From an uncultured Bacteroidales bacterium (GTDB lineage Bacteria > Bacteroidota > Bacteroidia > Bacteroidales > Bacteroidaceae): a stretch of DNA of 42,235 nt. Of the stretch, positions 1 to 42,235 are shown one piece after another. Under the pieces are notes generated by a model. The model did not search any database and was not told where the DNA came from. It saw only the letters and a program-made list of their open reading frames with translations. The stretch is taken from positions 1-42,235 of the forward strand of contig CACZMI010000022.1 of NCBI GenBank assembly GCA_902782245.1. The letters are read 5' to 3'. Position 1 is the first letter of the stretch. The number at the start of each line of letters is the position of its first letter. The position numbers were made by a program, and so were the translations under genes.

Positions 1-702
1 CTGCGTGCCTCACGCTCGTTCCCCTTTGTAAGCAAGATCACCAAGTTCAACTTCATAGGTATGGCTACTGAGATCATGCTGGGCAAGGAGGTTGAGCCTT
101 TCGGCAAGACGTTTGCCGATATCGACTACGTGGGTGTCAAGTGCTCACAGTTCTCGTTTGCACGTCTGCTCAAGGCCGATCCCATACTTGGTGTGGATAT
201 GGCGTCAACCGGCGAGGTGGCGTGCATCGGTGACAATTATCATGAGGCTCTGCTCAAGAGTATGATATCGGTTGGCACACGTGTTCCGTCAAAGGAAAAG
301 GGCATACTGCTGTCATCGGGCCCCACCAAGTCCAAGATTGACCTTCTGGATGCCGCCCGTATCCTGAATGATTACGGCTATAACCTTTACGCCACCAGCG
401 GTACTGCCAAGTTTCTGGAGGAGAACGGCATATCGGTTAAGGAGGTACTGCACTGGCCGGACTCAGATGAGAAGCCCAATGTGATTGACTACATGCGAAG
501 CGGAAAGATTGACCTGGCCATAAATATTCCTAAGAACAACACTCCGCGTGAGCTCCAGAACGGCTATCTGATACGTCGTACGGCGGTTGATTTCAATATC
601 CCGCTCATTACCAATGCGCGTCAGGCCAGCGCATTCATCTACGCCTTCTGCAAGATAGGAGTGGACGGTCTTGCAATCAAGCGCATTGACGAGTACGTTT
701 AA
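1..702 (+). CDS. carB: Carbamoyl-phosphate synthase large subunit, C-terminal part (cut by window edge)
   Basis: The frame is open from base 1, so the gene starts outside the window. The first residues read LRASRSFPFVSK, a conserved stretch of the second ATP-grasp half of CarB, followed by the MGS-like regulatory domain (GILLSSGPTKSK, then LYATSGTAKFLEENGI). The ending, with TNARQASAFIYAF and a short tail, is the usual end of CarB in Bacteroidales. The enzyme makes carbamoyl phosphate from glutamine-derived ammonia, bicarbonate and two ATP, for pyrimidine and arginine synthesis in the cytosol. The MGS domain normally binds allosteric effectors. Only about 233 of roughly 1070 residues are present. 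Identity is firm. Confidence 0.95.
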   Translation: MRASRSFPFVSKITKFNFIGMATEIMLGKEVEPFGKTFADIDYVGVKCSQFSFARLLKADPILGVDMASTGEVACIGDNYHEALLKSMISVGTRVPSKEKGILLSSGPTKSKIDLLDAARILNDYGYNLYATSGTAKFLEENGISVKEVLHWPDSDEKPNVIDYMRSGKIDLAINIPKNNTPRELQNGYLIRRTAVDFNIPLITNARQASAFIYAFCKIGVDGLAIKRIDEYV

Positions 703-726
703 GTTGTTGATAACTAAATGCAAAAT

Positions 727-757
727 GATACAATCGGGGTCGGACCCCGATTGTATC
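727..757. repeat. Palindromic repeat, copy 1 (variant)
   Basis: A perfect inverted repeat with 15-bp arms (GATACAATCGGGGTC) around one central base. It shares the outline of three other palindromes in the window (6452, 38328, 39112), but two stem bases on each side are changed together (AA/TT to TC/GA), so pairing is kept. It lies 25 bp after carB and overlaps the -7 box of the next gene. Confidence 0.85.
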
Positions 758-761
758 TTTG
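754..761 (+). promoter_or_regulatory. Bacteroidota -7 promoter box for the FNT-type transporter gene
   Basis: TATCTTTG fits the TAnnTTTG consensus of the Bacteroidota primary sigma factor. It begins inside the right arm of the palindrome at 727-757 and ends only 4 bases before the likely ATG at 766, so the transcript may be leaderless or nearly so. No convincing -33 TTG was picked out. Confidence 0.55.
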
Positions 762-765
762 CGCT

Positions 766-1374
766 ATGGGAAAGATAGTTACAATATTCAAGTCTTCAGT
801 TCTGGCCGGAATCTGCATCGGAATTGCAGGATTCGGATTCCTGGCACTGGGTGGCGTTGTAGGCGCCGTGATGTTCGCATTCGGTCTTATAACCGTAGTC
901 TGCTACAAGCTTAAGCTCTATACCGGTACTGCCGGTTTTATAGTCAAGGGTGAGGTGGGTGACCTTCTGCTCATCCTGCTGGGTAATATAGTAGGCTGTC
1001 TGTTGGTATCTCTGCTGGCCAGAGTATCTCCCATGCCGTTGCAGGAGGCTGCCCAGAAGATACTTGAAGGCCGATTGGCGATAGGTCCCGTGCGTGCAGG
1101 CCTGCTGGCTATAGGGTGCGGATTCCTGATGACCACAGCCGTAACTTTTGCACGCCGTAACCAGTGGCTCCCGCTGCTGTTTGCGGTCCCCATGTTCATA
1201 TTGTGCGGATTCCCGCACTGCATAGCCGATGCGTTCTACTACCTGACCGTTCCCTTTAGCTTCATTAAGGAAAACATAGGTAGCGTGCTGCTGCTCTATA
1301 TCTGCCTGGTTATAGGCAACTTTATAGGCTGCAACCTGTATCGCCTTATAATGATAGGTGAGGAGAAAGTTTAA
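766..1374 (+). CDS. Small formate/nitrite transporter (FNT) family membrane protein
   Basis: A protein of about 202 residues with about six hydrophobic segments. The late motif GFPHCIADAFYY matches the FNT-family stretch that carries the pore histidine (GFxHxxANMF in relatives), and the early LYTGTAG stretch also fits. It resembles the short FNT-like proteins of anaerobes rather than full-length FocA or NirC, so the cargo (formate, nitrite or another small anion) is not certain. I chose ATG 766 because the frame upstream runs through a palindrome and a promoter box, and hydrophobicity begins just after MGKIVTIF. It converges with the oxidoreductase at 1371; the two stop codons overlap in a shared TTAA. 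Confidence 0.8.
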   Translation: MGKIVTIFKSSVLAGICIGIAGFGFLALGGVVGAVMFAFGLITVVCYKLKLYTGTAGFIVKGEVGDLLLILLGNIVGCLLVSLLARVSPMPLQEAAQKILEGRLAIGPVRAGLLAIGCGFLMTTAVTFARRNQWLPLLFAVPMFILCGFPHCIADAFYYLTVPFSFIKENIGSVLLLYICLVIGNFIGCNLYRLIMIGEEKV

Positions 1375-2339
1375 TCCATCGGATACCTTACGCCCCATTT
1401 CTGCCTCAGGGAATCCATGACTTTCATTATGTCAAGGGTTTCCTGATGTGGCATATAAGGAGATTCAAGCCAACCGTTCCTGAGTGCTTCCCTGCAAGCC
1501 AGTACCTGATACTCATAACCGGTAATCTGATTGGCCGGTTTGTCAAACACAGCCACCGGTTTGTAGTCATTATAGACGGTTATACGCTCGGGGCAGTTTA
1601 TGTTATCAACAATAAGATAACCCTCAGTACCGCATATTTGACCAAGACGGCCGCAAAGACATAGTGTACTTGACTGGATATTGGCAATCCTGCCGTCACG
1701 GTATGACCAACTGATGGAGTTGTGCATATCCATTCCGGTATCACTCTTTATGCAGTTTGATGTCTCGTTGATGATGTCGGCCCCAAAGTACATACGGCAA
1801 AAATTGATGCTGTAGACTCCAAGGTCCAGAAGTGCGCCTCCGCACAGGTCCGGACGCAGGATTCGCTCCTTAAACTCCATCATATAGCATAGGCTGGCGT
1901 TAAGCAGACGAGGCTTACCGATGGCTCCGCTGTCAAGCAGCTCCTTTACCTTCATGGACAGCGGCATGTAACGGGTCCAGATGGCCTCGGTTATGAATAT
2001 TCCTTTCTTGTGAGCCAGATTGAGCAGGGCATCGGCCTCACGGGCATTGGCTGTGAAAGCCTTCTCGCAGAGAACGGGCTTTCCGGCATTGATTGCCAGG
2101 CTGGCATGCTCAAAGTGGTGGGAGTGGGGTGTTGCAACATATACAAGGTCAACTTCAGGATCCTCTACCATTTCCTTATATGATCCGTAGGCTTTCTCAA
2201 AACCCCAGTGGCGGGCAAATTCCTGAGCGCGGCCCAGATCACGTGCCGCTATTGCATATTTCATTGAATTGTCCAGACCGGTAAGGGTCTCGGCCATCTT
2301 GTCGGCAATCCAGCCGGCTCCTATGATTCCAAGCTTCAT
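1371..2339 (-). CDS. Gfo/Idh/MocA-family NAD(P)-dependent oxidoreductase
   Basis: A 322-residue protein. The N-terminal Rossmann nucleotide-binding motif is GIIGAGWIA (residues 3-11). The segment YVATPHSHH and the EKAF lysine motif (near residue 92) are typical of the family, as is the C-terminal alpha/beta domain. It is closest in appearance to the dihydrodiol dehydrogenase / glucose-fructose oxidoreductase branch, whose members oxidise or reduce sugars or related carbonyls; the substrate cannot be read from the sequence. No signal peptide is seen, so it should act in the cytosol. It begins 27 bp after the end of the upstream esterase gene on the same strand, so the two may be co-transcribed. 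Confidence 0.88.
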   Translation of the reverse strand: MKLGIIGAGWIADKMAETLTGLDNSMKYAIAARDLGRAQEFARHWGFEKAYGSYKEMVEDPEVDLVYVATPHSHHFEHASLAINAGKPVLCEKAFTANAREADALLNLAHKKGIFITEAIWTRYMPLSMKVKELLDSGAIGKPRLLNASLCYMMEFKERILRPDLCGGALLDLGVYSINFCRMYFGADIINETSNCIKSDTGMDMHNSISWSYRDGRIANIQSSTLCLCGRLGQICGTEGYLIVDNINCPERITVYNDYKPVAVFDKPANQITGYEYQVLACREALRNGWLESPYMPHQETLDIMKVMDSLRQKWGVRYPMD

Positions 2340-2366
2340 AATTGGTCAGTATTGTAAGGTTTGTTA

Positions 2367-3335
2367 TTAGCGTTTTCCTCCATATAGCTGGAACATGTTC
2401 ATCTGTGCCCATGCGGTAGGTTTGAGTCCTGAGTCAGTCATGGTGGCGTCCAGAGTGGTGATTCTGCCTGTCAGAGTCAGATCAACGAACGTACAGAACA
2501 GGTCAACCGATCCGGGAAGCCAATCGGCAACCTCATGGCCGATGCCGTCAAACCTGATGAACCAGTGCGGGATATCCTGCCGCGTCAGTGCCTTGTCCAT
2601 CTTCTTGCCGCCGTGCATCTTCCTGCCGAACGGGAGTCCCAGACTTTTATATGTTACAATCCTGTCTTTGGTTCCGTGCATCAGCATGGTAGGTGCCGGA
2701 TCAGTAGTGTATCTGAGTTTGCTGTCACGGCACATCACACCGCCGGAGTAGGGTATTACGGCCACCGGTTTCCAGCCGGCAGGCAGGGCCGATGCGCCCG
2801 ACATGGAATTGGCTCTGTAATAATCAAGTTGCAGGATGGTAATGGCACCGGCTGAACTGCCTGTAAGAATCAGTTTGGACGGATCTATATCCAGCATACC
2901 GGCATTCGAGCAGACCCATGCTACGGCAGCAGCGCAATCCTGAACGGCAATGTCTATGCAGTGCATGAACAGATCCGGGAGCTGGAGCAGTCTGCTGTGG
3001 TTTGCCACGAAGTCACTGTCCTTGAATCCAAGTCTGTAATCTATTGAAATTACCGTAAATCCGTGTTCCAGAAGAGCACTTGCCCATCTTTTCATCTGAT
3101 CGTTGTTACGCTCTCCGCTAAAGAATCCTCCGCCGAATGCCATGAGCACCGCGGCCTTATCGGCTCTGGGAGTTTCAGGTTTGTAAACATCCAGACACAA
3201 GGACGAATCACGTTCAACGAACATGTAAGTGTCGCAGATAAGTTCTTGCGGATGCTGTGCATGTGCATTCAGAGTGCCTGTAAGGCAAATGATAGCACCT
3301 ATAACAGCATAAAGGATATTATGTGTACTTTTCAT
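2367..3335 (-). CDS. Secreted alpha/beta-hydrolase (esterase/lipase-like)
   Basis: A 322-residue protein with an N-terminal signal peptide (residues 1 to about 26, ending AHAQ), so it should act in the periplasm or outside. The hydrolase core shows an oxyanion-type motif FGGGFFSG (near residue 67), the nucleophile elbow GSSAG (near 159), an acid candidate in HGTKD (near 220) and a late histidine in GIGHE. This order is that of the hormone-sensitive-lipase / carboxylesterase group. In Bacteroidales such enzymes often deacetylate glycans, but no polysaccharide locus is visible here, so the substrate is unknown. It is followed on the same strand by the Gfo/Idh/MocA gene. Confidence 0.82.
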   Translation of the reverse strand: MKSTHNILYAVIGAIICLTGTLNAHAQHPQELICDTYMFVERDSSLCLDVYKPETPRADKAAVLMAFGGGFFSGERNNDQMKRWASALLEHGFTVISIDYRLGFKDSDFVANHSRLLQLPDLFMHCIDIAVQDCAAAVAWVCSNAGMLDIDPSKLILTGSSAGAITILQLDYYRANSMSGASALPAGWKPVAVIPYSGGVMCRDSKLRYTTDPAPTMLMHGTKDRIVTYKSLGLPFGRKMHGGKKMDKALTRQDIPHWFIRFDGIGHEVADWLPGSVDLFCTFVDLTLTGRITTLDATMTDSGLKPTAWAQMNMFQLYGGKR

Positions 3336-3379
3336 TACAAAGAATACAGATAGCCAGATGTAAAGATACGGGAAAATGC

Positions 3380-3387
3380 TAAATTTG
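3380..3387 (+). promoter_or_regulatory. -7 promoter box for the S46 peptidase gene
   Basis: TAAATTTG matches TAnnTTTG. It lies 30 bp upstream of ATG 3418, leaving room for a short leader. This also argues against the upstream in-frame ATG at 3376, which would lie before the transcription start. Confidence 0.55.
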
Positions 3388-3417
3388 CATCAAAACCGAA
3401 TAAGAAATCAAAAAGAT

Positions 3418-5424
3418 ATGAGAAAGATTGTAGTATTGCTGGCTGCCGTGCTGGTGTTTTCATCGGTCCGTGCCGATGAGGGTATGTGGATGCTGCCCAC
3501 GATTAAGAAGATGAATCAGGCCGACATGAAGAAACTGGGCCTTAAGATCAAGGCATCTGACATCTATAATGAGAAGAAAGCCTCAATAAAGGATGCCGTA
3601 GTACATTTTGGGGGTGGTTGTACAGCCGAAATCATTTCGGAGAAGGGTCTGCTGGTAACCAACCACCATTGCGGATATTCCAGCATTCAGGGACTCTCAA
3701 CACCTGATCACAACTATCTGGAGGACGGATACTGGGCAATGAGTCTTGAGGAGGAGATTCCCGTTCCCGGTCTTACGGTAACGTTCCTGCAGAGCATGAC
3801 CGATATCACCGGCATGAAACAGGATAAGGTTGATAAACTCATTTCCAAACTGCGTGAGGAGAATCCCGAATGTCAGGTGCAGATTACAGACTTCTATAAC
3901 GGAAACCAAAGCTATATCATAGTAAACAAGGTATATCGTGACGTAAGGTTTGTGGGCGCTCCGCCTGCATCGGCCGGTAAGTTCGGAGGTGAGACTGACA
4001 ACTGGATGTGGCCCCGTCATACCTGTGATTTCAGCATGTTCCGCGTATATACCGGTCCAGACGGAGAGCCTGCCGATTACAGCGAGGATAATGTTCCGCT
4101 GCGTCCCAAGCAGTTCCTGAGCATATCGCTCAAGGGTATAGAGGAGGGCGATTTTGCCATGATCATGGGATATCCCGGCCGTACCCAGCGATTCCAGACC
4201 GCAGCCCAGCTGGAGCAAATGATGGAGGTACAGGATGTCCGCATTGCCGCCCGTACCGTACGTCAGGATGTTATGTGGCAGGGAATGCGCTCCAACGATA
4301 CCATCGGACTCCAGTATGCCAACAAGTATGCTTCATCGGCCAATGGCTGGAAGAAATGGCAGGGCATGAAGGAGTGTTTTGAAGACCTTGACGTGATTGG
4401 ACGCCAGCGTCAGAAAGAGGCCGATTTCATGGCCTGGGTAAACGCCAAGCCCAAACGTCAGGCCAAATACGGAAACGTGATTGACGTAATAGAGGAGAAC
4501 GTAAAGAAGAATACCGAGTATAACCTGCGTAACGCAGTATTCAGCGAGAGCCTGGGCAATATAGAGCTGCTCCGTATCTCCCAAATGAACAGTATGGACC
4601 GTGAGTCATTCTACCGCAACTACAGTCCTTCATTGGACCGCGACATCACAAAGGCCATGGTTAAGTTCTATACCGATAACGCCAGCCCCAAGGATTCCCT
4701 GGACCTCTCTCTGCTGAATGTAGACAACATATTCATTTACAGCGCATATACCAGCCCTGAGAGATTGGCATCATTTGAAGGTCAGGATCTTTCTATGGAT
4801 CCCGCAAAAGAGCTGAATGATAAGATGGCCGCTGCACGCCGCCGTATTAATACTTCATACTCTTATGAGGCTGCCGAATTGCGTGATTCGGCATCAAATC
4901 TTTTCACAGCCGGACTTATGGAGTGGACAAAGGGCGCCAAATCATATCCGGATGCAAACTCTACATGCCGCCTGACATACGGAACAGTTCAGGGTTATAC
5001 CACCAAGGAGGGAAAGCATTATGATTTCTACACCAATATGAAGGGCGTCATTGACAAGGAGGATCCCACAAACTATGAGTTCCGTGTTCCTGCACGTCAG
5101 AAAGAACTCTTTCAGAAGCGTGACTTCGGCCAATATGCCGGTCCCGACGGTGAGGTTCCCACATGCTTTATCACCAATCTGGATATAACCGGAGGCAACT
5201 CGGGCAGTCCCGTAATGGATGCAGAGGGCAATCTCATCGGTCTGGCATTTGACGGCAACTGGGAGGCCATGAGCGGTGACGTGATCTTTGAACCCGAATT
5301 GCAGCGCTGCATATGCGTTGATATACGTTATGTGCTCTGGATGATGGGAGAGCGGTATTTCAACATTCCGTGGAGGAAACGGCCTTTGGGACAACGAGCC
5401 TGTAGAGGCCGTGGCCACCATTGA
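3418..5424 (+). CDS. S46-family dipeptidyl peptidase (DPP7-like), C-terminus altered
   Basis: A periplasmic serine exopeptidase that would remove dipeptides from peptide N-termini for amino-acid scavenging. Reading from MRKIVVL there is a signal peptide (about 1-19). The catalytic triad is visible: His84 in TNHHCGY, Asp204 in RHTCDFS and Ser595 in GGNSGSP. The residue 18 after the serine is Gly613 (FDGN); in DPP7 glycine here goes with hydrophobic P1 residues, while DPP11 has arginine for acidic P1. The protein has 668 residues against roughly 710-720 for Porphyromonas enzymes. After DIRYVLWMMG the family sequence stops and about 24 unrelated residues follow: they are sirtuin DNA read in the wrong frame. 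The last 15-20 native residues are therefore missing, and activity is uncertain. Confidence 0.88.
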   Translation: MRKIVVLLAAVLVFSSVRADEGMWMLPTIKKMNQADMKKLGLKIKASDIYNEKKASIKDAVVHFGGGCTAEIISEKGLLVTNHHCGYSSIQGLSTPDHNYLEDGYWAMSLEEEIPVPGLTVTFLQSMTDITGMKQDKVDKLISKLREENPECQVQITDFYNGNQSYIIVNKVYRDVRFVGAPPASAGKFGGETDNWMWPRHTCDFSMFRVYTGPDGEPADYSEDNVPLRPKQFLSISLKGIEEGDFAMIMGYPGRTQRFQTAAQLEQMMEVQDVRIAARTVRQDVMWQGMRSNDTIGLQYANKYASSANGWKKWQGMKECFEDLDVIGRQRQKEADFMAWVNAKPKRQAKYGNVIDVIEENVKKNTEYNLRNAVFSESLGNIELLRISQMNSMDRESFYRNYSPSLDRDITKAMVKFYTDNASPKDSLDLSLLNVDNIFIYSAYTSPERLASFEGQDLSMDPAKELNDKMAAARRRINTSYSYEAAELRDSASNLFTAGLMEWTKGAKSYPDANSTCRLTYGTVQGYTTKEGKHYDFYTNMKGVIDKEDPTNYEFRVPARQKELFQKRDFGQYAGPDGEVPTCFITNLDITGGNSGSPVMDAEGNLIGLAFDGNWEAMSGDVIFEPELQRCICVDIRYVLWMMGERYFNIPWRKRPLGQRACRGRGHH

Positions 5425-6016
5425 CGGCTGGTATCGTGATCCTGCACGTGTGCTGCGATTCTATAACGAGCGTCGTTCACAGTTGGCAACAGTTGAGCCC
5501 AATGAAGCTCATCTTATAGTAGCAGGTCTTGAGAAAGATTTTGAGGTTACTGTAGTCACACAGAATGTGGACAACCTGCATGAGCGCGCCGGAAGCACCG
5601 ATATCATACATCTGCACGGTGAACTCACCAAGGTTCGTCCCGAAGATACATACACCGATATGGACTGGTGGAGTGAGCGCTATGTCCAGGACATAGGCTA
5701 TAAGGCAATAAATCTTGGTGACAAAGGCGGTCCCCATAATACCCAGTTGAGGCCGCATATAGTCTGGTTCGGAGAGCAGGTTCCCAATCTGCAGAAAGCC
5801 GCCGAGGCAGTGAGCAAGGCCGATATCCTGCTTATCGTAGGTACCTCCATGCAGGTATATCCGGCGGCAGGACTCTATCAGTATGCGCCGTCGGGCTGTA
5901 AGATTTACATGATTGACCCGGATCCGGCTGCTGCCGCCCATGTAAGCGGAGTGGTGCACATAAAGGATGTGGCTACTGCCGGAATGCGCAAGTTTAAAGA
6001 ATTGATATCAGAATAA
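5411..6016 (+). CDS. NAD-dependent deacylase (sirtuin), N-terminally truncated
   Basis: Sirtuin motifs are clear: TQNVDNLHERAG, the catalytic His in HLHGELTK, LRPHIVWFGE and GTSMQVYPAAG. The frame continues upstream without a stop to 5345, reading ESGISTFRGGNGLWDNE, which is genuine sirtuin sequence. The preceding GAGxS NAD-binding motif and any proper start are absent, because the DNA there belongs to the S46 peptidase gene in another frame. The only start available inside is GTG 5411. About 35-40 N-terminal residues are lost relative to a typical 235-residue sirtuin, so the product is probably inactive. The zinc module has no cysteines, as I recall for other Bacteroidota sirtuins. It ends in TAATG, overlapping the next gene by one base. 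Confidence 0.8.
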   Translation: MATIDGWYRDPARVLRFYNERRSQLATVEPNEAHLIVAGLEKDFEVTVVTQNVDNLHERAGSTDIIHLHGELTKVRPEDTYTDMDWWSERYVQDIGYKAINLGDKGGPHNTQLRPHIVWFGEQVPNLQKAAEAVSKADILLIVGTSMQVYPAAGLYQYAPSGCKIYMIDPDPAAAAHVSGVVHIKDVATAGMRKFKELISE

Positions 6017-6216
6017 TGGAATACCTTCCCCAAGACCCTGCAATACTTGTATCGAGCATTAACATGCTCCTGCGTGATGATGAATTTGACACCCTGGAGT
6101 CACTGTGCATCAATTTTGACCGTGATTCCGAAGAACTGAGAAGTTATCTGGCCGATGCCGGATACGTTTACAGTGAAGAACAGAAACAGTTCCGCCCCGT
6201 AGGCTATGATAACTAA
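6016..6216 (+). CDS. DUF4250-family small protein
   Basis: A 66-residue protein beginning MEYLPQDPAILVSSINMLLRD, which fits DUF4250 (family members start with a short leader, then DPxxLLSxxNxxLRD). The ending GYVYSEEQKQF also fits. It has no signal peptide or membrane segment, and its function is unknown. The start ATG shares one base with the sirtuin stop (TAATG), so translation is probably coupled; it then overlaps the next small gene by 11 bases. Confidence 0.8.
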   Translation: MEYLPQDPAILVSSINMLLRDDEFDTLESLCINFDRDSEELRSYLADAGYVYSEEQKQFRPVGYDN

Positions 6217-6451
6217 AGATAGCATAGAGACTGCCTATGCCTTTCTGCACCAGAAACTCAGAGTCTATGAACACTCTACGCTGGATTGGCAGAAGGATGA
6301 CATAGAGATGATAATAGGGGATTATGCCGACCAAATCAATCCCGAACTGCTATCACTTCTGTCAGGTGGTCGGGCCGACTATCTCAAAGACCATAAAAAA
6401 TTCCAGGACGACATAACCCATGCGGTTGCCGTCCTGGAAAGAATGCTATGA
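6206..6451 (+). CDS. Small conserved hypothetical protein
   Basis: An 81-residue, acidic, probably helical protein with no signal peptide or membrane segment. I do not recognise a family. The start overlaps the DUF4250 gene by 11 bases, and the tight packing sirtuin-DUF4250-this gene suggests one transcript. The stop TGA directly abuts the palindrome at 6452, which may end transcription here and for the opposite purF-like gene. Confidence 0.65.
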   Translation: MITKDSIETAYAFLHQKLRVYEHSTLDWQKDDIEMIIGDYADQINPELLSLLSGGRADYLKDHKKFQDDITHAVAVLERML

Positions 6452-6478
6452 TACAAAAGGGGACAGACCCCTTTTGTA
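6452..6478. repeat. Palindromic repeat, copy 2, between convergent genes
   Basis: Arms TACAAAAGGGG and CCCCTTTTGTA (11 bp) around the loop ACAGA. It lies between the stop of the small gene (6451) and the stop of the purF-like gene (6484). With A-tract and T-tract flanks it could act as a two-way terminator, but core and loop are identical to the copies at 38328 and 39112, so it is also a dispersed repeat. Confidence 0.9.
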
Positions 6479-6483
6479 CTGTT

Positions 6484-7920
6484 TTACTGTTTGTTCTCTT
6501 CTTCCAGAGTGTAGAAGGAACTGCCGTCAAAGCAGTGTGTGCATATACGCTCCTTGGGTAGGCCGATGGCTTTAACCAACGCCTCTAACGAACTGAATTT
6601 CAGCGTGGTAAGCTGCAAGCGTTTAGCTATTTCCTGAACCATCTTGTCATATTCGGGTGTGCCTGTGGTAGCATACTTTTTGAGTGTCTCCTGACTGGGG
6701 TTCTCACCTTCAAAGTCCTGAATGATACGACGTGTTATAAGTTCCAGGTCATTCTTGCTGGCTGAGAAGTTTACAAACGGGCAGCTGTAGATAAGCGGCG
6801 GGCATGAGATTCTCATATGAGCAGCCTTTACACCCGAAGCATAGAAGTCGCGTGAATTATCCTTGAGCTGTGTGCCGCGTACTATACTGTCATCGCAGAA
6901 CACCAGACGCTTGCCGTTTAGTATGTCCTTGTTGGAGATAAGTTTCATCTTGGCCACAAGGTTACGTCTCTCCTGATCGGTAGGCATGAAAGAACGTGGC
7001 CATGTGGGAGTATACTTGGCAACAGCCCTCACATAGGGGCATTTGTGACCCTCGGCATAACCTACAGCCATACCTAAGCCACTATCCGGAATACCGCAGG
7101 CACCATCAACCTCGACATCATCATCGCGCCCCATAACGCGTCCCAGTTCGTTGCGAACATCCTCGGCGTTACGGCCCTCATAACAACTGGTGGGGAATCC
7201 GTAATAAACCCACAGGAAAGAGCATATCTGGTTTTTCTTGTTGGGCTTGCGCAGTTCCTCATAGCCATTCTCAGTAATCCTGATTATCTGGCCGGGGCCG
7301 ATGTGCAACTTTGTTTCATATCCAAGATTGGGGAATGCGGTAGTCTCGGTTGTAACGGCTATTGCTCCGTCTTTCTGGCCCAATGCGATAGGAGTGCGTC
7401 CCCATGAGTCACGGGCGGCAATGATACCCTGTTCTGTAAGAAGCAGCATGGAGCAGGATCCTTTGATTGTCTTATAGACATTCTCAATGCCGTCAACGTA
7501 ATCCTTACCTTTTATGATGAGCAGTGCAATAAGTTCTGTGATATTTATCTTACCGCTGCTGAACTCACTCAGGTGCATGTTCTCGGCAAGCAGCTTGTCA
7601 CAGATTTCTTCCTTATTGTTGATTTTAGCCACTGTAACCAGGGCAAATCGGCCCAGATGGCTGTTCATTAGCATGGGCTGTGCATCGGTGTCACTTATTA
7701 CACCTATACCGCTACCGCCGCAGAAACGGTCAAGTTCACATTCAAATTTGCTCCTGAAATAATCGTTTTCAAGGTTGTGTATGCTGCGCTTGAATCCCAG
7801 ATCAGGGTGAAAGGTTACCATACCGGCGCGGCTTGTTCCAAGATGTGACTGATAATCAGTTCCGTAAAAAAGATCATTGATGCATCTCTGCTTAGAGACG
7901 ACTCCAAAAAATCCGCCCAT
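6484..7920 (-). CDS. Amidophosphoribosyltransferase-like protein lacking the glutaminase cysteine
   Basis: A 478-residue PurF homologue. PurF makes phosphoribosylamine from PRPP and glutamine, the first step of purine synthesis. The phosphoribosyltransferase half is intact: GIPDSG and the PRPP loop VFCDDSIVRGTQ. Four cysteine positions match the iron-sulfur type of PurF (ICSFLWVYY, RISCPPL or the nearby YSCPF, and CTHC near the end). The N-terminus reads MGGFFG, where active PurF has a cysteine nucleophile (MCGIxG or a processed CGVFG). The usual RGQEGAG region is also changed, to LGTSRAG. It may use free ammonia, take ammonia from a partner, or do another job. I recall the same MGGFFG start in Bacteroides homologues, so it is probably a lineage trait. 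For that reason I do not give it the symbol purF. Confidence 0.85.
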   Translation of the reverse strand: MGGFFGVVSKQRCINDLFYGTDYQSHLGTSRAGMVTFHPDLGFKRSIHNLENDYFRSKFECELDRFCGGSGIGVISDTDAQPMLMNSHLGRFALVTVAKINNKEEICDKLLAENMHLSEFSSGKINITELIALLIIKGKDYVDGIENVYKTIKGSCSMLLLTEQGIIAARDSWGRTPIALGQKDGAIAVTTETTAFPNLGYETKLHIGPGQIIRITENGYEELRKPNKKNQICSFLWVYYGFPTSCYEGRNAEDVRNELGRVMGRDDDVEVDGACGIPDSGLGMAVGYAEGHKCPYVRAVAKYTPTWPRSFMPTDQERRNLVAKMKLISNKDILNGKRLVFCDDSIVRGTQLKDNSRDFYASGVKAAHMRISCPPLIYSCPFVNFSASKNDLELITRRIIQDFEGENPSQETLKKYATTGTPEYDKMVQEIAKRLQLTTLKFSSLEALVKAIGLPKERICTHCFDGSSFYTLEEENKQ

Positions 7921-7955
7921 TTGCTATCGAGTAAATGTGTTTAGTATTCTGGCCG

Positions 7956-7963
7956 CAAAATTA
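7956..7963 (-). promoter_or_regulatory. -7 promoter box for the purF-like gene
   Basis: On the minus strand this reads TAATTTTG, matching TAnnTTTG, 36 bp before the start codon at 7920. No clear -33 element was identified. Confidence 0.5.
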
Positions 7964-8055
7964 CAATTTCTATCCGAAATCACATATTTGTAAAAGGTTT
8001 CCTTTTATCAACAATTTAGTTAAGAAAATACAAAGCCCATTACGCAGGTTCAATA

Positions 8056-8158
8056 GTATTGGAGCGAGCGAATGCTTGGAGCGAGACCGCGGTCCCGGAG
8101 GGCCGCCCATTTCTTGGACAAGCCAAGCGTCTCCTTCGGAGCCGAGCGACGGAGTAAA
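8056..8158. other. GC-rich structured spacer of unknown role
   Basis: The gap between the purF-like gene and the tRNA (7921-8221) holds a GC-rich island. It contains GGAGCGAG twice, the perfect palindrome GACCGCGGTC, a CTCCTTCGGAG hairpin, and long-range complements GCTTGG/CCAAGC and GAGAC/GTCTC whose order would make a pseudoknot. A short open frame crosses it, but the composition and repeats do not look coding. It could be a small RNA or a repeat; I recognise no known family. Confidence 0.4.
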
Positions 8159-8175
8159 CTAAAAGGAGGTTTACC

Positions 8176-8238
8176 GAATCCCACTCTTAACGCAAAAAGC
8201 CAGGCTAAAACCTGGCTTTTGCGGAAAGAGTGGGATTC
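8176..8238. repeat. Imperfect inverted repeat mirroring the tRNA-Ser 3' end
   Basis: GAATCCCACTCTT (8176-8188) is an exact inverted copy of AAGAGTGGGATTC (8226-8238), which is part of the T-arm and acceptor strand of the tRNA. Between them lies a second near-perfect stem (8191-8204 with 8211-8223) around the loop CTAAAA. Together they make an almost continuous stem of about 29 bp. Confidence 0.8.
8193..8221 (-). terminator. Rho-independent terminator of tRNA-Ser
   Basis: Read on the minus strand, AAAAGCCAGG, a short loop and CCTGGCTTTTT follow directly after the tRNA 3' end. The stem is GC-containing with a T run, as expected for an intrinsic terminator. Confidence 0.7.
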
Positions 8239-8309
8239 AAACCCACGGTACGGCTAGGCCGTACGCCGGATTTCGAGTCCGGTCCATTCGATCACTCTGG
8301 CATCTTTCC
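8222..8309 (-). tRNA. tRNA-Ser (anticodon CGA)
   Basis: The reverse complement folds as a class II tRNA of 88 nt. The 7-bp acceptor stem is GGAAAGA/TCTTTCC with discriminator G. The anticodon stem is CCGGA/TCCGG around the loop CTCGAAA, so the anticodon is CGA and reads UCG. A long variable arm (CGTACGG...CCGTAC) is typical of serine tRNAs. The T-arm is GTGGGTTTGAATCCCAC. The 3' CCA is not encoded: the gene ends in CCG followed by CAA. Confidence 0.95.
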
Positions 8310-8314
8310 GGGCG

Positions 8315-8345
8315 CAAAAGTACGCAAATTTTAGATGCGTACCAA
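8315..8345 (-). promoter_or_regulatory. Promoter of tRNA-Ser
   Basis: On the minus strand TTG (8345-8343) is followed after 20 bases by TACTTTTG (8322-8315), a good fit to the TTG-N19-21-TAnnTTTG promoter. The box ends 5 bases before the mature tRNA 5' end, so the primary transcript would start at or very near the tRNA. Confidence 0.65.
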
Positions 8346-8362
8346 TATGCCTTGGATAAAAA

Positions 8363-8761
8363 TTACAACTCCTGAATAATCTGGTTGGCCAGTTCGGTGT
8401 TGTCGGGGCGTATGATTACGCGTGAGAACTCTGATGATGAGTCTGCAAATGCGTACATGTACTCCACTGATATTCCGGCGGCTGAGAGTTTCTCCATAGC
8501 CTCGGCCATTGCGCCGGGCTTATGTGCACACTCCAGATAAACCACATGAGTCATTGTTACTGCATATGAATTTGCCTTGATGAGATTGAACGCACGCTCA
8601 ATCTGGTCGCGTTCCACTATGATACGGGCAATACCGAAATCCTGAGTCTCGGAAACGGTGAAAGCCTTCATGTTGATGCCGTTGTTGCCAAGCAGTCTTG
8701 CTATCTCGGCGAATTTTCCCTTCTCATTCTCCAGGAAAACTGAAATCTGTCTGATAAGCAT
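8363..8761 (-). CDS. ACT-domain amino-acid-binding protein
   Basis: A 132-residue protein made of two ACT domains (about 1-65 and 66-132). The first begins LIRQISVFLENEKGKFAEIA, the second THVVYLECAHKPGAMAEAME; each has the glycine after the first strand that marks ACT ligand sites. It has no catalytic domain. As I recall, such tandem-ACT proteins sit next to phenylacetate-CoA ligase genes in Bacteroidales and archaea, and they are thought to sense an aromatic or branched amino acid. Here it starts 18 bp after paaK on the same strand, so the two are probably one operon. Confidence 0.85.
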   Translation of the reverse strand: MLIRQISVFLENEKGKFAEIARLLGNNGINMKAFTVSETQDFGIARIIVERDQIERAFNLIKANSYAVTMTHVVYLECAHKPGAMAEAMEKLSAAGISVEYMYAFADSSSEFSRVIIRPDNTELANQIIQEL

Positions 8762-8779
8762 AGTCTGGAAGTATTAAGG

Positions 8780-10081
8780 TTATTCAAATTTACGGTGGTC
8801 AATGGCGCGTTTTGCCTTGCCGGTTGAACGCTCTATTGTACCGGGCTGAACTATCTTGATGTTGGGCTGGATGCCTACAACACTCTGAATGCGTGAAGTC
8901 AGACGCTGACGCAGACGTACCAGCTCGTTTACCTGGTCGGTGTAGAACTCAGGCTTGACCTCGACCTGGATATCGAATGTGTCGGTGTTGTTCACGCGGT
9001 CAACCTCGATGAGGAAGTAGGGCTCGTACTCGGGGAACTCAAGCAGGATGGATTCAACCTGTGACGGGAATACGTTGACGCCGCGTATGATCATCATGTC
9101 GTCGCTGCGGCCCAGGATCTTACCCATGCGGACTGCGGTGCGGCCGCACTCGCACTTGTCATAATTGAGGTAGGTGAGGTCACGTGTGCGGTAACGGATC
9201 ATCGGCATTCCCCACTTATCGAGAGTGGTGAATACAAGTTCGCCCTTCTGACCGGGCTCGACAGGCTGCAGTGTGACCGGATCAATGATCTCGGGATAAT
9301 AGAGGTCCTCCCAGAGGTGGGTGCCGTTCTGGCACTCGCACTCGCCACCTACACCGGGGCCGCTGATTTCCGTCAGTCCGTATATATCGAATGCTTTGAT
9401 ATGCAGTTTGTCCTCAAGTTCCTTACGCATGGCCTCTGTCCAGGGCTCGGCACCGAATATGCCGACCTTGAGCTTGAAGTTCTTTATGTCAAGTCCCTGC
9501 TTGCGGATCTCCTCGGCCATGTAGAGGGCGTAGGATGGGGTGCAGGCTACTGCGGTTGCTCCGAAATCCTGCATCAACTGGAGCTGTTTTTGTGTGTTTC
9601 CGCTGCTGGTGGGGATAACGGTACCGCCAATCTTGGTGACGCCGTCATGTGCACCCAGACCGCCGGTGAAAAGGCCGTAACCGTATGAAATCTGGACCAT
9701 ATCATCACTTCCGAGTCCGAATGCGGAAAGGCAGCGGGCTACTGCCTCTGACCAGTTATCCAGGTCTTTCTGTGTATAGCCTACCACAATGGGCTTACCG
9801 GTGGTGCCGGATGAGGCGTGAAGTCTCAGGATGTCTGTCATAGGCACGCACATCATTCCGAAAGGATAGTTGTCACGCAGGTCCTGTTTTACTGTAAAAG
9901 GCAACTTTACGATGTCATCAATGGTCTTAATGTCATCAGGGTGAACTCCGTGTTCATCGAACCTTTTCTTGTAAAAAGGCGAGTTCTTGTAAGCATGTGC
10001 TACAATCTTTCTGAGTTTCTCCCCTTGCAGTTCACGCATTTCATCGCGTGACATACATTCCAGTTTCTGGTTCCAAATCAT
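8780..10081 (-). CDS. paaK: Phenylacetate-CoA ligase family protein
   Basis: A 433-residue adenylate-forming enzyme that activates phenylacetate (or a related arylacetate such as indoleacetate) to its CoA thioester using ATP. The P-loop-like motif is SSGTTGKPIVVGYT; the middle has DIYGLTEISGPGVGGEC, and the C-terminal hinge is ILGRSDDMMIIRGVNVFPSQ. The C-terminal AMP-ligase domain is complete. I start it at ATG 10081 (MIWNQKLECMSRDEM), the usual PaaK start. The frame continues upstream, but that extension runs into the divergent tsaD gene and has no family similarity. Anaerobes often pair this enzyme with 2-oxoacid:ferredoxin oxidoreductases; none is visible here. Confidence 0.9.
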   Translation of the reverse strand: MIWNQKLECMSRDEMRELQGEKLRKIVAHAYKNSPFYKKRFDEHGVHPDDIKTIDDIVKLPFTVKQDLRDNYPFGMMCVPMTDILRLHASSGTTGKPIVVGYTQKDLDNWSEAVARCLSAFGLGSDDMVQISYGYGLFTGGLGAHDGVTKIGGTVIPTSSGNTQKQLQLMQDFGATAVACTPSYALYMAEEIRKQGLDIKNFKLKVGIFGAEPWTEAMRKELEDKLHIKAFDIYGLTEISGPGVGGECECQNGTHLWEDLYYPEIIDPVTLQPVEPGQKGELVFTTLDKWGMPMIRYRTRDLTYLNYDKCECGRTAVRMGKILGRSDDMMIIRGVNVFPSQVESILLEFPEYEPYFLIEVDRVNNTDTFDIQVEVKPEFYTDQVNELVRLRQRLTSRIQSVVGIQPNIKIVQPGTIERSTGKAKRAIDHRKFE

Positions 10082-10114
10082 AGGTATGAAAAATGGTAAG
10101 TAATCAAATTGGTG

Positions 10115-10122
10115 CAAAATAA
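10115..10122 (-). promoter_or_regulatory. Possible -7 box for paaK
   Basis: The minus strand reads TTATTTTGCACC, the same 12 bases as upstream of rpmB at 11244. This is one base off the TAnnTTTG consensus, but the agreement between two genes supports a promoter role. Confidence 0.35.
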
Positions 10123-10136
10123 GAGAATATTTGTGG

Positions 10137-10144
10137 TAACTTTG
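10137..10144 (+). promoter_or_regulatory. -7 promoter box for tsaD
   Basis: TAACTTTG matches TAnnTTTG and lies 26 bp before ATG 10171; a TTG at 10109-10111 is about 25 bases upstream, slightly long for a -33 element. It is back to back with the paaK promoter. Confidence 0.55.
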
Positions 10145-10170
10145 CAGACCGAAAGCAAAAAAGTGGGCTG

Positions 10171-11199
10171 ATGAATAATAATAACGTTTATATACTAGGC
10201 ATAGAGTCGTCATGCGATGACACGTCAGCTGCAGTGATCTGCAACGGTGAACTTCTGTCCAATGTGGTGGCAAGCCAAAAGGTTCATGAGGAGTACGGCG
10301 GAGTGGTTCCGGAATTGGCCAGTCGTGCTCACCAGCAGAACATCGTCCCCGTGGTGGATACTGCGTTGAAAAGGGCCGGAATTGATGCCGGACAGCTCAG
10401 TGCGGTGGCCTTTACACGCGGTCCCGGACTCATGGGTTCACTTCTGGTGGGCGTATCATTTGCCAAGGGCTTTGCCCGTTCTCTCAATATTCCGATGATT
10501 GAGGTGAATCATCTTCAGGGGCACATTCTGGCCCATTTCATCCGCAAACCCGGCGAGGAGTCAAATGCTCCGGAGTTTCCGTTTCTGTGCTTGCTGGTAT
10601 CGGGCGGTAACTCGCAGATAGTCAAGGTGGAATCATACAATAAGATGGAGATTCTGGGTCAGACTATCGATGATGCCGCCGGTGAGGCCATGGACAAGTG
10701 CTCCAAGGTAATGGGATTCGGCTATCCGGGCGGTCCGATAATCGACCGTCTGGCACGACAGGGTAATCCCAAAGCGTATACGTTCAGCAAGCCCAACATT
10801 CCCGGTTACAACTACAGTTTCAGCGGACTCAAGACATCTTTCCTTTACAATCTGCGTGACTGGGTTAAGGAGGATCCCGATTTCATCGAACATCACAAGG
10901 AGGATCTGTGCGCATCTCTTGAGCGCACCATCGTGGAGATACTGATGAAGAAGTTGCGTCAGGCAGCCAAGGATACGGGCATCAACCGCATTGCCGTGGC
11001 CGGTGGCGTATCGGCCAATACGGGACTGCGTGAGGCGTTCCAGGATCATGCCAGACGATATCGCTGGAAGGTCTATATTCCGCCTTTCTCATACACTACC
11101 GATAACGCCGCCATGATAGCTTGCACAGGCTATTTCAAGTATTTGGACGGTGATTTCTGCGGAATAGACGTTCCAATCTACTCCAATACCCGCCTTTAA
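10171..11199 (+). CDS. tsaD: tRNA N6-adenosine threonylcarbamoyltransferase
   Basis: A 342-residue TsaD/Kae1 protein. It transfers the threonylcarbamoyl group to A37 of tRNAs that read ANN codons, working with TsaB and TsaE in the cytosol. The start GIESSCDDTSAAV, the metal-binding histidines 114 and 118 in VNHLQGH, the motif SGGNSQIV, the stretch IDDAAGEAMDK, VAGGVSANTGLR and the late DNAAMIA are all present. The length is normal. It is transcribed away from paaK. Its stop codon lies inside a long A/T-centred hairpin (CCCGCC at 11189 with GGCGGG at 11223), which runs into the rpmB promoter region. Confidence 0.96.
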   Translation: MNNNNVYILGIESSCDDTSAAVICNGELLSNVVASQKVHEEYGGVVPELASRAHQQNIVPVVDTALKRAGIDAGQLSAVAFTRGPGLMGSLLVGVSFAKGFARSLNIPMIEVNHLQGHILAHFIRKPGEESNAPEFPFLCLLVSGGNSQIVKVESYNKMEILGQTIDDAAGEAMDKCSKVMGFGYPGGPIIDRLARQGNPKAYTFSKPNIPGYNYSFSGLKTSFLYNLRDWVKEDPDFIEHHKEDLCASLERTIVEILMKKLRQAAKDTGINRIAVAGGVSANTGLREAFQDHARRYRWKVYIPPFSYTTDNAAMIACTGYFKYLDGDFCGIDVPIYSNTRL

Positions 11200-11228
11200 C
11201 ACAAAAAAAGAGTTTTTTGTTTGGCGGG
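11189..11228. other. Hairpin across the tsaD stop and the rpmB promoter
   Basis: CCCGCC (11189-11194) pairs with GGCGGG (11223-11228), and ACAAAAAA pairs with TTTTTTGT inside. The hairpin spans the tsaD stop codon and overlaps the possible -33 element of rpmB. It may end tsaD transcription, although no T run follows it. Confidence 0.45.
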
Positions 11229-11251
11229 ATGAAAAAAAATGTGTTATTTTG
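11220..11251 (+). promoter_or_regulatory. Probable promoter of the rpmB operon
   Basis: TTTG at 11220-11223, then 21 bases, then TATTTTG (11245-11251). The -7 box is one base short of the consensus. The distance to ATG 11299 leaves a leader of about 40 nt, where autoregulation by ribosomal proteins could act. Confidence 0.4.
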
Positions 11252-11298
11252 CACCCTGTTTTGAGAATACAGCAAAAAACGAATAAAAACAGATAGAT

Positions 11299-11559
11299 AT
11301 GTCAAGAATTTGTCAGATCACCGGAAAGAAGGCAATGGTTGGCAACAATGTGTCTCACTCAAAGCGCAGAACCAAGAGAACATTTGATGTTAACCTGTTT
11401 ACTAAGAAGTTCTTCTATGTAGAGGAGAACTGCTGGATCAGCCTCAAACTCAGTGCTGCCGGCCTGAGAATCATTAACAAGAAAGGTCTTGATGCCGCCC
11501 TCAAGGAGGCAGTCGCTAACGGTTATTGCGATTGGAAAGACATCAGAATCATTGCGTAA
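11299..11559 (+). CDS. rpmB: 50S ribosomal protein L28
   Basis: An 86-residue basic protein starting [20 protein letters not shown], the classic bL28 start, with [13 protein letters not shown] and a Bacteroidota-style ending [10 protein letters not shown]. It is a structural protein of the large ribosomal subunit. It heads a three-gene operon with rpmG and the DUF4295 gene (spacings 24 and 13 bp). The length is normal. Confidence 0.97.
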
Positions 11560-11583
11560 TAACAGAAAGGAGTTCATACTACT

Positions 11584-11772
11584 ATGGCAAAGAAAGTAAA
11601 AGGCAACAGAGTTCAGGTTATCCTTGAATGCACTGAGCACAAAGACAGCGGTATGCCGGGCACTTCCCGTTACATTACCACCAAGAACAGGAAGAACACT
11701 CCTGAGAGACTGGAACTTAAGAAGTATAACCCCATTCTCAAGAGGATGACAATCCATCGTGAGATTAAGTAA
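11584..11772 (+). CDS. rpmG: 50S ribosomal protein L33
   Basis: A 62-residue basic protein starting [19 protein letters not shown], with [19 protein letters not shown] and the ending HREIK, diagnostic for bL33. The zinc-ribbon cysteines seen in some L33 forms are absent (only the single Cys of LECTEH remains), so it is the cysteine-poor form that does not bind zinc. It lies between rpmB and the DUF4295 gene. Confidence 0.96.
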
Positions 11773-11785
11773 TACGTATTAAACC

Positions 11786-11932
11786 ATGGCAAAGAAAGTA
11801 GTTGCTACCCTGCGTCAGGGTAAGGTCTCAATGGCCAAGGTCATCAAGATGGTTAAGAGCCCCAAGACCGGTGCTTATATGTTCACAGAGCAGATCGTCA
11901 GTGACGAGCAGCTTAAGGACGCTATCAAGTAA
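11786..11932 (+). CDS. DUF4295 small basic protein (probable ribosome-associated protein)
   Basis: A 48-residue lysine-rich protein beginning MAKKVVATLRQGK and ending SDEQLKDAIK. It starts 13 bp after rpmG and is followed by a terminator, so it is the last gene of the L28-L33 operon. The family is, as far as I recall, limited to Bacteroidota and always found here. I also recall a Flavobacterium ribosome structure that revealed an extra small protein named bL38, which may be this family; I cannot confirm that link from sequence. Confidence 0.85.
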   Translation: MAKKVVATLRQGKVSMAKVIKMVKSPKTGAYMFTEQIVSDEQLKDAIK

Positions 11933-11956
11933 ACGAATACTTGACAAAAAAATATG

Positions 11957-11990
11957 GAAGAGTGGCTTTTTAAGTCGCTCTTCTTTTTTT
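11957..11990 (+). terminator. Terminator of the rpmB-rpmG-DUF4295 operon
   Basis: GAAGAG pairs with CTCTTC, extended by wobble pairs, and a run of seven T follows. It lies 24 bp after the DUF4295 stop. Confidence 0.75.
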
Positions 11991-12020
11991 GTCGGTATTG
12001 TTTATTCCACCTTATTTATA

Positions 12021-12028
12021 TAATTTTG
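12021..12028 (+). promoter_or_regulatory. -7 promoter box for ftsY
   Basis: TAATTTTG matches TAnnTTTG. It lies only 4 bp before an in-frame ATG at 12033, too close for that codon to be used comfortably, and about 46 bp before the family-type start at 12075. Confidence 0.55.
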
Positions 12029-12074
12029 CAGAATGGGTACGGCTAAAAAACCGCCGTATTCACCAATGTTTTTT

Positions 12075-13034
12075 ATGGGTTTGTTTTCATTTTTCTCAAA
12101 AGATAGGAAAGAGGTCCTTGACAAAGGTCTTGAAAAGACCAAGACCTCCGTATTCTCCAAGATAGCCCGCGCCGTTGCGGGTAAATCGGTCGTTGACGAT
12201 GAGGTGCTGGATAATCTTGAGGAAGTGCTCATTACATCCGATGTAGGCGTAGAGACTACTCTCAAGATCGTAAAGCGCATTCAGGAGCGTGTGGCCCGTG
12301 ACAAGTACATGGGTACGTCCGAACTCAACTCCATACTGCGTGATGAGATATCGGCCCTTCTGGTGGAGAATAATCCTGACGATGAACAGGAACCCTTCAG
12401 TGTTCCCAATGGCCGCAAGCCTTACGTTGTGCTTGTGGTTGGCGTGAACGGAGTGGGTAAGACCACCACAATCGGTAAACTTGCCTATCAGTTCAAGAAA
12501 CGCGGCCTCAAGGTCATGCTTGGCGCTGCCGATACATTCCGTGCCGCGGCAATAGAACAGTTGCAGGAGTGGGGACGCAGGGTGGATGTTCCGGTAATCA
12601 GGCAGGAAATGGGCTCTGATCCCGCATCAGTGGCATACGATACATTGAGTTCGGCTGTAGCAAATGATGTAGATGTGGTACTGATTGATACTGCCGGCCG
12701 TCTGCACAACAAGGTAGGTCTGATGAACGAGCTTACCAAGATCCGCAACGTGATGAACAAGGTTGTAGAGGGTGCTCCTGATGATGTTCTGCTGGTTCTG
12801 GATGGTTCCACCGGTCAGAACGCCTTTGAGCAGGCCAGACAGTTCACCCTGGCAACGCATGTTACACAGTTGGCTATCACCAAACTTGACGGAACTGCCA
12901 AGGGTGGTGTCGTAATAGGTATTTCTGACCAGTTCAAGGTGCCGGTAAAGTACGTGGGACTGGGCGAGGGTATAGACAATCTGCAGGTATTCAACAAGAC
13001 CGAATTTGTTGATTCACTCTTCAATGCACAGTAG
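12075..13034 (+). CDS. ftsY: Signal recognition particle receptor FtsY
   Basis: A 319-residue SRP-family GTPase that docks ribosome-SRP complexes at the membrane for co-translational insertion. After a short N-domain (MGLFSFFSKDRKE, then a helical bundle) the GTPase motifs follow: G1 GVNGVGKTTTIGKLA, the insert-box region DTFRAAAIEQL, G3 DTAGR and G4 TKLDGTAKGG. It ends with the usual FtsY tail VGLGEGIDNLQVFN. I chose ATG 12075 because Bacteroidales FtsY starts MGLFxFFxK; an ATG at 12033 would add 14 unrelated residues almost on top of the promoter box. rimO follows directly after the stop. Confidence 0.95.
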   Translation: MGLFSFFSKDRKEVLDKGLEKTKTSVFSKIARAVAGKSVVDDEVLDNLEEVLITSDVGVETTLKIVKRIQERVARDKYMGTSELNSILRDEISALLVENNPDDEQEPFSVPNGRKPYVVLVVGVNGVGKTTTIGKLAYQFKKRGLKVMLGAADTFRAAAIEQLQEWGRRVDVPVIRQEMGSDPASVAYDTLSSAVANDVDVVLIDTAGRLHNKVGLMNELTKIRNVMNKVVEGAPDDVLLVLDGSTGQNAFEQARQFTLATHVTQLAITKLDGTAKGGVVIGISDQFKVPVKYVGLGEGIDNLQVFNKTEFVDSLFNAQ

Positions 13035-13035
13035 G

Positions 13036-14331
13036 ATGCGTCATAACAGCGTTGACATAATTACTTTAGGTTGCTCTAAGAATCTTGTTGATTCTGAGAA
13101 ACTTATAGCTCAATTCAGAGCAGAGGGTCTCAAGGTCAGACATGATCCTGACAAGGTCAGCGCTGAGACGGTAGTCATCAATACATGCGGCTTTATCGGC
13201 GACGCACAGGAGGAGTCAATCAATATGATTCTGGAGTGCGCTGAACTTAAAAAGGCCGGTAAAATAGGCAAAATATATGTCATGGGATGTCTCTCACAGA
13301 AGTTCCATAAGGAACTGATGGCCGAGATACCGGAGGTGGACGGCTGGTACGGCAAGTTTGACTGGGGCGGCATCCTGAAGGAAATGGGTCGCAAATGGCA
13401 CGGTGAATACGAGAATGAGCGCATCATCACCACACCGTCACATTACGCCTATCTTAAAATTGCCGAGGGCTGCAACCGAGGCTGCGCATATTGCGCGATA
13501 CCCCTTATGACCGGCAAATACCAGTCACGCAGCCAGGAGGATATCCTTGATGAGACCCGCAAACTGGTTGCCAAGGGCGTAAAGGAGATACAGCTGATTG
13601 CCCAGGATCTGACTTATTACGGTACGGATATTGCTCATAAGCCTACACTTGCAGAACTGGTTCAGCGCCTGTCGGATATTCCCGGTGTGGAGTGGCTGCG
13701 CCTGCATTACGGCTATCCAAACAACTTCCCGTTTGACCTGCTCCCTGTAATGCGTGAGCGTGACAACGTGTGCAAGTACATGGATATAGCCCTGCAGCAT
13801 ATCAGCGATCCCGTACTTAAGCGTATGCACCGCAACATTACGGCTCAGCAGACCCGTGAGTTCCTGGCACGCATACGTGAGGAGGTGCCCGGAATTCATC
13901 TGCGTACCACACTCATGGTAGGATTTCCCGGTGAAACCGATGATGATTATGCTCAGTTGCTGGATTTCGTAAAGGAGCAGCGATTTGAGCGTATGGGCGC
14001 TTTCGCATACTGCGAGGTTGACGGAACATACTCCGCCCTGCATTATAAGGACGATATAACCGATGAAATCAAGCAGGCCCGTCTGTCACGTCTTATGCGC
14101 GTTCAGCAGGACATATCGGCCTCTATCAGTGAATCAAAGGTGGGTAAGACGTTTAAGGTTATGATTGACCGTCTGGAGGGTGATTATTACGTAGGGCGCA
14201 CTGAGTATGATTCTCCCGAGGTTGATCCCGAGGTGCTGATAAAGGCCGAGAGGGAACTGCCCGTAGGCGAGTTCGTGAATGTAAAGGTTACTGAGGCCGA
14301 TGCCTTTGACCTGTATGGACAAGTGATATAA
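13036..14331 (+). CDS. rimO: Ribosomal protein S12 methylthiotransferase RimO
   Basis: A 431-residue radical-SAM enzyme that adds a methylthio group to an aspartate of ribosomal protein uS12. The N-terminal domain carries the auxiliary cluster cysteines (LGCSKN, INTCGF, VMGCLSQ). The radical-SAM motif is CNRGCAYCAIP, and a TRAM domain closes the protein (KVGKTFKVMIDR to the end). The sequence LGCSKNLVDSE is typical of RimO rather than MiaB. I start at ATG 13036, one base after the ftsY stop; the frame is open further upstream, but that part lies inside ftsY. It is probably co-transcribed with ftsY and the two HU-type genes. Confidence 0.95.
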   Translation: MRHNSVDIITLGCSKNLVDSEKLIAQFRAEGLKVRHDPDKVSAETVVINTCGFIGDAQEESINMILECAELKKAGKIGKIYVMGCLSQKFHKELMAEIPEVDGWYGKFDWGGILKEMGRKWHGEYENERIITTPSHYAYLKIAEGCNRGCAYCAIPLMTGKYQSRSQEDILDETRKLVAKGVKEIQLIAQDLTYYGTDIAHKPTLAELVQRLSDIPGVEWLRLHYGYPNNFPFDLLPVMRERDNVCKYMDIALQHISDPVLKRMHRNITAQQTREFLARIREEVPGIHLRTTLMVGFPGETDDDYAQLLDFVKEQRFERMGAFAYCEVDGTYSALHYKDDITDEIKQARLSRLMRVQQDISASISESKVGKTFKVMIDRLEGDYYVGRTEYDSPEVDPEVLIKAERELPVGEFVNVKVTEADAFDLYGQVI

Positions 14332-14351
14332 CAAACCAAACTAACCGATAA

Positions 14352-14624
14352 ATGAACAACAAGCAGTTTTTGACAGAGTTGTCCGGCAAATGCCAGATGT
14401 CGGCCGAGCAGGCTGCGCAACAGATCCAGACACTTGTGGGTGTCATGGAGGACCTTTGGCAGAACGGCGATTCCGTGAGCCTTTCCGGATTCGGTGTTCT
14501 TGAAGTTAAGAAGAAGAATGAGCGTGTATCGGTCAATCCGACCACGGGAGTACGTATGCTGGTACCACCCAAACTCGTGCTGACATACAAGCCCAGTTCA
14601 TTACTCAAAGAGAAACTCAAATAA
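14352..14624 (+). CDS. HU-family DNA-binding protein
   Basis: A 90-residue HU/IHF-type protein that bends and compacts DNA. It has the N-terminal helical part (MNNKQFLTELSGKCQMS), the beta core VSLSGFGVLEVKKK and the RVSVNPTTG arm tip with the conserved proline. The C-terminus PKLVLTYKPSSLLKEKLK fits. It is more divergent than the main Bacteroidota HU, so it may be a specialised paralogue. It lies 20 bp after rimO and 9 bp before the membrane-bound HU-LysM gene, suggesting that the two proteins work as partners. Confidence 0.88.
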   Translation: MNNKQFLTELSGKCQMSAEQAAQQIQTLVGVMEDLWQNGDSVSLSGFGVLEVKKKNERVSVNPTTGVRMLVPPKLVLTYKPSSLLKEKLK

Positions 14625-14633
14625 GGTACGGCT

Positions 14634-15578
14634 ATGGATAACAAGATCAATCTTTCACAGCTTGCCGACCTGTTGTCACAGGCTGGCGGAATGTCAAAAG
14701 CCGCATCAGAGCAGTTCGTCAAGAACTTCTTTGACATCATATCACAGAGTGTCCTCACAGAAGGCGTAGTAAAGGTCAAGGGACTTGGTACCTTCAAGTT
14801 GGTAGACATGGAGGACCGTGAGAGTGTCAACGTAAATACGGGCGAGAGGTTCACCATAGAGGGACATCAGAAGATATCATTCGTTCCTGATGCCGACCTC
14901 AAAGATCGTATCAACAAACCTTTTGCATCGTTTGAAACAGTTGAAATCACCGAAGAACAGGCTGCCAGGCTTGATTCGATGGAGCAGTCCGATGCATCAC
15001 AAACCGCAGAATCAACAATTAAGCAAACAACAGATATGGAAAAGAGTAAGAATGCAAGTGAGAAAAAGGAGGCTGCAAAGCCCCAGGTTAAGGAAACCGA
15101 AAAGAAAGAGGGTAAGGGTGGCATCAAGGTCCTTATCTGGATTCTTTCAATTATTCTGGTACTGGCTTTGATTATATTCCTGCTTTGGCCGTTGTTGGGC
15201 GGCAAGGCATTGAAGGATGCCGATAAGAATGCAAAGGATAAGGCTCCTGCACCTGCAGCCGTACAGCCTGCACCCGAGAAGAAGCCCGCTGCTCAGCCTG
15301 CCAAGAAGGAACCCGCCAAGTTCACCCTCACCAAGGCTGACCAGGACAAGGCTCTGCCTCTGTTTACTATAGCAGACACCGTAAACTACAAGATCACAGG
15401 TACCAAGGCTACCCACACAATGGTTAAGGGCGATATGCTCACAACCATTTCACAGAAGTACTACGGAACCAAGAAACTGTGGCCGTATATTGCCAAGTAC
15501 AACGGTCTTAAGTCAAGGTCATTCAAGAGAATGCCGGTAGGCTATAAGGTAAAGGTGCCTGAACTGGCCAACAAATGA
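14634..15578 (+). CDS. Membrane-anchored HU-like protein with C-terminal LysM domain
   Basis: A 314-residue protein in three parts. Residues 1-95 are an HU-like DNA-binding fold (VKVKGLGTFKLVDMEDRESV with the NVNTGE arm). A Glu/Lys-rich linker leads to a single membrane span at about 165-187 (IKVLIWILSIILVLALIIF). After a Pro/Ala/Lys-rich spacer, residues 260-308 form a LysM domain (HTMVKGDMLTTISQKYYG...VPVGYKVKVPE-like). Lysines before the span predict the N-terminus inside and the C-terminus outside. DNA would then be held in the cytosol and peptidoglycan bound in the periplasm, which suggests a nucleoid-to-wall tether. The domains are visible; the tether role is my inference. It follows the HU gene by 9 bp. 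Confidence 0.85.
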   Translation: MDNKINLSQLADLLSQAGGMSKAASEQFVKNFFDIISQSVLTEGVVKVKGLGTFKLVDMEDRESVNVNTGERFTIEGHQKISFVPDADLKDRINKPFASFETVEITEEQAARLDSMEQSDASQTAESTIKQTTDMEKSKNASEKKEAAKPQVKETEKKEGKGGIKVLIWILSIILVLALIIFLLWPLLGGKALKDADKNAKDKAPAPAAVQPAPEKKPAAQPAKKEPAKFTLTKADQDKALPLFTIADTVNYKITGTKATHTMVKGDMLTTISQKYYGTKKLWPYIAKYNGLKSRSFKRMPVGYKVKVPELANK

Positions 15579-15652
15579 CAATAAAGTTTAACGGTATCAT
15601 AAAAGCAATACTATTTAAACCTTTTTAGCCTATAACGGCTGATAAATAGTCA

Positions 15653-15660
15653 TATATTTG
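15653..15660 (+). promoter_or_regulatory. -7 promoter box of the moxR-bat operon
   Basis: TATATTTG matches TAnnTTTG and lies 60 bp before the moxR start, in the 142-bp gap after the LysM gene. Transcription from here would include the hairpin at 15664-15693 at the very start of the leader. Confidence 0.6.
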
Positions 15661-15663
15661 GGT

Positions 15664-15693
15664 CGTGCCTGTTCCCGAAAGGGTGCGGGCACG
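15664..15693 (+). other. Leader hairpin upstream of moxR
   Basis: CGTGCC (15664-15669) pairs with GGCACG (15688-15693). Inside, CCC-GAAA-GGG makes a GNRA tetraloop. It sits right at the predicted 5' end of the operon mRNA, where it could stabilise the transcript; there is no T run, so it is not an obvious terminator. Confidence 0.5.
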
Positions 15694-15720
15694 GACTGAC
15701 TAACTGATAAATACAATCTT

Positions 15721-16716
15721 ATGAGTGAAAACGTTGACATTAGGGAACTGAATGAGCGCATTGAGAAACAGAGCGCATTCGTTACCAACCTGATGGCCGG
15801 TATGGATCAGGTTATCGTAGGACAGAAACATCTGGTTGAATCTTTGCTTATAGGCCTTCTTTCTGACGGCCACATATTGCTGGAGGGCGTTCCCGGCCTG
15901 GCCAAGACACTTGCCATCAAGACTCTTGCATCACTGATTGATGCCAGTTTCAACCGCATACAGTTTACCCCGGACCTGTTGCCTGCCGATGTCGTAGGTA
16001 CAATGATCTATAGCCAGAAGGATGAGACTTTCCTTCCCAAGAAAGGACCTGTATTCGCCAACTTTATATTGGCCGATGAGATTAACCGTGCTCCGGCCAA
16101 GGTCCAGAGTGCTCTGCTCGAGGCCATGCAGGAGCGTCAGGTAACACTTGGCGGCGAGACATTCAAACTCCCCAAACCTTTCCTGGTAATGGCCACACAG
16201 AACCCTATAGAGCAGGAGGGTACATATCCTCTGCCCGAGGCACAGGTGGACCGTTTTATGCTCAAGGCCGTTATTGATTATCCCAAGATCGAGGAGGAGA
16301 AAAAGATTATCCATCAGCAGATACATCATGAGATAGGTACCGTAAAACCTGTAATGAGCACCGATGACATCATCGAGGCCCGCAAGGTGGTTGACATGGT
16401 ATATCTGGATGAGAAGATAGAGCAGTACATAGCAGATATAGTATTTGCTACCCGTTATCCTGAGAAATACGGTCTTAAAGAAGTAAAGGAACTTATATCG
16501 TTCGGCGGATCTCCCCGTGCATCAATCAACCTGGCTCTTGCCGCACGTTCATATGCTTTCATCAAACGCCGCGGTTATGTAGTACCTGAGGATGTGCGTG
16601 CCATCGCCCATGATGTATTGCGTCACCGCATTGGCCTGACATATGAGGCCGAGGCAACCAATGTAACACAGGACGAACTTGTCAGCCGCATTCTGAACAA
16701 GGTTGAAGTACCTTAA
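15721..16716 (+). CDS. moxR: MoxR-family AAA+ ATPase
   Basis: A 331-residue AAA+ ATPase, a chaperone-like partner of von Willebrand (VWA) domain proteins. The Walker A motif is GVPGLAKTLAIK (about 57-68) and the Walker B motif is ILADEINRAP. The segments QERQVTLGG and ATQNPIEQEGTYPLPEAQ are MoxR signatures. It is the first gene of the bat operon, followed by a DUF58 protein and then the VWA proteins BatA and BatB, the classic arrangement. It is thought to remodel or activate a metal-dependent partner through the VWA proteins; the client is unknown. Confidence 0.93.
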   Translation: MSENVDIRELNERIEKQSAFVTNLMAGMDQVIVGQKHLVESLLIGLLSDGHILLEGVPGLAKTLAIKTLASLIDASFNRIQFTPDLLPADVVGTMIYSQKDETFLPKKGPVFANFILADEINRAPAKVQSALLEAMQERQVTLGGETFKLPKPFLVMATQNPIEQEGTYPLPEAQVDRFMLKAVIDYPKIEEEKKIIHQQIHHEIGTVKPVMSTDDIIEARKVVDMVYLDEKIEQYIADIVFATRYPEKYGLKEVKELISFGGSPRASINLALAARSYAFIKRRGYVVPEDVRAIAHDVLRHRIGLTYEAEATNVTQDELVSRILNKVEVP

Positions 16717-16742
16717 TTTAACTGCCTTGTAATCAGTTTAGT

Positions 16743-17612
16743 ATGGAAACAAGTGAACTGATATCTAAGGTCCGGAAAATTGAGATTAAGACCCGTGGTC
16801 TGTCCAGTAACATTTTTGCCGGTCAATACCATACAGCCTTTAAAGGACGCGGTATGGCATTCAGTGAGGTGCGCGAGTACCAGTACGGTGACGAGCCCCG
16901 TGATATTGACTGGAATGTTACCGCCCGCATGAACAAACCCTACTCAAAGGTTTTTGAGGAGGAGCGTGAACTTACTGTAATGCTCATGGTGGACGTATCG
17001 GACAGCCTTAATTTCGGTACGCAGGTAATGATGAAGCGTGAGATGGTTACGGAGATAGCAGCCACGCTCGCATTTGCCGCTATAGAGAATAACGATAAGG
17101 TGGGGCTGCTGTTCTTCAGTGACAGGATAGAGAAGTTCATACCGCCCAAGAAAGGCCGCAAACACATACTCTACCTTATCCGTGAACTCCTTAACTACGA
17201 GCCTGAGAGCAAATCCACAGATATAACCGTCCCGTTGGAATTTCTTACCGGAGCCGTAAAGAAACGCTGTACCGCTTTCCTGCTGAGCGATTTCATTGAT
17301 CAGCATGATTACAGGAATGCTCTCACGATTGCAAACCGCAAGCATGACGTGGTGGCCATACGCGTATATGACAGGCGTATGGAGGAACTTCCCGATGTGG
17401 GACTCATGAGACTGACCGATGCCGAGAGCGGGCAGGAGATGTATATCGATACCTCATCGGCTGCTGTCCGTAAGGCTCACCGTCAATGGTTTGAGGACAA
17501 CACTGCACGTATACAGGACTGTCTTACGCGCAGCAGCGTGGATTCGGTATCCGTTAGAACCGACCAGGATTATGTAAAAGCCCTCATGGGACTTTTCGCA
17601 AAGCGTAATTGA
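16743..17612 (+). CDS. DUF58 domain protein of the bat operon
   Basis: A 289-residue soluble protein. The DUF58 core is clear: FKGRGMAFSEVREYQYGDEPRDIDW near residues 34-58. A VWA-like fold follows, beginning LMVDVSDSLNFG. DUF58 proteins are nearly always next to moxR, and the two probably act as one unit. No signal peptide or membrane span is visible, so it should stay in the cytosol. It sits between moxR (26 bp gap) and a membrane protein gene (7 bp gap). Confidence 0.9.
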   Translation: METSELISKVRKIEIKTRGLSSNIFAGQYHTAFKGRGMAFSEVREYQYGDEPRDIDWNVTARMNKPYSKVFEEERELTVMLMVDVSDSLNFGTQVMMKREMVTEIAATLAFAAIENNDKVGLLFFSDRIEKFIPPKKGRKHILYLIRELLNYEPESKSTDITVPLEFLTGAVKKRCTAFLLSDFIDQHDYRNALTIANRKHDVVAIRVYDRRMEELPDVGLMRLTDAESGQEMYIDTSSAAVRKAHRQWFEDNTARIQDCLTRSSVDSVSVRTDQDYVKALMGLFAKRN

Positions 17613-17619
17613 GCGTTAA

Positions 17620-18699
17620 ATGAAAAGATTCATCATATTTCTGTTCTTATTGAGTCTGTATCCGATATCACTGATATCGGCCCAGAATGTCATTGTAAAG
17701 GCTGAACTGGACTCAATGATGATGTGGGTGGGACAGCAGACCGGATTGCATGTGGAGGTTACGTGTGATGCCGGAAAGACTGTTTCTTTTCCCGCATACC
17801 GCGACACCATTGTAAAAGGTCTTGAGATTATTCCGCCGGTTGTTACCGATACCCAATACATCAACTCAAACCAGCGGATGGTCATTTCACGCCACTATAC
17901 CGTAACATGCTTTGATTCGGCTCTTATCTATATCCCGTACATACCCGTTACAGTAGACGGTCAGGAGTATCAGTCCAACCGTCTGGCTCTGGCATTCATG
18001 TCGTATGATATCCCTGAGGAGAACGCCAAACAGATATTCGGCCCCAAGGAGAACATGAAGACTCCGGTTAAGATGTATGAAGTAAAAGGGCTGGCATATT
18101 ACTGGCTGTTGGCGGCATTGGCCATAATAGTTGCTTTGTATCTTATTGTAAGATATCGTGACGACAAGCCCATAATCAGGAGAATAAAGATTGAACCCAA
18201 GGTGCCTGCACATATACGTGCCATCTCCGAGATAGAGGAGCTAAGACAGTCAGGAGGCCCTCATAACGAGGATTCCAAAGCCTATTATACCCAATTGACC
18301 GATATCTTGCGTGAGTATATCAACGACAGGTTCGGCTTCAATGCTACGGAGATGACGTCGTATGAGATCATGGAACGTCTTGAGGAGAGTCGTGACAGGG
18401 AGTCTCTGAATGAACTGCGCGACTTGCTCTCTACAGCCGATATGGTCAAGTTCGCCAAGTTCAAACCGATGCTGAACGAGAATGACCGTAATCTTGTCAA
18501 TGCTATGGAATTTGTCAATGACACCAAGATAGAGGTGTCGCCCGATGAATTGCAGCCCAAGGAGGAAGAGACGGTCATAGAGGTTAAACGCAGTAAGGGA
18601 GCCAGGGCATTGCTGCTGGCGGCAGGAATCGCTTTATCTCTGGCCGGAACGGTGTTCTTTGTGCTGGCGGTACTGAAATTGTATTATCTGTTTTTCTAA
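17620..18699 (+). CDS. Bat-operon membrane protein (BatD/DUF4381-like)
   Basis: A 359-residue protein with a signal peptide (about 1-21, ending LISAQ), a periplasmic beta-rich part resembling the N-terminal portion of BatD, a membrane span at about 158-180, a cytosolic helical domain, and a second hydrophobic segment at the very end (about 330-358). Genes of this type lie between the DUF58 gene and batA in many Bacteroidota and are usually left as hypothetical. Its layout suggests an inner-membrane part of the Bat complex. It lies 7 bp after the DUF58 gene and 12 bp before batA. Confidence 0.75.
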   Translation: MKRFIIFLFLLSLYPISLISAQNVIVKAELDSMMMWVGQQTGLHVEVTCDAGKTVSFPAYRDTIVKGLEIIPPVVTDTQYINSNQRMVISRHYTVTCFDSALIYIPYIPVTVDGQEYQSNRLALAFMSYDIPEENAKQIFGPKENMKTPVKMYEVKGLAYYWLLAALAIIVALYLIVRYRDDKPIIRRIKIEPKVPAHIRAISEIEELRQSGGPHNEDSKAYYTQLTDILREYINDRFGFNATEMTSYEIMERLEESRDRESLNELRDLLSTADMVKFAKFKPMLNENDRNLVNAMEFVNDTKIEVSPDELQPKEEETVIEVKRSKGARALLLAAGIALSLAGTVFFVLAVLKLYYLFF

Positions 18700-18711
18700 A
18701 AAACAAGAGTC

Positions 18712-19710
18712 ATGACATTTGCAAACAGCGCATATCTTCTTCTGATGCTTTTGGTCATACCGTGTGTGATATGGTATGTCTTGAGAGCAAACAGAAGGCG
18801 TGCCACGATGTCCGTACCGACACTCTCTATGTACGGCGGCATGAGAAAAAGCTGGAAATATTACCTGATACACGTTCCGTTCATCCTTGACATGGCGGCA
18901 ATTGTCCTGCTGTCACTGATTCTTGCCCGTCCTCAGACTACTGACCGATGGCAGGATACGGAGATAGAAGGTATAGATATAATGCTGGCTGTAGATGTCT
19001 CAACCAGTATGCTTGCCGAGGATCTTAAGCCCAATCGTATAGAGGCCGCCAAGCAGGTGGCATCGGAGTTCATCAACGGACGTCCCAATGACAACATAGG
19101 TCTTACCATATTTGCAGGTGAGGCTTTTACACAATGTCCGATGACGGTTGACCATACCGTGTTGCTCAATATGTTCCAGAACGTGAGCAGCGATATAGCC
19201 GCAAAGGGTATCATAGAGGACGGAACGGCAATAGGAATGGGCCTGGCCAACGCAATCAGCCGTCTCAAGGACAGTCAGGCTAAGTCAAAGGTTATCATAC
19301 TGCTTACCGACGGATCCAATAACCGCGGAGAGGTTTCACCCATGACAGCTGCCGAGATGGCCAAGAGTTTCGGCATAAGGGTTTATACCATAGGAGTTGG
19401 TACTAACGGCACCGCTCCGTATCCTGTCCAGGGAGCATTCGGCAAACAGTATATAAATGTAGCTGTCGAGATTGATGAGAATGTACTCCGTCAGATTGCC
19501 CAGACTGCAAGCGGACAGTATTACCGTGCTACAAGCAACAGTAAGCTGAAGGAGGTATATGAGGAAATAGACAAACTGGAGAGGACCAAACTTCAGGTTA
19601 AGGAGTTCAGCAAGAACCAGGAGGAATATCAGCCGCTGGCGCTTGCTTTGCTGCTGTGCCTGCTGCTGTCCATCCTGCTTAAACAGACCGTGTTGCGTAC
19701 TATACCATAA
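18712..19710 (+). CDS. batA: BatA, inner-membrane VWA-domain protein
   Basis: A 332-residue protein with N-terminal membrane segments (about 5-22 and 55-75), a VWA domain, and a C-terminal span (about 306-324). The metal-binding MIDAS motif is complete: DVSTS at about 95-99, a threonine in GTAIGMG and the aspartate of LLTDGSNNRG. Bat proteins were linked to aerotolerance in Bacteroides fragilis and to stress resistance in spirochaetes; the molecular task is not settled. It is 12 bp before batB, its close paralogue. Confidence 0.92.
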   Translation: MTFANSAYLLLMLLVIPCVIWYVLRANRRRATMSVPTLSMYGGMRKSWKYYLIHVPFILDMAAIVLLSLILARPQTTDRWQDTEIEGIDIMLAVDVSTSMLAEDLKPNRIEAAKQVASEFINGRPNDNIGLTIFAGEAFTQCPMTVDHTVLLNMFQNVSSDIAAKGIIEDGTAIGMGLANAISRLKDSQAKSKVIILLTDGSNNRGEVSPMTAAEMAKSFGIRVYTIGVGTNGTAPYPVQGAFGKQYINVAVEIDENVLRQIAQTASGQYYRATSNSKLKEVYEEIDKLERTKLQVKEFSKNQEEYQPLALALLLCLLLSILLKQTVLRTIP

Positions 19711-19722
19711 AAAGGAGTCACT

Positions 19723-20763
19723 ATGTTCAAATTCGCAAATCCCGAATATCTCTATCTGCTGGTACTGGTTCCGGTTCTGGTGGCATTGCATGTGTTCTCC
19801 AACATAAGCCGTCGCCGTAAACTGCAGGAGTATGGTGACAGGGAACTCCTGTCCCGCCTTATGCCCGATGCATCGGTCGGTCGTCCCAATATCAAGTTCT
19901 GGTTGCTTTTTGCAGCCTACACCTTATGCTGCTTCCTTCTGGCCAGACCGCAGTTCGGTTCCAGGCAGGAGACTGTAACTCGCAGGGGAATAGAGACCGT
20001 CATAGCATTGGATATATCCAATTCTATGCTTGCCGATGATGTAGCCCCCAACAGACTTGAAAAATCCAAGCGCATCATATCCAATCTGGTAGACCAGTTC
20101 AAGGATGACAAGGTAGGCCTGATTGTATTTGCAGGTGACGCTTTTGTACAGTTGCCCATAACAAGTGATTTCATATCGGCCAAAGTATTCCTGAATGCCA
20201 TATCTCCGGCGCTGATTAACCGTCAGGGAACCGATATAAGGGCTGCCATAGAACTTGCCACCCGCAGTTTCACACCCAGCGAGGGGGTGGGTAAGGCCAT
20301 CATAGTGATAACGGATGGCGAAAACCATGAAGGCGGTGCTGTTGAGGCCGCCCAGGCTGCGGCCGAGAAGGGTTATATGGTATATGTGATGGGAGTAGGC
20401 CTGCCGTCCGGATCGCCTATACCGGGTGACCGGAGAGGCGAGTTCCGCAGGGACCGCGAAGGCAATGTGGTGGTTACACGTCTGGATGAGGAGATGTGCC
20501 GTAACATCGCTGCTGCAGGTAAGGGTGCGTATTTCTATGTGGATAACTCCAATGCTGCCGAGAAAGCTCTGCAGAAGGAGATTGACAAATTGGCCAAGGC
20601 CGATGTCGAAACCACCGTTTATACAGAATATGATGAACAGTTTGCAATAATTGCCTGGATGATACTGGTAATACTGCTCGTTGAGATAATTATCTGTGAG
20701 AGCCGCAATCCCAGACTCAGGAATTTCAGTCTGTTCAATATTGATGAGGAGAAAGTAAAATGA
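19723..20763 (+). CDS. batB: BatB, inner-membrane VWA-domain protein
   Basis: A 346-residue paralogue of BatA. The first residues FANPEYLYLLVLVPVLVAL form a membrane segment, a second span lies near 60-75, and a C-terminal span lies near 308-325. The MIDAS residues are present: DISNS, GTDIR and ITDGENHEGG. BatA and BatB probably pair through their VWA domains at the membrane. The last 4 bases overlap the batC start (ATGA), so translation of batC is probably coupled. Confidence 0.92.
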   Translation: MFKFANPEYLYLLVLVPVLVALHVFSNISRRRKLQEYGDRELLSRLMPDASVGRPNIKFWLLFAAYTLCCFLLARPQFGSRQETVTRRGIETVIALDISNSMLADDVAPNRLEKSKRIISNLVDQFKDDKVGLIVFAGDAFVQLPITSDFISAKVFLNAISPALINRQGTDIRAAIELATRSFTPSEGVGKAIIVITDGENHEGGAVEAAQAAAEKGYMVYVMGVGLPSGSPIPGDRRGEFRRDREGNVVVTRLDEEMCRNIAAAGKGAYFYVDNSNAAEKALQKEIDKLAKADVETTVYTEYDEQFAIIAWMILVILLVEIIICESRNPRLRNFSLFNIDEEKVK

Positions 20764-21503
20764 GAAAGATATTGTTGTTCTGCCTTTTGACAGCATCCGT
20801 TGCAGGTGCTTACGCACAGCGTTCGGACCGTTCGTTCGTACGCAAGGGCAACCGTATGTTTGAGGACAGCCTTTTCATAAAAGCCGAGGAGAATTATCTC
20901 AAGGCTCTGGACATGAACCCGGAACTCAATGAGGGATACTATAATCTGGGAAATGCATATACCGCTCAGCAGAAGCCCAATGAAGCCATAGAGCAATACC
21001 GCAAGATGGCGAATATCCTTGAAGGCAAGAAGAGAGATCTTATGGATGACCCGTCGGCTTCAAAGAAAGAACTTGACCGTTGCAGGCAGGATCTGGCCAA
21101 GACTTATCACAATACCGGAGTGGTCTATCATATGTGTGAGCAGTATGACAAAGCCGTGGAATCCTATAAGCAGGCGCTCAGAAACAATCCTCAGGATGAT
21201 GAGACCCGCTATAATATGATATTGGCACAGCGTATGCTCCAGCAGCAACAGCAACAGCAGAATCAGCAGCAGGACCAGCAACAGCAGGAACAGCAGCAGG
21301 AACAGGATCAGCAGGAACAACAGCAGCAGGAGCAACAGCAGCAGGAACAACAACAGCAACAGCAGCAGGAACAGGATATGTCAAAGGAGAATGCCGAGCA
21401 GATTCTGGAGGCTGCAATGCAGGATGAGAAAGAAGTTCAGGAACGGGTTCAGGAGCAACTTATACAGGCTCAGCCCAAGAAACCGTTGGATAAAGATTGG
21501 TAA
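20760..21503 (+). CDS. batC: BatC, TPR protein with glutamine-rich tail
   Basis: A 247-residue protein with a signal peptide (1-20, ending GAYAQ) and tetratricopeptide repeats (about 25-160: YYNLGNAYTAQQKPNEAIEQY, NTGVVYHMCEQYDKAVESY and others) that bind partner proteins in the periplasm. At about 161-205 there is a striking low-complexity run of Gln broken by Glu, Asp and Asn, encoded by CAG/CAA repeats. Gln-rich tails occur in other BatC proteins, but this one is long. It overlaps batB by 4 bases and is followed 1 bp later by batD. Confidence 0.88.
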   Translation: MRKILLFCLLTASVAGAYAQRSDRSFVRKGNRMFEDSLFIKAEENYLKALDMNPELNEGYYNLGNAYTAQQKPNEAIEQYRKMANILEGKKRDLMDDPSASKKELDRCRQDLAKTYHNTGVVYHMCEQYDKAVESYKQALRNNPQDDETRYNMILAQRMLQQQQQQQNQQQDQQQQEQQQEQDQQEQQQQEQQQQEQQQQQQQEQDMSKENAEQILEAAMQDEKEVQERVQEQLIQAQPKKPLDKDW

Positions 21504-21504
21504 T

Positions 21505-23367
21505 ATGAATATACTCAAAAAGACAAAAGGACTGTTAATTGCGGCCGCGCTGATTCTGTTGGCTGCAGTGAGAGTCGTTGCCCAGGATGTAACCTTTACC
21601 GCTCAGGCTCCAAAGGCTGTGGTGGTGGGTGAACGCTTCAGGATAACATATAAGGTTGATACACGCGACGTAAAGGAGTTCCGTGCTCCGGATATGAAGA
21701 ATATTCAGGTCCTTACAGGTCCGGCCACTTCTACCTCGTCCAGTACCACTATTATTAACGGTCAGGTTACCAACAATGCCACTGTAACTTATACATTCAC
21801 TGTAGTTGCAACTGAAGAGGGTGATGTTGAACTGGCCGGTGCAACAATAAAGGCAGGCAGCAAACAGATAACCTCAAACAAACTCACCATCAAGGTGCTG
21901 CCGCCCGATCAGGCCACGCAGGCCAGTCAAGGGCAGGGGGGTGCCCAGTCCTCAAACAGACAGTCGTCCGGACAGGGTTCTCAGACCGTCGGAGCCGATG
22001 ACCTGTTTATGCTGGCAACCGTAGATAAAACCACCGTTTATGAACAGGAGGCTGTCCTGCTGACATATAAGATATACAAGTTGCCTTCGGTGGACCTCCA
22101 GACCATGAGCAACAAGATGCCTGACCTGAAGAACTGTCATGTTCAGGAGGTGGAACTTCCGCAGAACAAGGAGTTCAATCTGGAGCATTATAACGGGCGT
22201 AACTATCAGACTATGGTCTGGGCCCAGTACGTACTCTTTCCTCAGCATTCGGGCGAGTTGGAGATACCGTCAACTCCGTTTGAAGGAACCATTGCACAGC
22301 GCGTTGAAAACAATAGCGGAGACATATTTGACATGTTCTTCAACTCTACCAGATACGTAGAGGTAAAGAAGGACCTTACTTCACGCAGTATCAAGATCAA
22401 CGTCAAACCTCTGCCGCAGGGTAAGACAAGTGCTTTCTATGGCGGAGTGGGTGATTTCAGCATCAGTTCCACCATTAGCAGTACCGATGTAACTGCCAAT
22501 GATGCCGTAACAGTAAGAGTGATACTGTCCGGTACCGGAAATCTGAAACTGATCAAGACACCGGAGATTAAGTTCCCCCAGGATTTTGATATCTATGATC
22601 CCAAGGTAGATAACAAATACACTATCAAGGGTGGTCGTCAGACCGGTAATAAAGTGTATGAATATCTTATAATTCCGCGTCATGCCGGACAGTACACCAT
22701 TCCGGCGCTGGAGTTCCAGTATTTTGACCCCAAGAGCGGATCTTACAAGACCGTAAAGACCGATGAATACACTCTTAACGTAGCCAAAGGGCAGGGTGGA
22801 GGTGACTCTCAGGGCTCCGTTTCTTATGTCAGCAAGGAGGACCTCAAGTTTGTAGGACAGGATGTCCGGTTCCATGCAACACCGCTCAGACTCAAGTCCG
22901 ACAGCTCAAATTTCTATGGTTCGGCACTGTTCTGGCTCTGCCTGGCTTTGCCGGTAGTGATTCTTGCGGTAATAGCGGCTATCTCCAGAAAACGCGTGGC
23001 CGATAATGCCAATATCGCCAAGGTACGTGCCGGAAAAGCAAATTCCGTTGCTGCAAAACGCCTCAAGGTGGCACGTAAACTGATGAAGGAGAACCGTAAG
23101 GATCAGTTCTATGATGAGATGATGCGTGCTCTTCAGGGCTATTTCGGCGATAAGCTGTCAATTCCGGTAGCCGAACTCTCCAAAGACAATATCGAGGCCG
23201 AACTTAAACGCAGAAATGTGGCCGATGAGCCTGTACGGCAGGTGATTGGTCTTTTGGATGACTGTGAGTTCGCCCGTTATGCTCCCGGTGACGATACAGG
23301 CCGCATGGACCGTCTTTATGAAGAGGCTGCACATGTGATAAGTCAGATTGAAAACACCATCAAATGA
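21505..23367 (+). CDS. batD: BatD, aerotolerance membrane protein
   Basis: A 620-residue protein with a signal peptide or anchor (about 1-25, ending VVAQ), a long periplasmic part with immunoglobulin-like beta domains (VVGERFRITYKVDTRDVKEF and later repeats of the same kind), one membrane span at about 473-494, and a cytosolic helical tail. It matches the BatD family. A Gln/Ser/Gly-rich linker lies near residues 133-155. I start at ATG 21505, right after the batC stop; the frame is open further upstream inside batC but with no signal peptide there. Confidence 0.9.
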   Translation: MNILKKTKGLLIAAALILLAAVRVVAQDVTFTAQAPKAVVVGERFRITYKVDTRDVKEFRAPDMKNIQVLTGPATSTSSSTTIINGQVTNNATVTYTFTVVATEEGDVELAGATIKAGSKQITSNKLTIKVLPPDQATQASQGQGGAQSSNRQSSGQGSQTVGADDLFMLATVDKTTVYEQEAVLLTYKIYKLPSVDLQTMSNKMPDLKNCHVQEVELPQNKEFNLEHYNGRNYQTMVWAQYVLFPQHSGELEIPSTPFEGTIAQRVENNSGDIFDMFFNSTRYVEVKKDLTSRSIKINVKPLPQGKTSAFYGGVGDFSISSTISSTDVTANDAVTVRVILSGTGNLKLIKTPEIKFPQDFDIYDPKVDNKYTIKGGRQTGNKVYEYLIIPRHAGQYTIPALEFQYFDPKSGSYKTVKTDEYTLNVAKGQGGGDSQGSVSYVSKEDLKFVGQDVRFHATPLRLKSDSSNFYGSALFWLCLALPVVILAVIAAISRKRVADNANIAKVRAGKANSVAAKRLKVARKLMKENRKDQFYDEMMRALQGYFGDKLSIPVAELSKDNIEAELKRRNVADEPVRQVIGLLDDCEFARYAPGDDTGRMDRLYEEAAHVISQIENTIK

Positions 23368-23377
23368 TCAGATTATT

Positions 23378-24181
23378 ATGAAGAAGATAATTGCACTCTT
23401 GTTGACAGTTCTTCCCGTTGTGGCATATGCACAGGAAGATGAGAGCGGAATGACCAGAATCGTGACCGATTCCACAGCCGTGGACAGGGTTTATACATTG
23501 GCTGATGCCGACAGCGCATATATTCAGGGTGATTACCTGACTGCTATTGATATATATCAGTCTGTAATTGAGAACCAAGGCGTTAATGCCACCTTGTATA
23601 TGAATCTTGGTAATTGCTGGCTCAAACGCGATGAGATAGCCAAGGCTATTCTTTATTATGAGCGAGCCTATCTTCTGGATCCGTCAGATCCCGATATCAG
23701 ATTCAACCTGGACCTTGCCCGCACTAAAACAGTTGATAAGGTAAATGCTGTAAATCAGTTGTTTATAGTAGTGTGGTTTAAGAAACTCCTGGCAGTTCTT
23801 GATGTAAACGGATGGGCTGTGATGACTGTAATCCTGTTTGCACTGACAATAATACTGACAGGAGTGTTGCTATTCTCAAAGAAATTAGGATTAAGGAAAA
23901 TATCTTTTTCTTTTAGTGTCTTTTTCTTGCTTTTATCCATTTTATCTTTTATCTTCGCTACAACGCAGATGGGAGATATCCGGGAGCGTGACACCGCAAT
24001 AATCATGTCGCCCAGTGTTACGGTCAAGAGTACACCCACCAGCGCCGGTACAGACCTGTTCATCATTCATGAAGGACGTAAGGTTAAGATACTTGATTCT
24101 TCAATGAAAGAGTGGGTGGAGATAAGACTTGAGGACGGAAATACAGGCTGGATACCGGTAGATGTTATGGAAATTATTTAA
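23378..24181 (+). CDS. batE: BatE, TPR and SH3-like membrane protein
   Basis: A 267-residue protein with a signal peptide (1-18, ending AYAQ), TPR units (about 40-115, including LYMNLGNCWLKRDEIAKAILY), two membrane spans (about 145-168 and 178-200), and a C-terminal SH3-like domain (about 205-267, VTVKSTPTSAGTDLFIIHEG...GWIPVDVMEII). This is the usual BatE layout. I start at ATG 23378, because the upstream in-frame ATG overlaps batD and would bury the signal peptide. Confidence 0.88.
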   Translation: MKKIIALLLTVLPVVAYAQEDESGMTRIVTDSTAVDRVYTLADADSAYIQGDYLTAIDIYQSVIENQGVNATLYMNLGNCWLKRDEIAKAILYYERAYLLDPSDPDIRFNLDLARTKTVDKVNAVNQLFIVVWFKKLLAVLDVNGWAVMTVILFALTIILTGVLLFSKKLGLRKISFSFSVFFLLLSILSFIFATTQMGDIRERDTAIIMSPSVTVKSTPTSAGTDLFIIHEGRKVKILDSSMKEWVEIRLEDGNTGWIPVDVMEII

Positions 24182-24191
24182 AGGAATATGA

Positions 24192-24902
24192 ATGACTGAA
24201 TTACAGGGTCTCATAGAGACAGACAGATTGGCCACGCTGTCAATTAATGGCAGCGAATCCCTGTTCTGGGATGGGGTGGCCAATATATATACTTCAGCCA
24301 TAGTTTGGATTCCTCTTGCCCTGTTTGCTATCTTACTGTTAATCAGGAATATAAACCCTAAGAAATTATTGCTTGTATTACTGTTGGTGGCAGTCACCGT
24401 TCTTTTGTGCGACCAATTGTCATCATCGGTTTGCAAGCCGCTTTTCCATAGACTCAGACCCACACGTGATCCATATATATTAAATATGGTGGATACCGTA
24501 AACGGCTATCGTGGAGGACTTTACGGCTTTTTCTCAGGGCATGCGGCCAATTCTTTCGGTCTGGCATCGCTGTTCATGTGGCTTGTAAGAGACAGATGGT
24601 TTAGTCTGTCAGTTGGCATTTGGGCTATAATAAACTCACTGATAAGAACTTACTTAGGCGTTCACTTCGCGGGAGATATTCTTGTAGGCGCCATTGTGGG
24701 CAGTATTATCGGCAGTTTAATGTACTGGATATATTACATGACAACGCGTAAGGACCGCAGCCGTCGCAACGTTCATGATTCAAGTCTTCTTTACACAAGG
24801 ACCGGATTCATGCGCAGTGACGTGTTTGTGTTCATGTGTGTCTTGTTTGGTACTTATTCGGTAATATTTATAGGTTCCTGTATAACTCAGGGAATTGCGT
24901 GA
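24192..24902 (+). CDS. PAP2-family membrane phosphatase
   Basis: A 236-residue protein with about six membrane spans. The three PAP2 signature motifs are present: KPLFHRLRPTRDP, FFSGHAANS and RTYLGVHFAGD, whose histidines do the phosphate transfer. Such enzymes remove phosphate from lipid substrates such as undecaprenyl diphosphate, phosphatidate or lipid A; which one cannot be told. It begins 10 bp after batE, so it is probably the last gene of the bat operon, although it is not a classic bat gene. The structured element at 24907 starts just after the stop and may end the transcript. Confidence 0.87.
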   Translation: MTELQGLIETDRLATLSINGSESLFWDGVANIYTSAIVWIPLALFAILLLIRNINPKKLLLVLLLVAVTVLLCDQLSSSVCKPLFHRLRPTRDPYILNMVDTVNGYRGGLYGFFSGHAANSFGLASLFMWLVRDRWFSLSVGIWAIINSLIRTYLGVHFAGDILVGAIVGSIIGSLMYWIYYMTTRKDRSRRNVHDSSLLYTRTGFMRSDVFVFMCVLFGTYSVIFIGSCITQGIA

Positions 24903-24906
24903 GAAC

Positions 24907-24960
24907 TTTTGGAGCAGTGAGAGCCATCAAACTTGTTTGTTTGGCCGAGTCGCGACAAAA
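24907..24960 (+). repeat. Structured element, left copy, upstream of the HTH gene
   Basis: The element reads TTTTGGAGCAGTGAGA, then a palindromic core (24923-24945, arms with CAAAC/GTTTG and GCCA/TGGC), then CGAGTCGCGACAAAA. A second copy lies at 25322-25379 in opposite orientation. Both outer boxes are conserved; the cores differ in sequence but both stay self-complementary. The ends TTTTG and CAAAA can also pair. Confidence 0.8.
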
Positions 24961-24997
24961 GTCATGGAACGAAGTGACATATTTTAATATTTATAAC

Positions 24998-25005
24998 TAG
25001 ATTTG
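24998..25005 (+). promoter_or_regulatory. -7 promoter box for the HTH gene
   Basis: TAGATTTG matches TAnnTTTG and lies 24 bp before ATG 25030, downstream of the left structured element. Confidence 0.5.
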
Positions 25006-25029
25006 ATAAACTACCTAATTTTTAAGCTT

Positions 25030-25284
25030 ATGACCAGATTAATCACATTCAATGAACTGCGCCAGATCAAGGCGCAACTTCCGGAGGGCAGCATTCACAG
25101 AATTGCCGACGAGCTGAATCTTGATGTAGAGACAGTAAGAAACTTCTTTGGAGGTACAGACTACAAGCAGGGTTCAGCAGTAGGATTCCACATAGAGCCG
25201 GGACCGAACGGCGGCTGCGTTGTTCTGGATGATACGACAGTTCTGGATAGAGCTCTTGAGATTATTGCAGAATCCAAGAAGTAA
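25030..25284 (+). CDS. Small Bacteroidota DNA-binding (helix-turn-helix) protein
   Basis: An 84-residue protein. The N-terminal half reads ITFNELRQIKAQLPEGSIHR, then IADELNLDVETVRNFFG, a helix-turn-helix-like segment. The C-terminal half (GFHIEPGPNGGCVVLDD) is a short beta part that I recall from small proteins annotated as DNA-binding in Bacteroides. The target is unknown. I start at ATG 25030, the usual family start. The gene is alone, with its own promoter box and terminator, and is framed by two inverted copies of a structured element, which might be its operators, a mobile unit or regulatory RNAs. Confidence 0.8.
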   Translation: MTRLITFNELRQIKAQLPEGSIHRIADELNLDVETVRNFFGGTDYKQGSAVGFHIEPGPNGGCVVLDDTTVLDRALEIIAESKK

Positions 25285-25295
25285 GAATCAAATTT

Positions 25296-25325
25296 AAGGG
25301 CGTTAAAATAACGCCCTTGATTTTT
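25296..25325 (+). terminator. Terminator of the HTH gene
   Basis: AAGGGCGTTA and TAACGCCCTT form a perfect 10-bp stem around AAA, followed by GATTTTT. The T run is also the start of the right structured element. Confidence 0.85.
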
Positions 25326-25379
25326 GTCGCGACTCGACAATATTCAAGTAAACTTGATATTGTTCTCGCTGCTCCAAAA
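25322..25379 (-). repeat. Structured element, right copy (inverted)
   Basis: On the minus strand it reads TTTTGGAGCAGCGAGA, then a palindromic core (plus-strand 25337-25363, arms ACAATAT/ATATTGT and CAAGT/ACTTG), then CGAGTCGCGACAAAA. The outer boxes differ from the left copy by one base (C for T). The core has diverged while keeping self-complementarity. Confidence 0.8.
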
Positions 25380-25440
25380 ATTGCATAATATCTATTATGT
25401 TAAATAGGGAATATTGAAGCGCACCCCACTGTCCGATAAC

Positions 25441-25476
25441 AAAAAAGAAAGGCCCCCGGATTCCGGAGGTCTTTCC
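25441..25476 (-). terminator. Terminator of the TPR gene
   Basis: On the minus strand GAAAGACCTCCGG, a 3-base loop and CCGGGGGCCTTTC form a strong stem followed by six T, 20 bp after the stop of the TPR gene. Confidence 0.8.
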
Positions 25477-25496
25477 TGTTGTTGATGCAATCAGTA

Positions 25497-26780
25497 TCAG
25501 AGCATTCCTTTTTCTTTCATGCGAGCCTCAATCTCGTTGAGTTCCTTGGACATATCAAGCTGATAATAGATAGTCTGCAGAGGAATTGCCCACTTATCGG
25601 TTGCAGAAGCCTCAAGTTCTCTGTACTTAAGGAAGTACGGAAGTGCCTTCTTGTAGAAGTTTTTCTGCTCCTTAACGGCATCCTTATAAGCCTTTGAACG
25701 ATAATCAAGGTTGCTCTTTGAATCCATATAATCCGATGCCTGGAACATGATGCAGAGACCCAGGTTGAAATATGCGTCAGAGAGTGCCTCATCCTTCTCG
25801 ATAGCGGTCTCATACTGCTTGATGGCAGCGTCATAATCCTTGTTCTGCTGTGCTATATAACCCAGAACGTAGTAGTTGTAAGCTTTCTCGGGATCAATCT
25901 GAACCATCTCATTTACAAAGTTCTCAAGTTCGGTCATATCGTTCTTGAGGTTGTAGTAGTTGAGCAGTTTACCATAGTAATACTGAGCTGTCGGGTATTT
26001 TACAAGACCCTTCTTCAGCGTCTCAAGCCATGAAACGGTATCCTGAAGGTTACCGTAGGCATCGCACAGCATTTCAGTGGCAGTCTCTCCTACCTCCTCG
26101 TCGGCTGTGGCAACTTCGGCATACTTGAGAACGTTCTCCCACTTCTCAAGATTGTATGCTGCAAGTGCAGGATAATATGAGAAGATCGGCTTGTTCTTGA
26201 TGAAGTTTGAATCTTCCTCGACAATATCCTTTACCATAGGATGGTTGGCTACTGTGAAATATGCGTCAAACATTTCATACGCCTTGTTGTAATCCTGATG
26301 ATCGTTGAAATAGAAAATACCGCCACGAATCAGGTCACCCATGGTTCTGTGGATTTCGCCGGCATGTTTCTTTCTGGCTTCATCTGATGTCTTACCCTTG
26401 GCATTCGGTATCTGCTGGAGAGAATCGGCTATCATAGCGAAACGATACCAGTCAGTGAGCAACTTGTACATACCTACAGTGTCATATGCCTGAGTGTATG
26501 ACTTGGTATTCTCCTGATAATAGAAATGCTGGTAGATATCGGCAGCAACAAGCCATGTCTGATCATAGTTCTCATTCAGGGAATTCTTCATAGCCTGGTC
26601 AATGAGGCGCTTGGCACCCCTCTTGTCCTGGACGTCATCTCTTTCAAATTCATTTTTGGCTTCCTTAACCTGCTTCTGAGCTTCTTTGGTAGCCTTCTTC
26701 AGTTCCTTTTCAGTCATCTGGGCGTATGATGTGCATGACATTCCCAGAGCTGCGATCAAAACAAAAATCAGTTTTTTCAT
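25497..26780 (-). CDS. Secreted tetratricopeptide-repeat protein
   Basis: A 427-residue protein with a signal peptide (1-21, MKKLIFVLIAALGMSCTSYA then Q). A cysteine in this region (GMSC) could be a lipobox, but the site is weak. After a charged coiled stretch (TEKELKKATKEAQKQVKEAK) come many TPR-like helices, clearest near residues 300-335 (YYVLGYIAQQNKDYDAAIKQY, then DAYFNLGLCIM). It probably binds other proteins in the periplasm or at the outer membrane; no enzyme motif is seen. It lies 59 bp after gyrA on the same strand, and as I recall this pair is common in Bacteroides. Confidence 0.82.
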   Translation of the reverse strand: MKKLIFVLIAALGMSCTSYAQMTEKELKKATKEAQKQVKEAKNEFERDDVQDKRGAKRLIDQAMKNSLNENYDQTWLVAADIYQHFYYQENTKSYTQAYDTVGMYKLLTDWYRFAMIADSLQQIPNAKGKTSDEARKKHAGEIHRTMGDLIRGGIFYFNDHQDYNKAYEMFDAYFTVANHPMVKDIVEEDSNFIKNKPIFSYYPALAAYNLEKWENVLKYAEVATADEEVGETATEMLCDAYGNLQDTVSWLETLKKGLVKYPTAQYYYGKLLNYYNLKNDMTELENFVNEMVQIDPEKAYNYYVLGYIAQQNKDYDAAIKQYETAIEKDEALSDAYFNLGLCIMFQASDYMDSKSNLDYRSKAYKDAVKEQKNFYKKALPYFLKYRELEASATDKWAIPLQTIYYQLDMSKELNEIEARMKEKGML

Positions 26781-26839
26781 TAGAACAAAGTTTAAAGGTT
26801 TTACATTATTAATATATTATTTCAATTATCTTGTTAAAA

Positions 26840-29347
26840 CTACTCGTTTACAGGTGCCTCAGGAACGGTTTCCTCCACACCCTCGGCAGCTTCCTCAACG
26901 GGTTCACTGTCAACCTTGCAGATTGAACCTATCTGGTCGTTACGCTTTTCAAGGTTGATGAGCCTTACACCCTGTGTAGCGCGTCCCATGACACGGAAAT
27001 CGGCAACGCTTACGCGCAGTGTGATACCTGATTTGTTGATGATTACCAGGTCATTGTCATCTGTAACAGCCTGAATTGAAACGAGTTTGCCGGTCTTGTC
27101 GGTTATGTTAAGCGTCTTGACGCCCTTACCGCCACGGTTGGTCTTGCGGTAATCCTCAATTTCCGAGCGTTTGCCGTAGCCCTGCTCGGATACAACCATG
27201 ATGGTCTCCTCAGGCTGCTCGTCAACAGCTATCATGCCTACTACCTGATCATCGCCGTCCTCATCCAGAGTCATGCCGCGTACGCCGGTCGATGTACGGC
27301 CCATGCTGCGAACCGTGCTCTCGTTGAAGCGTATGGCACGTCCGTTGCGGTTGGCTATGATAATCTCCTTGTTGCCGTCTGTGAGCAGTACGTTGATTAC
27401 CTTGTCACCCTCATTGAGGTTGATGGCGTTGATACCGTTCTGACGCGGACGTGAGTAATCCTGGAGTATTGTCTTCTTGATTACGCCGTTCTGCGTGCAG
27501 AATACCAGATAGTGGTTGGATGTAAACTCTGCATCGCCCAGGTTCTTGATTGCTATATAAGCATTTATGGCATCACCAGGCTCAATGTTGAGCATATTCT
27601 GGATGGCACGGCCCTTTGATGTCTTGCCGCCCTCGGGTATATCATATACCTTAAGCCAGTAGCAGCGCCCCTTCTGTGTAAAGAAGAGTATGTAGTTGTG
27701 CGTGGTAGCAGTGAATATGTGCTCTATGAAGTCCTCGTCGCGCTTGTCGCTTCCGCGCGATCCTACTCCACCCCTGCCCTGCAGACGGTACTCCGTAAGG
27801 GCGGTACGCTTGATGTAACCCAGATGTGACATGGTTATGATCATGGGCTCATCGGCATAGAAGTCCTCGGGATTGAACTCCTCGCTTGCATATACTATCT
27901 CAGTCTTGCGCTCGTCACCGTATTTGTCGATGATGGCCTGCATCTCATCCTTGATTACCTGCTTGCACTTTTCGGGGTCATCCAGAATGCTCTGGAGTTC
28001 CTGGATACGTGCCATAACCTCATTATATTCCTCATGCAGCTGATCCTGCATAAGTCCTGTAAGCTGGCGAAGACGCATATCCACGATAGCCTTGGCCTGG
28101 ATATCGTCCAGTCCGAACCTGTCCATCAGGTTCTGGATGGCATCGTTCGGGGTCTTGGCCTTCTTGATGATCTGGATAACCTCATCTATATTATCTGAAG
28201 CTATAATCAGACCTTCCAGTATGTGAGCGCGCTTTTTAGCCTCCTCAAGGTCAAACTTGGTACGACGTATCACAACCTCGTGACGGTGCTCGATGAAGCA
28301 CTTGATAAGGTCGCGCAGGTTGAGACATTTGGGGCGTCCCTTTACAAGGGCTATGTTGTTTACGCCGAATGATGTCTGCAGGGCGGTCATCTTGAACAGC
28401 TTGTTCAGAACCACGCCGGCATTGGCGTCACGCTTTACGTCTATGACGATACGCATACCCTCGCGGTCAGACTCGTCATTTACGTTGCTGATACCCTCAA
28501 TCTTCTTATCTGTAACAAGTTCGGCAATGAACTTGATGAGTTCTGCCTTGTTTACACCGTAAGGAATCTCGGTTACGACAATCTTGTCATGCTGCTCGCC
28601 GGCCTCGATCTCTGTCTTGGCACGCATGATCACACGGCCGCGGCCTGTCTCGTAAGCCTCACGTACTCCGCTTATACCATATATATATGCACCTGTGGGG
28701 AAATCAGGGGCCTTGATGTACTGCATCAGTTCATCAACGGTGATATCGGGATTGTCAACCATTGCCATGCAGCCGTTCAGGACCTCTGTGAGGTTGTGAG
28801 GCGGCATATTGGTGGCCATACCTACTGCAATACCGGATGAGCCGTTTACGAGCAGGTTGGGTATTGTAGCGGGGAGAACGGTAGGCTCCTCTTCCTTGTT
28901 GTCATAGTTGGGAACAAAGTCAACGGTATTCTTGTTGATGTCCTGCATCATCTCCTCGCCCATCTTGCGCAGACGCACCTCGGTATAACGCATGGCAGCC
29001 GGACTGTCACCGTCAATCGAACCGAAGTTGCCCTGGCCGTCAACCAGAGGATAACGCATTACCCATTCCTGTGCAAGACGCACAAGAGCGCCGTATACCG
29101 ATGAGTCACCATGAGGATGGAAGTGTCCTAACACATCACCTACGGTACGTGCCGATTTGCGGTATCCCTTGTCCGATGTGTTGCCGTCACGCATCATGCT
29201 GTACAGTATGCGGCGGTGCACAGGTTTGAGTCCGTCACGTGCATCCGGCAGAGCTCTGGCTACTATGACTGACATTGAATAGTCAATGTATGAGGACTTC
29301 ATCTCCTCCTCAATGTTCACCCTGATAATTCTGTCCTGGTTTTCCAA
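26840..29347 (-). CDS. gyrA: DNA gyrase subunit A
   Basis: An 835-residue type IIA topoisomerase subunit. With GyrB it adds negative supercoils to DNA. The N-terminus [29 protein letters not shown] is diagnostic, the catalytic tyrosine is Tyr121 in AAMRYTE, and the C-terminal beta-pinwheel has repeated blades. The GyrA box reads QGRGGVG rather than QRRGGKG, as I recall from other Bacteroidales. In the quinolone region the serine at 82 (Ser83 in E. coli) is kept, and position 86 (Asp87 in E. coli) is glycine, probably natural in this group. The tail is acidic. The TPR gene follows 59 bp downstream. Confidence 0.96.
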
Positions 29348-29404
29348 TTTTTCTGATTTTTAGGTCTTTTACAATAGTTTTTCTGCCTTATGGCATAAAC
29401 CTTT

Positions 29405-29412
29405 CAAAGGTA
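29405..29412 (-). promoter_or_regulatory. -7 promoter box for gyrA
   Basis: On the minus strand TACCTTTG matches TAnnTTTG, 57 bp before the gyrA start. The gap 29348-29619 between gyrA and clpC holds this box and the clpC box; I see nothing else in it. Confidence 0.5.
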
Positions 29413-29573
29413 CTCAGAAAATAGTTCATGGGCAACTTTACGCGCGTATTTTTAATAAGGTGTTAATAAGTTTTAGTACTCCGAGCCCGGACTTTATGGC
29501 ATAACCTGACAAGTGGCATGTGTTTTGTTGATATCTTATTGGAAAAACATGTATGAACCGGCTTAAAACCGAT

Positions 29574-29581
29574 TATCTTTG
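29574..29581 (+). promoter_or_regulatory. -7 promoter box for clpC
   Basis: TATCTTTG matches TAnnTTTG and lies 38 bp before ATG 29620. I see no CtsR- or HrcA-type operator. Confidence 0.55.
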
Positions 29582-29619
29582 CATTGAATCGGACTTGTAG
29601 CCAAATTAATCAGAACAGA

Positions 29620-32142
29620 ATGGAATACAGATTGTCAGATAAACTGAATACCATAATATCACTCTCCAAGGAGGAGGCTGAGCGCCTTACCCACTCCGAG
29701 GTGACGGCCGAGCATCTGTTGCTTGGCATGATCAGGGACGGCCAGAATAAAGCCATACAGTTACTCAGCGAGATGGGTGTTGACCTGTCTGACCTGCGTA
29801 TGCGTCTGGAATCCGTTCAGATGCCTCAGGATGGAAGTACTGACAAGGTGCCGATTGAAAAAATCGCTCTGTCAGTGGCAGTGACACGCCTGTTGCGTAT
29901 CAGCATGCTTGAGGCCAGGCTCCAGAAGAAGGAACAGGTTGAGGCAGAGCATCTTCTGCTTGCCATTGTCCGCGACAGGTCCTGTTCGGCGGCCAATATC
30001 CTGTCACTCTACAATGTTGATTACCGTACACTTCAGGCGCAACTCAATGGAACCTCTACCCAAATACAGATGGGTATGGGACTTGACAGCGATGAAGATG
30101 ATGATGAAGATGAAATATCCGGCTCATCCGATTCGGCAAAGCAGAAGCCTTCCAGAACGGTTGCGGCTGCCAGGTCCGGTAGCAATACACCTGTCCTGGA
30201 CAGTTTCAGCACCGATATGACACAGGCCGCCATTGACGGTAAGCTGGATCCGGTGGTAGGGCGCGAGAAAGAGATAGAGCGTCTTGCTCAGATCCTTACC
30301 CGCCGCAAGAAAAACAACCCTATCCTTATAGGTGAGCCCGGTGTGGGTAAATCGGCAATTGTTGAAGGCCTTTCACAGCGCATAGTAAAACGCCAGGTGT
30401 CACGCATGCTGTTCGGCAAGCGGATACTCGCGTTGGATATGGCCGCAGTGGTGGCAGGTACCAAATACCGCGGACAGTTTGAGGAGAGATTGCGTTCCAT
30501 CATTCAGGAGCTGAAGAAAAATCCTGACATAATACTGTTTATTGACGAGATACACACAATAATAGGTGCCGGCTCTGCTCCGGGTTCCATGGACGCCGCC
30601 AATATGCTCAAACCTGCCCTGTCCCGCGGCGAGGTTCAGTGCATAGGCGCGACCACTGTCGATGAGTACCGTAAGTCCATCGAGAAGGATGGTGCATTGG
30701 AACGCCGTTTCCAGAAGATTCTCGTTGAACCTACTACAGCCGATGAGACACTTCAGATCCTTGAGAATATCAAGGACCGGTATGAGGAGCATCATAACGT
30801 GAATTACACCGATGACGCCCTGAAGGCTTGTGTAGCCCTTGCACAGCGTTACATAACGGATCGCTCATTCCCCGACAAGGCCATTGACGTACTTGACGAG
30901 GCCGGCTCCCGCACCCATCTTTCAAACCTCTCCGTTCCCAAGGAGATTGAGGATAAGGAACATCAGATTGACTTTACCCGTGAAGGTAAGAACGATGCGG
31001 TAGCCCGTCAGGATTTTGAGTTGGCTGCCCGCTTCCGCGACCAGGAGAAGGTGCTGGAGGGAGAACTTGAGCAGATGCGTAAGGACTGGGAACTGTCGCT
31101 GAAGAGTCATCGTGAAACTGTTGATGAGGAGAATATCGCCACGGTGGTATCAATGATGAGCGGCGTTCCCGTGCAGAAAATAGCACGTGAGGAGGGTGAA
31201 AGACTCAAGGGATTGGCCCCTGCCCTTAAATCAAAAGTCGTAGCGCAGGATTCGGCCATAGATCTGTTGGCAAAAGCCATACGACGTAGTCGTGTCGGAC
31301 TGAAAAATCCTAACAAGCCAATAGGCTCGTTCCTGTTCCTGGGACCTACAGGTGTGGGTAAGACTCTGCTTGCAAAAGAACTTGCCGAGCAGATGTTCGG
31401 AACGACCGATGCCCTTATACGCGTTGATATGAGTGAATTCATGGAGAAGTTCGCCGTGTCACGTCTTGTAGGAGCGCCTCCCGGATACGTAGGTTATGAG
31501 GATGGCGGCCAACTGACAGAGAAAGTGCGCCGCAAGCCCTACTCCATCATCCTGCTGGATGAGATAGAGAAGGCTCATCAGGACGTATTCAACATCCTGC
31601 TTCAGGTAATGGATGAGGGACGTCTGACTGACAGCGAGAGCCGCACTGTCGATTTCCGCAACACCATTATAATAATGACCTCCAACCTGGGTTCACGCCA
31701 GATACAGGAGTACGGACGTGGCATAGGATTCGGCACCACCGATGCCGGAACCGACCTGGCACGCCAGGATATCATCCGCAAGGCCCTGAACAAGTCTTTT
31801 GCACCGGAGTTCATCAACCGTATTGATGAAATCATAACCTTCAACCAGTTGGACCGTCAGGCTGTCGGACAGATAGTGGGCATTGAACTCTCACAACTCA
31901 CCAAGCGTTTGGAAGGCATGGGTTACACACTGTCTGTAACGGATTCTGCACGTGAATTCCTGGCCGATAAGGGCTACAGTCGAGAGTACGGCGCACGTCC
32001 ACTTAAGCGTGCCATCCAGACATACGTGGAGGATAAACTTGCCGAGGTGATGATTGACGGTGATTGCCCTGCAGGATCACTGCTTACGGTTGATGTCAAT
32101 CCTGATAAGACAGACCTTACAGCAGCTGTAAGCACAAAATGA
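29620..32142 (+). CDS. clpC: ATP-dependent Clp protease ATP-binding subunit ClpC
   Basis: An 840-residue Hsp100 unfoldase that feeds proteins to ClpP. It has an N-terminal double Clp-N repeat (AERLTHSEVTAEHLLLGMI and EQVEAEHLLLAIV), a first AAA+ module with Walker A GEPGVGKSAIVEG and Walker B LFIDEIH, a middle region with a UVR-type helix (QDFELAARFRDQEKV), and a second AAA+ module with GPTGVGKTLLAKE and LLDEIEKAH. The ClpP-binding loop is IGFG near residue 700. I start at ATG 29620; a TTG start at 29584 would add 12 residues right after the promoter box. A terminator follows at 32179. Confidence 0.94.
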   Translation: MEYRLSDKLNTIISLSKEEAERLTHSEVTAEHLLLGMIRDGQNKAIQLLSEMGVDLSDLRMRLESVQMPQDGSTDKVPIEKIALSVAVTRLLRISMLEARLQKKEQVEAEHLLLAIVRDRSCSAANILSLYNVDYRTLQAQLNGTSTQIQMGMGLDSDEDDDEDEISGSSDSAKQKPSRTVAAARSGSNTPVLDSFSTDMTQAAIDGKLDPVVGREKEIERLAQILTRRKKNNPILIGEPGVGKSAIVEGLSQRIVKRQVSRMLFGKRILALDMAAVVAGTKYRGQFEERLRSIIQELKKNPDIILFIDEIHTIIGAGSAPGSMDAANMLKPALSRGEVQCIGATTVDEYRKSIEKDGALERRFQKILVEPTTADETLQILENIKDRYEEHHNVNYTDDALKACVALAQRYITDRSFPDKAIDVLDEAGSRTHLSNLSVPKEIEDKEHQIDFTREGKNDAVARQDFELAARFRDQEKVLEGELEQMRKDWELSLKSHRETVDEENIATVVSMMSGVPVQKIAREEGERLKGLAPALKSKVVAQDSAIDLLAKAIRRSRVGLKNPNKPIGSFLFLGPTGVGKTLLAKELAEQMFGTTDALIRVDMSEFMEKFAVSRLVGAPPGYVGYEDGGQLTEKVRRKPYSIILLDEIEKAHQDVFNILLQVMDEGRLTDSESRTVDFRNTIIIMTSNLGSRQIQEYGRGIGFGTTDAGTDLARQDIIRKALNKSFAPEFINRIDEIITFNQLDRQAVGQIVGIELSQLTKRLEGMGYTLSVTDSAREFLADKGYSREYGARPLKRAIQTYVEDKLAEVMIDGDCPAGSLLTVDVNPDKTDLTAAVSTK

Positions 32143-32178
32143 TTTGACAGAGAGTCACAGAGAGACTCCCGTTCAGCC

Positions 32179-32213
32179 AAAATGTCAGTCGGATTCCCGT
32201 CTGGCATTTTTGT
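32179..32213 (+). terminator. Terminator after clpC
   Basis: AAAATGTCAGTCGG pairs with CCGTCTGGCATTTTT around ATTC, with one wobble and one mismatch, and the T run ends it. It lies 36 bp after the clpC stop and 41 bp before htpG. Confidence 0.7.
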
Positions 32214-32254
32214 TGTATTATACCGTGCAGAAAACAAGTAAAACAACATAAGTT

Positions 32255-34261
32255 ATGCAGAAAGGTACAATCGGGGTAACGACTGAGAACATATTCCCCA
32301 TCATCAAACAGTTCCTGTACAGCGACCGCGAGATTTTCTTGCGCGAGATAGTATCAAATGCAGTAGATGCCACCCAGAAGCTTAAGACTCTGGCCTCCAA
32401 AGGCGATTTCAAGGGCGAGATGGGCGTGAGCGACCGCGGCATCGGTATGACCGCTGCCGAGATTGACAAGTATATCAACCAGATAGCCTTCTCGGGCGCC
32501 AATGATTTCCTGGAGAAATACAAGAATGACGCCAACGCCATCATCGGTCATTTCGGACTTGGTTTCTACTCGGCATTTATGGTGTCAAAGAAGGTTGAAA
32601 TCATCACCAAATCCTATCAGGAAGGCTCACAGGCCGTTAAATGGAGCTGTGACGGATCTCCCGAATTTGAACTTTCCGATGCCGATAAGGCCGACCGCGG
32701 TACCGATATCATCCTCTATCTGGACGATGACAGCAAGGAGTACCTGCAGGAGACCACCATACAGGGCCTGTTAAAGAAATACTGCCGATTCCTGCCCGTA
32801 CAGATTGCATGCGGCAAGAAAAAGGAGTGGAAAGACGGCAAGGAGGTCGAGACCGACCAGGATAACATCATGAACAATGTTGAGCCGCTCTGGACCAAAA
32901 CACCCAGTGAGCTCAAGGATGAGGATTACAAGTCATTCTACCGCGAACTCTATCCCATGCAGGATGAGCCTCTGTTCTGGATACATTTGAATGTGGATTT
33001 CCCGTTCCATCTTACGGGAATCCTCTACTTCCCCAAGATAAAGACCAATCTGGACCTTCAGAAAAACCGCATACAGCTGTACTGCAACCAGGTATTTGTA
33101 ACTGATTCCGTGGAGGGTATCGTTCCGGACTTCCTCACCCTGCTGCACGGCGTGATTGACTCACCGGATATTCCTCTGAACGTATCGCGTTCGTACCTGC
33201 AAAGTGACTCTAATGTCAAGAAGATATCGGGCTATATTACCAAGAAGGTTGCCGACCGTCTGAGTTCCATATTCAAGAATGACCGCAAGGAGTTTGAGCA
33301 GAAATGGGACGATGTCAAGCTGTTCATCAACTACGGAATGCTTACTGAGGAGGATTTCTACAGCAAGATGGAGAAAGTGGCCCTTTTTAAGGATACTGAC
33401 GGCAAGTATTTCACTTTTGATGAGTACAAGAAGCTGATAGAGACCAACCAGACCGATAAGAACAAGAATCTGATATATCTGTACGCCACCAACCGCGAGG
33501 AGCAGTACGGATACATAGAGGCAGCCAAGAACAAGGGTTACAGCGTCCTGCTCATGGACAACCAGCTGGACGTACCTGTAATAGGCATGCTGGAGCAGAA
33601 ATTCGGTAACAGCAGCCGTTTCCAGAGAGTTGACAGCGACTCCATTGACAACCTCATTGCCAAGGAGGACAACAAGGCCGTTGACCTTCCCGCCGGCCAG
33701 CTGCGTATGATAACCAAGATATTCAGCAGCCAGATGCCCAAGATCGACAAGGCCGATTTTCATGTCGATGCCCAGTCCTTGGGTGAATCTTCCCTGCCTG
33801 TCATGGTAACCTGCAGCGAGTATATGCGCCGTATGAAAGATATGGCCGCCATACAGCCCGGAATGAGTTTCTATGGAGATATGCCCGATATGTACACTGT
33901 CATCCTGAATAAGGACCACAAACTGATAAAGAAGGTTCTTGAGGAGGCCGGCGCAGCATGTGACGCCAAGATCAAGCCCGAGGATGAGAAGCTTAACTCT
34001 CTCAAGGAGCGTCAGGCTGAACTCCGCAAGGCCCGTGAGGGTAAGAAGGATGAGGATGTACCTCAGGCTGAGAAGGATGAGATGACGGATATCAACTCTA
34101 AGATAACCGAGGCAGAAAACTCAATATCAGGCATTTATGCTGAGTATGCCGCAGGTAATAAGATAGTCCACGAACTCATTGACCTGGCACTGCTTCAGAA
34201 CGGAATGCTTAAAGGTGAGGCTCTGGCAGCTTTCATACGCCGTAGCGTCGATCTTATCTGA
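32255..34261 (+). CDS. htpG: Molecular chaperone HtpG (Hsp90) with a short gap in the ATPase domain
   Basis: A 668-residue Hsp90 chaperone. The GHKL ATPase domain shows REIVSNAVDATQKLKTL, DRGIGMT and GHFGLGFYSAFMV; the middle and C-terminal domains are complete (HLTGILYFPK, NVSRSYLQSD, SFYGDMPDMY). Between GDFKGEMG (residue 57) and VSDRGIG (58) the sequence jumps: Bacteroides and Porphyromonas HtpG, as I remember them, have 14-16 more residues there (a pair of core beta-strands), so there is an in-frame gap of 42-48 bases. This would probably disturb the ATP-binding fold. The total length is 13-17 residues below relatives, in agreement. It stands alone between the clpC terminator and its own terminator. 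Confidence 0.93.
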   Translation: MQKGTIGVTTENIFPIIKQFLYSDREIFLREIVSNAVDATQKLKTLASKGDFKGEMGVSDRGIGMTAAEIDKYINQIAFSGANDFLEKYKNDANAIIGHFGLGFYSAFMVSKKVEIITKSYQEGSQAVKWSCDGSPEFELSDADKADRGTDIILYLDDDSKEYLQETTIQGLLKKYCRFLPVQIACGKKKEWKDGKEVETDQDNIMNNVEPLWTKTPSELKDEDYKSFYRELYPMQDEPLFWIHLNVDFPFHLTGILYFPKIKTNLDLQKNRIQLYCNQVFVTDSVEGIVPDFLTLLHGVIDSPDIPLNVSRSYLQSDSNVKKISGYITKKVADRLSSIFKNDRKEFEQKWDDVKLFINYGMLTEEDFYSKMEKVALFKDTDGKYFTFDEYKKLIETNQTDKNKNLIYLYATNREEQYGYIEAAKNKGYSVLLMDNQLDVPVIGMLEQKFGNSSRFQRVDSDSIDNLIAKEDNKAVDLPAGQLRMITKIFSSQMPKIDKADFHVDAQSLGESSLPVMVTCSEYMRRMKDMAAIQPGMSFYGDMPDMYTVILNKDHKLIKKVLEEAGAACDAKIKPEDEKLNSLKERQAELRKAREGKKDEDVPQAEKDEMTDINSKITEAENSISGIYAEYAAGNKIVHELIDLALLQNGMLKGEALAAFIRRSVDLI

Positions 34262-34282
34262 TAAGTTACTTTTTATATTAAA

Positions 34283-34316
34283 AAGGGCACTGAGAGTACA
34301 TCAGTGCCTTTTTTTT
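34283..34316 (+). terminator. Terminator of htpG
   Basis: GGGCACTGA and TCAGTGCCT form a strong stem around GAGTACA, followed by a T run. It lies 22 bp after the htpG stop and ends only 3 bp before the next -7 box. Confidence 0.85.
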
Positions 34317-34319
34317 ACA

Positions 34320-34327
34320 TATATTTG
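34320..34327 (+). promoter_or_regulatory. -7 promoter box of the patatin gene
   Basis: TATATTTG matches TAnnTTTG and lies 18 bp before ATG 34346. Its -33 region would fall inside the htpG terminator stem, so the two signals share DNA. Confidence 0.55.
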
Positions 34328-34345
34328 CAAAAGAGGTTATCCGTT

Positions 34346-36661
34346 ATGATCAAAAGGGCTCTTATAGTACTGATTGCCACGCTGTTGACCGTATGTGCAC
34401 CCGTTGGGGCACAGAAAGTCGGTCTCGTGCTCAGTGGCGGTGGAGCCAAAGGAATGGCGCATATCGGTGTGATACGGGCCCTTGAAGAGAACGGTATCCC
34501 CATCGATTACATCGCAGGAACATCCATGGGTGCTGTAATAGGCTCTCTCTACGCCATGGGATACTCTCCCGATGAGATGCAGCAGCTGATCAGTTCCGAT
34601 GATTTCAAGAACTGGTACATGGGTACCAGGGATATGAATTATCAGTTCTATTTCAAGCAGAACCCGCCTACCCCTTCAATCATCTCGGCTCAGGTCGCCA
34701 TCAGGGACTCCATGACGGTTATACGTCCAACCGTCAACAGTCTTGTGGACCCCCTTCAGATGAATCTTGCATTCCTGGATATATTCTCGGGTGCATCGGC
34801 CGCCTGCGGCAATAATTTTGACAATCTGTTTGTGCCTTTCAGGGCAGTTGCATCGGATGTGTTCAACAAGAACTCCATTGTGCTTTCCAAAGGTACGTTG
34901 GGCGATGCGGTACGTGCTTCAATGTCATTCCCGTTTGTGTTCCGCCCGATAATGATTGACTCCATAATTGCTTATGACGGAGGTATTTATGATAATTTCC
35001 CCGTAGATGTAATGGTGAATGACTTCCACCCCGACTTCATTATAGGAAGCCTGGTGGCTGTCGCTCCGGGTGAGCATAAAGTAGAGATTCCGGACGAATT
35101 CGATATAATGGGTCAGGTAACCAGCATGATCATCCAGAAGAGTGATTACAGCCTGGACCCCAGTCTTGGAGTAAAGGTGGAGTTTGACCTGACAAGTGTA
35201 GGACTTCTGGATTTTCATCTGATTGACGAGGTATCGGCATTGGGATACCGCAACACCATGCTTCTGATGGATTCCATCAAATCTAGGACTACCGCACGCA
35301 GGGATTCCTCCGTGGTTCAGACGCGGCGTGAAGAGTTCAAGACCCGTATTCCCCGCCTCTATTTCAGTGATATCAGTGTCAAGGGAGTTAATCAGGCGCA
35401 GCAGCGTTACATAAAGAAGGAACTCAATGCCGCTGACAATGATTTTTCATTTGAAGATTTCAAGTACGGCTATTTCAAGCTTCTGTCCGATGATGCCATC
35501 AGTGAGATAATACCCAATACAGATTTCTCGCCGACCGATTCAACATTCAACCTGAACCTGAATGTAAAGTTGGATGACCATCCTACATTCAGTTTCGGAG
35601 GAGGTCTTTCAACTTCTGTAACCAGCCAGTTGTACGGATCTGTTTCATACAGCCATATCGGCGAGGTGTCTGAGTCATATCTGCTTGAAGGACAGTTTGG
35701 AAGATCATACAACAATGCCCAATTGACCACACGCGTGGATATGGCTGTCGCCATACCTATGTCACTTTCAATACAGGCCGGATACAACAACATGAACTAT
35801 TTCCGGTCCGGAGCGTTCATATTCTCGTCCGATAAGTTCAATCCGGCTCTAAACAAGACAATTGAGTTCTTCGGTAAGGTAAAACTCTCCCGTCCTTTCC
35901 TGAATAACTGGAAAACGGTATTCTCAATCGGTGCCGCGCACCATAAGGACTACTATACGCAGGAGAACGACATCAATTTCCGCAGTTTCAAATATGACTG
36001 TAACCGTCATAACATTTTCGGCGGTTCAATTATGTTTACCGGTAACACTCTGAATGCCATACAATATCCCACCAGCGGCCGTTCGGAGACTATCCGTGCA
36101 TTTATCGGCACAGAGAATGACCTGTTCAGGCCACAAAATATCTACTCTCCCGATTATCATTCCGTAGACCGTTCCTGGCTTCAGATATCGGCACATCTGG
36201 AACATTATCTTAATTTCACGCGCCATTTCACTCTGGGAACACTGCTTGAAGGCTTTTATTCCTCCAGGAACTTCTCCAGCAATTACCAGGCGTCAGTGAT
36301 GCAAGCCGCCAATTTCCGCCCCACGGCAAACAGCAAATTTGTGTTTGATCCGGATTTTTCGGCCAATTCATATTTTGCAGCCGGCATCAAACCTATTTGG
36401 ATAATCAACAGCATATTCCATCTGCGTTCAGAGGTATACGTGTTCCAGCCTACCAGACCTATAATAAACATTGACGGTATGGCCGCATATGGCAAGGCTC
36501 TGAGTGGTACACAGGTTATGGGCGAAATCAATTTCGTCGCTCAGTACCAGAAGATATCGCTGAATGCATTCGTTGACTTTTCCACATCAAGTAACAATGC
36601 ATCGATGTTTGGTGTTACCATGGGTATCCTGATGCCCAACGAGTGGTTCCTAGAGTATTAA
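34346..36661 (+). CDS. Patatin-like phospholipase with POTRA and outer-membrane beta-barrel
   Basis: A 771-residue protein with a signal peptide (1 to about 22, ending VGAQ). The patatin domain (about 24-300) has the oxyanion loop SGGGAKGMAHIG, the nucleophile motif GTSMG and the dyad aspartate in YDGGIYDNFP. A POTRA-like segment follows (about 335-420, FSDISVKGVNQAQQRYIKKEL), then a C-terminal barrel of the bacterial surface antigen type (about 430-771), ending in an aromatic-rich last strand (NEWFLEY). This is the layout of type Vd autotransporters such as PlpD and FplA, which place a lipase at the cell surface. I start at ATG 34346, 18 bp after the promoter box. Confidence 0.88.
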   Translation: MIKRALIVLIATLLTVCAPVGAQKVGLVLSGGGAKGMAHIGVIRALEENGIPIDYIAGTSMGAVIGSLYAMGYSPDEMQQLISSDDFKNWYMGTRDMNYQFYFKQNPPTPSIISAQVAIRDSMTVIRPTVNSLVDPLQMNLAFLDIFSGASAACGNNFDNLFVPFRAVASDVFNKNSIVLSKGTLGDAVRASMSFPFVFRPIMIDSIIAYDGGIYDNFPVDVMVNDFHPDFIIGSLVAVAPGEHKVEIPDEFDIMGQVTSMIIQKSDYSLDPSLGVKVEFDLTSVGLLDFHLIDEVSALGYRNTMLLMDSIKSRTTARRDSSVVQTRREEFKTRIPRLYFSDISVKGVNQAQQRYIKKELNAADNDFSFEDFKYGYFKLLSDDAISEIIPNTDFSPTDSTFNLNLNVKLDDHPTFSFGGGLSTSVTSQLYGSVSYSHIGEVSESYLLEGQFGRSYNNAQLTTRVDMAVAIPMSLSIQAGYNNMNYFRSGAFIFSSDKFNPALNKTIEFFGKVKLSRPFLNNWKTVFSIGAAHHKDYYTQENDINFRSFKYDCNRHNIFGGSIMFTGNTLNAIQYPTSGRSETIRAFIGTENDLFRPQNIYSPDYHSVDRSWLQISAHLEHYLNFTRHFTLGTLLEGFYSSRNFSSNYQASVMQAANFRPTANSKFVFDPDFSANSYFAAGIKPIWIINSIFHLRSEVYVFQPTRPIINIDGMAAYGKALSGTQVMGEINFVAQYQKISLNAFVDFSTSSNNASMFGVTMGILMPNEWFLEY

Positions 36662-36686
36662 TAAATCAATATAACAAACTGACAAT

Positions 36687-38333
36687 ATGGAGAAATATCC
36701 ACATTATCTCGAAAGGCTTCAGGCCGCGACACGCAAGTACTGGGACAAACCCGCATTGAACAACATCGGTGGTGAGACATTCACATATGCCCAGATGGCG
36801 CGTTCCATAGCACGTTTTCATATCGTATTTGAATATGCAGGCATAAAGAAAGGTGACCATATAGCCCTGTGCGCACAGAACGGTGCCCGCTGGGGATTCG
36901 CCTATCTGGCAGTAAACACATACGGTACTGTAATTGTGCCCATCCTGGCCGATTTCAAGCCCGACAGCGTAATGGGACTGGTCAACCACTCGGAGAGCAT
37001 AGTTCTCTTTACCGATGCCGGCCGATGGGCAAAGATGGACAGCGCCAAGATGCCCAATGTACGTGCCGTATTTGACGTAAACGAACTCAAGCTGCTGTTC
37101 TGCAACGATGACAAGATACAATATGGCTTTGACCATCTTGACGAGCTGTTTGCCAAGAAGTATCCCGGCGGTTTCGGTCCCGATGATGTGGTATTCCCCA
37201 CCGATAACTGGGATGACCTCTCCACCATCAACTACACATCGGGCTCAACAGGCGATCCCAAGGGCGTAATGCTTACCTACCGTAACTTCTCATCCATAGT
37301 GGATTACAGCCAGCGTCACGTTCCCGCAGGTGATAAGATGGTCTCCATGCTGCCCATGGCCCATATGTACGGACTGGTAATAGAGTTCCTCTATCCGCTC
37401 AGCAACGGCACTTCCATATACTGGCTGGGTGCCGCCCCCACTCCGGCAGCCCTCATGAAAGCCTTCGCCGATGTAAAGCCCTATCTGCTCATAACCGTTC
37501 CGCTGGTTATGGAAAAGATCTACAAGTCCAAGATCAAGCCCATGATAGATAAGCCCATCATAAAGTTCCTGCTTCATATTCCGGGCATTAACTCTATCAT
37601 TTACAAGAAGATAAAAGACGGACTTGTAGCTGCGTTCGGTGGTAATTGTGAGGAGTTCATCATGGGTGGCGCCGCCCTTAACCCCGAGGTAGAGCGCATA
37701 TTCAAAAAGATCAAGTTCCCCTACCTGGTAGGTTACGGAATGACCGAGGCCTGCCCCCTGCTGGCCTATGAGCACTGGACCAAATACGTGCCGGGATCAT
37801 GCGGTAAGCCGGTAGACGTTGCAGAGGTACGTATTGACTCTGATGATCCTCAGCACACTGTAGGTGAGATTCAGGCCCGCGGTGAGAACATCACCATAGG
37901 TTATTACAACAACCCCGAGGCTACCGCCAATGCCTTTACTGACGACGGCTGGCTCAAGACCGGCGATCTGGGTATAATGGATGCCGACGGCAACATATTC
38001 ATCCGTGGCCGCAGCAAGAACATGATTCTGGGTCCATCGGGCCAGAATATCTATCCCGAGGAGATTGAGGCTGTCGTGAACAATCAGGATTATGTTGTTG
38101 AGTCTGTTGTAGTTGACCGTGGCGGCAAACTGGTGGCTCTGGTATATCTTGATGAACAGGCTATAGCCAAGGCTCTCCTGGATCCTGAGGCCAAGGATGC
38201 CATCCCGGAGAACATCCGTCTTGCATCAAACCGTCAGCTCCCCGTATACAGCCAGATAGCCAAGGTAGAAATCCAGGCAGTCCCGTTTGAGAAGACTCCC
38301 AAGATGTCTATCCGCCGCTTCCTCTACAAATGA
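36687..38333 (+). CDS. Long-chain acyl-CoA synthetase (AMP-binding)
   Basis: A 548-residue adenylate-forming enzyme that activates fatty acids to acyl-CoA. The motifs YTSGSTGDPKGVMLTY, VGYGMTEACPLL, GWLKTGDLGIMD and RGRSKNMILGPSGQNIYPEE are typical of the long-chain group. The C-terminal domain is present (to MSIRRFLYK), with the late lysine in EKTPKMS likely to be catalytic. It lies 25 bp after the patatin gene, so lipase and acyl-CoA synthetase may be one transcript, a sensible pair for taking up released fatty acids. Its stop TGA lies inside the palindrome at 38328. Confidence 0.92.
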   Translation: MEKYPHYLERLQAATRKYWDKPALNNIGGETFTYAQMARSIARFHIVFEYAGIKKGDHIALCAQNGARWGFAYLAVNTYGTVIVPILADFKPDSVMGLVNHSESIVLFTDAGRWAKMDSAKMPNVRAVFDVNELKLLFCNDDKIQYGFDHLDELFAKKYPGGFGPDDVVFPTDNWDDLSTINYTSGSTGDPKGVMLTYRNFSSIVDYSQRHVPAGDKMVSMLPMAHMYGLVIEFLYPLSNGTSIYWLGAAPTPAALMKAFADVKPYLLITVPLVMEKIYKSKIKPMIDKPIIKFLLHIPGINSIIYKKIKDGLVAAFGGNCEEFIMGGAALNPEVERIFKKIKFPYLVGYGMTEACPLLAYEHWTKYVPGSCGKPVDVAEVRIDSDDPQHTVGEIQARGENITIGYYNNPEATANAFTDDGWLKTGDLGIMDADGNIFIRGRSKNMILGPSGQNIYPEEIEAVVNNQDYVVESVVVDRGGKLVALVYLDEQAIAKALLDPEAKDAIPENIRLASNRQLPVYSQIAKVEIQAVPFEKTPKMSIRRFLYK

Positions 38334-38366
38334 TACAAAAGGGGACAGACCCCTTTTGTATCATTT
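38328..38366. repeat. Palindromic repeat, copy 3 (longest perfect arms of the TGA type)
   Basis: Perfect 17-bp arms (AAATGATACAAAAGGGG with its complement) around the loop ACAGA. The left arm contains the last lysine codon and the stop TGA of the acyl-CoA synthetase gene. Core and loop match 6452 and 39112. Confidence 0.9.
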
Positions 38367-38405
38367 CTGCAAAAATCATTGTCTAACCTAATAATTGAAA
38401 TCAAA

Positions 38406-39089
38406 ATGGAAGAATTAAGAAAAAGATCTCTCAAACTTGCTATCTGGGACCTTGGTGTAACGGTACTGGTGTCTATTCTTATCATCGTTTTTTACACCGG
38501 GAAGAATCCGCTCATCAATCAAACTGACCTGAAAGCGTTTACAGCCTGGAACTGTGTAATGTACGCAGCATTGCTCCCTGTCCTATATTACCAATGGCTC
38601 AAGTTTTTCAAGGCTATGAAAGATGCATATCCTGATAACGATATCCTGAGGCAAACAATCAGATTAGGCAAAATTGCATATATTATTTACGCTGTGGCAT
38701 CAGCAATAGGTCTGATTGTGACCGTATTTGATACATTCATAGTAACGCCCGATGCTTTTGGATGGACCAACAATACATATGGATTATTTCCCAAAAATAA
38801 TATAGGATTACGATGCAACGATCTTATTACCGCTGCCGGGGGCCTCATATCAGTTATGTTTCTTTTCCTCTGCAAACATGAAGAGCCTAAAAGCAAGATG
38901 CGTGTACTTACTATTATCCTTGCACTGGAAATACCTTCCACAATGATTATCTCTTTAGCTATACAATCCATCATACTGATGTCATTTGTATATGCAATCT
39001 TCTGGATATCCGAGTTCCTGTTCCTGATTCAGATATACAAGGGATATGAGTTCGGTAAACCTAAAGAAGAAATTTCTGCAGGATATTAA
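38406..39089 (+). CDS. Multi-pass membrane protein of unknown function
   Basis: A 227-residue protein with about six hydrophobic spans (roughly 13-34, 46-68, 88-112, 140-158, 168-190, 192-214) and no enzyme motif. I do not recognise the family. I start at ATG 38406; an upstream TTG would add nine residues. It lies between two copies of the palindrome (38328 and 39112), and its lower GC and codon use differ from the housekeeping genes before it, which suggests a variable region. Confidence 0.7.
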   Translation: MEELRKRSLKLAIWDLGVTVLVSILIIVFYTGKNPLINQTDLKAFTAWNCVMYAALLPVLYYQWLKFFKAMKDAYPDNDILRQTIRLGKIAYIIYAVASAIGLIVTVFDTFIVTPDAFGWTNNTYGLFPKNNIGLRCNDLITAAGGLISVMFLFLCKHEEPKSKMRVLTIILALEIPSTMIISLAIQSIILMSFVYAIFWISEFLFLIQIYKGYEFGKPKEEISAGY

Positions 39090-39111
39090 ACTGCATCCTG
39101 ATAAGGATTGA

Positions 39112-39152
39112 AAAATAGTACAAAAGGGGACAGACCCCTTTTGTACTATTTT
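39112..39152. repeat. Palindromic repeat, copy 4, between convergent genes
   Basis: Perfect 18-bp arms (AAAATAGTACAAAAGGGG with its complement) around the loop ACAGA. It lies between the stop of the membrane protein gene (39089) and the stop of the minus-strand lipoprotein gene (39159). Confidence 0.9.
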
Positions 39153-39158
39153 CATGTG

Positions 39159-39737
39159 TTACTGTTTGTTGAAGAGGTAACCTTGATCAAAAAATACGGT
39201 GTATGCAGCATTGTCGTTGGCTATGAACGCGAATGATATTCCTTTCTCTTTATAGTTATGAACATTTAGAGATTGGGCAGTCTGCCACTGACTGTCAAAG
39301 GGATCTGCGGCATTAATGTTATTTTTTTCACCATCGATCGCAAACATTTCATTTTGGCCGACAGATACTATGCCGTCTTTATAAGTGTATGCGCCTTTGT
39401 ACAGTCTTACAAGAGCACCGTCATAAATTTCAACGTTGTCACCGCTAAAGCGTAAAGCCATTGTTATAACGCCATCTTTATCCTTGGAGTACCATGTACC
39501 CTGGAGTAAAGACTTATCGGACGGCAGATTGGTGGCTCCTTTCTTAAAATAGAGATACACTCTCTCTACATCTTGAGATGTAAGCGTTGGCGTATCATAG
39601 AAGTATTCAAAACACAATACTGACCCTTGGCAAGGAAGGCTTATACGTGTGGTATCTGTAAAGATGTTTTCAGGTATGGTATCCCATCTGGCCTGCTCAA
39701 TATCATCAACAAGTAAAGCATAACGTTCTCTGGCCAT
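39159..39737 (-). pseudogene. Frameshifted lipoprotein, C-terminal fragment
   Basis: The larger, downstream part (192 residues from an internal ATG) of a lipoprotein whose first part lies at 39749-40078. Removing one copy of the 11-bp tandem duplication at 39766-39787 restores a single frame of 302 residues, joined as GPFVIGNLIVEDITMARERY. The fragment carries LLQGTWYSKDKDGVITMALRFSGD-like sequence, reminiscent of lipocalin-like repeats in Bacteroidota lipoproteins. Without the signal peptide it would stay in the cytosol if made at all. The function is unknown. Confidence 0.75.
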
Positions 39738-39748
39738 TGTGATGTCTT

Positions 39749-40078
39749 CTACGATAAGATTGCCAATAACAAAAGGATAACAAAAGGACCGTATTTGCCC
39801 TCGTCGCGGTACTCGTAGAATGGCTTATACTCATCTTCCTCTTTCTCATAAGGAGAATAAATGTATGAGTATTGGTATGAACCATCGGGGTTTATAAAAT
39901 ATGATTCAGAGCTTATTTCAGAGGGGGTGACAAGTGTAATGTTCCAGTCTCCTGCCAAATCCTGTAATGTAATGGCAGCCGCCGGCTGATTATCATCACC
40001 AATCTTATCATCATTGTTACATGCTACCAGTAACGGCATGGCTATAATTGCACATGCAAAAGTCCTTTTTATATCCAT
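39749..40078 (-). pseudogene. Frameshifted lipoprotein, N-terminal fragment
   Basis: A 109-residue fragment with a lipoprotein signal (MDIKRTFACAIIAMPLLVAC; the lipobox LVAC ends at Cys20), then an acidic linker and LQDLAGDWNITLV, a lipocalin-like start. After GKYGPFVI the frame shifts into a hydrophobic nonsense tail (LLLLAILS) and stops. The cause is the 11-bp duplication just upstream of the break. Promoter and lipobox are intact, so the short product may still be made and secreted. The whole gene would span 39159-40078. Confidence 0.78.
39766..39787. repeat. 11-bp tandem duplication inside the lipoprotein gene
   Basis: ATAACAAAAGG occurs twice without a gap. One copy fewer restores the reading frame. 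This is the kind of change that slipped-strand replication can make or undo. Confidence 0.9.
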
Positions 40079-40107
40079 TGTTTTTTCAGTTTATGTAAGA
40101 TGTTGGG

Positions 40108-40139
40108 CAAAGATAGTAAAACTGATTTAGTGACGCAAA
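40108..40139 (-). promoter_or_regulatory. Promoter of the lipoprotein gene
   Basis: On the minus strand TTTG (40139-40136), 20 bases, then TATCTTTG (40115-40108), 29 bp before the start codon. This is the best complete match to the Bacteroidota promoter in the window. Confidence 0.7.
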
Positions 40140-40170
40140 GTGGTCGTTTAAGAATGCGTCACAGATTAGG

Positions 40171-40584
40171 TTAATTTTGCTTGGATTGAGAATCCTTGTT
40201 CTCTGTCCACTGGCTTTTGTAGCGGCGGAAGAAACCTAAGATTATTGCGCTGATAATAAATAAGACACTGAATATCTGGGCTACAATATCCGTGTCCAAC
40301 ATGTATGAGTAACGTATGGCAGCAATCAAGCCCACAAAAGAAGCTATCATGCAGAAGAAGCTGGCTCTGTAGACTGATTTTTTGGTTGATGGCTTCAATG
40401 AATCCAGTCTGTTGCTGGGGTTGAAAACGATCATCCAGATGATGCATGCTGCAGCCATAATTCCGCATGGAACAGCGACAAGGCTTGCTCTATGTGAGGC
40501 CAGGGCAACAAGGAAAATGCCGGCAGCAACAACCAGCCCGATGATACTAATCATGTAGATGTCTCTTTTTGAATCTGATTTCAT
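40171..40584 (-). CDS. Small four-span membrane protein of unknown function
   Basis: A 137-residue protein with four hydrophobic segments (about 10-30, 34-54, 74-92, 98-116) and basic tails at both ends. I recognise no family. It lies upstream of, and on the same strand as, the broken lipoprotein, which has its own promoter, so the two are probably separate units. Confidence 0.65.
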   Translation of the reverse strand: MKSDSKRDIYMISIIGLVVAAGIFLVALASHRASLVAVPCGIMAAACIIWMIVFNPSNRLDSLKPSTKKSVYRASFFCMIASFVGLIAAIRYSYMLDTDIVAQIFSVLFIISAIILGFFRRYKSQWTENKDSQSKQN

Positions 40585-40674
40585 AATTGTTAGAAAAGGG
40601 TTAGTATTTGCAAATTAAGGGATTATCCCTGGTATTTGCAATAGTAGCGCGGAAGATTATGCGGGCCGGATGGC

Positions 40675-40708
40675 GGGATGCGGGCCGTGAGGGCATCGGC
40701 CTCAAAGA
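40675..40708. repeat. Direct repeat with GGCCG/CGGCC hairpin, copy 1
   Basis: Contains GGCCGTGAGGGCATCGGCC (40683-40701), which occurs again at 42171-42189 in the same orientation with similar flanks (GGGAT before, AAAGA after). The arms GGCCG and CGGCC can pair. It abuts and overlaps the stop of the GNAT gene. A nearby GCGGGCCG is also doubled. Confidence 0.7.
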
Positions 40709-41175
40709 ATGCATTGCATCAAGGCCTCTTCGCCATCATCGGACAAAATCCTGAAGCCGGCTTTCTTGTACATACACATGGCATAGTTTGCCTTCTGAAC
40801 GGAGAGGGAGACGCTCTTATACCCATCGGCTTTGAGGAGTTCCAGCATCTGCCGGAGCAGATCTGTTCCTATACCCAGGTTCCGGTATTCCTTATACAGG
40901 GAGATTGCAATTGAAGGGACATCATCGGCTATATGGCCGTAGTCGTTCATGATGCGGCTCCAGATAGCACCTACTATCTTATCCCCTACCTCTGCTACCA
41001 GGCAACGATCATCGTGCATCTGACCAAAGTCACGGATATAGACCTGCAGGTTCTCATCATCGAGAATACTACTGGGAGGTGCGGCAACACCTTCGGGGAT
41101 GAAGATTGCCTCATAGAGGAAATCTCCAAGTATTGGTATTTCTTCTTTCCTTATTGGTCTTATCTGGTAATTCAT
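40702..41175 (-). CDS. GNAT-family N-acetyltransferase
   Basis: A 157-residue acetyltransferase fold that uses acetyl-CoA. The N-terminus IRPIRKEEIPILGDFLYEAI and the acetyl-CoA loop YRNLGIGTDLL (the RxxGxG pattern) are clear, followed by VSLSVQKANYAMCMYKKAGF, the usual beta5 and helix region. The acceptor (small molecule, peptide or antibiotic) cannot be told. It has its own -7 box, and its 3' end lies in a short direct repeat, so it may be part of a mobile or variable cassette. Confidence 0.85.
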   Translation of the reverse strand: MNYQIRPIRKEEIPILGDFLYEAIFIPEGVAAPPSSILDDENLQVYIRDFGQMHDDRCLVAEVGDKIVGAIWSRIMNDYGHIADDVPSIAISLYKEYRNLGIGTDLLRQMLELLKADGYKSVSLSVQKANYAMCMYKKAGFRILSDDGEEALMQCIL

Positions 41176-41197
41176 TAGATGCTTGAATTTATTGGCG

Positions 41198-41205
41198 CAA
41201 AAGTA
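41198..41205 (-). promoter_or_regulatory. -7 promoter box of the GNAT gene
   Basis: On the minus strand TACTTTTG matches TAnnTTTG, 22 bp before the start at 41175. Confidence 0.5.
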
Positions 41206-41301
41206 CCTAAAAAAAATGATTATGGGCTGGTAGCGATACTGGTCTTTTCTATTAATACTGATATGAGGATTAACTGTCTTATATTAACCAATGTCACTCT
41301 A

Positions 41302-42018
41302 CTACTGGCAGACGGGACGGACGGAAAGACCACACATACGCATTTGTGTTAGTACACCTTTGCCTCCCCAAAAATCTATTGACAGATAACAGGCGCGATT
41401 ATTCTCATCAATGTAAATATCATATTCATCCCAAGGATACCATCTGCCGAGCGTGCTTGACCAATAATTACCTTGGGTACCACCTGGATTAGACAGGAAT
41501 GTACTTCCGGCAAAAGGCAGAAATATGGAGCGACCCTCATATCCCAGGACCTTGCTTGTAAAAAGAGCACCCCATACGCCATTCTTTGTTCTTGGGCTCA
41601 TGGTACAGCTGTCCAACAGCTCTCGCCATTCATCCGCAGTGGGAATACGCCATTTGCCACCCCATAGGATATGGGCCACATCATCCTTGGGTTCAAGCGT
41701 TGTCTTGTCATCAGTGAAACCCTCATAACCATAATGACTGTTTTTGCAGTACCTGGTCATACTGGTATCAGAACCGTTGCAATAGATGTAACTATCCCAA
41801 GAATAACCAGTCTCATAAGATGTAACAGTCATCCCCCAGGCATATAAATCACCATACGATTCAGGTGTCTCTGCACCTACATTACAGGTTGCCCACTTGA
41901 CGCTCAACCCCAGATCAATGTACTCATGACTGTTCTCCATGTTACGGGGTTGTTGAGCAGATGCTGGTGCCCAGAAGAATAGCAACAATGCTATAGGTAT
42001 GATTTCTGACGCTCTCAT
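41302..42018 (-). CDS. Secreted FISUMP-domain protein
   Basis: A 238-residue protein with a signal peptide (about 1-21, ending ASAQ). The domain is the Fibrobacter succinogenes major paralogous (FISUMP) type, recognised from EYIDLGLSVKWATCNVGA, YGDLYAWG, WGGKWRIPTADEWRELLDSC, GNYWSSTLG and the closing CGLSVRPVC. Such proteins are abundant on the surface of Bacteroidales and are believed to have a C-type-lectin-like fold; a binding role is likely but unproven. The whole protein is this one domain. It has its own promoter box. Confidence 0.85.
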   Translation of the reverse strand: MRASEIIPIALLLFFWAPASAQQPRNMENSHEYIDLGLSVKWATCNVGAETPESYGDLYAWGMTVTSYETGYSWDSYIYCNGSDTSMTRYCKNSHYGYEGFTDDKTTLEPKDDVAHILWGGKWRIPTADEWRELLDSCTMSPRTKNGVWGALFTSKVLGYEGRSIFLPFAGSTFLSNPGGTQGNYWSSTLGRWYPWDEYDIYIDENNRACYLSIDFWGGKGVLTQMRMCGLSVRPVCQ

Positions 42019-42035
42019 TAGAACTTAATTTGCAA

Positions 42036-42043
42036 CAAAAGTA
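42036..42043 (-). promoter_or_regulatory. -7 promoter box of the FISUMP gene
   Basis: On the minus strand TACTTTTG matches TAnnTTTG, 17 bp before the start at 42018, leaving a very short leader. Confidence 0.5.
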
Positions 42044-42162
42044 ATTCTTATATCAGCGAACTGCAAGAGTTATGCGCTGCAAAACTGTTGCATTGTCCAT
42101 GGGTAATCTCTGCTGCCATTTGCAGACTGCCTGATGATACGCAGATAACAGCCCGCGGGACA

Positions 42163-42196
42163 GGGATATCGGCCGTGAGGGCATCGGCCATAAAGA
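42163..42196. repeat. Direct repeat with GGCCG/CGGCC hairpin, copy 2
   Basis: The same 19-bp core as at 40683-40701, in the same orientation, 1488 bp away. The surrounding 42019-42235 has no gene that I can see; it is rich in GCATCGG-like words up to the window end. Confidence 0.7.
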
Positions 42197-42235
42197 TATG
42201 AGCATCGGGGACATCGGTTTTAGTATAATAAGCTT

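What the first reader, a model, noticed from the sequence alone, without database searches (positions are those of the whole stretch)
24907..25379. Small HTH gene framed by two inverted copies of a structured element with changing but still paired cores
Seen: each copy has the outer boxes TTTTGGAGCAGYGAGA and CGAGTCGCGACAAAA, nearly identical between copies, around a core that differs in sequence yet is self-complementary in both. The ends (TTTTG/CAAAA) can pair, and the single box difference (C to T) keeps a pair as a wobble with G. In such a fold the conserved internal-loop bases line up as tandem G-A pairs. Conserved loop bases plus covarying stems are what a functional RNA or single-stranded DNA structure looks like. 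The two copies point away from each other's strand around one DNA-binding protein gene. Possible readings: operators of that protein, a tiny mobile unit with its own protein, or paired regulatory RNAs.
Basis: partly seen in the sequence, partly recalled or inferred. Interest (0 to 1): 0.72.

Follow-up and report, generated by a model that had tools for sequence, protein, structure and literature searches.

The report
Mobile hairpin element inserting into genes
The two hairpins beside this small gene are copies of a dispersed DNA element, found up to more than a hundred times per genome in rumen and related bacteria, that lands just after a short AA target and can sit in frame inside protein genes as an extra 23-25 amino acids.

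Summary
The two copies are real and structured, but they are not tied to the HTH gene. They belong to a dispersed hairpin family of about 69-83 nt: 33 of 37 genomes of the window's genus (E 1e-3), 31 of 295 sampled from its order (E 1e-6), and 138 matches in one genome. A unit has a 6-bp outer stem, two conserved boxes with tandem G.A mismatches, a variable hairpin and, usually, a small second hairpin. Stems covary strongly. At one double step of the outer stem, 59 of 130 copies have tandem G.A and 60 have two Watson-Crick pairs. Copies start directly 3' of (G/C)AA (133 of 172). Homologous genes show clean 75-nt filled and empty sites. Some copies sit in frame, for example in asparagine synthetase B and a GH31 enzyme. 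Only 3 of 30 HTH loci held have intact copies, and orthologues of copy B decay. No partner enzyme was found: 58 loci around Y1 transposase and reverse-transcriptase matches hold no element. It behaves like Rickettsia palindromic elements but has a different anatomy. The moving enzyme is unknown.

The parts
24906..24980 (+). Copy A, whole unit: outer stem, boxes, core hairpin, outer stem, second hairpin. The left flank GAA at 24903-24905 lies between it and the stop codon of the preceding ORF (24192-24902, PAP2-like by eye, not tested)
   Evidence: model R1 match 24904-24982 (+), E 2.7e-17
24906..24911 (+). Copy A outer stem, 5' side (CTTTTG)
   Evidence: covarying pairs
24912..24921 (+). Copy A left box GAGCAGTGAG
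   Evidence: invariant or nearly invariant columns
24922..24945 (+). Copy A variable core hairpin (24-nt class)
24946..24956 (+). Copy A right box CGAGTCGCGAC
24957..24961 (+). Copy A outer stem, 3' side (AAAAG; the last C of the box pairs with G 24911)
24964..24980 (+). Copy A second hairpin ATGGAACGAAGTGACAT (GAA loop, tandem G.A in its stem)
25319..25380 (-). Copy B unit; left flank GCAA at 25384-25381 read on -, beside a palindrome conserved in the genus; no canonical second hairpin, a terminator-like hairpin (25298-25316) stands there instead
   Evidence: model R1 match 25308-25382 (-), E 1.5e-20
25365..25374 (-). Copy B left box GAGCAGCGAG
25337..25364 (-). Copy B variable core hairpin (28-nt class)
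25326..25336 (-). Copy B right box CGAGTCGCGAC
25030..25284 (+). 84-aa HTH-like gene between the copies; conserved in related genomes, not part of the element

Best explanation
The two elements are copies of a non-autonomous, dispersed hairpin element of Bacteroidales. Shown: the unit (about 69-83 nt) is held together by structure; it lies directly 3' of (G/C)AA, mostly ends in AA, is a pure addition without loss of target bases in the two compared genes, forms head-to-tail arrays, and is found between genes and inside them, where open frames and lengths of 3n are favoured. Inferred: the strand that carries the tandem G.A pairs is exposed as single-stranded DNA (or RNA) and folds; an enzyme supplied from elsewhere recognises the folded boxes, cuts beside the AA ends and joins the unit after an AA target. 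A unit that ends in (T)CAA recreates a target, which would explain the arrays. Copies in genes survive when they keep the frame; old copies decay. The HTH gene in the window is a bystander.
For: Structure: 87.9% paired cells against 65.6% shuffled, 18 of 19 pairs with changes on both sides, covariation score 0.585 against 0.194; switch between tandem G.A and two Watson-Crick pairs in 119 of 130 rows (59 + 60). Boundary: A at -8 in 164 of 172 and at -7 in 152 of 172; GAA 90, CAA 43. Empty sites: L172 has 75 nt between GAA and TGG; L344, L347 and L348 read GAATGG there, L343 and L345 GAGTGG; L114 against L020. In proteins: E. coli AsnB has a single residue where the query has 33, BoGH31A has nothing opposite 311-337. 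Frame: 43 of 47 ORF-spanning copies have length 3n against 46 of 86 others (Fisher p 5e-6). Mobility at the HTH locus: G002 has an insertion at another point; G029 and G005 hold decayed orthologues of copy B.
Against: No mobilising enzyme was identified and no copy was seen in transit. The named carriers are mostly metagenome bins. G.U (41 cells) and A.C (33) at variable pairs are close, so DNA or RNA is not settled. Copy A alone folds no better than shuffles. Copy B lacks the second hairpin. 46 of 86 non-ORF copies are also 3n, so part of the length bias belongs to the family; the ORF set contains orthologues (five of one gene) and chance frames, so the Fisher test is too generous. The 172 copies were picked by exact boxes and include a few chance matches (by eye L137, L193, L195, L197). 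The 54 fetched units of A1 were chosen to have a recognisable second hairpin, so its perfect pairing there is circular. Four genus genomes (G010, G014, G024, G028) have no model match.
Confidence: 0.75

Rival explanations
1. REP/RAYT-type element moved by a Y1 (IS200/IS605-type) HUH transposase.
For: Hairpin with a GGAG foot, insertion 3' of a short target, an end that recreates the target, and head-to-tail arrays are what single-strand transposition could give (recalled). Y1 matches exist in 42 of 61 relatives.
Against: No element at model E 0.01 in 50 loci around Y1 matches, reaching at most about 1.5 kb to each side (30 loci, all 20 matches). Of 11 genus Y1 loci read, 9 printed a Y1-like protein and 8 of these have other repeats beside it (by eye). 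Five of 12 element-bearing genomes, among them the 138-match G333, have no Y1 match.
Confidence: 0.15
2. RNA-mediated insertion: the unit is copied from RNA by a reverse transcriptase, perhaps with the flanking 7-8 nt repeats as a by-product.
For: RNA-like motifs (tandem G.A, CTTG-type and GAA loops). Three-unit tandem repeats of period 6-10 flank 33 of 172 copies against 9 of 516 control positions.
Against: PF00078 matches in 5 of 10 element-bearing genomes, none in G333. No element near the 8 reverse-transcriptase loci. Little excess of G.U over A.C.
Confidence: 0.15
3. Operators or regulatory RNAs of the HTH gene.
For: Two copies flank this gene in G000 and also in G017.
Against: 27 of 30 HTH loci held have no intact copy; decayed orthologues in G029 and G005. 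G032 has 7 model matches (best E 3e-10) and G030 one weak match (E 4e-4) without an HTH match. Copies lie at many unrelated genes.
Confidence: 0.02
4. Conserved mRNA element (stability, processing or termination) spread for host benefit.
For: Strong structure; kept in frame in one gene at five loci.
Against: No locus-level conservation at the HTH gene in the genus; decay of orthologous copies; U and A runs are on the wrong sides for a terminator; no Rfam family in the window or in five other loci.
Confidence: 0.08

Closest known systems
Rickettsia palindromic elements (RPE)
   Same: Small palindromic repeats, dispersed, found in frame in many unrelated protein genes (PMC2229807 and PMC10969869, passages seen)
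   Different: 105-146 or about 150 bp in those passages, in Rickettsia. Here 69-83 nt, two conserved boxes with tandem G.A, a second hairpin, (G/C)AA flank, head-to-tail arrays. No RPE sequence was compared
CGTC-tagged REPs (PMC3733652; part 1 of section 4 and passages seen)
   Same: Stem-loop repeats, some inside genes, not associated with transposase genes, reported also from Bacteroidetes; two of the families correspond to RPE-6 and RPE-4
   Different: 8-9 bp stem with 4-5 nt loop, a CGTC tag not involved in pairing, mainly head-to-head dimers. Here a longer mismatched composite hairpin without that tag, and arrays are head-to-tail
GTAG REPs / REPINs with RAYT transposases
   Same: Short hairpins in many copies; the GGAG here recalls a GTAG/GGAG foot (GGAG variant recalled, not from a call)
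   Different: GGAG lies inside the pairing here; no element beside the Y1 loci tested
MITEs in the strict sense
   Same: Non-autonomous, small, dispersed
   Different: No terminal inverted repeats of the usual kind and no target duplication beyond the AA seen in the compared sites

Membership tests
Rickettsia palindromic elements | In-frame insertion in many unrelated protein genes | tested here: met
   AsnB, GH31, GNAT, one more gene family; 43 of 47 spanning copies 3n
Rickettsia palindromic elements | Sequence or structure relationship to RPE families | not tested
   No RPE sequence was fetched or compared
REP/RAYT (GTAG REPs) | RAYT gene flanked by the repeats | tested here: not met
   0 of 50 Y1 loci contain an element at model E 0.01. 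One search, two mismatches per box, gave one loose match in L222 that is not a unit by eye
REP/RAYT (GTAG REPs) | GTAG-type tetranucleotide foot outside the stem | tested here: not met
   GGAG is present but the stem continues and covaries beyond it
CGTC REPs | Terminal CGTC/TGTC/CCTC tag and a single 8-9 bp stem | tested here: not met
   Alignment A1 shows no such tag at either end and a composite stem
MITE | Terminal inverted repeats and target-site duplication | tested here: not met
   One imperfect hairpin with a second hairpin at one end; two compared filled/empty sites show no duplication beyond AA
IS200/IS605-type single-strand transposition | Y1 HUH transposase acting on the folded ends | tested here: inconclusive
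   Target and array logic fit, but 5 of 12 element-bearing genomes lack a Y1 match; activity cannot be tested here
Known Rfam RNA | Match to a covariance model | tested here: not met
   Only a tRNA in the window at the gathering scores; 0 matches up to E 0.1 in five loci

The most novel reading that the evidence does not exclude
A class of structure-defined mobile hairpins of Bacteroidales without a known transposase: one folded strand with tandem G.A motifs is the recognition unit, a short AA step is both target and end, and insertion into genes in frame is a regular outcome. It would be moved by an enzyme outside the Y1, Y2 and reverse-transcriptase families tested, and the same activity may produce the flanking 7-8 nt arrays.
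Probability: 0.3. Interest if true: 0.82.

Novelty: new variant of a known kind. Interest (0 to 1): 0.64.

Why it matters
In-frame selfish repeats in bacterial proteins are best known from Rickettsia. Here they occur in abundant, partly cultured rumen bacteria, with sharp boundaries, empty sites, genomes with more than a hundred copies and a covariance model ready for use. That makes two open questions testable: how palindromic repeats without a known transposase move, and how often they add peptide segments to proteins. The near all-or-nothing exchange between tandem G.A and Watson-Crick pairs is strong evolutionary evidence that the folded strand itself is selected. For annotation, such units explain odd 23-25 aa inserts in proteins of these bacteria.

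Tried and rejected
Operators of the HTH protein, paired regulatory RNAs and a unit with its own gene: rejected on distribution. Terminator: U and A runs on the wrong sides. Known Rfam RNA: none. Hammerhead ribozyme: considered from a recalled motif; the CTGATG side covaries with the other side of the outer stem. Integron attC: thought of from memory, not tested. Autonomous version with a gene between the boxes: a one-mismatch search for unpaired half boxes in the 342 loci held gave, judged by eye, chance matches, truncated, decayed or contig-cut copies and units with a mutated box. Recurrent neighbouring gene: ORF clustering within about 2.5 kb of the 172 copies found no shared mobility gene in the 12 clusters printed (three or more loci each); the largest were orthologues holding the same insertion. 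Y1 transposase, reverse transcriptase and Y2/IS91 (1 of 12 genomes, 2 matches; those two loci were not searched for the element) gave no partner. The AcrB-like L066 and sugar transporter L161 were compared with solved structures, but the alignments are too loose to show a clean gap. Literature: the searches listed no paper that I recognised as describing this element. PMC3733652 (part 1 of section 4 and passages), PMC10969869 and PMC2229807 (passages) were looked into; all other papers were seen in listings only. Subscription journals and bioRxiv are not in that library.

Full report
Observation. The window holds two matches to the paired boxes, at 24907-24960 on + and 25322-25379 on -, and 100 shuffles give none. 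Copy B folds better than shuffles on its own, copy A does not. In the window's own assembly (2.5 Mb, 98 contigs, 86% complete) the exact boxes occur only at these two places. The covariance model built later adds two weak hits on another contig, E about 1e-5, which I did not examine.

A dispersed family. The shorter box pattern is found at 69 places in 18 of 61 genomes (36 relatives of the genus, 24 of the order, and the own genome), all 18 in the window's genus, with 0 matches of the reversed control pattern. The virus collection gave 23 stretches, a few of them chance by their sequence. With covariance model R1 the counts are 33 of 37 genomes in the genus (E 1e-3), 31 of 295 in the order (E 1e-6), and in a sample of 395 from the phylum the own genome plus one of another order (E 1e-8). 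These tools score only a limited number of candidates per genome (129, 16 and 12 in these calls, 150), so copy counts and absences are lower bounds. Six genomes picked through loci with copies have 6 to 138 matches; G333 has 138, G334 126 and G331 106.

Anatomy. From 172 distinct copies and 55 aligned units a typical unit reads: flank (G/C)AA; outer stem 5' side of 6 nt; GAGCAGYGAG; a variable core, mostly 24 or 28 nt, that forms a hairpin; CGAGTCGCGAC; outer stem 3' side; 2 nt; a small second hairpin, with a GAA loop in 85 of 168 parsed cases; AA. A is at -8 in 164 and at -7 in 152 of 172 copies; the three flank bases are GAA in 90 and CAA in 43. Conservation fades beyond them, so the left boundary is sharp. 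A second hairpin was recognised by the stricter parse in 133 of 172.

The fold is selected. In 55 sequences 18 of 19 pairs show changes on both sides, 87.9% of cells pair against 65.6% after shuffling, and no shuffle reached the covariation score. Sliding the partners by 1-3 columns drops pairing to 28-46%. The structure was read off these same sequences, and units were chosen to have the second hairpin, so its two pairs count for little; the outer stem and the core were not selected for pairing. At the third and fourth pair of the outer stem, 59 of 130 rows have tandem G.A and 60 of 130 have two Watson-Crick pairs; 11 are mixed or gapped (that alignment was fitted to the model). The boxes add two further tandem G.A steps. 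Tandem G.A can form only on the + strand of the element; its complement would have C.T mismatches. At variable pairs G.U (41 cells) and A.C (33) are close, which gives little support for RNA over DNA; this is a weak argument.

It inserts. In one gene, which I take from recall to be a carboxymuconolactone decarboxylase/cupin fusion (no family search was run on it), five loci carry a 75-nt unit near the 3' end (L069, L111, L136, L172, L182). Homologues found read straight through: GAA|TGG in L344, L347 and L348, GAG|TGG in L343 and L345, against GAA-[75 nt]-TGG in L172; L346 gave no match to the search pattern. A GNAT gene shows the same in L114 against L020 (family). In arrays units follow each other head to tail at about 69-87 nt, often directly, as expected if a terminal (T)CAA serves as the next target.

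In-frame copies. Of 172 copies, 62 lie in an open frame with at least 40 codons before the unit and 80 outside it. Among copies with a recognisable second hairpin, 43 of 47 spanning ones have a length divisible by three against 46 of 86 others (Fisher p 5e-6). Orthologues and chance frames are in this count, so the p value is too generous. Carrier proteins with known domains include asparagine synthetase B, an AcrB-type transporter, a TPR protein, a TonB-type barrel, a sugar transporter, GH31, MsrA plus creatininase and YdcZ; L104 and L082 had no Pfam match. E. coli AsnB has one residue opposite query residues 189-221, where the unit occupies 194-218. The Bacteroides GH31 chain has nothing opposite 311-337, with the unit at 310-332. 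For the AcrB-like and sugar-transporter proteins the alignments are too loose to place a clean gap. The reading frame is not fixed: 24 of 50 best frames are + phase 0, the rest are spread over the others.

The HTH gene is a bystander. It is found in 41 of 61 genomes and has no Pfam or NCBIfam match near a cut-off. Of 30 loci held, only those of G000, G017 and G002 have intact units. G000 and G017 share both insertions; G002 has a single one at another point upstream of the gene. Copy B has orthologues in G029 and G005 that keep the neighbouring terminator-like hairpin but have lost much of the stem; the model scores the G029 copy 13.8 bits and does not report the G005 one. That is drift, not conserved function at this locus.

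What moves it. Y1 transposase matches exist in 42 of 61 relatives, but most of those read out have other repeats beside them. None of 50 Y1 loci and 8 reverse-transcriptase loci contains a unit at E 0.01. Five of 12 element-bearing genomes, including G333, have no Y1 match, and G333 has no reverse-transcriptase match either. Y2/IS91 transposase is in 1 of 12 genomes. Completeness of G331-G336 is not given, so absence is not proof. Insertion 3' of a short target with an end that recreates it resembles single-strand transposition, but membership in REP/RAYT fails and in IS200/IS605 stays open on the tested features.

Relation to known kinds. Rickettsia palindromic elements are the closest in behaviour: small, palindromic, in frame in many proteins (PMC2229807, PMC10969869, passages). 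CGTC REPs, two families of which are RPEs, lack a transposase association and occur in Bacteroidetes too (PMC3733652, section part and passages). Neither has this anatomy as described there. I found no description of this element in the searches listed under Tried and rejected.

Limits. The copy set is biased to the two exact boxes. Order-wide model hits show subfamilies with other boxes, so the family is wider than described. Nothing here shows current movement or translation of an insert.

Noticed in passing
L071, L073, L108, L158, L161, L175 and others: Three-unit tandem repeats of period 6-10 (26 of 33 with period 7, such as AATTGAA and AATCTTC; 5 with period 8) lie within about 45 nt of 33 of 172 copies against 9 of 516 control positions. 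In the genus such arrays also occur without a unit, and by eye they are read in frame in L066 and L161.
   Followed up: partly
L273-L290 (G241, G065, G171, G178, G278, G195): Related subfamilies with different box sequences but the same plan, several copies each. By eye box pairs change together, for example GC/GC to GT/AC in G241.
   Followed up: partly
L280-L282 (G065): There the hairpin sits inside a larger repeated stretch of about 380-550 nt at three places, apparently non-coding.
   Followed up: no
L222, L223, L225-L227, L231, L234, L235: RAYT-like Y1 genes of the window's genus are flanked by other repeats, such as GGGGACGGTTC or GGGGTCAGACCCC (by eye).
   Followed up: partly
L135:1182-2531: One open frame joins a peptide methionine sulfoxide reductase domain and a creatininase domain with the unit between them; possibly a gene fusion made by an insertion.
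   Followed up: no
L166 around 2570-2720: Right-half fragments of the unit repeat in tandem with short repeats between them.
   Followed up: no
window 25384-25407 and the same place in other genus genomes: A palindrome CATAATAACTATTATG (CATAATATCTATTATG in the window) followed by TTAAATAG lies between the HTH gene and the next gene in most genus loci printed, judged by eye; possibly a regulator site.
   Followed up: no
L183-L205: Units occur in contigs of the virus collection, some in open frames, which may mean carriage by phages.
   Followed up: no
window 25030-25284: The 84-aa HTH-like protein is conserved in 41 of 61 genomes yet has no Pfam or NCBIfam match near a cut-off.
   Followed up: no
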